A DNA stretch of 39,023 bases, taken from positions 1 to 39,023 of the forward strand of contig JAHFFJ010000005.1 of the NCBI GenBank assembly GCA_023248035.1. Direction: 5' to 3'. The translations under genes and the position numbers were made by a program. The notes below the pieces were generated by a model, which made no database searches, was not told the DNA's origin, and saw only the letters and a program-made list of their open reading frames with translations. The stretch is from Microcaldota archaeon (GTDB taxonomy: Archaea; Micrarchaeota; Micrarchaeia; Anstonellales; Bilamarchaeaceae). Of the stretch, positions 1-39,023 are shown piece by piece. Position 1 is the first letter of the stretch. Each line of letters opens with the position of its first letter.

Positions 1-844
1 AATCGGCATAAGTATCCTCGTGCCATTTACCAATATCCATAGGCTGGAAAGGAAAATGATAAAACGCAAGCCTTCCTGAAATAACCAATCCATAATAGAT
101 AGGATCTTTTTTATTTCCGGAGACAAATGGATGGTTAGAACCAGTATGATTAGAACCATTAACCACATAACCGCGCTCTTCCAGATAATCGTCAGTCATA
201 CGACTTTGGGTTTCAAAAAATAAATAAGATAGTCTGAAGGTATCCTCATCAAATTTTCTTTTTCTTGCCTCTTCCTGAGTCTCTTTCTTTAGGCGAGCAG
301 ATTTTATCTTGGTTATTTTTTCATTTGAAGATGGTGTATCGAGGAAAAGACGCTCAGAAAGCAGGTGACCCGGATTTTGCGGGTCTTCCACCTCATCAGC
401 TATTTTTGGTGCATCATAAAATCTTACATTGCCACCTTTTGATGGGAGAGCATGAGTAAGTTTGCTTCTTTTTCTGGATTCTGAATCAATTGCATCCACT
501 ATAGTTTTTGTAGGAAGAACACAACCATAATATCTTGCAATTTTTTGCCCTATCAGAGGACTTAATGGAACACGAACATAGTCTTCATTAGTACCAATTG
601 CAACATAATCAAGGGAGACCCGCACCTTAACTTCGACATCACGACCATTTAACTTCCCTGGAATCGAAATTGTGGTGAAATTTTGTTTTTTAACAAAATC
701 AGGGACATTGCCCGCAGTTACAGCTGCAAAAACTGCAGCTTCGTACTGCATACGAGTCATTTTGTTATCCCTTACCCGCTTCATAAATTCAGTTCCAGTA
801 AGTATGGGCACTACAATTTTTTTTTGGAGCTCAGCTTCAGCCAT
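1..844 (-). CDS. Uncharacterised protein, C-terminus beyond the window edge
   Basis: An open frame of 281 codons without a stop runs leftward from the ATG at 842-844 and leaves the window at base 1. The protein begins MAEAELQKKIVVPILTGTEF. Its middle reads LDYVAIGTNEDYVRVPLSPL followed by GQKIARYYGCVLPTKTIVDAI, and its end has VSGNKKDPIYYGLVISGRLA. From memory this combination (DYxAxGxxEDxxRxPLxP, then a GCxLPTxxxVDAI segment, then GxKKD) recurs in a family of bacterial hypothetical proteins of unknown function; I cannot confirm it by search. No signal peptide or membrane segment is visible in the part present. A TATA-like element on the minus strand (GCTTATATTTAATC, 873-886) is centred about 35 bases before the start, so the mRNA leader would be very short. 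It is divergent from the lipoprotein gene at 973. The frame is secure; the function is not. Confidence 0.75.
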   Translation of the reverse strand, partial: MAEAELQKKIVVPILTGTEFMKRVRDNKMTRMQYEAAVFAAVTAGNVPDFVKKQNFTTISIPGKLNGRDVEVKVRVSLDYVAIGTNEDYVRVPLSPLIGQKIARYYGCVLPTKTIVDAIDSESRKRSKLTHALPSKGGNVRFYDAPKIADEVEDPQNPGHLLSERLFLDTPSSNEKITKIKSARLKKETQEEARKRKFDEDTFRLSYLFFETQSRMTDDYLEERGYVVNGSNHTGSNHPFVSGNKKDPIYYGLVISGRLAFYHFPFQPMDIGKWHEDTYAD

Positions 845-934
845 TTGTATCAGTTAACAGTAACGGTAGTAGATTAAATATAAGCTTTTTGGAAACACAA
901 AACGAAATTTCAAATAAACAAAAACAAAACAGTC

Positions 935-943
935 TTTATAAAT
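935..943 (+). promoter_or_regulatory. TATA element of the gene at 973
   Basis: TTTATAAAT centred about 33 bases before the ATG at 973. Transcription would start close to the start codon, giving a leaderless or nearly leaderless mRNA, as for many genes in this window. Confidence 0.6.
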
Positions 944-972
944 TGTCCTATTAAGAGTAATTTTGTGTATTT

Positions 973-1476
973 ATGGCTAAGGTATTAGATAATATTTACA
1001 AAGGATTGTACAGAGGGAGTGGTATTCTGTTATTTGGTGCAATAACAGCATGCACCCAGCCAAAATGGCCAGAACCAAAACTTCTTGTTTCGAAATGGGA
1101 AGAAGGCAGTTGTTCTTTCTTGGATAACAAATTAACTTACACAGTAAATGGTAAAACCGCCAGTATAGAACTTGATTATAAAATCCAGCACGCAGAACTG
1201 CTTGTATGTTCAACAGATTTTAGCGTGGTTTTAAGCGATCGAAAAGTCGTTGTTTCCCTTGGTGGTAGAAAAATCCTCAATGACTGGACAAGCCTTAGGC
1301 AGATGGGAAATTTTGGATTTTTGGCAGTAAATTCTTATGCAGCAGAACTTCCAGGTGAGATGGGAGGAATAATTGGGATAGGGATTGCAGGCAATAAGAT
1401 GCTGGTTAATGCAAAAAATGGCAGTTGGAAAACCGAACTTATAGAACCAGATTCAACCTGGAAGCCATCAAAATAA
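973..1476 (+). CDS. Putative membrane-anchored lipoprotein, function unknown
   Basis: A 167-residue protein. The N-terminus has a basic stretch and then a hydrophobic segment (GSGILLFGAITAC, residues 16-28) ending in ITAC, which fits a lipobox with Cys28 as the lipidated residue. The rest (29-167) is mostly beta-prone, with alternating polar and hydrophobic residues, and carries no motif I recognise. The predicted mature protein would sit on the outer face of the membrane. The start at 973 is supported by the TATA element about 33 bases upstream. It lies 45 bases before pyrG on the same strand but the two are probably not functionally linked. Reading it as a lipoprotein is inference from the N-terminus alone. 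Confidence 0.6.
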   Translation: MAKVLDNIYKGLYRGSGILLFGAITACTQPKWPEPKLLVSKWEEGSCSFLDNKLTYTVNGKTASIELDYKIQHAELLVCSTDFSVVLSDRKVVVSLGGRKILNDWTSLRQMGNFGFLAVNSYAAELPGEMGGIIGIGIAGNKMLVNAKNGSWKTELIEPDSTWKPSK

Positions 1477-1521
1477 AGCCCTCCGATTCATTTTAAAAAT
1501 TGTTTCCCGCACATCTAGCCT

Positions 1522-3159
1522 ATGCCAGAAAAAAAGACGAGATTCATTGTTATTACTGGCTCGATAATGTCCGGGCTTGGTAAAGGTATAGTAACTTCTT
1601 CTATCGCAAAACTCCTATCTGTCCGTGGATATCAAGCCATACCAGTGAAATTTGATGGTTACCTAAATGTTGATTGCGGCACCATGAATCCTTTCCGCCA
1701 CGGTGAAGTTTTCGTACTTGATGATGGAACCGAAGTAGATATGGATTTTGGAACCTATGAAAGATTTCTCAATAAGTCACTTTCAGGATTATGTTCTATT
1801 ACTGGAGGGAAGCTTTTCCAAAAAATAATTGAAAAAGAAAGGAAGGGAGAATATCTTGGAAGGGATGTGCAGTTTGTACCTCACCTTACTGATGAGATAA
1901 AAAGATGGGTGAAAGAGGTTGGAAAAGAGAGTGGAGCGGATTTTGTACTTATAGAAGTAGGTGGTACAATAGGAGACCTTGAAAACAGCTATTTTTTGGA
2001 AGCCATGCGACAGTTACGTTTTGAGGATGACAATATGGCATTTGTCCAGCTTACTTATGTTCCAAGTTTAAGTCCCGGCGAGCAAAAAACCAAACCCACC
2101 CAACAGGCAACAAGATTGCTCCAAAGTCTCGGTATACAACCAGACATAATACTCGTAAGAGAGCAGGAAAAACTTAATGAAGAATCAAAAAAGAAGATAA
2201 GCCTTTATTGCAATGTAGCTGAAGAGGCAGTTTTTGATGATCCTTTACTTAACACGGTTTATGAGCTTCCGGTTGTTTTGGAAAAACAAGGATTCTACAC
2301 TCAACTTGCTAAAACTCTTAAACTCCAGGAAAAAACTCCTGATATAAAAGACTGGGAAAAACGAGTGGAACGTATAGTAAAACCAAAAGACAACCCGATC
2401 AAGATAGCCATAGTGGGCAAGTATACTGCGGTAAAAGACGCTTACATTAGTGTGAGGGAAGCTTTGGTGCATAGTGCTGCTGCAGTTAATAGCGGGCTGG
2501 AGATAGGCTGGATAGAAGCAAGCGATCTTGAAAAACTGTATGATGTTGCTGAAGAACTCTCGGGATATGATGGGATTCTCGTTCCTGGAGGATTTGGAGA
2601 ACGTGGAATAGAAGGCAAGATCCGTGCGATAAAATACGCACGGGAAAACAAAATCCCCTACCTTGGACTTTGTTTAGGATTGCAATTGATGGTTGTTGAA
2701 TATGCAAGAAATGTATGCGAATTGGAGGGGGCAAACTCTACAGAGTTCGATAAAAAAACTGCGCATCCGATTATTTATATGCTTCCTGAAAAACAGCAAA
2801 TAGCAAGAATGGGAGGGACACTTAGGCTGGGCAGTTATGATTGTAACATAAAAAAAGAGAGTATAGCGCACAAGGCTTATGGTGATTTGGCACAGGAAAG
2901 ACATCGTCATAGATATGAGGTAAATCCTTCTTATGTCAAAGAACTCGAAAACCGGGGTTTGGTCATATCAGGAATTCATAAAAGTGGGTTAGTGGAAATA
3001 ACTGAGTGGAAGGATAGTTTTGGAATTGCAACTCAGGCTCATATAGAACTAAAAAGCAGACTGGAAACACCGGCACCTATTTTTGTGGAATTTATGAAGG
3101 CAGCAAAAGAGTATAGAAATAAACCAAAGAAATTTGCAAAGGAAACCCAGGGTGGTTAG
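1522..3159 (+). CDS. pyrG: CTP synthase (glutamine-hydrolysing)
   Basis: Converts UTP to CTP with ATP and glutamine-derived ammonia, the last step of de novo pyrimidine nucleotide synthesis. The 545-residue length is normal. The N-terminal synthetase domain (about 1-270) has the P-loop SGLGKG (17-22) and the HGEVFV and VEVGGTIGD-like segments (here IEVGGTIGD). The glutaminase domain (about 290-545) has nucleophile Cys384 in GLCLGLQ, the RHRHRYEVN segment, and the His507/Glu509 pair in QAHIE; most family members have HPE here, so Pro is replaced by Ile. The usual KLDPYxNVDPGTMxP stretch is changed to KFDGYLNVDCGTMNP, so the UTP/ATP-binding loop is divergent but the catalytic residues are kept. 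Its TAG stop lies within the TTAG that is also the stop of the convergent kinase gene. Confidence 0.97.
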   Translation: MPEKKTRFIVITGSIMSGLGKGIVTSSIAKLLSVRGYQAIPVKFDGYLNVDCGTMNPFRHGEVFVLDDGTEVDMDFGTYERFLNKSLSGLCSITGGKLFQKIIEKERKGEYLGRDVQFVPHLTDEIKRWVKEVGKESGADFVLIEVGGTIGDLENSYFLEAMRQLRFEDDNMAFVQLTYVPSLSPGEQKTKPTQQATRLLQSLGIQPDIILVREQEKLNEESKKKISLYCNVAEEAVFDDPLLNTVYELPVVLEKQGFYTQLAKTLKLQEKTPDIKDWEKRVERIVKPKDNPIKIAIVGKYTAVKDAYISVREALVHSAAAVNSGLEIGWIEASDLEKLYDVAEELSGYDGILVPGGFGERGIEGKIRAIKYARENKIPYLGLCLGLQLMVVEYARNVCELEGANSTEFDKKTAHPIIYMLPEKQQIARMGGTLRLGSYDCNIKKESIAHKAYGDLAQERHRHRYEVNPSYVKELENRGLVISGIHKSGLVEITEWKDSFGIATQAHIELKSRLETPAPIFVEFMKAAKEYRNKPKKFAKETQGG

Positions 3160-4100
3160 AGCTTTAGATAGCTAATGGCATTGGCAAGTGCAACATGCAT
3201 ATGAGCAGCTGAATTGAAGCGATCATTAGGATTTGGTGCCATTGCTATCATAGTTATTTCTTCCACAGGTTTTGGCATTGACCTAAATTTAGCTGGTGAT
3301 GGTACCGGGGTAGTTTTATGAAGTTTGAGCAGATTGCCTATATCATTTTCCATTCTGGGAAGGGTATGAGCAAGCATTTGAAATAGAACTACACCAACCG
3401 AATAGATATCAGAACGAAGATCATGACAAATTCCTCCCAACTGCTCTGGCGCAGCATAACAAGCGGTACCATACCCACCAGAATTTTTTGGTGCAGCCAC
3501 CTTTTGAGAAATTCCAAAATCAATTATTTTTAGTAGCTGACCACTACGAAGCATCATTATGTTGTCTGGTTTGATGTCCCTATGCATTACACCACACGCG
3601 TGGACTGCGCTAAGCCCTGCGCATATTTCTGCTGCCACAAGAAGAGAGAGCTTAATTGAAAAGTGGTGATCTAATAGAATGGAAGTAAGTGACTTGCCAT
3701 CCAGATATTCAGTGACTAAGAAAGGCGATTCATTAAATTTACCCGAAAAAAGAGAGGTTACTACGGCTCGATGCTTTATTTCTTCTAGTAGAGCTATTTC
3801 TCTTAAAAAATGGCTCACAAAATAAGCACCTGCAGGTTGTTTAACTACAACAGTCCGCCCATCTTTTTTTCCAAGATAAACTGTTCCATGGCCACCTCGT
3901 TCTATATAATGAGTAAGTATTATACCAAAACGTGATAAGTCAGGAGCATCTTGGGGCAGGGTTCGGTGGTGGAGTTCTTGAATCCTGACTTCTTTATCAA
4001 AAACTTGGCGACCAACTACAGCCAAAAGAACAGGTGGAGTGGGATAACACCTAACTCCATATCTAAAGGCAGCTGAATCATAGACCGTTCTGACTGCCAT
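3156..4100 (-). CDS. Eukaryotic-like (Hanks-type) serine/threonine protein kinase
   Basis: A 314-residue soluble protein with a complete kinase core at about 62-305. Visible motifs are the glycine-rich loop RGGHGTVYLG, Lys87 in VVVKQ, the alphaC Glu101 in LREIALLEEI, the catalytic loop HRDIKPDN (173-180, catalytic Asp175 and Asn180), DFG (194-196), APEQ (218-221) and DIYSVGVVLFQML. All residues needed for phosphotransfer are present, so it should be active. The first 60 residues have no recognised domain and there is no transmembrane helix or PASTA/sensor tail, unlike many bacterial PknB-type kinases. The start at 4100 is supported by a minus-strand TTTATAAAC about 25 bases upstream, giving a leaderless mRNA. 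Substrate unknown. Hanks-type kinases of this complete form are less usual in archaea than RIO/Bud32 kinases. Confidence 0.93.
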   Translation of the reverse strand: MAVRTVYDSAAFRYGVRCYPTPPVLLAVVGRQVFDKEVRIQELHHRTLPQDAPDLSRFGIILTHYIERGGHGTVYLGKKDGRTVVVKQPAGAYFVSHFLREIALLEEIKHRAVVTSLFSGKFNESPFLVTEYLDGKSLTSILLDHHFSIKLSLLVAAEICAGLSAVHACGVMHRDIKPDNIMMLRSGQLLKIIDFGISQKVAAPKNSGGYGTACYAAPEQLGGICHDLRSDIYSVGVVLFQMLAHTLPRMENDIGNLLKLHKTTPVPSPAKFRSMPKPVEEITMIAMAPNPNDRFNSAAHMHVALANAISYLKL

Positions 4101-4138
4101 TTATTTGTTGTTATAAAAACAGTTTATAAATGTTTTAT

Positions 4139-4819
4139 TTATGGGAGAAGAGCTACCTCTTTTCTAACATAGACATTTTCTTCACCTTCCAAAAGACGGG
4201 GAGAGCTAGAAATGTCAAAAGAACAATTATGGAATCTAAAGAACTTTTCAAAATCTGGAGGAAACCCTCTTCCAGCAACGTTGAAATTTTGGAGAGTAAC
4301 CATTGTAACAGTATAATGTTGTGCAATTTCAAAAAGATATTGTAAAAGCCTTACTCTCCATCCGCCATAGATTCTTGCTTTATCATCATCTAATTCAGGA
4401 GGACTACCTATCTTGAAACAGCCCTGAATATAGTAGAGATAGAGATTAGTTTTGTGGGAAATCGTTTGATTTTTAGTAGATTTAACTGGTTTTGATAAAA
4501 GAACACAGGATGAAGTCCCCACAGATCCAGGGAATGAATCGGCAGGCCCGCCATCTCGTAAAGATTCAGAACTACGTGTAAATAGCTCTAAATCTTCTAA
4601 TTTAGGGTAGTATAAAAGCCTAAATGGGTTTTCTCTTCCTGAAAATGCTTCTTTAGCTAGAACGATTAAACCAGACCCTCTTTGACCTATTGGATTTAGA
4701 ACAAAACTTTGGGAGAACATTGGGGGCTTATAAAGAACAGGCTCACCTGAAGCCAGTTTTCCCACCATGGTTCTTATTGCTTGGATATTAGGCAATTTTG
4801 GAGGAGACGTAGTCAACAT
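4139..4819 (-). CDS. Unknown protein, paralogue of the next gene (copy A)
   Basis: A 226-residue protein. It shares with the neighbouring 225-residue gene the blocks GSGLIVLA, YPxLEDxExFxRSSESL, FPGxVG, IQGCFxIGSPP, ARIYGGWxxRLxxxxFEIA and RGFPxDFEK, in the same order over their whole length, so the two arose by tandem duplication. No signal peptide or membrane helix is visible. The ARIYGGW-xxRL...FEIA region followed by RGFPxDFEK has the alternation of helix and strand expected of a small alpha/beta enzyme domain, but I do not recognise the family. The start at 4819 is supported by a minus-strand TTTTTAAATAT centred about 27 bases upstream. No partner gene suggests a role. Confidence 0.8.
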   Translation of the reverse strand: MLTTSPPKLPNIQAIRTMVGKLASGEPVLYKPPMFSQSFVLNPIGQRGSGLIVLAKEAFSGRENPFRLLYYPKLEDLELFTRSSESLRDGGPADSFPGSVGTSSCVLLSKPVKSTKNQTISHKTNLYLYYIQGCFKIGSPPELDDDKARIYGGWRVRLLQYLFEIAQHYTVTMVTLQNFNVAGRGFPPDFEKFFRFHNCSFDISSSPRLLEGEENVYVRKEVALLP

Positions 4820-4853
4820 ATAATTGTATTTAAGACCACAATATTTAAAAATA
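4820..4853 (-). promoter_or_regulatory. Promoter of paralogue A, duplicated
   Basis: The plus-strand text next to the start codon (taattgtatttaagaccaca, then atatttaaaaatag) matches the corresponding region of copy B (taattatagttagtaccacga, then tattaaaaaatg) in most positions. The TATA element sits at the same distance (about 27 bases) in both. The duplication therefore included the promoter. Confidence 0.6.
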
Positions 4854-4860
4854 GTAAATT

Positions 4861-5538
4861 TTAATCCTCAATAAGTGCTACTTCAGTTCTAGTAAATATA
4901 TTTTTATCTGGTATTTGATGGATATCGCCAAATATGGAAAAAGAATAGCCCATTTCACTGCTAATTTTCTCGAAATCTGCTGGAAACCCCCTAATACCAA
5001 TATTAGAATTATAAAAAACGACCAAATGTATATCGCTTTCTTTTGCAATTTCAAAAATACATTCGATAAGTCTTCTTTTCCATCCACCATAAATTCGTGC
5101 CCTATTAGGCTCTACCGCGGGAGGACTACCAATTCTGAAACAACCTTGGATAAAATTAATATTTAAATGAGGATTTAGGTAAACATCAGATCTCCCCTTA
5201 AGAGATGGAATCGAAGATCCACATATATCGAAGGGAGTGTAGGATAAAACACCAACCGCACCAGGAAATAAACTCGATGGACTCTGAGGCGTTAAAGATT
5301 CTGAACTTCTTGAAAAAATTTCAATATCTTCTAATTCAGGGTAGCAGATTAGCCGTGGACTTGGAGTGTTAGCTAAATTAAACGAGTAGCCTTGTGCTAA
5401 AACAATTAACCCACTACCACTTGCACTTCGTGCCTTCATTTTGAAAGTTGAACTGCCAGCTTCGTAAAGAATTTCTTTTCCAGACCATAGATCACGAGTT
5501 TTTTCTTTGAAGGCGCCAAATGTTTTTTGAATTTGCAT
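4861..5538 (-). CDS. Unknown protein, paralogue of the previous gene (copy B)
   Basis: A 225-residue protein, the upstream member of the tandem pair on the minus strand. It carries GSGLIVLA, CYPELEDIEIFSRSSESL, FPGAVGVLS, FIQGCFRIGSPP, RARIYGGWKRRLIECIFEIA and RGFPADFEK, matching copy A block by block, while the N-terminal 40 residues and the region after FPGxVG differ. The invariant blocks are probably the functional core; the spacing between them is nearly constant. The two genes are separated by 41 bases and each has its own TATA element, so they are probably transcribed separately rather than as an operon. Function not recognised. Confidence 0.8.
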   Translation of the reverse strand: MQIQKTFGAFKEKTRDLWSGKEILYEAGSSTFKMKARSASGSGLIVLAQGYSFNLANTPSPRLICYPELEDIEIFSRSSESLTPQSPSSLFPGAVGVLSYTPFDICGSSIPSLKGRSDVYLNPHLNINFIQGCFRIGSPPAVEPNRARIYGGWKRRLIECIFEIAKESDIHLVVFYNSNIGIRGFPADFEKISSEMGYSFSIFGDIHQIPDKNIFTRTEVALIED

Positions 5539-5571
5539 ATAATTATAGTTAGTACCACGATATTAAAAAAT
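5539..5571 (-). promoter_or_regulatory. Promoter of paralogue B, duplicated
   Basis: Minus-strand TATA-like TTTTTTAATA centred about 27 bases before the start at 5538. Sequence and spacing parallel the promoter of copy A. Confidence 0.6.
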
Positions 5572-5588
5572 GATTACTAATCGTAGAT

Positions 5589-5599
5589 TAAGAAAAAGA
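5589..5599 (-). terminator. Oligo-T terminator of the tRNA-Val gene
   Basis: Directly after the discriminator base the minus strand reads TCTTTTTCTTA. A T5 run of this kind is a typical archaeal transcription stop. Confidence 0.6.
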
Positions 5600-5613
5600 T
5601 GGGCCCACGCGGG

Positions 5614-5667
5614 TTTTCGTATCTTTTTAGCACGCCCTTTTTTGGGCGCTTTTTACTAAAAAGCACA
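5614..5667 (-). other. tRNA-Val intron 3, T-loop position 59/60, 54 nt
   Basis: BHB fit: exon TTCG (5673-5670) pairs with intron CGAA (5619-5616) as the 4-bp central helix. The 5' bulge is A T^T with the cut after 5668, and the 3' bulge is A A^C with the cut before 5613. The outer helix is the T-stem CGCGG/CCGCG. Inside, CTTTTTAG pairs with CTAAAAAG, with a CGCCC/GGGCG hairpin in the middle. Position 59/60 is a known non-canonical archaeal intron site. Confidence 0.88.
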
Positions 5668-5689
5668 ATCGAACCGCGAATCTCTACCA

Positions 5690-5903
5690 TTCCGAGCTTT
5701 TGGAAAAAGCTCGACCAAAACTGATTTGCTAATTTTTGTTTTGTTTCATTCGCTCGCCTTTGAGGCTCGCATAAAACGTTACAAAAATGGTTTACAGCGG
5801 TCAGCGAATTTTCCAGCAGGAAAATTAAACTGACCAAAACCAAAAACCCGAAATGGGTTTTTAAACAACCAGTTTTTGGTCAAACTTTTTTTCCAAAAAA
5901 GTT
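5690..5903 (-). other. tRNA-Val intron 2, anticodon position 37/38, 214 nt
   Basis: BHB fit: exon TTGA (5909-5906) pairs with intron TCGG (5695-5692, two G-U pairs). The 5' bulge is C A^A with the cut after 5904, and the 3' bulge is A A^T with the cut before 5689. The outer helix is the anticodon stem CTACC/GGTAG, and the inner helix is CTTTT..GG against CC..AAAAG. This is the canonical intron position, but 214 nt is long for an archaeal tRNA intron without an ORF; none of its frames looks coding. It holds several short hairpins, one at each end. Confidence 0.88.
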
Positions 5904-5925
5904 TGTCAAGGTAGCGTCTTAACCA

Positions 5926-6058
5926 CTGTCGTTTCAAATTTATAATCCGAGATAGTTCTCAGGTTAAAAAGTTGAATCAAAAACCAGTCAGCATCAAAAC
6001 CGAGTTTACGGTTTTGCAAACAGTCAGTTTTTGCCGCGCTTTTTCCTAAAAAGCGCGA
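5926..6058 (-). other. tRNA-Val intron 1, D-loop, about 133 nt
   Basis: Placed by pairing GTCG (6064-6061) with CGAC (5931-5928) as central helix, giving bulges AA^T and AG^T and a D-loop AATGGTTA. The ends may be shifted by one base with the same intron length (D-loop AGTGGTTA). The outer helix is weak here, so this would be a relaxed BHB. The intron begins with a perfect 10-bp hairpin (arms CGCGCTTTTT / AAAAAGCGCG, loop AGG on the sense strand). Presence of an intron is certain from the tRNA halves; the exact ends are less so. Confidence 0.75.
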
Positions 6059-6097
6059 TTCGACTATGGGCCCAATAATTGGATAGTGTTCACAATG

Positions 6098-6107
6098 AAT
6101 TTTAAAC
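6098..6107 (-). promoter_or_regulatory. TATA element of the tRNA-Val gene
   Basis: Minus strand AGTTTAAAATTC-type element centred about 30 bases before the first tRNA base (6073), the usual archaeal spacing. It overlaps the 3' end region of the small gene upstream. Confidence 0.55.
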
Positions 6108-6325
6108 TATACAGAAAAAGCATGGGTTTTATCCCAATTAGGATTTAGACCGGAAGGGCAAGCCTGTTTTGCAATATTTCTTACAGTATAACAAGGATCA
6201 TGTTCAGACATATAATGCAAAGCAAGACGAGCAAGATGGGTATTGATAGTTTTGATCTTTTGAATTGCTTTTTTTCTTTTAAGGACGCGTTTACTGGAAA
6301 GTAAATGTAATAGTTCTAGATCCAT
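6107..6325 (-). CDS. Small HEAT-like helical protein, function unknown
   Basis: A 72-residue, mainly helical basic protein (LLSSKRVLKRKKAIQKI, LARLALHYMSEHDPCYTVRN, IAKQA). The pattern of a helix with KKAIQKI followed by an acidic turn DPCYTVRNIAKQA resembles a single HEAT-type repeat, in which a conserved D/P turn joins two helices. The start at 6325 is supported by a minus-strand GTATAAATATG about 24 bases upstream, implying a leaderless mRNA. It is a small but plausible real gene, located 34 bases upstream of the tRNA-Val gene on the same strand. No function can be assigned. Confidence 0.55.
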   Translation of the reverse strand: MDLELLHLLSSKRVLKRKKAIQKIKTINTHLARLALHYMSEHDPCYTVRNIAKQACPSGLNPNWDKTHAFSV

Positions 6326-6462
6326 ATTGTCACCGACATATTTATACTATATACATAACTGTTTATAAAGATGTATTTTTATGTAGGTAGAATATTCAAT
6401 TAGACGTAAGAAATAGGATATAAACTCTAGTTGGCATGATAATACATATATTAGGTGTTTTT

Positions 6463-8208
6463 ATGACGTTTAAACGTTCCCCCATAATTTGCATACTAGG
6501 TCATGTAGACCATGGTAAAACAACCCTTCTTGATAGTGTAAGAGGAACTACAGTCGCAAAAAAGGAAGCAGGCGGCATAACACAAATGATAGGTGCAAGT
6601 TACGTTTCAAAAGAAGATGTTGATAGTATTGCAGGCGCACTTGCAGATAGGATGAAACTGGCTATGACCATACCCGGACTTTTATTCATAGATACACCCG
6701 GACATGAAGCATTCACCAATTTACGGGATCGTGGAGGGAGCCTTGCAGATCTCGCAGTATTAGTAGTTGATGTCAATCAGGGATTTCAGCCACAAACAAT
6801 AGAGAGTATAAAAATATTGAGACAGTACAAAACTCCATTCCTTATTGCAGCAAATAAGATAGATGCATTGAACGGATGGAAAAGCAACAAAACCACTTCT
6901 TTTATGGAATCTTTTGCCAAACAACCAGAGCACATAAAACAGAAACTTGATGAAAAACTTTACGAGGTTATGGGCAAGATTTCGGAATATGGATTTGACA
7001 GCGAACGCTTCGATAGGATAGGCGATTTCTCAAAACAAATAGCCATAGTACCTATAAGTGCCAAAACCAAAGAGGGCTTAAGTGAACTTCTTGTGCTCAT
7101 GGGCGGATTAAGCCAGAAATTTCTTGGTGATAGATTAGAGATAGAAGAAAATGGCAGAGGTAAGGGGAGTATAATTGAAGTCAAAGAGGAGAAAGGTTTA
7201 GGCACCACAGTGGATGTGATAATTTACGATGGGGTAATGAGAAAAAATGATGAGATAGCGTATATGAGTGCAGGCGGGATAACGAGAACCAGAGTGCGTG
7301 GCCTGCTTGAACCGAATCTTGGCGGGAAAGAAAAGTTTCTATTTATTGATGAAGTAGCTGCCGCTGCAGGAGTCAAAATTTATGCCCCAGATTTAGAAGG
7401 TGCAATACCGGGTTCGCCAATTGAAGTCATAAGAAATTTTGATGAGGAAAAGAAAGAGATAGAAGCCCAGTTGAAAAGTGTAATATTCCAGAACACCAAT
7501 GAAGATGGGGTGGTACTGCGTGCAGACAGCCTCGGTTCAGTTGAGGCACTAATAAGGCTGCTTAAGGAAGCGGGAATTGTTGTCAAAGATGCCGGAGTTG
7601 GAAATATAATAAGAAAAGATGTGATTTCTGCTTCGGTAGTATCTCAAAATGACCCTTTCCTTGGGGTTGTTCTTGGTTTCAACGTTAAGATACTTGATGA
7701 GGCTTTAGAGGAGAGCAAAAATAGTTCAATACCGATAATTCACAGCAACATAATTTATCGGCTTATAGATGAATACCAGGCTTGGGTGAAAACTGAAAAG
7801 GAGAAGATAAAGAAAAATGCACTCGATAATATTGTCTGGCCAGGTAAAATCAAGGTACTCTCAGGTTATGTGTTTCGTGCTTCTAAACCGGCCATATTCG
7901 GAGTTGACGTAATTGGAGGACGGGTAAAGAAGAATTATCGCCTAATGAACCATAATGGAGAGATAGTTGGCGAAATAAGGGAGATACAAAAAGAAAAGGA
8001 AAAGGTTGAGGAAGCAGGTTTGGGAGATCAGCTTGCAATATCATGCGATGGTATAGTGATTGGAAAAAATACCAATGAGGGCGATGTGCTTTACACTTAC
8101 ATGACAGTGGATGAAATTAAAAAATGGGAAACACAAGCTGCCATGCTAAATGATTCTGAAAAACAAGTTTTTGAAGAAATCAGAAGAATATTAAAGAAAT
8201 ATTTTTAG
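6463..8208 (+). CDS. infB: Translation initiation factor aIF5B (IF2 homologue)
   Basis: GTPase that promotes ribosomal subunit joining and initiator tRNA placement. The predicted 581 residues match the short archaeal/eukaryotic-core form. G1 is GHVDHGKTT (13-21), switch 1 has GGITQMIGA, G3 is DTPGHE (from 77), G4 is NKID (131-134) and a G5-like SAK follows; domains II-IV continue to the end. I chose ATG 6463 rather than 6436: AGGTG (6453-6457) is a good SD sequence 5-9 bases upstream, a TATA element (GGATATAAAC, 6416-6425) predicts transcription starting near 6447, and the extra nine residues MIIHILGVF are untypical. No intein is present. An oligo-T tract follows the gene. Confidence 0.96.
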   Translation: MTFKRSPIICILGHVDHGKTTLLDSVRGTTVAKKEAGGITQMIGASYVSKEDVDSIAGALADRMKLAMTIPGLLFIDTPGHEAFTNLRDRGGSLADLAVLVVDVNQGFQPQTIESIKILRQYKTPFLIAANKIDALNGWKSNKTTSFMESFAKQPEHIKQKLDEKLYEVMGKISEYGFDSERFDRIGDFSKQIAIVPISAKTKEGLSELLVLMGGLSQKFLGDRLEIEENGRGKGSIIEVKEEKGLGTTVDVIIYDGVMRKNDEIAYMSAGGITRTRVRGLLEPNLGGKEKFLFIDEVAAAAGVKIYAPDLEGAIPGSPIEVIRNFDEEKKEIEAQLKSVIFQNTNEDGVVLRADSLGSVEALIRLLKEAGIVVKDAGVGNIIRKDVISASVVSQNDPFLGVVLGFNVKILDEALEESKNSSIPIIHSNIIYRLIDEYQAWVKTEKEKIKKNALDNIVWPGKIKVLSGYVFRASKPAIFGVDVIGGRVKKNYRLMNHNGEIVGEIREIQKEKEKVEEAGLGDQLAISCDGIVIGKNTNEGDVLYTYMTVDEIKKWETQAAMLNDSEKQVFEEIRRILKKYF

Positions 8209-8240
8209 GCATTTTACAACAATCAATTGACTAACCAATA

Positions 8241-8371
8241 ACCTAACAAATCATACTTGAGCGCAGTGTGGTATTTTTCGGTGGTGGGGTTGTGTATTTT
8301 TTCGGTGGGTTTTGTATTTTTTTTATTTTTTTAGTTGTTCGCGTTAGGAATAGGTCTAGATTTTGTTAGGT
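8241..8371. repeat. 10-bp inverted repeat bracketing a T/G-rich intergenic stretch
   Basis: ACCTAACAAA (8241-8250) and TTTGTTAGGT (8362-8371) are perfect inverted copies 111 bases apart. Between them are imperfect direct repeats of GTATTTTTTCGGTGGG type (about 8270-8315) and long T runs. No coding frame or RNA gene was recognised in 8209-8421. Confidence 0.6.
8317..8332 (+). terminator. Oligo-T terminator after infB
   Basis: T8-A-T7 run on the plus strand about 110 bases after the infB stop, a likely archaeal termination tract. Confidence 0.5.
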
Positions 8372-8421
8372 AACGGAAATGGATATAATCACAAGCAAAC
8401 AATATGTGCATTGGTGTCAAA

Positions 8422-9444
8422 ATGATCATTGGTTTAACTGGTGAAAACTGCGCAGGAAAAAGCACAGTTGCAGAATACCTCATGAAAAAAGGGTTCTATT
8501 ACTATTCGCTTTCTGATGTTATAAGAGAAGAACTCAAGGCAGATGGAAAAGCAATTAGCCGCGAGAACCTTATTGCAAAGGGTAATGAATTAAGAGGGAA
8601 ACATGGACCAGGAGCACTTGGGGCAAAGATTGGCCAAAAACTCCAGAGTGATAAAAATTACGTCATCGATTCCATAAGAAATCCTGCCGAAGTGGATGAA
8701 CTTAGAAAAAGCGGAAACAACGGGCATGCAGTTTTCCACCTGTTATACATAACTGCACCAAGCGAGGTGCGTTTTGCAAGAATAAGGATTAGGAAGCGTG
8801 AGGAGGATCCGCAAACTTACCAAGCATTTGCCCATATTGAGAAACTAGAGATGGAAAACGTTGATAAGACAAAACAGAATATCAAGGGGACAATAGCCCT
8901 TGCAGAAAAGAAAGTAGTAAATGGTGGGGGATTAAACGAGCTTTATGATAGTGTCGATCGTACGCTTTCTGAACTTTCCGACAAATTTAAATTGGTCAGA
9001 CCAAGCTGGGATGATTATTTCATGCAGATAGCAAAGGTAGTAGCCTCACGAAGCAATTGTATGAAGCGAAAGGTTGCAGCCATAATTGTCAAGGATAAAC
9101 GGATCATTTCAAGCGGTTATAATGGTACGCCACGCGGAACAAAGAACTGCGCTGAAGGTGGGTGCCCAAGATGCAATAATTTCTCGGAAACTGGAAAGAA
9201 CCTTGAAGAATGCCTTTGCAGTCATGGCGAGGAAAACGCCATAGTTCAGGCAAGCTACCACGGTATAGAGATAAAGGACTCAATGATATATACTACATTT
9301 TCACCCTGTCTTCTTTGCACTAAAATGATCATAAATTCTGGATTGAAGGAAGTTGTTTATAACGCAGAATATCCGATGGGTGAAACACCGATGAAATTAC
9401 TTAAGGAAGCAGGAGTAAAAGTAAGGCAACACCAGGTGGATTAA
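8422..9444 (+). CDS. Fusion of a P-loop nucleotide-kinase-like domain with dCMP deaminase
   Basis: Predicted 340 residues in two domains. Residues 1-185: adenylate-kinase/dephospho-CoA-kinase-like P-loop domain with GENCAGKS (7-14), an SLSDVIREEL segment and IRNPAEVDELR. Residues 195-340: dCMP/cytidine deaminase fold with zinc site HGEE (His268, Glu270) and PCLLC (Cys296, Cys299), plus further cysteines in CAEGGCPRC. The deaminase should convert dCMP to dUMP, feeding thymidylate synthesis; the kinase-like half may bind a regulatory or substrate nucleotide. I recall that yeast Dcd1 also has a P-loop-like N-terminal part. The ATG at 8422 is preferred to 8404 because GGTG lies about 5-8 bases upstream and the protein then begins MIIGLTGENCAGKST. 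Its stop shares TTAA with the convergent next gene. Confidence 0.88.
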   Translation: MIIGLTGENCAGKSTVAEYLMKKGFYYYSLSDVIREELKADGKAISRENLIAKGNELRGKHGPGALGAKIGQKLQSDKNYVIDSIRNPAEVDELRKSGNNGHAVFHLLYITAPSEVRFARIRIRKREEDPQTYQAFAHIEKLEMENVDKTKQNIKGTIALAEKKVVNGGGLNELYDSVDRTLSELSDKFKLVRPSWDDYFMQIAKVVASRSNCMKRKVAAIIVKDKRIISSGYNGTPRGTKNCAEGGCPRCNNFSETGKNLEECLCSHGEENAIVQASYHGIEIKDSMIYTTFSPCLLCTKMIINSGLKEVVYNAEYPMGETPMKLLKEAGVKVRQHQVD

Positions 9445-10061
9445 GTAGACAAAGTTCCAGGAGAACGAATAGTTTCTGGTTCATCATCTAAACGTGAAGG
9501 TTTGGGTTGAAGTGCAGGAGGAATAACAAAACAACCAAATTCTGAGAGGAAAGAAATATCTCCATAACTGATAATACTTCTTGCAAAAAGTAACTTTGAA
9601 GCAGCTATTAACTTTGAAGGATTGGACGCTTTAATTTGACTAAAACCAACAGGCCATTCAGATTCTGCATCTAAGAAAAGCATTATTGCAGCACTTTCAC
9701 GACGAATAGAGAAGGGTACTTTACCTAAAAGTTCAAACGATTTTACCATTATAGGATCGGAAAAACACTCAAATGGATTTACCTGGACATTTGGTGGAGA
9801 TCTTGGAGAAGGAAGAGTAGGTCTTACTGAAGAGTGAGGACCGCATGTATCATCATTGACCAAACTAGCATCATTGACCAAACTAGCTTGGGTCGGATAA
9901 GGTTGCTCCACGAGGGGGGCTTGTATTTTTTTTGCAAAATATGGCGGGGGGGCAACTAGGGTGGCAGCTGGAGGAGTAGGAAGGCAAGTAAGTGCACCTT
10001 GTGAATGGAACATGCCTCTTAAAGTTCTGTTATCAATACTAGTAGGAGGTCTAGAAGTCAT
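9441..10061 (-). CDS. Unknown protein with Pro-rich N-terminal half
   Basis: Predicted 206 residues from ATG 10061; a longer frame to a TTG at 10136 exists, but a minus-strand TATA-like GCTTTTATTTAC lies about 26 bases upstream of 10061 and fits a leaderless start there. Residues 1-95 are rich in Pro, Ser and Thr and look disordered, including the tandem repeat ASLVND-ASLVND caused by two identical 18-base units (9851-9886). Residues 100-185 (FELLGKVPFSIRRESAAIML...ISYGDISFLSEFGCFVI) look folded and mixed alpha/beta. The family is not recognised. It is convergent with the dCMP deaminase fusion. Confidence 0.65.
   Translation of the reverse strand: MTSRPPTSIDNRTLRGMFHSQGALTCLPTPPAATLVAPPPYFAKKIQAPLVEQPYPTQASLVNDASLVNDDTCGPHSSVRPTLPSPRSPPNVQVNPFECFSDPIMVKSFELLGKVPFSIRRESAAIMLFLDAESEWPVGFSQIKASNPSKLIAASKLLFARSIISYGDISFLSEFGCFVIPPALQPKPSRLDDEPETIRSPGTLST
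9851..9886. repeat. Two exact tandem 18-bp units inside a coding region
   Basis: CATCATTGACCAAACTAG occurs twice in a row and encodes the duplicated six residues of the protein on the minus strand. It looks like a recent in-frame slippage or duplication. Confidence 0.9.
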
Positions 10062-10175
10062 GACTAATTCTAACAGTCTGTAAATAAAAGCTTTGTGGTT
10101 GTTAAGGGAAAAACGCGTTCTTTTTAAATATATCAATTAAGAGAAGTTAAAAAGAGCGAGAGTCATAGTATATAC

Positions 10176-10246
10176 GGCAACGATGAGAACACCGTCCCAG
10201 TCGGTAGCCATAAGGCGATGACGAGAAGAGTAGCTATTGAGTTGCC
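10176..10246 (+). ncRNA. Candidate C/D box sRNA
   Basis: 71 nt closed by a 6-bp terminal stem GGCAAC (10176-10181) / GTTGCC (10241-10246). Directly inside are a C-box-like GATGA (10182-10186) and a D-box-like TTGA (10237-10240), which together form the sheared G-A pairs and U-U of a kink-turn, with a G-U in place of the usual G-C. An internal C'-like GCGATGA lies at 10215-10221; a clear D' box is not visible. The guide before D would be within CGAGAAGAGTAGCTA (10222-10236). A TATA-like GTTAAAAAGA (10146-10155) is centred about 26 bases upstream. The expected role is guiding 2'-O-methylation of rRNA or tRNA. C and D boxes are variants, so confidence is moderate. Confidence 0.5.
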
Positions 10247-10336
10247 ATTTTACAGTAGAAAAATTACAGCAAAAAAGGGCAAAAAAACAATTTATATTCT
10301 TTCCCGCCCTATTTTGATGGTAGGGAGGTAAATAGT

Positions 10337-11080
10337 ATGAAACTTATTATTCAGGATGCTCCAGCCCTTAAATCGGCAATAGACTCGATAGTTTGTCTGG
10401 TAGAAGAAGGGCAGTTTGAGGTAAAGGCAGATGGACTTCACCTTAAGGCTATGGATCCATCGCAAATTTCGATGGTGTCTTTTACCATGCCCAAGGAAGC
10501 CTTTGTTGAATACAATTTACCAGAAGAGATGAAGATAGGGGTGGATATAGGGCAACTTGCAAATGTACTTGCCAGAGGTAAAAAAGGAGAAAAAGCCGAG
10601 CTTTCAGTCGAAGAAGGAAGGCTGGTAGTAAAGTTTTATGGTGACAAGCACAAAAGGACATTCAAGGTCCCACTTATAGAAACTGGCGATCGAGTGCAGC
10701 GGGAACCGAAGATAGATTTCACTAACATGGCAAAGATAAGAGCGGATGCAATAAAAGAAGCCCTTAAGGATGCGAAACTAATCAGTTCACATATAAAGCT
10801 CCATTTTACACCGCAGCAATTCATAGTAGAGGTACGCGGCGAAAATGGAGATGTGAAAGCAGAATTCGACATAGGAAGCGCCGAATTGATAGAGCTCAAA
10901 ACCCAAACCCCGGCAAAAGCAACCTTCCCCCTTCAATATCTTGAGGATATGGTTAAGGCAACTTCAGTATCATCGGTGGTAACTGTAAATCTAGAAACCG
11001 ATCGACCACTTAGGATAGAATACGACATAGAAGGAGCAAAAGTTGTATACTATCTTGCACCAAGGATAGAGACCGATTGA
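10337..11080 (+). CDS. pcn: DNA polymerase sliding clamp PCNA
   Basis: The homotrimeric ring that tethers replicative polymerase, Fen1, ligase and other factors to DNA. At 247 residues it has the typical archaeal length. Recognisable features are the N-terminal LKSAIDSIVCLVEEGQF, HLKAMDPSQISMV (the conserved LxAMDPSxVxLV element), the interdomain region around residues 115-130, and the C-terminal LAPRIETD in place of the usual LAPKIE. A TATA element TTTATATTCT (10291-10300) predicts transcription near 10320, and the strong SD GGGAGGT (10323-10329) sits 7 bases before the ATG. PCNA is thus one of the few leadered genes here. Confidence 0.97.
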   Translation: MKLIIQDAPALKSAIDSIVCLVEEGQFEVKADGLHLKAMDPSQISMVSFTMPKEAFVEYNLPEEMKIGVDIGQLANVLARGKKGEKAELSVEEGRLVVKFYGDKHKRTFKVPLIETGDRVQREPKIDFTNMAKIRADAIKEALKDAKLISSHIKLHFTPQQFIVEVRGENGDVKAEFDIGSAELIELKTQTPAKATFPLQYLEDMVKATSVSSVVTVNLETDRPLRIEYDIEGAKVVYYLAPRIETD

Positions 11081-11157
11081 ACAAAATAATTTTGTTCAAA
11101 AAAAGTACGAATCTACTCGGTAGGGTAGATTTATCATTTTGTAATTCATATTTTTGT

Positions 11158-12006
11158 ATGATAAACATGAAACTAGTTTTGATGCGCAGGAGAACAATAT
11201 CAGACGAATCTTTAACTGAAACTAGAGCAGCTCAGATAGCAAATAATGGATCCTTGAGAGAGGTAGTTAGAACACTAACAGAAAATAAACAATCTGGCGG
11301 ATATAGGGATACCCCTCACTTTACCCTAGAAGTTCAGGATAGATTAGCAGAAAGATTTGTTGGTTTGGTAGATAAAGGATCAAGAACTAGGAATGCATAT
11401 GCGGCTATCTCTTTAGGATTAACGTTGATGGTTGGAATTGGTTATTACATAAGGGGAACCACGGAAGAACGAGAGACACGAACAGAACCAACACACCAAT
11501 ACAATCCACCAACACCATGGACTTCAGAAACTTTATTATCCTGTACAATAACTATGAAACCATGCAAAAAACTAACACTAGTACTACCCCCAGGGTTAGT
11601 ATCGGAAAGAGGGGAAGATCAAATTGGGGAGGGAATAGATCTGACTTATTGTTCGGCTTTAGATAAGTGGGAAGGACCGATAGAACCAACCGTTATTACA
11701 CCAAAAACAAACCTAACTCCGTTGTGGAAATTTTTGGGCTATGCCGGAGTAGGTGGTTTAGTTTTTCTAATTGGTACTGTACTTAGAGCAAGAAGACAGA
11801 AAGACGAGGATGAACAGCTTGCTAGAACAGCTCAGGGGATTCTTGGAAGCGGAACATTAACCTCAACAGAAGCAATCCAAAATCTTAGGGTTTTTGTAGG
11901 CCAGAGAATTCCTGGAAGTGGAACTGAGTTAGAGCAATATACCCGGGAAGAAGAAGCAGAAGACACTTCGGGAGATAAACCAAGGGTATTCATCAGAAAT
12001 ATCTAA
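11158..12006 (+). CDS. Unknown protein with two membrane segments
   Basis: Predicted 282 residues from ATG 11158. The frame is open back to a TTG overlapping the PCNA stop, but GATTTATC centred about 27 bases before 11158 suggests a leaderless start there. The cytoplasmic-looking N-terminal part (about 1-80) is charged and helical. A first membrane segment is near AAISLGLTLMVGIGYYI (about 82-98). A loop of roughly 100 residues carries CTITMKPC and one more Cys, so it is perhaps exported. A second segment is at FLGYAGVGGLVFLIGTVL (about 200-217), followed by a 65-residue acidic tail. No family recognised and no functional hint from neighbours. Confidence 0.65.
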   Translation: MINMKLVLMRRRTISDESLTETRAAQIANNGSLREVVRTLTENKQSGGYRDTPHFTLEVQDRLAERFVGLVDKGSRTRNAYAAISLGLTLMVGIGYYIRGTTEERETRTEPTHQYNPPTPWTSETLLSCTITMKPCKKLTLVLPPGLVSERGEDQIGEGIDLTYCSALDKWEGPIEPTVITPKTNLTPLWKFLGYAGVGGLVFLIGTVLRARRQKDEDEQLARTAQGILGSGTLTSTEAIQNLRVFVGQRIPGSGTELEQYTREEEAEDTSGDKPRVFIRNI

Positions 12007-12104
12007 TATCAATACATCTAGTATTAATACGTCAAAAAGCGTAGTGATACACAGGTTTAAATAGGATGGGTGGCATAAAATATATAATCGTAGGTGGAAT
12101 GAAA

Positions 12105-12980
12105 ATGAAGAAAACTGAATATTATTTCGCCCAGGAGACAGAGGATAAGCTTCAGGCTATAGATGCAGGAAAAATGGATGATTACGATTTGCCTGAATTC
12201 TCTAAAGAAGTGCCTCTTTCTTCAAGGAAAAACGAAAATGTAGATACAATTACTGTTGAATACGACTGGAAAGGCTCGAAAAGCGAGAGTATAAGGGTAA
12301 AAAGAATAGATTTCCGTAAAGGTGAGGAATTTTCAGAGCTTTATCGAGTGGCGGCACGTGATGGAGCCGACAGTATAACGTTCAAATACAACAATGTTAC
12401 TTACATAATGCGTAAGACATTACGCGAAGTTGCCCAGTCTTTATACAAGGCTTATTCAAAAATAAAAGATGGACTAGAAAACATAGTAGCTTATATCAGA
12501 ACTGCTCTTGGAAACGATTATATTATTTCCAAAGTGGAACAAGAATCTTGGGCATTTGATAGGCGGATAGCCAAAAAAGGGATAAATTACATTGATGTTG
12601 ATGATCTCCCAGCAAAAAACAAGAGCACCCTTTGTGAGTCAATAATTGAACGGGTAGCTGATCTCCATACAAACAGCCTTATTATAGGTCGATTTACATT
12701 AAACAACATCTTAATTGGTCAAAATAGTATCAAACTTACCGACCTTAGGAAGTTAAGGGTGACAAGACGAAAATCTTTCCTCATTGACGAACTTAAGAGC
12801 ATTCTCCAATACCTTTTTGCAATAGGAGTTGCAACAAGAGAAGATGTTTATTACGCTGCAGCTTATTATGCAACACATAACGAGGAGAACTGTAAAGAAT
12901 GGTACTACAGCCAGACAAGGAAGAAGGCAACCGACCAGATGGATGTAGTAAACCGAATCGAGCAGGCAGTTTACAACTAA
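12105..12980 (+). CDS. Probable pseudokinase related to RIO/Bud32-type kinases
   Basis: Predicted 291 residues. I chose ATG 12105 because AGGTGG (12092-12097) is a good SD sequence seven bases before it and TTTAAATA (12056-12063) predicts transcription near 12085, downstream of the earlier ATG 12066. The C-terminal half shows the layout of a Bud32/RIO catalytic region: ERVADLHTNSLIIGRFTLNN (ending near 201), then IKLTDLRKL with Asp213, then a DELKSILQYLF helix. In active Bud32-like kinases the first motif is HGDLTxxN; here the catalytic Asp is Arg196 while the Asn five residues later (Asn201) and the DFG-like Asp213 are kept. So I infer nucleotide binding at most, without phosphotransfer. The homology is weak and rests on pattern, not alignment. 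Confidence 0.6.
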   Translation: MKKTEYYFAQETEDKLQAIDAGKMDDYDLPEFSKEVPLSSRKNENVDTITVEYDWKGSKSESIRVKRIDFRKGEEFSELYRVAARDGADSITFKYNNVTYIMRKTLREVAQSLYKAYSKIKDGLENIVAYIRTALGNDYIISKVEQESWAFDRRIAKKGINYIDVDDLPAKNKSTLCESIIERVADLHTNSLIIGRFTLNNILIGQNSIKLTDLRKLRVTRRKSFLIDELKSILQYLFAIGVATREDVYYAAAYYATHNEENCKEWYYSQTRKKATDQMDVVNRIEQAVYN

Positions 12981-13018
12981 AACACATCTTTTTAAGATAA
13001 ACCACACAATATTTACTT

Positions 13019-13681
13019 ATGACTCAAGCCCAGATACATAGGCCAACCGAAACAAAAAAAACTTTCAGAGCAAGGCTTTTAGATGACCTAACACCAGAAG
13101 GAGTTAGAATTTACACTAATTATAGAAAAACATTAGCAAATGGAGCTGATATTACAGAAGCTAGAGAAGAAGCACGAAAACGGGTGCGAACCTATGTAGG
13201 TTCGGTTTTTGCTGCAGCTGGAGTATATCGGTTAACAGCAACTTTTTATGGAGTAGGTGCTTGGGATACCGGATTACAATTTTCTGCACAGGAAACCTGG
13301 ATGAAGGATGCAAGTCCGCTTGCTGTTTCGGTAGTAACTACAGTTAGTAGTGCAATGACTCCAAATACCAAAAGCATTTTGGCACAGATTGTGATTCCAA
13401 TTGAAATTGCACTGTCATTAGTTCGAATTTATGTTGAGCAACGAATTTGGAGGAAAATGAAAATTACGCCAAATCCACAAGGCACATTACTTACACCATA
13501 TGTTGATGGAGTAATCGAGATGGGATATAAGGCTATTGTTAAATATCCTGAAAATGATGAGCAACGCCTTAATGTAGGGCTAATTGGCATTTATGGAAAT
13601 TTAATAAGATTAGCAAACGATGCACTTCTTTACTTCATAGGGAAGAAGTTAAACTTGGATAAGGAATCGGTGCGGGATTAG
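13019..13681 (+). CDS. Unknown 220-residue protein, possibly membrane associated
   Basis: Starts with a polar, basic 50-residue stretch, then several moderately hydrophobic segments (VGSVFAAAGVYRLTATFYGV, about 61-80; PLAVSVVTTVSSAM, about 100-113; ILAQIVIPIEIALSLVRIYV, about 120-139) and an amphipathic C-terminal region. These could be two or three membrane helices. No motif recognised. The start is supported by TTTTTAAG about 27 bases upstream. Its TAG stop is contained in the TTAG that also ends rad50 on the other strand. Possible links to the neighbouring unknown genes at 11.1-13.0 kb cannot be judged. Confidence 0.65.
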   Translation: MTQAQIHRPTETKKTFRARLLDDLTPEGVRIYTNYRKTLANGADITEAREEARKRVRTYVGSVFAAAGVYRLTATFYGVGAWDTGLQFSAQETWMKDASPLAVSVVTTVSSAMTPNTKSILAQIVIPIEIALSLVRIYVEQRIWRKMKITPNPQGTLLTPYVDGVIEMGYKAIVKYPENDEQRLNVGLIGIYGNLIRLANDALLYFIGKKLNLDKESVRD

Positions 13682-15978
13682 ATTACTTCCACCGTACTTG
13701 AACCTCCATTATTCTTTTCCCGATTTATTCTATAGCTTGATGCAAAATCACTGCCCATAAAAGCTTCATCATGAGTTATAACAAAGACTTGTTTTACTAC
13801 TTCTGGAACCCTAAATTGCAAGGCGTGTGAAAGGAGTTCAACAGCTTGTGAATCGAGGTTATGAGTTGGTTCATCCAGAATAAGCCAGCTTAGTTTGGGA
13901 GTAAGAACCATGGCAAGAGCCATCCTAAGGGCAAGAGCGGCGCTTGCTCTTTCCCCACCGCTCGCTATACTATCAAGTGCTTTCCAATTACCTCCATCAT
14001 TAACTTCGAAAACGTAATCACGTTCACTTACAGCAAGTCTAAGGCCATGATAATTTTTGTATGGATAGACTATAGACCAGATTTCATTCATAGTACCATT
14101 TATTGCCTCGATTAAGGTGGAACGTAGGGAGGTTTGTGTCTCTAGTAGTGCAAGTTTATAGATTGCCAATTGCTCAATAAGAAGGGATAGTTGAGCAATT
14201 TGGGAAGAGAGTAAGTTGATGGAAGAAAGTTCGGTTTGGATCATCTTTAACATGTCCAAAGAGAAGGAATGCTTGGTTTCTGCTGCTTTTTGTAAAGAGA
14301 GGTTTTTTTCTTTTTCCAAGCCCAATTTTTCCATAGAAACCCTAAACTCTTCAAATTGAACAGGATTAAAATTTGTTGATTGAAGCTTGGATTTTGTTGT
14401 AGAAAGATTCTTAGTAACGTCTTCAAGTTCTTTTTTCTTTTCTATGAGAGATTTTAACAGGGTGGATTCTATCTGGATTTTTTCAATTTCCTTATTTAAG
14501 AGTTCGAGTTTCTTTTCAATTGATGATTTTTGCTCTTTTAGTAAGCTAAGGGCTTTTTCAGTAGATTCTTTCTTTACAATTAGCGGTGTTGATAGTAGTA
14601 TTTCAGATGAAATAGAAGGAATTTGTGCCAAAAGTAAAGAGATTTTAATTAGCCTGCCCTTTAAGCCATCAATTTCTTTTCTTAGGGCTGGAACAACAGA
14701 GATGATTTCAGCTACACGAACTTTCTTTGCTGCACTCAGACGATCTTTTTCAGCTTTTATATGTATTAATGATGATGGGGTTATTGAAGCTGAACAAAGC
14801 GGGCACTCTGAAACATCAGATTTTAGTTTGGAAACGATATCCACAATTTCTATAATTTCCCGCTCTAATGATTTCTTTTCTGATTCCAACGAGAGGAGTT
14901 GTTGTTCCTTAGCAGTTTGTAAATTTGAAAGAGATTCATTTGTATCAGAACCTCGTTCTTTCTTTAAATTTTCCTCCATAGTTTGAAGCCTTGCTTTACT
15001 ATCAGAAAGGGATTTGATTTTCGCTTCTATCATACCTGATTCCTTAGATAGTACGGAAAAATTTACCTCTATTGATTTCATTTCAACCTGACAGGCTGAG
15101 CGTTGTGAATTAAGATCTAGACTTTTAGAGTGAAGTATGTTATGGGTATTTTCATCAATTTGATTGTTTAAATCCTTAGAAAGTGAATCATACCTTGCAG
15201 ATAGGCGAATTGTTTCCTTTTCAAGTAAATCAAAACGCTCTTTTTCTGCCTTCATAGCAGAATAGGATGCTACCAAGCGGGCATAATCCTCAGAAAGTTT
15301 TTGATGAGATTGTTTTAGGGTGATTAGGTCAGTTTCTGAAGCCTTAAGAGCAGTAGAGTGTATTTTTTCTTTTTCTTCCAGCTCTTTTGTTTTTTCTATG
15401 TTTATACCAGATGATAGGGTTTCTTTTTTGGAATTAAATTTGTTTATAACGGCAGTTACATTTGTTCTGGCAAGCTCGAACTTATCAAGTCCTAAAAGAG
15501 TATCAACTTCCTCTTTTCTGCGTTTTGGATCGAGATTTAGGAAATGCTCAATATTGTTTTGTTCAGAGTAAATTGCGCGCGTAAAAAGATCGTAATCGAT
15601 ACCTAATAGCAACTGGATATAGGAATTTACTGCAACTGGACCGTTTTCAACAAGCGAATTATCACGGAAAATTTCTGCTTGGGAAGATGTTCCCTTTTTA
15701 CGCTCGATTGTACGTTCAATCCGATAGTTATGATTGTCGCATTCAAATTCCAGGACGATTTTTACACTTGATTCATTAAGACGAAAGACGTTGTCAAGTT
15801 TGACTTTTCTTCTTTCTAATGCAGGAAACGTACCAAAAAGAGCGAAACTTATCGCTTCAAGTATGCTCGATTTTCCTGCACCCATTATGCCCACAAGTAG
15901 GTTGGTGCCCTTACGGAATTCAAGGAAGCTATCAGCATGAGAACGCCAATTAACTAGGCGAATGGATTTTATCATCAT
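13678..15978 (-). CDS. rad50: Rad50-type SMC-like ATPase of DNA double-strand break repair
   Basis: 766 residues. N-terminal half-ATPase with Walker A GIMGAGKSS (30-38) and the Q-loop region; a long coiled coil (about 170-600) rich in Lys, Glu, Leu and Ser; a zinc hook CPLC (Cys392 and Cys395) at its middle, where two molecules join; and a C-terminal half-ATPase with the ABC signature SGGE (from 673) and Walker B LILDEP (Asp702, Glu703). It works with Mre11 nuclease in end processing, and that gene is not in this window, although mre11-rad50 operons are usual in archaea. The coiled coil is somewhat short for the family. The start is 15978 or the next ATG at 15975; a minus-strand TATA-like GGTTTTATTC about 25 bases upstream fits either. 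Confidence 0.95.
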   Translation of the reverse strand: MMIKSIRLVNWRSHADSFLEFRKGTNLLVGIMGAGKSSILEAISFALFGTFPALERRKVKLDNVFRLNESSVKIVLEFECDNHNYRIERTIERKKGTSSQAEIFRDNSLVENGPVAVNSYIQLLLGIDYDLFTRAIYSEQNNIEHFLNLDPKRRKEEVDTLLGLDKFELARTNVTAVINKFNSKKETLSSGINIEKTKELEEKEKIHSTALKASETDLITLKQSHQKLSEDYARLVASYSAMKAEKERFDLLEKETIRLSARYDSLSKDLNNQIDENTHNILHSKSLDLNSQRSACQVEMKSIEVNFSVLSKESGMIEAKIKSLSDSKARLQTMEENLKKERGSDTNESLSNLQTAKEQQLLSLESEKKSLEREIIEIVDIVSKLKSDVSECPLCSASITPSSLIHIKAEKDRLSAAKKVRVAEIISVVPALRKEIDGLKGRLIKISLLLAQIPSISSEILLSTPLIVKKESTEKALSLLKEQKSSIEKKLELLNKEIEKIQIESTLLKSLIEKKKELEDVTKNLSTTKSKLQSTNFNPVQFEEFRVSMEKLGLEKEKNLSLQKAAETKHSFSLDMLKMIQTELSSINLLSSQIAQLSLLIEQLAIYKLALLETQTSLRSTLIEAINGTMNEIWSIVYPYKNYHGLRLAVSERDYVFEVNDGGNWKALDSIASGGERASAALALRMALAMVLTPKLSWLILDEPTHNLDSQAVELLSHALQFRVPEVVKQVFVITHDEAFMGSDFASSYRINREKNNGGSSTVEVI

Positions 15979-16047
15979 TCGTTTGATGGGCAGAAGAGAA
16001 TAAAACCCGAAGGGGCGCGATTTTATACCTTGGCTGCGATTATTTGA

Positions 16048-16078
16048 GTGATGATGACCAAGGTGATCACTGAGTCAC
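16048..16078 (+). ncRNA. Possible minimal C/D-like RNA element
   Basis: Stem GTGAT (16048-16052) / GTCAC (16074-16078) encloses GATGA (16053-16057), exactly 12 nt (16058-16069), and CTGA (16070-16073). This is the box arrangement and 12-nt guide spacing of an archaeal C/D sRNA half. TTTTATA (16021-16027) lies about 25 bases before the stem. It lacks a second box pair and overlaps the alternative stem ACCTTGG/CCAAGGT, so it may be chance. Confidence 0.25.
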
Positions 16079-16173
16079 GCCCTAAGCTTGTGCCCTTCTA
16101 GTTTGTCAAAATTAGTTGGGCCAGGGGAAACCCGGCCACGGTTAATGACGATGACGATTGACGTGCGGTCTGA

Positions 16174-16198
16174 CCAACTTTTTTAGGAAAAAAGTTGG
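16174..16198. repeat. Perfect hairpin related to those in the tRNA-Val introns
   Basis: Arms CCAACTTTTTT (16174-16184) and AAAAAAGTTGG (16188-16198) with loop AGG. In arm length and core (T5-6, AGG, A5-6) it resembles the hairpins of introns 1 and 2 of the tRNA-Val gene. GACCAAAAACT also recurs nearby (16234-16244) as in intron 2. Confidence 0.8.
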
Positions 16199-16290
16199 AC
16201 AAAAAACTAACTGTAATTTTAGGAAAAAGGTTTGACCAAAAACTAGGTATAAAAGGTCATGCAAAAGTTCAGTTAAAACTCCGAAGCAAA

Positions 16291-16320
16291 ATGCACCTTA
16301 TGAATACTCTTCAGGTGCAT
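16291..16320. repeat. 8-bp inverted repeat ATGCACCT/AGGTGCAT
   Basis: ATGCACCT (16291-16298) and AGGTGCAT (16313-16320) with a 14-base loop, just before the operator region of the Fic gene. It could be a terminator-like hairpin or a protein-binding site. Confidence 0.6.
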
Positions 16321-16340
16321 AAATGAGCGTACGATCTAAA

Positions 16341-16373
16341 TATCGGATAGGTAGGAATTATAAATATCCGATA
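16341..16373 (+). promoter_or_regulatory. Operator-promoter module 1 upstream of fic
   Basis: Half-sites TATCGGATA (16341-16349) and TATCCGATA (16365-16373) are exact inverted copies 24 bases apart start to start. The 15-base spacer holds a TATA-like AATTATAAA. A regulator bound to both half-sites would cover the TATA box and block TBP. Confidence 0.75.
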
Positions 16374-16405
16374 TATATGAAAAAATATTAAAGACAGAAG
16401 GAGGA

Positions 16406-16438
16406 TATCGGATACATAACATTATAAGCTATCCGATA
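16406..16438 (+). promoter_or_regulatory. Operator-promoter module 2, at the fic promoter
   Basis: The same half-sites at 16406-16414 and 16430-16438, with the same 24-base spacing. The spacer holds ACATTATAAG, centred about 27 bases before the fic ATG (16451), the position of a TATA box for a leaderless mRNA. This strongly suggests repression, perhaps by the Fic protein's own C-terminal DNA-binding domain. Confidence 0.78.
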
Positions 16439-16450
16439 TATGATATATTT

Positions 16451-17377
16451 ATGGCTCTGGAGGAAAGGACATATGAAAGGATACTCCGCAAACAAGAAGC
16501 GCTAGACCAATTAAGACCATTCAACCAAGGTGCACTCCATAAATTACAGGAAACTTTCCGCGTTGATATGACCTATAATTCGAATGCTATAGAAGGCAAT
16601 TCACTAAGTCTGAGCGAAACAAAACTAGTGCTGGAAGAAGGCCTGACCATAGGGGGCAAGACATTCAAGGAGCATTTGGAGGTTACAAACCACGCTAAGG
16701 CAATAGATTTTGTCGAATCATTAGTTAATAAAAAGGAAATTGTCGAGATCGATGTGCTTAATATTCATGCATTAGTCCTGGATCGAATAAATCCAGAGAA
16801 CGCTGGTTTTTACAGGATAGGGGGAGTTAGAATAAGCGGTACTGACTACATACCCCCTAGTACTGCTAAAGTCCCACACCTCATGAAGGAGATATATCGC
16901 CTTCTCAATATTAAGAGCGGAGAACCAATAGAAACTGCGGCAATTATTCATCAGAAATTTGTTGATATACATCCTTTCATTGATGGAAATGGAAGAACAG
17001 CACGTTTGCTTCTTAATCTATACCTCATGCGAAATGGTTATCCACCTGTGATAATCCTGCAAGTTGAAAGAAAAAAATATATACGAACTATAATGCAATC
17101 GAGAATGGAAAATAACATAACAGTATTTGCAAATTTTGTGGCTAAGGCAGTAGAAAGATCCCTCGATATTTATTTGGATTCTTTAGGGACAGAATCAAAA
17201 GAATACTTAACGCTTGCAGAGGCTGCCAAGATAAGTAGGAATGGATATAGTGGGGAATACCTTAGCCTTTTGGCCAGAACCGGTAAGATAGGTGCGATAA
17301 AATTTGGTAGGAACTGGAAAATAACTAAGGAAGCCTTAAGTGAATACGAAATTATGAACGAACGAAGAAGGGATTAA
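16451..17377 (+). CDS. fic: Fic-domain protein with C-terminal helix-turn-helix
   Basis: 308 residues. The Fic core has the full catalytic motif HPFIDGNGRTAR (His174 to Arg185), which in this family transfers AMP from ATP to a protein hydroxyl group. The N-terminal inhibitory motif SNAIEGN (44-50, Glu48) marks a class II, self-inhibited Fic protein. The C-terminal 60 residues (YLTLAEAAKISRNGYSGEYLSLLARTGKIGAIKFGRNWKI) are an excisionase/MerR-like DNA-binding domain: TLAEAA, then YLSxLARxGKIxAxKxGRxW. Two identical operator modules lie directly upstream, so autoregulation is likely. The family is mostly bacterial, so transfer is plausible. Targets unknown; no antitoxin gene is visible beside it, as expected for the cis-inhibited class. 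Confidence 0.93.
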   Translation: MALEERTYERILRKQEALDQLRPFNQGALHKLQETFRVDMTYNSNAIEGNSLSLSETKLVLEEGLTIGGKTFKEHLEVTNHAKAIDFVESLVNKKEIVEIDVLNIHALVLDRINPENAGFYRIGGVRISGTDYIPPSTAKVPHLMKEIYRLLNIKSGEPIETAAIIHQKFVDIHPFIDGNGRTARLLLNLYLMRNGYPPVIILQVERKKYIRTIMQSRMENNITVFANFVAKAVERSLDIYLDSLGTESKEYLTLAEAAKISRNGYSGEYLSLLARTGKIGAIKFGRNWKITKEALSEYEIMNERRRD

Positions 17378-17402
17378 AATATGCCGTTGGACTATAATTC
17401 TT

Positions 17403-17942
17403 ATGCCCATAATGAGAGGAGATAAAGTAACCTTACGACCATTTACAGAAAATGATCCTGAACTTTTTTATCATTGGGCAACACAGTCAGATGCCACACC
17501 ATTTTGGTATGGGAAATTGTACGGGGATATTGTTCCATCAAAAGAAAAATTCTTTAGTAACTGGAAATCGTATTATTTCGATGGCTCAAAACCTAAACTA
17601 GGAAGATGTTTTTTGATTTTGGTAAAGGATATCCCAATAGGTCAAATAAATTACAATAAACTCGATCAAAATTCTACTGAATTGGACATAGTTATTGGGG
17701 ATTCTAAAAATTGGGGTAAAGGATATGGATCTGACGCAATGAAGACATTAACCAATTACTTATTCGATGAGGGAGTAAGAGAGGTTTGGGTTTTTGTACT
17801 TAAACGAAACCCTAGAGCGATTAAAATGTACGAGAAAGCAGGTTTTGTTGCTAAACTTCACCCAAGATACATCCAGATACCAACGAAGGGGACTACTAAA
17901 AAAGAGGATTGGATTTTTATGTCAACTACACAGAAGGAGTGA
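17403..17942 (+). CDS. GNAT-family N-acetyltransferase
   Basis: 179 residues, a single GNAT domain of RimJ/RimL or AAC(6')-like type. It has the N-terminal LRPFTENDPELFYHWA, the beta4 segment ELDIVIGD and the acetyl-CoA pyrophosphate-binding loop NWGKGYGSDA, followed by NPRAIKMYEKAGFV, the usual C-terminal signature. The acceptor could be a protein N-terminus, a small amine or an aminoglycoside-like compound; the sequence does not decide. The start at 17403 fits a TATA-like GATTAAAATA at the end of fic, about 25 bases upstream. The SD sequence of the next gene overlaps its end. Confidence 0.9.
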   Translation: MPIMRGDKVTLRPFTENDPELFYHWATQSDATPFWYGKLYGDIVPSKEKFFSNWKSYYFDGSKPKLGRCFLILVKDIPIGQINYNKLDQNSTELDIVIGDSKNWGKGYGSDAMKTLTNYLFDEGVREVWVFVLKRNPRAIKMYEKAGFVAKLHPRYIQIPTKGTTKKEDWIFMSTTQKE

Positions 17943-17947
17943 GGAAT

Positions 17948-18454
17948 ATGAGATATATCGCTTTTTTACGGGGGATAAATGTCGGGGGGAACAGAATAAT
18001 TCCCATGCAGGAACTCAAAAAACTCTTTGAAGATTTGGGTTTTATTGAAGTTGAAACTTATATCCAAAGTGGCAATGTAGTTTTTAGTAGTGAGAAGGTA
18101 AAATTAGAAATACTCACAAACGGAATTAAGGAAAGATTTTCCTTTGATATAATAGTCATAGTAAAAACAGCTCGGGAATTGGAAAAAATAATAGAAAATA
18201 ACCCGTTTCCTGAAAGTGATAAGCTAGGGTTTATGCTACTTTCCAAAAAACCAGACAAACTTGAAAAACTAACAACCGTTGATGGTAAGGGGGAAATGAT
18301 TGAGATTATCGATGATGTTGCTTATGTAGTTTACAGTAATGGAATGGGTAGGGCAGTATATAACAATAATTTTATCGAGAAAATTTTAGGGGTAAAAGCG
18401 ACTACCAGAAACCTAAGAACTATGAAAAAATTATTATCTATTTGTTCGAAATAG
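17948..18454 (+). CDS. DUF1697 family protein
   Basis: 168 residues. The N-terminus MRYIAFLRGINVGGNRIIPM followed by ELKKLF, the block FIEVETYIQSGNVVF and the later TTRNLRTMKKL are the hallmarks of the DUF1697 family, found mainly in bacteria, biochemical function unknown. ATG 17948 is chosen over the upstream in-frame start because AGGAGTGAGG lies 4-13 bases before it and the family begins at this Met. The gap to the acetyltransferase gene is five bases, so the two are cotranscribed. A bacterial origin of this small group (fic, GNAT, DUF1697) is an inference. Confidence 0.93.
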   Translation: MRYIAFLRGINVGGNRIIPMQELKKLFEDLGFIEVETYIQSGNVVFSSEKVKLEILTNGIKERFSFDIIVIVKTARELEKIIENNPFPESDKLGFMLLSKKPDKLEKLTTVDGKGEMIEIIDDVAYVVYSNGMGRAVYNNNFIEKILGVKATTRNLRTMKKLLSICSK

Positions 18455-18457
18455 ACA

Positions 18458-19393
18458 TCATGGTAGATATTTTTTAGACCAATTAAAAATAGCAACCATA
18501 GTTATCCACGGAATCTCGCTTAGGACTAATATTAATGCAACTTTAGCATCAAAAAAGGCCAATGCGAGTGTGATACCGAGTGCCGCGTTGTTGAATACTT
18601 TCGAACTTGATATTGTAATTTTTTCATCCTTCTTTAACCAAAATACCATGAAATAACCGATAAACTGGAATAATATGAATGCTACATAAAGAACAACTAG
18701 ATGGTATGCGATTTCAGCTAAATTGCCAGTGATGTATTCAGTTTGGACTGCGATAACGATTGCGATTATAACGAATAGTAGAATTAAGATTAATATACTG
18801 GAATTATCATTGATTTTCTTTATAAGTCCGTCATTTTTTAGTCTTTTGAATGTTTCTGAAAAGAACAGCGGGATGACGATCAATTTAAACAAAGTGAAAA
18901 TTACACTAACGTAGTCGAGGTTTATTTGAGTTTTGAAAAAAAAGAGAAACATTAATGGTATTGAAACTATTGAGAGGAGGGTACTTAGTATAGTTAAAAT
19001 TAGTGAAAGTGAACTTTTACCGCCCAGAACACTTGTTAAGGGGGGAGCGGCAGTCCCAACAGGCAATACGGCCAAAAGAAACAAACCGACCATTAATTCG
19101 TTAGAAAATGACAGTGAGAGAAAATAGATAATGGCAGGAATTACGATCATATATATTAGTAATACATATGCCAAAAGCTTAGGCCGCTTCAGTTGCTTTG
19201 CAATTTCGCTCAGATCAATCTTGAGAAAGGCAATGAAGAGAATTACCATCTGGATGTAGATGACATAATCCTTGAGAATTTTCAATTGGTCAGAAAAATA
19301 CAACCCAAAAGATATTGATAAGACAAAAAGTATCCAGAACGTAAGATCGGTGCTGCTCTTCCCAGCCATTAGGCTCTTTCTTCTAAAGAGCAT
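18458..19393 (-). CDS. Bile acid:sodium symporter (BASS/SBF) family transporter
   Basis: 311 residues, almost wholly hydrophobic, with nine to ten membrane helices (for example LTFWILFVLSISFGLYF, YVIYIQMVILFIAFLKI, LLAYVLLIYMIVIPAIIYF). The segment LLAVLPVGTAAPPLTSVLGG has the Pro/Gly-rich crossing-helix pattern of sodium-dependent BASS or related permeases, and a second such region occurs near the end (FNNAALGITLALAFF). It would move an organic anion or acid across the membrane; the substrate cannot be read from sequence. ATG 19393 is chosen over a TTG at 19402 because a TATA element lies 26 bases before it. It converges on the DUF1697 gene with a three-base gap. Confidence 0.8.
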   Translation of the reverse strand: MLFRRKSLMAGKSSTDLTFWILFVLSISFGLYFSDQLKILKDYVIYIQMVILFIAFLKIDLSEIAKQLKRPKLLAYVLLIYMIVIPAIIYFLSLSFSNELMVGLFLLAVLPVGTAAPPLTSVLGGKSSLSLILTILSTLLSIVSIPLMFLFFFKTQINLDYVSVIFTLFKLIVIPLFFSETFKRLKNDGLIKKINDNSSILILILLFVIIAIVIAVQTEYITGNLAEIAYHLVVLYVAFILFQFIGYFMVFWLKKDEKITISSSKVFNNAALGITLALAFFDAKVALILVLSEIPWITMVAIFNWSKKYLP

Positions 19394-19414
19394 ATAAATC
19401 AAGCTAATTCGACA

Positions 19415-19424
19415 GTTATAAAAC
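19415..19424. promoter_or_regulatory. Single symmetric TATA element shared by two divergent genes
   Basis: GTTATAAAAC lies about 28 bases before the ATG at 19448 (plus) and 26 bases before the ATG at 19393 (minus). Both distances fit leaderless transcription, and only 54 bases separate the two genes, so one TBP site may serve both directions. Confidence 0.55.
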
Positions 19425-19447
19425 CATTCGTACTTATAATAACATTT

Positions 19448-20257
19448 ATGGCAACTTCTGGTGGGAAGAGTGATTTACGATCAGTACAACCAACATTCGG
19501 TGATATGAGCGTAGCAACTTATGGCGCAAAAGTCAATACCCCAGCTAAAAATCCAGATTACTTTAGATTGTTTCATGCACTTCTGGTTGAAAGGGCAGTT
19601 AAGTCAAAAGCAGGTAAAGTAGTTCTTCTGGATGTTGCTTGTGGACCTGCACAAGAGCTTGATTTTTTCAAAGATGATAAGAGAGTTGAACTCGTTGGAG
19701 TAGATATAGCTCAAGATTTATTGACAGCAGCACAAGCAAGATTACCTTTTGCTAAATTCTTTTGTTGGGATGTTAGGCAGACACCACCACTACCATCTGA
19801 TATTGCCCCAGGATCTGTAGATGTTGGCATAGCGCTTAACGCAATGATATACGTTCCCGATAAGATGCTTGGAGCACTTGGATATGGACTTAGAAGAGGT
19901 GGGGAAGCAGCAGTTAATTTTAGAGTATTTGGAAACCCTTACAATGAAGCATTCTATACACACTACACCACGAGAAATGGGGTTATACGAGAGGAAGAGT
20001 TATCATTACCTACAGCCCGGGGAGGAACTGAGAAGTTTGTTGTTGCTGCACTCGATTACACTAACTGTATTGATCTAGATACTGGCGAACCAGATCCCAT
20101 AAGAAATCTGGTAGTGCAGATGTATTTCAGATCCAAAAGCGACATCGAGCGTTTGATTGGAATTGGTGGTTTTGAGATAGTTGATAGTAAACCTTTCCAT
20201 TTCCAATCACCAGTAAACCCGGATAATGAGATAGAAGTTTATACTATTAGGAAATAA
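19448..20257 (+). CDS. Class I SAM-dependent methyltransferase
   Basis: 269 residues. Motif I is VVLLDVACGPAQEL (about 57-70), followed by ELVGVDIAQDLL with the acidic ribose-binding residue, a DVRQ acidic position and SVDVGIALNAMIY as motif post-II. The C-terminal part is beta-rich, as in small-molecule methyltransferases. The first 30 residues are polar and Thr/Ser-rich. The substrate is unknown and there is no operon partner. The promoter is the element shared with the divergent transporter gene. Confidence 0.88.
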   Translation: MATSGGKSDLRSVQPTFGDMSVATYGAKVNTPAKNPDYFRLFHALLVERAVKSKAGKVVLLDVACGPAQELDFFKDDKRVELVGVDIAQDLLTAAQARLPFAKFFCWDVRQTPPLPSDIAPGSVDVGIALNAMIYVPDKMLGALGYGLRRGGEAAVNFRVFGNPYNEAFYTHYTTRNGVIREEELSLPTARGGTEKFVVAALDYTNCIDLDTGEPDPIRNLVVQMYFRSKSDIERLIGIGGFEIVDSKPFHFQSPVNPDNEIEVYTIRK

Positions 20258-20296
20258 CCAACGAAAATATATTTATAAATCTAGGACATATTTACT

Positions 20297-22288
20297 ATGA
20301 CAATGTACCAAAAACTAATAGTAATATTACTGATTTTTGCTTGTGTAGGTTTTGCTGGCTCTTTAAACTTTTCTTCCCCAACTCCAGATAATGGAAGCGC
20401 AGTTGGCAATAATTCAGTTGAGTTGAACCTTTCAATTACACAATCGAACTTGGCAAATTTTACCTGGAATTGGAATGGAACCAATCATACTTGTTATAAC
20501 AATTCATTGGTATTAATGTATGGTTTTGATAATTTATCCGCACTAAATGAAAATAATAACAATGTCACTGATTTGAGCAATTACAGCCATCATGGCCAGG
20601 TAATTGGACCGGTTTGGAACATATCGGGTAAATACGGCGGGGCATTTACTTTTGATGGAGTTAATGACCTTATAGAAACACCAAAATCTTCTAGTTTGGA
20701 AATTCAGAATATGACCATAGAGGCATGGATTTACCTTGACCCTTCACCAAATACCAGAAATACCATAGTTTCTTATGGTTGGGGTTCAACAAGTGGGGGG
20801 CCAGAAGATCTTTCTGGTGAATCTTATTCTCTAACTTACCATGCAGATATTGAAACTTTTAGATTGCGGCTCAAAAACAGTGCAGGAGCGAATATTATTG
20901 ATCTTTTAGATTCGGGCAGCATGCCATTGGCCAATGTTTCAGGATGGACATTCGTAACTGCAACATGGAATGGAACAGCAGGTAAAATATACAGAAATGG
21001 AGTTGTGGTAAATTCCGGAACCGGTTCTGGAACAATAAGTTATGTGGATGGTTCTGGTGTTAAATTAAGGGTAGGTAATTGGTTTGGGAATAATGAACGC
21101 TGGTTTAAGGGAAGTATAGATGAACCCAAGATTTACAATAAAAGCCTTAGCCAGGATGAAGTAATTCAGCATTATTATTCAAATCTTAAAAAATACACAG
21201 ATAATAGTTGGGAATTCTATTCAAATGAGCAGAATCTTTCTGATGATGTTTATACATATTATGGATACGCAGATGATGGAGTTGGTGAAGCCAATCAGAG
21301 CCAGACACAAACAGTGACAATAGATACCACGTCACCATATTTTAATTCAACGTATAGCCCCGAAGACAATTTTTCATCAGTAGTAAAGTTTCAGAATTTT
21401 AATTTTACGGTATATGATGCTTTAGCACCAACAATGAATTGTAGCCTGGTGATTGATGATTCAACAGTTTCCAATTTTACAGTAAGCAACAGTACATTAA
21501 CAACAGTCAGCACAACTCTTGCAGCAGGAGTCCGTTCATGGTATGTTTTGTGTAATGATTCAGCAGGAAACGGGAATCAGACGGCAACAAGAACAATAAG
21601 AATAATAGAACCCGAGCAAAGCAGCGTAAATAAGAAGCTAAAAATTTCAAAAGAGATTCTTTGCCCGGATAATGAACTTATAGTAACAGCAACAACGAGT
21701 GGAAACACCATAGGTGGAGTAGAAGTCGGTGTTGGTGATAAGAGCGATAAAACAGACAGTGATGGAAAAGTAGTTTTCAAATTAACTGAGGAGAAACAAT
21801 ACATAATAACTGCCTCAAAGGCGGGTTACAGTGATGCTTCGAACCTTAAAGTGCAATATACTTTATGCAAAATCCCCAAGGTTGTAGAATGTAGCAGCAA
21901 CAACGATTGCCCAACTAACAAATATTGCTCAGGAGATTCCTGTCTAGATATTAAGAAGGGGGTTTGTGGTATTATAACCAACCACACGTGGATAGCATAC
22001 CAGTGTTGTTTTGATTCTGATTGTAATGGTAAAATTTGTGATAACAATGTTTGTGTTCAACCTAAATTAGTAGAAACAACTCCGATTGTAGAAAAAGTAG
22101 ACGAACCAAAAGAGGCGGCAATAGAAACTACGATTAGCAAGGATAAAAAGGCAGAGCAACTATCGCCAACCCCCGAGCCACCAAAAGAGAAGGGTGATGG
22201 ATTCCCGATTTATTTCTTTATAATTCTTATAGCCTTTTTAGGTTTAGGATTATTGTTAGTTTTATATAAATCAGGAAGGAAAAAATGA
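20297..22288 (+). CDS. Secreted, membrane-anchored surface protein with LamG-type domain
   Basis: 663 residues. A signal peptide of about 20 residues (KLIVILLIFACVGFAG) is followed by a short Asn-rich linker, then a LamG/concanavalin-like domain (about 70-300; FTFDGVNDLIE, MTIEAWIYLD, WTFVTATWNG, GSIDEPKIYNKSLSQDEV are typical blocks). Next come an Ig-like part (about 315-430), a carboxypeptidase-regulatory-like domain (GGVEVGVGDKSDKTDSDGKV, about 475-520) and a Cys-rich section with two CxxNDCPTNKYC / CCFDSDCNGKIC-like modules (about 530-600). A Pro/Glu/Lys linker, one transmembrane helix (YFFIILIAFLGLGLLLVLY) and a short basic cytoplasmic end close the protein. More than a dozen Asn-X-Ser/Thr sites point to glycosylation. 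Probable role in binding carbohydrate or partner cells. TATA at about 20275 fits a leaderless start. Confidence 0.9.
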   Translation: MTMYQKLIVILLIFACVGFAGSLNFSSPTPDNGSAVGNNSVELNLSITQSNLANFTWNWNGTNHTCYNNSLVLMYGFDNLSALNENNNNVTDLSNYSHHGQVIGPVWNISGKYGGAFTFDGVNDLIETPKSSSLEIQNMTIEAWIYLDPSPNTRNTIVSYGWGSTSGGPEDLSGESYSLTYHADIETFRLRLKNSAGANIIDLLDSGSMPLANVSGWTFVTATWNGTAGKIYRNGVVVNSGTGSGTISYVDGSGVKLRVGNWFGNNERWFKGSIDEPKIYNKSLSQDEVIQHYYSNLKKYTDNSWEFYSNEQNLSDDVYTYYGYADDGVGEANQSQTQTVTIDTTSPYFNSTYSPEDNFSSVVKFQNFNFTVYDALAPTMNCSLVIDDSTVSNFTVSNSTLTTVSTTLAAGVRSWYVLCNDSAGNGNQTATRTIRIIEPEQSSVNKKLKISKEILCPDNELIVTATTSGNTIGGVEVGVGDKSDKTDSDGKVVFKLTEEKQYIITASKAGYSDASNLKVQYTLCKIPKVVECSSNNDCPTNKYCSGDSCLDIKKGVCGIITNHTWIAYQCCFDSDCNGKICDNNVCVQPKLVETTPIVEKVDEPKEAAIETTISKDKKAEQLSPTPEPPKEKGDGFPIYFFIILIAFLGLGLLLVLYKSGRKK

Positions 22289-22770
22289 TCGTACTTTTTA
22301 TAGCAACCAGTCTTGATGGATATATTGCACGTGAAGATGGTAAGGTGGACTGGTTATTTACAGACCAGGATTACGGCTATAAAAAATTCTACAAATCAGT
22401 AGATACAGTTATTATGGGCAGAAAAACTTACGAAAAAGCACTTGAATTCGAGACGCATCCATATAGCGATAAGGAAGTCGTCGTGTTCACAAAGAGAAAG
22501 ATACCAAACGTAAGATGTGTAGGAGAACCTATTTCTTTTATAAAAAATCTCCCACATTCAAAAAAGGTCTGGTTGGTGGGTGGGGGAGAAATCGTAAGAT
22601 TGCTACTTAAGGAGGATTTGATTAATGAAATAATACAGTATGTTCACCCGATAATACTAGGTGGGGGGATTTCACTTTTTAGTGGTGGAATTGAGAAAAA
22701 ACTAAAGCTTTTAAAGATAGCAAAGTATAGGAGCGGACTGATAAAACTCCATTATAGGTCAATGGGATAG
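22285..22770 (+). CDS. Dihydrofolate-reductase-like protein (RibD C-terminal family)
   Basis: 161 residues. It has IATSLDGYIAREDGKVDWL at the N-terminus, VIMGRKTYE in the middle and VWLVGGGEIVRLLL followed by HPIILGGGISLF, the standard NADPH-binding and substrate blocks of the RibD_C/DHFR superfamily. Such proteins reduce dihydrofolate or a pteridine/pyrimidine intermediate; which one is not clear. ATG overlaps the stop of the surface-protein gene by four bases (ATGA) and the channel gene follows after two bases, so all three may be one transcript although their functions look unrelated. Confidence 0.9.
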   Translation: MIVLFIATSLDGYIAREDGKVDWLFTDQDYGYKKFYKSVDTVIMGRKTYEKALEFETHPYSDKEVVVFTKRKIPNVRCVGEPISFIKNLPHSKKVWLVGGGEIVRLLLKEDLINEIIQYVHPIILGGGISLFSGGIEKKLKLLKIAKYRSGLIKLHYRSMG

Positions 22771-22772
22771 TT

Positions 22773-23429
22773 ATGGAACAGGCAACGAAGCTCAAGTATT
22801 TTCTACTTTCACTTGTCCTTGCAATAGTGTTTTACCCATTTTTAGAAGGTGGGGGTATAAATGAGATAATATTACAAGGCCTTTTTTCTGCAACTTTGAT
22901 ATTTGGAGTTTCAGTAATTAGTTCGGAAAAACATTTTTTGATTTCCCTTATATTGGCAATAGCTACATTTGCAACCGTTCTTGGGTTGATTATAGAAGGT
23001 AATTTGGGATGGTTAATAATTGCAAATTATATTTTTTCCATACTATTCTATTCTTTCATAATGATAAGGTTGCTCACCTACATCACGAGTTCGGTTAAAG
23101 TCCATAATGAGACTATTTATGCTGCAGTTTGCGTCTATCTCCTTATGGGGGCAACCGGAGGGATGATTTACTTGCTGATTGAGCAAGTACATCCAGGATC
23201 ATTCCTTACTCCTTACAAAGCGGAACAATTAACCAGGGCGGATTTGATTTATTTTAGCTATGTAACACTGACCACAACAGGTTATGGTGACATAATAGCT
23301 GCAAGTACGTATGCACGTTCTTTTGCTATTTTAGAATCCATAATAGGAGTTCTTTATGTAGCAGTACTCATTTCCAGATTGGTTGGTGGATATAGTAGGG
23401 AGAAGGATCGTAAAGTTTCTCAGAAGTAG
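22773..23429 (+). CDS. Potassium-selective ion channel subunit
   Basis: 218 residues with about five to six hydrophobic segments. The last two flank a pore loop with the potassium selectivity filter TTTGYGDI (Thr167 to Ile174). The pore helix begins FSYVTLT, and the inner helix FAILESIIGVLYVAVLISRLVG lies at about 187-208. There is no voltage-sensor Arg ladder and no cytoplasmic RCK domain; only a short charged tail follows. It should form a tetrameric potassium channel in the cytoplasmic membrane. Its stop codon is directly adjacent to the stop codon of the convergent glycosylase gene. Confidence 0.92.
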   Translation: MEQATKLKYFLLSLVLAIVFYPFLEGGGINEIILQGLFSATLIFGVSVISSEKHFLISLILAIATFATVLGLIIEGNLGWLIIANYIFSILFYSFIMIRLLTYITSSVKVHNETIYAAVCVYLLMGATGGMIYLLIEQVHPGSFLTPYKAEQLTRADLIYFSYVTLTTTGYGDIIAASTYARSFAILESIIGVLYVAVLISRLVGGYSREKDRKVSQK

Positions 23430-24059
23430 TTATTTCAATATTTTCCCGGTTTCGAGATACCATAAATAGAGATCAAGTTCCCCCTGGGTCATAGAAAGCC
23501 TTATGCAAAGCTTCTCAAGCTGCGCCTCAGTTTCCAAATAGATTTTTTTTGAGAGAGATTTTGATTTTGGCCGCTCAATTATTCCATACTCGGAAAGTAC
23601 ATCTATTACATGGAAATCGATTATGGCAAAACCATCATGACCGATGTTTCTTAGAAAGTGGCTTGCTTCCTTATAACCAAGCCCAAGGACATTTTCAACA
23701 AACCACTCACGCAAAACTGGCCCAGTATAGGTAGAGAGAATCCGATTTAACTCTTGGGAGTGCTTCCTTGCTTCTACAATATAACGTGCACGTGCATTTG
23801 GAAAGCGATAGCCAAGCGATTTGAGTTTAGCTGCAAGATCTTTCAGGGGAAGGTTGTGAAACCCATCCTCGATGGCTTTTTGTATCCTTATTGCCCCCTC
23901 AGAAGTATAGTTTGCAGTGAGAAGACAGAAGCAGAGTTCTTTGAAAATTTCTTGTTCACCTTCATTTCCCTTTAACCTGAACTCCTGCATGCGCCCGTGG
24001 ATAGTTTGGCCAAGATGACTTTTTCTTATTTCAATTATAGAGGTAATGAGCTTTTCCAT
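23430..24059 (-). CDS. ogg: 8-oxoguanine DNA glycosylase/AP lyase, Ogg2 type
   Basis: 209 residues, the helix-hairpin-helix glycosylase fold of archaeal Ogg2. The signature GLGYKEASHFLRN contains catalytic Lys130 in the hairpin, and FAIIDFHVID contains catalytic Asp148. The C-terminus ending LYLWYLETGKILK carries the family's terminal Lys. It excises 8-oxoguanine from DNA and cuts the strand by beta-elimination. The start codon overlaps the stop of the upstream cobalamin adenosyltransferase by one base, so they form a minus-strand operon, though the two functions are not obviously linked. Confidence 0.93.
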   Translation of the reverse strand: MEKLITSIIEIRKSHLGQTIHGRMQEFRLKGNEGEQEIFKELCFCLLTANYTSEGAIRIQKAIEDGFHNLPLKDLAAKLKSLGYRFPNARARYIVEARKHSQELNRILSTYTGPVLREWFVENVLGLGYKEASHFLRNIGHDGFAIIDFHVIDVLSEYGIIERPKSKSLSKKIYLETEAQLEKLCIRLSMTQGELDLYLWYLETGKILK

Positions 24060-24604
24060 TATTTACCCTTCCATATTATTTCTCCGACCTTTTTCTTGTA
24101 GTTGGCATAGCGGGCCATGGCGAATAAAAGATCACTTAGACGATTTACATAGACGATAATATCAGGGTTTATTTTTTCCTTATTTGAAAGTGAAACGATT
24201 GAGCGTTCTGCCCGCCTGCAAACCGTCCTTGCAAGATGGAGAAGGGATGATGTTTTGGTGCCACCTGGGAGAATGAAATTAGTAAGCGGGGGAAGTTCAG
24301 ACCACATCTGATCGATTTCTTTTTCGAATTCAGAAGATCGCATAGGGCTTATTGAGCGAACTTTGGTGTTTTTTGCAGAGAGTTCGGCACCGATGATAAA
24401 TAGATCGTTTTGTATTTTCTGCAATGACTCATACAGTGGAGCCAATGTAAGGTCGCGGTCATTAAAAGCTAATATGACACCGACCATGGCATTAAGTTCA
24501 TCAATGTCACCGTATGCTCCGACTCGTGGATCGTCTTTTTTGACCACAACACCACCAAAGAGCGAGGTATTGCCAGTATCACCAAATTTAGTATAAATAG
24601 TCAT
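24059..24604 (-). CDS. Cob(I)alamin adenosyltransferase, PduO type
   Basis: 181 residues. Visible family blocks are IYTKFGDTGNTSLFGG (3-18, ATP-binding region), YGDIDELNA, ILPGGTKTSSLLHLARTVCRRAER and VYVNRLSDLLFAMARYAN. It transfers the adenosyl group of ATP to cob(I)alamin to make coenzyme B12. No B12-dependent enzyme or corrinoid synthesis gene is in this window, so the cell probably salvages the cofactor and uses it elsewhere, for example in ribonucleotide reductase; that is inference. First gene of the two-gene minus-strand operon with ogg. Confidence 0.95.
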   Translation of the reverse strand: MTIYTKFGDTGNTSLFGGVVVKKDDPRVGAYGDIDELNAMVGVILAFNDRDLTLAPLYESLQKIQNDLFIIGAELSAKNTKVRSISPMRSSEFEKEIDQMWSELPPLTNFILPGGTKTSSLLHLARTVCRRAERSIVSLSNKEKINPDIIVYVNRLSDLLFAMARYANYKKKVGEIIWKGK

Positions 24605-24655
24605 AACTCAAATTGGCGGGGATAAAAATAAAAGGCGCTTTGGTTTAGTTAGGTC

Positions 24656-25279
24656 ATGACGATTATGGATGATTTTTCCCTTCTTCGTAAGAAAGGGTTT
24701 AGGCTACTGCCGTATGTACTAGCAGAAAATGAGGAAGAAGCAGCTAAAGCTGCAAAGAAAATAGGTTATCCAGTAGCTATGAAGATAGTTTCAGCACAGA
24801 TCAGCCACAAAACGGATATTGGCGGGGTTAAGGTAAATATCAAGAGTGAGGAAGCGCTTCGTCTGGCCTATAAGGAGGTAGTGAGCGCAGGTAAGGGTGC
24901 TAAATTGGATGGTATATTGATCCAGAAGATGGCACGCAAAGGCATTGAACTTATAGTTGGTGGGAAACGAGATCCGCAATTTGGCCATATGGTGGTTTTG
25001 GGACTTGGAGGGATATACGTAGAGATATTCAGGGATATAAGTGCAAGAATATGCCCAGTAACAAAAAAGGATGTTGAAGAGATGATTCTGGAACTTAGAT
25101 CACACCCACTTCTTGAAGGTGCACGCGGGGGCAAACCAATAAACAAAAAAATTCTCGAAGAACTAGTTGTTCGGGTATGTGGATTTATGCACGATGAGGA
25201 TATAGAGGAAATGGACCTTAACCCAGTAATATTTGATGAATATGGTTGCGATATTGTAGATGCACGATTTAGCAGGTAA
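24656..25279 (+). CDS. acdB: ADP-forming acetyl-CoA synthetase, beta subunit (ATP-grasp)
   Basis: 207 residues. ATP-grasp half of acetate:CoA ligase (ADP-forming), which makes ATP from acetyl-CoA or other acyl-CoA during fermentation. Blocks IGYPVAMKIVSAQISHKTD, GGVKVNI, DPQFGHMVVLGLGGIYVEI, PLLEGARGGKP and EEMDLNPV are characteristic; the SHKTD His is the likely phosphate-relay residue. It is about 20-25 residues shorter at the N-terminus than the Pyrococcus beta subunit as I recall it. TATA-like GATAAAAATAAAAG about 29 bases upstream supports a leaderless start at 24656. It is followed by acdA after four bases. Confidence 0.94.
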   Translation: MTIMDDFSLLRKKGFRLLPYVLAENEEEAAKAAKKIGYPVAMKIVSAQISHKTDIGGVKVNIKSEEALRLAYKEVVSAGKGAKLDGILIQKMARKGIELIVGGKRDPQFGHMVVLGLGGIYVEIFRDISARICPVTKKDVEEMILELRSHPLLEGARGGKPINKKILEELVVRVCGFMHDEDIEEMDLNPVIFDEYGCDIVDARFSR

Positions 25280-25283
25280 TTTT

Positions 25284-26663
25284 ATGATTCAAAAACTAAA
25301 ATATATTTTTAGCCCAAAGAGTGTAGCCATAGTTGGCGCTTCAGAAACACCAAACAAAGTAGGTAATGTCATATTGAGGAATTTTTTGGATAATAAGTTT
25401 AGTGGTAAGGTATATCCAGTAAATCCCAAATATGGAAAACTTTTTGGGCTTAGATGTTACGCTAAATTAGCCGAGATAGAAGGTAAGGTCGATTGCGTCA
25501 TAATTGCAACCCCTGCAGAGACCGTACCCGATATAGTGGAAGAATGCGTAGCTAAAAAAGTCGGGGGAGTAGTCATATTGAGTGGGGGATTTGAAGAGGT
25601 TAAGAGAAATGACCTTTCTGATAGGATAAAAGAGATTGCAAAAAAGAACGATCTTCCGATAATTGGACCAAATTGCTTGGGTGTTTTCAATCCATATAGT
25701 AAGGTAGATAGTATTTTCCTGCCGATGTACAAACTTGAGAGGCCTAAGCCGGGTAAAATTGCATTTATAACACAAAGTGGGGCAGTCGGCTCTACAGTTA
25801 TGGATTTGGCAGCGTATTATGGAATAGGCATATCAAAATTCATATCATATGGAAATGCCACGGTGTTGGATGAAAGTGACTATCTGGAATATTTAATGCA
25901 TGATAGGGAAACGGAGATAATAATATTGTATATGGAAGGTGCCAAAGATGGTAGAAAACTATTAGAACAAATGAAGAAAGTAAACAAAGTAAAACCAATA
26001 ATAGCACTTAAGGCAGGTAAAGGAGCTGGAGGAGCTGCCGCTGCACGTTCACATACTGGTAATATTGCTGGAAGTTATCTTGCTTATAATGCCGCATTTA
26101 AGCAGGCAAAGGTCACTGAAGCAGATGGAATAATTGAGATTTTTGATTTTGTTAAAATATTTGACCAGCCAAAACCAAAAGGAAATAGAATTGGAATAAT
26201 AACGAATGGTGGAGGCATTGGGGTACTGACTACGGATTATATAGAAAATGAAGGACTCAAACTCGCACAATTTAGTGAGGAAACAAAAAAAGAACTCGCA
26301 AAAATACTACCGACTTATGGTACAGTAAATAATCCGCTCGATTTGGTAGCTGATGCGGGAATTGAAGCGTATAACAAGGCTATTGAAGCCATGATGAAGG
26401 ATCCGAACATAGATGCCCTTATCATAATAGTGTTGACACAAACTCCACCCATAGATGAACGAATAATACACGTGCTTACAAAAGCTTCTGATGATAGGCG
26501 AAAACCGATAGCAACAATTTCTATAGGTGGAAGTTATACTGAAACTTATAGGAAAATACTTGAAAGTAAAGGAGTACCAAGCTATAATTCACCCCAGGCT
26601 GCAGTTAGGGCAATGGAACGTTTAGTCACTTATGCTAACTATTTGAATAGGTTAAAGAAATAA
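25284..26663 (+). CDS. acdA: ADP-forming acetyl-CoA synthetase, alpha subunit
   Basis: 459 residues: CoA-binding domain (about 1-130; FSPKSVAIVGASETPNKVGN, VDCVIIATPAETVPDI) and two succinyl-CoA-ligase-like domains. The phosphorylated histidine is His257 in AAARSHTG, the same number reported for the Pyrococcus furiosus enzyme. ATG 25284 is preferred over an in-frame ATG at 25260 inside acdB: AGGT lies just upstream at 25274-25277 and the family starts near MxxLxxIFxPKSVA. With AcdB it forms the enzyme that conserves energy from acyl-CoA. After the gene comes a long non-coding block where the base-composition bias of the plus strand reverses. Confidence 0.95.
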   Translation: MIQKLKYIFSPKSVAIVGASETPNKVGNVILRNFLDNKFSGKVYPVNPKYGKLFGLRCYAKLAEIEGKVDCVIIATPAETVPDIVEECVAKKVGGVVILSGGFEEVKRNDLSDRIKEIAKKNDLPIIGPNCLGVFNPYSKVDSIFLPMYKLERPKPGKIAFITQSGAVGSTVMDLAAYYGIGISKFISYGNATVLDESDYLEYLMHDRETEIIILYMEGAKDGRKLLEQMKKVNKVKPIIALKAGKGAGGAAAARSHTGNIAGSYLAYNAAFKQAKVTEADGIIEIFDFVKIFDQPKPKGNRIGIITNGGGIGVLTTDYIENEGLKLAQFSEETKKELAKILPTYGTVNNPLDLVADAGIEAYNKAIEAMMKDPNIDALIIIVLTQTPPIDERIIHVLTKASDDRRKPIATISIGGSYTETYRKILESKGVPSYNSPQAAVRAMERLVTYANYLNRLKK

Positions 26664-26881
26664 TTTTCCGTTCGCTCGCCTGAAGGCTAAACCCCGTAGT
26701 GTTTTCCGCTTGCGCCTATACCAAACAAATGACGCGAACTAACGATTTAAGGACAACAGCATCGAGATTCGTTCGTTTTCAAGCGCGCGTTTTGATGTTA
26801 AAGAAAAAGAATTTGCACCGATTAAACTGCTCGAGTCGGTAGTTCTTGGCGCGTAGTTAAACAAAAAAATAAAAAGAGAAA
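26664..26881. other. GC-richer non-coding block, possible structured RNA
   Basis: About 200 bases between acdA and an oligo-T run, clearly richer in G+C than the surrounding sequence up to about 26860, with hairpin-forming pieces (for example ACCGA...TCGGT, 26817-26840). TTCGCTCGCCT..GAAGGCT here resembles TTCGCTCGCCTTTGAGGCT in intron 2 of the tRNA-Val gene. No coding frame, tRNA T-arm or C/D boxes were found. Confidence 0.4.
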
Positions 26882-26891
26882 TTTTTTTTTT
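26882..26891 (+). terminator. T10 run
   Basis: Ten T residues on the plus strand after the GC-richer block; a likely stop for transcription coming from acdA or for a separate RNA. Confidence 0.5.
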
Positions 26892-26984
26892 CCCAGTTGA
26901 TAAATACACCTACCACAGACGCTAGGTAGATTGGTGTGGGAGGGGTCAGAATTCGACTAATATTATATGGTTGTTTGTTTGTTT

Positions 26985-27008
26985 TATATGTAACTATAGT
27001 TACATATA
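26985..27008. repeat. 24-bp perfect palindrome
   Basis: Every base of the first half TATATGTAACTA is matched in the second half TAGTTACATATA. It lies in a very AT-rich stretch 94 bases before the Cas2-like gene and at the point where plus-strand GC skew changes sign. It could be an operator or a recombination/resolution site. Confidence 0.9.
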
Positions 27009-27102
27009 TAAATAATAAAGAATATAATTCTTTTATCACATTTTATTTTTTCGTTTTTTTTATATTTTTTAATTATTTTTTATTTTGGGGGTTTCCGTTA
27101 GT

Positions 27103-27351
27103 ATGGTTGATTTTATGCAGGTACTTTACATTTACGATCTAAACGCAAAGGATAAGGTCAAATTTAACCGCCTAAAAAGAAAATTTTACTATCACTTGAA
27201 TAAACTACCAATAAAAAACGATAGTTGGAAGACCAAATCCACATTAGCAGTACCATTAAAAATGGAAAAAATGCTCGATGCCTTCTTCAAGGTGTTCAAA
27301 AGCTCAGTAATAGTCTACAAGGCTTATACAGAGTCAATAGAAGAACTCTAA
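27103..27351 (+). CDS. Small Cas2-like protein, solitary
   Basis: 82 residues. Predicted order is strand QVLYIYDLN with an Asp at its end, a long basic helix KDKVKFNRLKRKFYYHLNKL, strand KSTLAVPL, helix MEKMLDAFFKVFK, then strand SSVIVYKAY. This is the beta-alpha-beta-beta-alpha-beta layout and length of Cas2/VapD-type ferredoxin-fold proteins, and the YD after the first strand is where Cas2 has its metal-binding Asp. There is no cas1, no CRISPR repeat array and no other cas gene nearby, so a free-standing nuclease-like or toxin-like role is as likely. ATG 27103 is chosen over a TTG at 27085. The assignment rests on pattern only. Confidence 0.5.
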   Translation: MVDFMQVLYIYDLNAKDKVKFNRLKRKFYYHLNKLPIKNDSWKTKSTLAVPLKMEKMLDAFFKVFKSSVIVYKAYTESIEEL

Positions 27352-27370
27352 TCCTAACTTATCGTTCTAT

Positions 27371-27411
27371 TAGTGGAATTATGGGGTGTCTCTATAACTC
27401 CAATTCCACTA
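27371..27411. terminator. Inverted repeat between convergent genes
   Basis: TAGTGGAATT (27371-27380) and AATTCCACTA (27402-27411), 10-bp perfect arms with a 21-base loop, between the small Cas2-like gene and the end of pheT. It covers the last pheT codons. Possibly a two-way transcription stop. Confidence 0.55.
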
Positions 27412-28960
27412 GATAAACGTCAAATTCCAATCCAAACTTCTCTAACATCTGCTTTTTTACCTTACCGAAAATTCCAATACTTCTTCCATTAACAAATACT
27501 GAGGAAGATATCTGACTATCAAAAACCTGAGTTTCCTGTTTCTTTAGTTCAAAAACCAACCCTTGTTCAGCCATAAGGGTTTGTAAATACCCCCTCACCA
27601 AAGCAAAATCTAACATTTTATCCATAATTCCAAATACCAGGCGCTTTCTATCTTGGCCTTTATTATGAACCAGACCAATTTCGTAAAACTTCTGTGGAAG
27701 GCCCCGCATCTTATTTATAGCGAAAGTTTGTACCATATCTAAGACTAAATTCGGTCTTACAACAGTAAAATCCACAGTACTTGGATTGGTTATCTCCACA
27801 ACATCCACATCACCTAATAATTTTTCTTTATTGGTAAGTATGAATGTTTTAGTTTCTATAAAGCCCATTCCTTTCATTATTTCATCAATCTGTACGTACT
27901 CTTTTTTTACCATTCCAACTGAAAAGAAATCTGGGAGGGTAGGTTTGAAGTTATTGTATCCATATGCAATTGCTACATCCTCCACAACATCGACTACCCC
28001 CATTATATCTGCACGATAGGGCGGTATCTCTACCTTACCCTTAGTGTAAACATAACCCATTTTTTGAAGAAGCCCGCCAAGTTCTTTATCATTAAAATTA
28101 CTGCCTAGTATTTTGTTGACATCACCACTTCCAATTTTCATGATTTTTGGTGTAAGATCTGGGGAGTTAAATTTTTCTTTTCCATAATCCATACTAACCT
28201 CATATACCGCCCCTCCCATATCAGCAAAAGTACAAACCAATATGTTAAGTGCTGCTTTACAGGCATTAATCTCAGTTCCAGTGACCTCGATAAATATCTC
28301 GGTTGTGGTTTCATCAACTTTCCCAGTTTCAGCGGAATTTACAATTGGTATAAGGCACATAACCTTTCCTGAACTATCTAGAAAGACTGGATATCTATCC
28401 TGCCCCTTAATCAAGTGGCCATACTGCTGGCCTTTCTTGTGCTCTTCTAATATCTGATCTGCACCCATCACGTTATCATGCCCAAGTGGCCGGTAATTTA
28501 TCTCCCTTGGTTTTAATGTGGTGTACCTTATCGGGAAAGTTATGTTGTGCATTGGATATATACCAAGACCAAATTTTTTCACTTTTCTTCCCAAAGTACC
28601 CATTAACTTTTCCTGAAGAAGTATCATATCCCTTATTCGCTGATCATCAAAGGCCATGCCCTTAACAACTGCACAAACGGTGTAGGGTCTTGAAACAGAC
28701 TTATCTACAATCACCTTATAGTTCGATTTTTTTACCTTGTATCTTGTCTGTTGTTTTTTAGTGTACGCTCGTAACGATCGAGCGAGCCCCTCCATCGAAT
28801 ACCAATCCGGTCGATTTGGTGTAAGTTCGGTTATTATCTTATTAGTTTCTGTTTCGTATTCAGAAGGTGCACCAAGCTCGCTTAATATCTCCACCATTTT
28901 CTCCTTTGGTAGGCCTATAAGCTTCTTCATTTCATCATAAGCAAACTCAATTACGACCAT
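27392..28960 (-). CDS. pheT: Phenylalanyl-tRNA synthetase beta subunit, archaeal type
   Basis: Predicted 522 residues, the short archaeal/eukaryotic form without the bacterial N-terminal tRNA-binding domain. Recognisable parts are LTPNRPDWYSMEGLARSLRAY, LQEKLMGTLGRKVKKFGLGI, the B5 region (PYRADIMGVVDVVEDVAIAYGYNNF) and the class II-like catalytic-core remnant FTVVRPNLVLDMVQTFAINK. It pairs with PheS to charge tRNA-Phe; pheS is not in this window. ATG 28960 is preferred to an upstream in-frame start inside purF: GTGAGG lies directly before it and the purF stop TGA is four bases away. It is cotranscribed with purF. Confidence 0.95.
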   Translation of the reverse strand: MVVIEFAYDEMKKLIGLPKEKMVEILSELGAPSEYETETNKIITELTPNRPDWYSMEGLARSLRAYTKKQQTRYKVKKSNYKVIVDKSVSRPYTVCAVVKGMAFDDQRIRDMILLQEKLMGTLGRKVKKFGLGIYPMHNITFPIRYTTLKPREINYRPLGHDNVMGADQILEEHKKGQQYGHLIKGQDRYPVFLDSSGKVMCLIPIVNSAETGKVDETTTEIFIEVTGTEINACKAALNILVCTFADMGGAVYEVSMDYGKEKFNSPDLTPKIMKIGSGDVNKILGSNFNDKELGGLLQKMGYVYTKGKVEIPPYRADIMGVVDVVEDVAIAYGYNNFKPTLPDFFSVGMVKKEYVQIDEIMKGMGFIETKTFILTNKEKLLGDVDVVEITNPSTVDFTVVRPNLVLDMVQTFAINKMRGLPQKFYEIGLVHNKGQDRKRLVFGIMDKMLDFALVRGYLQTLMAEQGLVFELKKQETQVFDSQISSSVFVNGRSIGIFGKVKKQMLEKFGLEFDVYLVELEL

Positions 28961-28964
28961 ATCC

Positions 28965-30374
28965 TCACTCTTGCGCCTTAATTCTAGCTGCTCTTTTGAC
29001 ATAATCTGTATGGTAATCCTCATTAAGGCATCCTGTACATATCGGAAACCCTATTGCACCCCTAAGGTCTTCTATAGAAAGATATTCCAAACTATCGGCA
29101 TTAAGGTATTTACATATCTCTTCTACTGTTTTTTTATTGGCTATAAGTTCGTTATAAGTCGACATATCTACGCCATAAAAACAAGGTGCCTTGATTGGTG
29201 GGGAAGTAATTCTCAAATGAACCTCTTTTGCGCCAGCTTCCCTCACTATAGTCACTATCTCTCTAAGCGTTGTGCCTCTGACTATACTATCATCTATAAG
29301 CACCACCCGCTTACCCTTAACAACACTGGTAACCGGATTTAGCTTTAGCCTTACTGCTTCTGAACGTTTATTCTGATCGGGCATTATGAATGTACGCCCG
29401 ATGTATCTGTTTTTTATCAACCCTTCCTCGCAAGGTATCCCCAACTCTCTAGCATAAGCTGTAGCTGCTGTTCTTGAGGTATCTGGTACGGGTACTACAA
29501 CATCTGCTTTTACTGGCGCACTTTTAGCTAGTCGTATCCCTAACTTTTCCCTTACAACGTGCACTGGTAGTCCATGATCTAAAAGTGAGTCTGGCCGTGA
29601 GAAATAAACATATTCAAACATACAGTGTTTCATCTTCTCTCGTTTAATCTGGAATTTTTCTATTTTGGCCTGTTTACCCCTTACAACAATCAATTCCCCA
29701 CCATTCACACTACCTTTGAATGGAATTTTATTCACATCAAGAGCAGCAGATTCTGAAGTAAAGCATACAAAATCCTCATTCTCCCCCCAAACTAATGGTC
29801 TTATTGCGAACTTATCACGAAAAACAATCAATTCCCCATTAGCAAGCCCAGTTACTGAATACGCTCCTTCTAAACTATCCATCATCTTTTCCACTGCTTT
29901 TTTTGTATCTGCATACCTATCCAGATAATAGACCATAACCTCAGAGTCAACCGAACTTGTAAAATTGTACCCATATCCCTGAAATTCTTTTTTGAGCTCC
30001 TTGTAGTTAGCTATATGTCCATTGTGGGCAGCTGCATAATTTTTGTAAACAAAAGGCTGAACATCACAACCATGACATTCGCCGTGGGTGGGGTATCTTG
30101 TGTGCCCAATCCCTATACTGCCTGGAATCCTAAGGTCCTCTTCCTTAACAACCGAATCAACCAGTCCAATTCCTCTACACTCCTCTATTTTCTTTCCATT
30201 CCAAACTGCAAATCCTGCAGCATCCTGCCCTCGATGTTGGAGTGCAATTAGTGCCCTATGAAGGAGTGGTGCCACATCCTGGCCGGTTTTGGAATAAATC
30301 CCTACTATCCCACATTCTTCTCGTTTTTCATCTATGATTTGATCTGTAGAATAAGAGTTGATTTTTACTACCAT
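28965..30374 (-). CDS. purF: Amidophosphoribosyltransferase
   Basis: 469 residues. First committed enzyme of purine synthesis: PRPP plus glutamine to phosphoribosylamine. The N-terminal Ntn glutaminase begins at Cys21 (ECGIVGIY) after a 20-residue leader that must be removed, longer than the usual ten or so; HRGQDAAG and GHTRYPTHG follow. The PRPP-binding motif VVLIDDSIVRGTT is at 357-369. Cys251, Cys398, Cys446 and Cys449 match the four 4Fe-4S ligands of the Bacillus-type enzyme, so an oxygen-sensitive cluster is likely. A TATA-like element about 26 bases before the start is apparently shared with the divergent gene at 30427. First gene of an operon with pheT. Confidence 0.96.
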   Translation of the reverse strand: MVVKINSYSTDQIIDEKREECGIVGIYSKTGQDVAPLLHRALIALQHRGQDAAGFAVWNGKKIEECRGIGLVDSVVKEEDLRIPGSIGIGHTRYPTHGECHGCDVQPFVYKNYAAAHNGHIANYKELKKEFQGYGYNFTSSVDSEVMVYYLDRYADTKKAVEKMMDSLEGAYSVTGLANGELIVFRDKFAIRPLVWGENEDFVCFTSESAALDVNKIPFKGSVNGGELIVVRGKQAKIEKFQIKREKMKHCMFEYVYFSRPDSLLDHGLPVHVVREKLGIRLAKSAPVKADVVVPVPDTSRTAATAYARELGIPCEEGLIKNRYIGRTFIMPDQNKRSEAVRLKLNPVTSVVKGKRVVLIDDSIVRGTTLREIVTIVREAGAKEVHLRITSPPIKAPCFYGVDMSTYNELIANKKTVEEICKYLNADSLEYLSIEDLRGAIGFPICTGCLNEDYHTDYVKRAARIKAQE

Positions 30375-30395
30375 ATTGATACTATGTATAATTTC

Positions 30396-30404
30396 CTTTT
30401 AATG
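30396..30404. promoter_or_regulatory. TATA element shared by purF and the divergent membrane-protein gene
   Basis: CTTTTAATG with centre TTTTAA (30397-30402) is about 26 bases before the purF ATG (30374, minus) and about 27 bases before the ATG at 30427 (plus). Only 52 bases separate the two genes. Confidence 0.5.
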
Positions 30405-30426
30405 TTTTCCAACCTAATCATTTCTC

Positions 30427-30690
30427 ATGGAAAATAGGGAGATTGAGTTAGAAATTGCCAAAATAAATGAGCGTAATAAAAGGGTGGAGGCAGACAAAGC
30501 TTGGGAAACTAGCTTCACCCGCCGTTTGATCCTATCCTTTGGTATCTACATCTTAGCTCTTGTACTGTTAATTTCTATTGGTTCTCAAGATCCAGTTGTT
30601 TCTGCATTATTACCAATGTTCGGTTTCATAATTTCCACTCTTTCCATTCCACATATAAAGGCGTTTTGGTTAAAATCTTATAAAAAATGA
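30427..30690 (+). CDS. Small protein with two membrane helices
   Basis: 87 residues: an N-terminal charged helix (MENREIELEIAKINERNKRV) and then two membrane segments, LILSFGIYILALVLLISIG (about 37-55) and ALLPMFGFIISTLSIPHI (about 62-79), with a basic end. Small proteins with an EIAKINERNKRVEADKAWETS-like start occur in many bacteria and archaea as unknown membrane proteins. First gene of a probable operon with the next two. Function not known. Confidence 0.7.
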   Translation: MENREIELEIAKINERNKRVEADKAWETSFTRRLILSFGIYILALVLLISIGSQDPVVSALLPMFGFIISTLSIPHIKAFWLKSYKK

Positions 30691-30699
30691 GGTCGTATT

Positions 30700-31257
30700 A
30701 TGGGTTCACGTGCAGGTTATTTTATAAGTCAAAATGGGGTTCCTTCCTGGGTAATTCGAAGACAGGAATATTTGGGTGGAAGTAAGGAAGAGCTTATGGA
30801 AATGATACGTTCTATTGCACTCCAGCTTATGGACGCTAAAACCACCATAAATAAAGGGGATTGCGCTCTTCGTCATGATCTTTATCTAGGCCGACTTTTT
30901 TGCGCTGCAGTTAAAGCCATTGCGAGTAGCAAGTACAATTCAATAGAGATCGATTTTAATTGCGATATTGATGAGCATGGCGTTTTTGAAATAGTTCTGG
31001 TGAAATGGAATGAATGGTGGCTCTACCACCATGATCTCAATCTAAAAAACATGGCCGACGAAACAAATGTAGCCGACATTGAAATAAGGAAGCAGATTGA
31101 GCAATCTATGACGGATGCATTTGGCCATAATAAAGAAGCGATTACTGCATTTGTGCCAGAAAACCAACATCTACTTGGAAAATTCTTTTTTGAAGATGGC
31201 AAGGCTCTCAAAGATGGTCTTCGGGTGGAGTGGGAAAAGAACTTTAAGGAATACTAA
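30700..31257 (+). CDS. Unknown 185-residue soluble protein
   Basis: The protein starts MGSRAGYFISQNGVPSWVIR and is mostly helical and acidic (KEELMEMIRSIALQLMDA, LGRLFCAAVKAIASSKYN), with one beta-strand region IEIDFNCDIDEHGVFEIVLV followed by KWNEWWLYHHDLNLKN. No signal, no membrane helix, no motif I know. It follows the small membrane gene by nine bases and is followed by the thiolase gene after 24, so the three are probably cotranscribed. Confidence 0.7.
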   Translation: MGSRAGYFISQNGVPSWVIRRQEYLGGSKEELMEMIRSIALQLMDAKTTINKGDCALRHDLYLGRLFCAAVKAIASSKYNSIEIDFNCDIDEHGVFEIVLVKWNEWWLYHHDLNLKNMADETNVADIEIRKQIEQSMTDAFGHNKEAITAFVPENQHLLGKFFFEDGKALKDGLRVEWEKNFKEY

Positions 31258-31281
31258 ACATTACTATCACAGGTAATACTT

Positions 31282-32442
31282 ATGCGTAAAGTTGCAATAA
31301 TCGGTGTAGGAATGACTCCCTTTGGTGAACATTGGGAAGAGGGCCTTCGTGATCTTGCAGTCCAGGCTGGCATACAAGCTATTTCGGATGCAGGAATCAG
31401 TGGTGATAAGATTGATGCAGGCTACATCGGTACCATGGCCTCAGGTCGATTGGTTGGCCAGGAACATATCGGCGGCCTTCTTGCAGACTATATGGGTCTA
31501 AATCCAATTCCCATTACTCGTGTTGAGGGTGCATGTGCTTCGGGCAGTCTTGCTCTTAGGCAAGGATTCATGGCAGTCGCTAGTGGGATGCATGAACTTG
31601 TAGTTGTTGGTGGCGTCGAAAAGATGACTGATCTAGGGGTAAATACTGTTAGTGATATTTTGGGCGGAGCGGGCGATCAGGAATGGGAACTGTTTCTTGG
31701 TGCAACGTTCCCGGGAATTTATGCTCTAATGGCAAAACGTCACATGTACGAATATGGAACTACGGAGGAAATGATGGCTGCAGTTGCTGTGAAAAACCAC
31801 AAAAACGGTGCCAAGAACAAATATGCACAATTCCAAAATGAAATAACTCTAGATACTGTACTCAAGTCAAAAATGATTGCAGACCCACTCAAAGTCTTTG
31901 ATTGCTCACCAATCTCTGATGGGGCAGCAGGGCTGATACTTGCTCCTATGGATGTTGCTCAAAGCTACACGAAAAAACCAATCGAAATAATCGCAACTGC
32001 TCAAGCCAGTGATGCTCTTGCACTCCATTCAAGAGAAACTATGAGTGGTCTTAGGGCTACTCAGGTTGCAGGTAAAAAAGCGTTTGAGATGGCAAAACTT
32101 TCCCACAAAGATATTGATTTTGCAGAAATTCATGACTGCTTTACAATTGCTGAAATAATGGCAATCGAAGATCTTGGTTTTTTCAAAAAAGGCCAGGGTG
32201 GAAAAGCCACTCTTGATGGTAAAACTGCTCTTGGCAGCGAAATTCCTGTGAACACATCAGGTGGCCTAAAAGCCTGCGGACACCCAGTTGGTGCAACTGG
32301 TATAAAACAGGCTGTGGAAGCAGTCTGGCAGCTGCGGGGTCAAGCAGAAGGACGACAGGTAAAAGATGCTCATATTGGTTTAACCCACAACGTTGGTGGA
32401 AGTGGAGCTACTGCGGTTGTTCACATCTATAAGAACCAGTAA
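31282..32442 (+). CDS. Archaeal thiolase (acetyl-CoA C-acetyltransferase, SCPx type)
   Basis: 386 residues. Active-site nucleophile Cys85 in GACASGSLAL; EIHDCFTIAEI in place of NEAF; CGHPVGATG with His334 and Cys332; GGSGATAVVHIY near the C-terminus. Archaeal thiolases of this type condense two acetyl-CoA to acetoacetyl-CoA for the mevalonate pathway, usually in an operon with HMG-CoA synthase and a DUF35 OB-fold protein that holds the complex together. Neither partner is present here, so the enzyme may act elsewhere, for example in degradation. CAGGTAA upstream is a fair SD sequence. Confidence 0.93.
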   Translation: MRKVAIIGVGMTPFGEHWEEGLRDLAVQAGIQAISDAGISGDKIDAGYIGTMASGRLVGQEHIGGLLADYMGLNPIPITRVEGACASGSLALRQGFMAVASGMHELVVVGGVEKMTDLGVNTVSDILGGAGDQEWELFLGATFPGIYALMAKRHMYEYGTTEEMMAAVAVKNHKNGAKNKYAQFQNEITLDTVLKSKMIADPLKVFDCSPISDGAAGLILAPMDVAQSYTKKPIEIIATAQASDALALHSRETMSGLRATQVAGKKAFEMAKLSHKDIDFAEIHDCFTIAEIMAIEDLGFFKKGQGGKATLDGKTALGSEIPVNTSGGLKACGHPVGATGIKQAVEAVWQLRGQAEGRQVKDAHIGLTHNVGGSGATAVVHIYKNQ

Positions 32443-32478
32443 CAATTGTTAATAAAAGTTAAAATTAGAAATAAAAAA

Positions 32479-32916
32479 TTAGTTTCTGCATTTTGCAATC
32501 ATGAATTGTTTTTCCTTCATGGCACTTCCTATAATCGTAACCTCTGGCTTACCATCGGTAGCACGATTGTAAAGAACCCCATGCCATTCAACAAGCCCGA
32601 ACTTATCATCAAGCATCTTGACGACTTTATTGACATCAAAACACTTGCATGAATAAAGGTCGAAGTAGATCTCGTTGGTGCCATCTGGGTGTGCAAAGAA
32701 ATGGAGTGAGCAGTGGCTTGTAGTAATCATTTGTACAAAGCTCTGCCCTGGAAAATCGAGATCTTCTGCATCAGCCCAGTTAATCGGGCCCAAAGGCTTC
32801 ATATTGATGGCCTTAAGCAACTTATCCACAAAACGCTGAGCATCATCCTTCGGCAGTGCCTTAAAACTCGGATCGATCTTGGCGTTTACCGTTATGTGTA
32901 TGTGTTCTAATTTCAT
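32479..32916 (-). CDS. S-adenosylmethionine-decarboxylase-like protein
   Basis: Predicted 145 residues from ATG 32916; the frame also opens at a GTG at 32943. The block MITTSHCSLHFFAHPDGTNE then YFDLYSCKCFD lines up with [27 protein letters not shown] of prokaryotic SpeD: Ser67 would be the residue converted to pyruvoyl by self-cleavage, His72 the processing His and Cys90 the catalytic Cys. The Glu normally before the Ser is Thr66, and there is an insertion of three residues before the Cys. If active it would make decarboxylated AdoMet for polyamine synthesis. The divergence means it might be a homologue with another role. Confidence 0.7.
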   Translation of the reverse strand: MKLEHIHITVNAKIDPSFKALPKDDAQRFVDKLLKAINMKPLGPINWADAEDLDFPGQSFVQMITTSHCSLHFFAHPDGTNEIYFDLYSCKCFDVNKVVKMLDDKFGLVEWHGVLYNRATDGKPEVTIIGSAMKEKQFMIAKCRN

Positions 32917-33088
32917 TTTGCATCTTGGTAGATTTCTTTTCACTATAAATTTAAAAACGTATTCCTCTTTTTCGTGATTTTTGGGGCAGATTTTTCATTT
33001 TTCTTTCTGCCTCAGATCTACCAAATAATATTTATGTGTAGATTATTTTAAAAACTTATTCCCACACTTTTTCCAACTCACGCAATTT

Positions 33089-33616
33089 TTACTTCTGTTC
33101 TAATCTTTCTGACCTCTTGTGGGATCTAATCCAGGCTGCACAATCTGCAAAATATTTTTCATGCCAGGATTTAATCAGGTCAATAAATTCTTTACCCTTT
33201 TCTGTGAGTCTGCATGGTCTTATATCCCCACGTACAAATTTCGTACTACTTATCATTTCGGCTGCTAAAAGCGTATCAATAGAATTTGAAATTCTTGATG
33301 GTGTTGCGTTGTAGAGTTTTGTTATCTCTGCATTATTTCCATAACCATAAGAAACTGCGATCAATACCGCCAAATTCGATTTGCAAATCAATGCTGTGAT
33401 CCCACTATCACCAAAACGTTGTTGAGTCTTATCACTTGTCGTTTCTAGCGGATTCTTTGGTTTTCTAATCACTCTTGATTTTGGTCCATGCTTTGGTTCT
33501 TTTGGTAAAAAATTCGCACCCTCAGTTTGTGGCATGGCAACTATTTTTACTCTAGGAAATGTTTGTGCTGGTGTAATTATTAGAGGTCGTTGTATCACGC
33601 CAATTGCTTTTCTCAT
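33089..33616 (-). CDS. Winged-helix transcription regulator
   Basis: 175 residues. The first 70 are basic, Pro/Lys-rich and probably unstructured. The C-terminal 100 form a MarR/ArsR-like winged helix: SNLAVLIAVSYGYGNNAEITKLYNATPSRISNSIDTLLAAEMIS (helix-turn-helix with Ser/Arg recognition helix), then RGDIRPCRLTEKGKEFIDLI (the wing and dimer helix). ATG 33616 is preferred to a TTG at 33622, with TATA-like CATTTAAAATG about 28 bases upstream. A palindrome CTCAATTGAG (33626-33635) lies between the TATA box and the start and could be its own operator. Targets unknown. Confidence 0.78.
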   Translation of the reverse strand: MRKAIGVIQRPLIITPAQTFPRVKIVAMPQTEGANFLPKEPKHGPKSRVIRKPKNPLETTSDKTQQRFGDSGITALICKSNLAVLIAVSYGYGNNAEITKLYNATPSRISNSIDTLLAAEMISSTKFVRGDIRPCRLTEKGKEFIDLIKSWHEKYFADCAAWIRSHKRSERLEQK

Positions 33617-33768
33617 TAACAATCCTCAATTGAGAGTCATTTTAAATGTTATTTTTTGTATAAAAACCTGTTTTTTATAAATTTAACTCCCTCTAAAAGA
33701 AAAACTTTATATAGTCTGGTAGCTGATATTAGTTACGGGCATCAGGCTCGTTTTGGAGAGGGGTAGAT

Positions 33769-34422
33769 ATGGAGCCTATGGAGCCAGAAATTATACCGGC
33801 AATCCTAGTTAAAACTCGTGATGAATTGCTGGCTCGTATATCATCCGTCCTTCCTTTTGTAAAAGAAATCCAACTCGATATCATGGATGGGGAATTTGTG
33901 CCAAACAAAACCATCGGCCTTGAAGACCTGAAAAATCTTCCACCTGCAAAATATGAATTCCATTGGATGGTTAAAAATCCGCTAAAATGGATCGAACAAA
34001 TACCAGGTCCTCACACCCATCTTGTTCATGTAGAAACCATTGATTCAAAAGAGTTTGAAAAAATCACTACAGCGATAAAATTAAAAGGGGGTAAAATTGG
34101 TCTTGCACTAAATCCAGAAACACCATTAGAAACCCTTTTGCCTTTTGTGCCTAAGGCTAAACGTATACTGATCATGACTGTCCATCCTGGTTTCTCTGGG
34201 CAGAACTATATCGAGCAAATGGGTAAAAAAATAAAAAAACTCCGCCAGCTTTATCCGAATCTCGATATAGAAGTTGATGGTGGAATCAACCACTCTTCTG
34301 CTGCGCATGCATATTCCTGCGGAGCCAATATTCTTGCTGCTGCAAGTGCCATATTCTCTTCTTCTGATATCAAATCTGCAATAGCGGACCTGAAAAAGGC
34401 TGCAATCGGGGTGCCATCATGA
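33769..34422 (+). CDS. rpe: Ribulose-phosphate 3-epimerase
   Basis: 217 residues, a TIM barrel. It interconverts ribulose 5-phosphate and xylulose 5-phosphate. Landmarks are IIPAILVKTRDELLARI, QLDIMDGEFVPN (metal-binding Asp), HWMVKNP, MTVHPGFSGQNYIEQM and EVDGGINHSSA with the phosphate loop. Unlike most genes here it has a leader: TATA ACTTTATATAG (about 33706-33716) predicts a start of transcription near 33738, and GGAGAGGGG precedes the ATG. It overlaps the transketolase gene by four bases (ATGA), giving the operon rpe-tktN-tktC. Confidence 0.94.
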   Translation: MEPMEPEIIPAILVKTRDELLARISSVLPFVKEIQLDIMDGEFVPNKTIGLEDLKNLPPAKYEFHWMVKNPLKWIEQIPGPHTHLVHVETIDSKEFEKITTAIKLKGGKIGLALNPETPLETLLPFVPKAKRILIMTVHPGFSGQNYIEQMGKKIKKLRQLYPNLDIEVDGGINHSSAAHAYSCGANILAAASAIFSSSDIKSAIADLKKAAIGVPS

Positions 34423-35273
34423 AGCGCATGACTAACATGAAGCAACTCCGGTTCATGGCAAATATAATCCGACAGGATGTTGTACGCATGCTCTATGAGG
34501 CAAAAAGCGGACATTCTGCAGGTTCAATTGGCCTGGCTGATATTTTCACCGCCCTCTACTTCAATGTCCTCTATCACAATCCAGAAAAGCCCGACTGGCC
34601 CGATCGTGATCGTCTCATTCTTTCAAATGGCCATGTCTGCCCGGTACTCTATTCCGCACTTGCAAATGCCGGCTACTTCCCTAAGGAAGAGTTAATGACA
34701 TTACGCAAGCTAAATTCCATGCTCCAAGGTCATCCTCACCGTGGCACACTCCCGGGAATCGAAAACTCATCAGGGCCGCTTGGTCAGGGTCTTTCCCAAG
34801 CTGTCGGTATGGCAATCGTTGCAAAAGCCGAGCGCAAAAGATGGAGGGTGTATGCAATGTTATCTGATGGTGAACACAATGAAGGGCAAACCTGGGAAGC
34901 TGCCATGCTCGCTGCCAAGTACAAGCTTGGTAATCTCACTGCAATTATCGACCGTAACAATATCCAGATCGATGGTTATACCGAAGAAGTATTGCCACTC
35001 GAACCATTTGCAGATAAATACCGTGCCTTTGGATGGAATGTAATTGATGTTGATGGCCACAATATAAAAAAAATAATCGATGCCTGTTCCGAGAGCAAGG
35101 CAGTTTATGAGCGTCCTACTGTTATAATCGCTCACACCATACCCGGTAAGGGAGTACCATTTATGGAAAACCTTTTCGAGTGGCATGGTAAGCCTCCAAC
35201 AAAAGAGCAAGCAGATGAGGCAACTCGTGATTTGGAAGCCATCAAAAAGACGATCGATGAGGATGAAGAATAG
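34419..35273 (+). CDS. Transketolase, N-terminal subunit
   Basis: 284 residues. The thiamin-diphosphate-binding half of a split transketolase. GHSAGSIGLADIFTALYFNV, ILSNGHVCP, GHPHRGTLPGIENSSGPLGQ, and the cofactor motif SDGEHNEG...DRNN (about 150-185) are visible. It works with the C-terminal subunit encoded next to transfer two-carbon units between sugar phosphates, so the cell can make ribose and erythrose phosphates without the oxidative pathway. The split arrangement is common in archaea and in some bacteria. The start overlaps rpe by four bases. Confidence 0.94.
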   Translation: MKRMTNMKQLRFMANIIRQDVVRMLYEAKSGHSAGSIGLADIFTALYFNVLYHNPEKPDWPDRDRLILSNGHVCPVLYSALANAGYFPKEELMTLRKLNSMLQGHPHRGTLPGIENSSGPLGQGLSQAVGMAIVAKAERKRWRVYAMLSDGEHNEGQTWEAAMLAAKYKLGNLTAIIDRNNIQIDGYTEEVLPLEPFADKYRAFGWNVIDVDGHNIKKIIDACSESKAVYERPTVIIAHTIPGKGVPFMENLFEWHGKPPTKEQADEATRDLEAIKKTIDEDEE

Positions 35274-35281
35274 GTGCTACT

Positions 35282-36310
35282 ATGAACTCTCACCCCACCA
35301 CCAATTCCAAACCCCCGCTCGAATCTATTTTGGATATGCATCTCATTCCAAATCTCTTTAACCCAGAACTTTCCAAACCCAGTCGCGATGGTTTTGGTAA
35401 GGCACTTGTCGAACTAGGTGAGCAAAATCCAAATGTCTGGGTTCTATCTGCTGATGTTTCAGAATCAACAAGAACTCATTGGTTTGCAGAAAAATTCCCA
35501 AAAAGATTTGTCCAAATCGGAGTTGCCGAGCAGAACATGGCCGGAGTGGCTGCAGGCATAGCCGCTTGCGGGAAGACTGTTTTTCTATCTGCCTATGGTG
35601 TTTTCTCACCCGGAAGAAACTGGGATCAGATTCGTGTTTCGATCTGCTACAACGATGTTAACGTTAAAATCCATGCATCTCATACCGGTCTTACTGTTGG
35701 TCCGGATGGAGCATCCCATCAGGCTCTTGAAGATATGGCAATGATACGATCGCTCCCAAATATCGTTGTTCTTGCCCCCGCTGACATGGAAGAAACAAGA
35801 AAGGCTGCAATTGCCCTTGCTGCTCATAATGGCCCTGGATATATGCGCACTGCACGTGAAAAATCACCTGTTTTCACCACTACAGATACCCCATTTGTAA
35901 TAGGTAAGGCCAATGTTTATCGTGATGGTTCTGATCTCGCCATTTTTGCCTGTGGTATTCAGGTTTATGAATCGTTAAAGGCTGCCGAGCAACTCAAAGG
36001 TGAGGGAATCGATGCCGCAGTTATAGACTGCCACACCATAAAACCAATTGATCGAGCTGCCATCATAAAATACGCAAAAAAATGCGGACTTATTATGAGT
36101 GTGGAAGAGCACCAGGTCGATGGTGGTATGGGTAGTGCAATAGCTGAAGTTACCAGTTCCGAGTTCCCGGTTCCGGTTTATCGTCATGGAATATACAATC
36201 GTTTTTGTGAATCTGGTGAACCCTACGACCTACTAAAAAAATATGAATTGGACGCTGAGGGAATAGTTAAACATGCTAAAGAAGCAATGAAATTAAAGTC
36301 TAAAGTCTGA
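35282..36310 (+). CDS. Transketolase, C-terminal subunit
   Basis: 342 residues. Pyrimidine-binding and C-terminal domains of the split transketolase. The region VLSADVSESTRTHWFAEKFP leads to FVQIGVAEQNMAGVAAGIA, whose Glu activates thiamin diphosphate; SHTGLTVGPDGASHQALEDM and YMRTAREKSPV follow, with the small C-terminal domain after about 200. The first 30 residues are Pro/Asn-rich and an internal ATG at 35336 could be used instead, since the fold starts near residue 35. Eight bases separate it from the N-subunit gene. Confidence 0.93.
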   Translation: MNSHPTTNSKPPLESILDMHLIPNLFNPELSKPSRDGFGKALVELGEQNPNVWVLSADVSESTRTHWFAEKFPKRFVQIGVAEQNMAGVAAGIAACGKTVFLSAYGVFSPGRNWDQIRVSICYNDVNVKIHASHTGLTVGPDGASHQALEDMAMIRSLPNIVVLAPADMEETRKAAIALAAHNGPGYMRTAREKSPVFTTTDTPFVIGKANVYRDGSDLAIFACGIQVYESLKAAEQLKGEGIDAAVIDCHTIKPIDRAAIIKYAKKCGLIMSVEEHQVDGGMGSAIAEVTSSEFPVPVYRHGIYNRFCESGEPYDLLKKYELDAEGIVKHAKEAMKLKSKV

Positions 36311-36400
36311 TCTGTCTATTTCGGACGTCGTAGATATACTAACTGTTATAATTGATGTCAAAAGATATGTTTATATAGTTCCACTCACCTAATATTTCTG

Positions 36401-37741
36401 ATGTCTCAATTTCATCCAGGGCGATCAGACGTACGTATACGTGTCGATCCCACTACCAAAACAATTTCTCCTGTGGATGGTAAGCTTCGTGCTGTTTCAG
36501 CATTTGATTTGGCACCACAAGTTGAGACTTTTTGGAGAGCTCATGCAACAGCTATCGATCGTCTTCCACCTGGGTCTTTGATTGATACTCTCACCTTTGC
36601 TGCACGAACCTATGCTGAATTTTCCTCCCGCCATCCTGGTATTACTGAACGTGCATTCGCTATAGTTAATCTTCTCCAGCTTCACCTAACTTTCCCCTAC
36701 CTAAACTTTTTGGATCATTCAATCAATAATCATGCACCAACTGAGGTTATTGACGCACTTCTTGATCCTAGGAATATAGAATTATTTTCCCGCCACCTAT
36801 TTACCAAAGATCACAAACGTACAAACTGTGTTAGTTATATATGCGGCATTCCTTTTGCAGATTCGGGGATTATAAATCGGGTTATGGTTGCCGAGCCTGG
36901 GGAAGGTGTAATAACAAATCTCACCCATTCCTATATCTATCACGATATTGAACTAGCACTTTTACGGGGTGCTATCGATGGAGTGGTTTCAACACTTGGT
37001 GATAAGTTCCAAATGGTTGAACTTGGTCCGGGTCAAGCAAAGCTCGAAGCTATCTTAGGAAGTATGGCAAAGGCGCAGAAACTTCCATCCAATCTTTTCC
37101 TTGTTGATTGTAATCAAACTGTGCTGGAACATATACATGTCCGGATCGGGGGTCTCTATTCAGGACTTATTCGTCCGGTTTCATTTTCATTTGAAGAACT
37201 TGCCCAAAAATCTATTGGTCTTACTGATGAAGAAGTTTTCGTGGTTAATCTGGGGACTACCTTCTGTAATCTCCCTCCGAATAATAATTTTAACGTTTTT
37301 AAAGCTATTAATGCCCGAAACATTCTACTTGGGATCTATCTTGTTCCGCCTACTCGTGATCAACTCTTTGATATGCTAGATCAGTATAATGGAGATGTTA
37401 TGCGTGAGCAGGCAAAGATAGGCGCAAGTCTTCATGGAATAAGCCCTGAAGATATTGAAAAATGCAACTATCGTGTGACATTGGCAAAAGTTGATTTTAG
37501 TGCTATATGCGGTAGTGGTTTTGAGAGCGTTCATATCGTACTTGCGCTTTTCGATGTTGTATCAGATCTACACTCTGGTTTGGGGCAGACCTACCGTTCA
37601 GGCAGCACTCTTGGTGGGTTTTATTCAATAAAATACACCCATGAACAAATGATGCTTTTAGGTTCTCAACATGGGTTTGATATCTCCCGCCTTGCTATTG
37701 ATGAAGGGAGTCAGGTTGCACTCTACCAGCTCCGAAAATAA
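36401..37741 (+). CDS. Probable SAM-dependent methyltransferase, EgtD-like
   Basis: 446 residues. The N-terminal 190 residues are helical and unrecognised. Residues about 195-445 show a class I methyltransferase: motif I FQMVELGPGQAKLEAIL, then LFLVDCNQTVLEHI (acidic residue at the end of strand 2) and VFVVNLGTTFCNLPPNNNF, which resembles the LGSTIGNF block of histidine N-methyltransferase EgtD, followed by NILLGIYLVPP and a region like the EgtD substrate domain. The methyl acceptor is unknown. TATA GTTTATATAG about 26 bases upstream fits a leaderless start. It stands alone between rpe-tkt and a regulator. Confidence 0.65.
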   Translation: MSQFHPGRSDVRIRVDPTTKTISPVDGKLRAVSAFDLAPQVETFWRAHATAIDRLPPGSLIDTLTFAARTYAEFSSRHPGITERAFAIVNLLQLHLTFPYLNFLDHSINNHAPTEVIDALLDPRNIELFSRHLFTKDHKRTNCVSYICGIPFADSGIINRVMVAEPGEGVITNLTHSYIYHDIELALLRGAIDGVVSTLGDKFQMVELGPGQAKLEAILGSMAKAQKLPSNLFLVDCNQTVLEHIHVRIGGLYSGLIRPVSFSFEELAQKSIGLTDEEVFVVNLGTTFCNLPPNNNFNVFKAINARNILLGIYLVPPTRDQLFDMLDQYNGDVMREQAKIGASLHGISPEDIEKCNYRVTLAKVDFSAICGSGFESVHIVLALFDVVSDLHSGLGQTYRSGSTLGGFYSIKYTHEQMMLLGSQHGFDISRLAIDEGSQVALYQLRK

Positions 37742-37764
37742 TCCTATAGTTTCTGGCTTGAATT

Positions 37765-38730
37765 TCATTTTGGGACATATTCCAATATCGGTTCAGCATA
37801 ATTGAGCATGGTATCATAATCCACAACAATATCTGCAAACTTAATCCTAAACTCACGTATGAATTCGTGAAGTTCATTTGTCCCATTTACCATTATCTCA
37901 AATTCAAGGTTGTGCATTCCCATTGGTTTTGTAATGTATATCACATTTGGATTAAGCAAAAGATAGGTATGTATTGTTTTTTGATTGTCCTCATTAAGAT
38001 TTTGCAGGGTAAGAAAAACCTTGTAGTGATCATATCCAAGTAACCTTAGATTGAGTTTTGCCCTAAATGCAAGAATGACTTTTTTTTGGAGGAGTTTTTT
38101 GATGCGATAAGAAGCAACCTTCGGATTTATCTTTAAATTTTTTGCAAGTTCCTGTATGGGAATTCTTGCATTGTTAGAAATTTCTCCAAGGACAAGGCTA
38201 TCAGTTTGGTCAATACCCACACTTTCTCCCCCACCCAATACCTTATCGGTCTCATCTTCGGTGCCATAGAGGTAATTATGCTTAAAATGATGTATGCTAA
38301 AGGCAATTGTGGTATATGGGTTTTGGAAAAAAGCTCCGAATTTTGAACTTAAATCATCATAAGTCCCTTCTATTTCCTGAAGATTTCTAGCAATTATAAC
38401 GATAGTTATGTCCCACTTTCCTTCACCAAGAGCTATCCATCTTATACATTTACTTTTTTTACAATAAGTCAGAAGTTTTCCCTCATCTTCCTGCCTCATC
38501 ATCCGGTATTTGAGAAAAACCCTACAATATATGTACCCCAATTTCGTTATATCTACTGCAGCATAATAACCTTCAATGATGCCCTTTTTCTCAAGCTGCC
38601 TTATACGATAATAAACTACCTCGCGTGAAAGCCCCACCCTTTTCCCAAGAACCGAAAGAGGTACTCGTGCATCCATATCTAGTTCAAAGAGTATACGCTT
38701 GTCTTTTTCATTTAGTACTATTTTGTCCAT
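37765..38730 (-). CDS. Lrp/AsnC-type regulator with two tandem modules
   Basis: 321 residues. Two Lrp-like units follow one another. Unit 1 (about 1-155) has helix-turn-helix DKRILFELDMDARVPLSVLG then GLSREVVYYRIRQLEKKGII, followed by an RAM-like alpha/beta part. Unit 2 (about 168-321) has SLVLGEISNNARIPIQELAK then INPKVASYRIKKLLQKKVIL and a second alpha/beta part ending VDYDTMLNYAEPILEYVPK. A normal Lrp protein is one unit of about 150 residues and dimerises; this fusion would be a built-in dimer with two different DNA-reading heads. Ligand and targets unknown. Confidence 0.9.
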   Translation of the reverse strand: MDKIVLNEKDKRILFELDMDARVPLSVLGKRVGLSREVVYYRIRQLEKKGIIEGYYAAVDITKLGYIYCRVFLKYRMMRQEDEGKLLTYCKKSKCIRWIALGEGKWDITIVIIARNLQEIEGTYDDLSSKFGAFFQNPYTTIAFSIHHFKHNYLYGTEDETDKVLGGGESVGIDQTDSLVLGEISNNARIPIQELAKNLKINPKVASYRIKKLLQKKVILAFRAKLNLRLLGYDHYKVFLTLQNLNEDNQKTIHTYLLLNPNVIYITKPMGMHNLEFEIMVNGTNELHEFIREFRIKFADIVVDYDTMLNYAEPILEYVPK

Positions 38731-38836
38731 AAAATCATTAATTTCTATATTAGAGTAAAATGTATATTAAATTTTCTCCTTTTCGTAAAAAAAGTGTTCA
38801 ACTATTTTATATACTAAAATAACATCATTCATAACA

Positions 38837-39023
38837 TTGTTGATAGTTAAAATATCTCAGGTGTGTATTATAACCAAAAATCTTGTGAATTGCAATAACC
38901 AGGAAACGATACACTTTATCCTCACTGGGGGAACTATTGATTCTTCTTTCGATCCCACCAAGGATTCTCTAGTAATAGGAGATAAATCCCACATAGAAAA
39001 TTTTGTCACTAATCTTAATCTGC
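38837..39023 (+). CDS. Asparaginase-family amidohydrolase, N-terminus only
   Basis: Open to the right edge of the window. The frame reads ETIHFILTGGTIDSSFDPTK then DSLVIGDKSHIENFVTNLNL; TGGTIDS carries the first catalytic Thr of L-asparaginase and GatD-type amidohydrolases. There is no ATG in frame before it: candidates are TTG at 38837 or 38840 and GTG at 38861. The TATA-like TTTTATATA centred near 38811 is 26 bases before 38837, so the TTG could be a leaderless start, but the usual family N-terminus fits GTG 38861 or later. The gene continues outside the window. Confidence 0.75.
   Translation, partial: MLIVKISQVCIITKNLVNCNNQETIHFILTGGTIDSSFDPTKDSLVIGDKSHIENFVTNLNL

Follow-up and report, generated by a model that had tools for sequence, protein, structure and literature searches.

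A micrarchaeal tRNA-Val(GAC) gene with three putative bulge-helix-bulge introns in a genome of densely interrupted tRNA genes

The tRNA-Val(GAC) locus

The window (the whole stretch of DNA that was analysed, 39,023 nt) lies on contig C67 of a draft genome of 1.17 Mb in 83 contigs that is about 90% complete. The aIF5B of this genome was 66–78% identical to those of named records, which all belong to Micrarchaeota and include LFW-283_2, the type of Ca. Bilamarchaeum dharawalense (PMC8561730). On the minus strand, positions 5600–6073 contain a tRNA-Val(GAC) gene comprising four exons (15, 22, 22, and 14 nt) and three introns (133, 214, and 54 nt), with the introns making up 401 nt of the 474-nt gene (85%). 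The spliced tRNA, GGGCCCATAGTCGAATGGTTAAGACGCTACCTTGACATGGTAGAGATTCGCGGTTCGATCCCGCGTGGGCCCA, is 73 nt long, and its acceptor (7 bp), anticodon (5 bp), and T (5 bp) stems are perfectly paired. Two adjoining, apparently paralogous ORFs of ~225 aa lie beside the gene on the same strand (4139–4819 and 4861–5538), and neither had a match in Pfam.

Table 1 Features of the tRNA-Val(GAC) gene and its flanks, in the direction of transcription (window positions).
Feature	Positions	Strand	Description and basis
TATA-box-like element TTTAAAAT	6099..6106	-	Candidate promoter element; start 33 nt upstream of the tRNA 5' end; read from sequence
Exon 1 GGGCCCATAGTCGAA	6059..6073	-	Acceptor 5' half, D-stem 5' half, start of D-loop; spliced alignment, 73/73 vs G002 and G005
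Intron 1, 133 nt	5926..6058	-	D-loop (about 15/16); BHB helix GTCG:CGAC, bulges AA|T and AG|T
Exon 2 TGGTTAAGACGCTACCTTGACA	5904..5925	-	Remaining D-arm, anticodon stem 5' half, anticodon GAC up to A37; spliced alignment
Intron 2, 214 nt	5690..5903	-	37/38; BHB helix TTGA:TCGG (two G-U), bulges CA|A and AA|T
Exon 3 TGGTAGAGATTCGCGGTTCGAT	5668..5689	-	Anticodon stem 3' half, variable loop, T-stem 5' half, T-loop to 59; spliced alignment
Intron 3, 54 nt	5614..5667	-	59/60; BHB helix TTCG:CGAA, bulges AT|T and AA|C
Exon 4 CCCGCGTGGGCCCA	5600..5613	-	Position 60, T-stem 3' half, acceptor 3' half, discriminator A73; no encoded CCA; spliced alignment
T-rich run TCTTTTTCTT	5590..5599	-	Terminator-like; immediately 3' of the gene; read from sequence

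Exons and introns were delimited by spliced alignment with congener tRNAs as references. The exons were identical at 73/73 positions to the tRNA-Val(GAC) of congener G002, where the gene is uninterrupted; in congener G005 it has one 28-nt D-loop intron, and the spliced product was again 73/73 identical. This identity fixed the junctions to within about a base, and the remaining shifts were settled by the bulge-helix-bulge (BHB) rule described below, the refined boundary ending exon 1 at ...GTCGAA (6059) and placing the D-loop intron at 6058–5926. The alignment score of the gene was 0.73 per base, versus a maximum of 0.16 in 60 shuffles, and the rest of the window scored no higher than 0.18. 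The unspliced gene gave no match with ARAGORN or Rfam and is overlapped by a false 88-aa ORF (5577–5843); ARAGORN identified the spliced product as tRNA-Val(gac). A preliminary description of this DNA had given the same coordinates, strand, and length, ~401 nt of intron (85%), and intron sites in the D-loop, at 37/38, and at 59/60 with one intron of 214 nt, all in agreement with the spliced alignment. Its reading of the product as a 73-nt tRNA-Val(GAC) with three perfect stems was borne out by the congener identity and by ARAGORN.

Splicing signals, splicing enzymes and gene function

In the archaeal BHB, a 4-bp helix forms between the end of the upstream exon and the 3' end of the intron, both stopping two bases before the cut. 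BHB structures had been described earlier for two of the three introns; the structures stood but the count did not, as all three introns fit this geometry. The central helices of introns 1 and 3 are fully Watson–Crick, that of intron 2 has two G-U pairs, and the terminal hairpins of intron 2 can also pair mutually in the predicted fold. Genome-wide, with machine-placed boundaries before hand curation, a four-pair central helix was present in 34 of 61 introns, versus 5.6 expected and a maximum of 14 in 500 permutations of the intron ends.

The genome encodes an RtcB ligase and a 391-aa endonuclease whose residues 4–391 align with residues 5–387 of the ARMAN-2 epsilon2 enzyme (PDB 4fz2, E 1e-129). 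A GTYK motif is kept in this alignment and appears to represent the loop residues Y160/K161 (PMC12397907). The genome resembles ARMAN-1 and ARMAN-2 (PMC4033280, PMC12397907), the latter also a micrarchaeon, in having a three-unit endonuclease with a specificity loop and introns at various positions. Broad specificity is a feature of epsilon2 enzymes, and diverse introns tend to occur in lineages with specificity loops of this kind (PMC12397907); the 391-aa endonuclease, for which broad specificity is predicted, fits the diverse intron load of this genome. Few-intron congeners share the enzyme family, so that epsilon2 permits the load and does not explain it. A second, small splicing-endonuclease-like protein of 113 aa, truncated by the contig end (contig C5, L005 1–342), seemingly lacks the usual catalytic histidine when inspected by eye. 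Such a small paralogue was rejected as the cause of the high intron load, since it is present in nearly all congeners whatever their load.

Exon conservation, BHB geometry, the endonuclease and ligase genes, and the lack of a detected intact copy are direct observations, beside which we infer that the introns are spliced. Very probably, this sole detected tRNA-Val(GAC) gene would give rise to a single precursor transcript in which all three introns are of BHB type and connected to a repeat family. At each intron, its 3' end and the last bases of the preceding exon would pair into a 4-bp central helix flanked by 3-nt bulges, the epsilon2-type endonuclease would cut within the bulges, and RtcB would ligate the exons into the 73-nt tRNA, which would then fold. 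The excised introns would presumably be circular.

An intact tRNA-Val(GAC) elsewhere, with the present gene untranscribed, had been named in the preliminary description as a sign that this copy is decayed. No second or intact copy was found in the ~90%-complete assembly, and the three tRNAs detected with Rfam in the genome include none for Val; one may lie in the missing ~10% of the draft. The Val 5' exon occurs at three genome sites, with anticodons GAC, TAC, and CAC, all of them interrupted. Of the 503 Val codons counted in 16 large ORFs of the window, 273 are GTT or GTC, and tRNA-Val(GAC), as the expected reader of over half of the Val codons, is therefore needed. The exons are fully identical to those of G002 even though the neighbouring gene product, aIF5B, shares only 70% identity with its counterpart in the record matched to G002.

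A decayed, non-functional gene split by insertion elements is very unlikely, given the exons identical to those of congeners and the failure to find an intact copy in the assembly. Like insertion elements, the repeat family of these introns has terminal inverted repeats and is not confined to tRNA genes, but the introns are inserted exactly where splicing restores the tRNA and have BHB geometry. Moreover, nearly every tRNA gene found is similarly interrupted, and no cell could live with this unless the introns were spliced out. From exon conservation, the lack of a detected intact copy, codon use, and the flanking signals, we conclude that the tRNA-Val(GAC) gene works, with splicing as predicted.

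Interrupted tRNA genes across the genome

Within this genome, the tRNA-Val(GAC) gene is no exception: introns are present in 30 of the 31 tRNA genes recovered by spliced alignment against congener tRNAs. With the Rfam tRNA model, only three genes scored above the cut-off, versus 6 to 36 in congeners. The inventory was taken from stretches around search matches and is thus incomplete, covering 31 of perhaps 45 tRNA genes; parts of further tRNAs are present, such as a tRNA-Ala 3' end on contig C78. The 61 introns placed automatically comprise 6448 bases, versus 2323 exon bases in the 31 genes. For tRNA-Leu(TAA), Leu(CAG), and Phe, the automatic boundaries had to be corrected by hand with the BHB rule, and each of these genes gained one intron, for a total of about 64. 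One gene, Leu(GAG), has no intron, five have one, seventeen have two, seven have three, and one has four, with intron lengths of 21–239 nt.

ARAGORN recognised all 31 spliced products as tRNAs, compared with two of the unspliced genes, or 11 with its intron option, and assigned a defined amino acid to 29 of the 31. The undefined cases, His and Leu(CAG), are attributed to boundary errors; tRNA-His and the Leu(CAG) anticodon intron required a further boundary shift, which was set by eye. For tRNA-Trp, a generic sequence served as the reference, and those for Cys and elongator-Met were built from this genome, so that identity to these three references is no evidence.

The tRNA-Leu(TAA) gene (contig C82, L050 1125–1562) apparently has four introns, in the D-loop (84 nt), anticodon loop (94 nt), variable arm (42 nt), and T-loop (132 nt), with a full BHB helix in three of them and three pairs in the remaining one. 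In the tRNA-Phe(GAA) gene (contig C62, L043 1408–1576, minus strand), the introns at 30/31 and 37/38, both of BHB type, are separated by an exon of 7 nt, GCTGAAG.

The published maximum is three introns per archaeal tRNA gene, and the most in any assessed genome is 71 in 46 genes (PMC8450103). Three-intron genes are known in Thermoproteales, for example Pyrobaculum calidifontis tRNA-Glu(UUC) and P. islandicum tRNA-Pro(UGG) (PMC4390854, PMC8450103). As in Thermoproteales, multiple BHB introns occur here within single tRNA genes and related introns occupy different positions. Unlike there, the host belongs to Micrarchaeota, introns reach 239 nt, the endonuclease is of epsilon2 type, one gene apparently has four introns, and the same family is found in 23S rRNA; the count is about 64 introns in 31 recovered genes, against 71 in 46 for P. 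calidifontis. The preliminary description was right about three introns in this gene, but its statement that such genes are known mainly from Thermoproteales no longer holds, since Asgard archaea also have them (PMC11291895). The accessible text of that study reports that 92–95% of tRNA genes are interrupted in wetland Asgards (Atabeyarchaeia and Freyarchaeia), with 228 introns in three genomes, and, as here, over half of the genes are multi-intron, often at non-canonical positions. Those archaea belong to another phylum, and intron homology and rRNA spread, seen here, are not described in that text (PMC11291895). A literature search that reached few subscription papers found no report of such introns in the present lineage and no archaeal tRNA gene with four introns.

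Precedents thus exist for three-intron tRNAs and transposed tRNA introns (Thermoproteales) and for dense introns (Asgards). What appears to be novel is how long and how dense the introns of this lineage are, their spread to rRNA, and the tRNA gene with apparently four of them. Under standard annotation, which would give about three tRNAs, the genome would be judged incomplete or translation-deficient, when its tRNAs are hidden and not missing. Grading DPANN genomes by tRNA counts may therefore mislead.

The intron family and its distribution

All three introns of tRNA-Val(GAC) have relatives in the same genome. Intron 1 has a homologue in the D-loop intron of tRNA-Val(CAC), intron 3 shares 96% identity with the tRNA-Val(TAC) T-loop intron, and intron 2 is a member of a large repeat family with long terminal inverted repeats. 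A single cluster takes in 49 of the 61 introns at E 1e-4, 34 at 1e-8, and 15 at 1e-15, and five sets of shuffled introns gave no links. Links at E 1e-15 connect D-loop, anticodon, and T-loop introns in every combination. For example, Val(GAC) intron 2 is 85.6% identical to the Arg(TCG) T-loop intron over 209 nt, and the Gln T-loop intron is 90.6% identical to the Glu anticodon intron over 212 nt.

The family also extends to the 23S rRNA, where a 188-nt intron (contig C81, L123 about 671–858) has the BHB helix AAGC:GCTT and is 90% identical to intron 2 of tRNA-Val(GAC) over 122 nt. The 23S rRNA gene is split over contigs, perhaps because of the repeats of this family, and a second related insertion was seen in another 23S piece (contig C17, L128 about 230–300). 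BHB introns in rRNA are known in archaea, e.g., in Thermoproteales 16S (PMC4496867); the rRNA intron here differs in sharing homology with tRNA introns from its own genome, and its 188 nt leave no room for a homing-endonuclease gene. Group I introns are known from rRNA genes of Micrarchaeota (PMC6125680), but that the present introns are self-splicing group I or group II elements is extremely improbable in view of the BHB geometry at their ends, their lengths of 21–239 nt, and the lack of any Rfam catalytic-core match in the window.

Related introns at differing positions in Thermoproteales were read as transposition by Fujishima et al. 2010, as summarised in PMC4033280 and PMC4090602, and related introns across genes and positions point to movement between genes here too. 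Alternatively, the gene may be functional with old introns, their likeness stemming from gene conversion and the intron-poor congeners having lost theirs, with no transposition. A D-loop intron is present in the tRNA-Val of several congeners, suggesting that some introns may be ancestral, and the number of Rfam-detectable tRNAs varies from 6 to 36 per congener. We consider such an origin unlikely, however, because unrelated tRNAs carry similar introns at differing positions, as does 23S rRNA, and these sites lack the flanking homology that gene conversion requires, and because the long family members have strong full-length matches in this genome only.

The homology across positions and genes being observed, we infer that the introns spread by transposition between structured-RNA genes within the genus. 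The BHB intron family probably acts as a mobile element in one micrarchaeotal lineage, occupying nearly all tRNA genes (D-loop, anticodon, and T-loop) and 23S rRNA with up to four introns per gene, a load that the broad-specificity epsilon2 enzyme would make tolerable. We know of no established mechanism for archaeal tRNA intron gain. A genus with zero, one, or three introns in an exon-identical tRNA-Val(GAC), together with a recognisable intron family, makes intron gain testable, and directly so through the few- or no-intron congeners if the family is indeed mobile.

Copies or fragments of the family are also located between genes. Within the window, a copy lies between a Rad50-like and a Fic-like gene (16170–16310), where no tRNA was found, and a C/D-box-RNA-like stretch is nearby (16047–16083; Rfam E 0.5, sub-threshold). 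The 3'-end motif of the family, GGTCCCGCTTTTTCCAAAAGCGGGGAAT, immediately precedes the 5' end of tRNA-His and is not part of the tRNA body (contig C80, L002 about 1440–1500). On contig C78 (L125), a family fragment at 688–732 is positioned about 230 nt downstream of an RNase P RNA gene at 145–460, which scored 70 bits in Rfam against a cut-off of 84.
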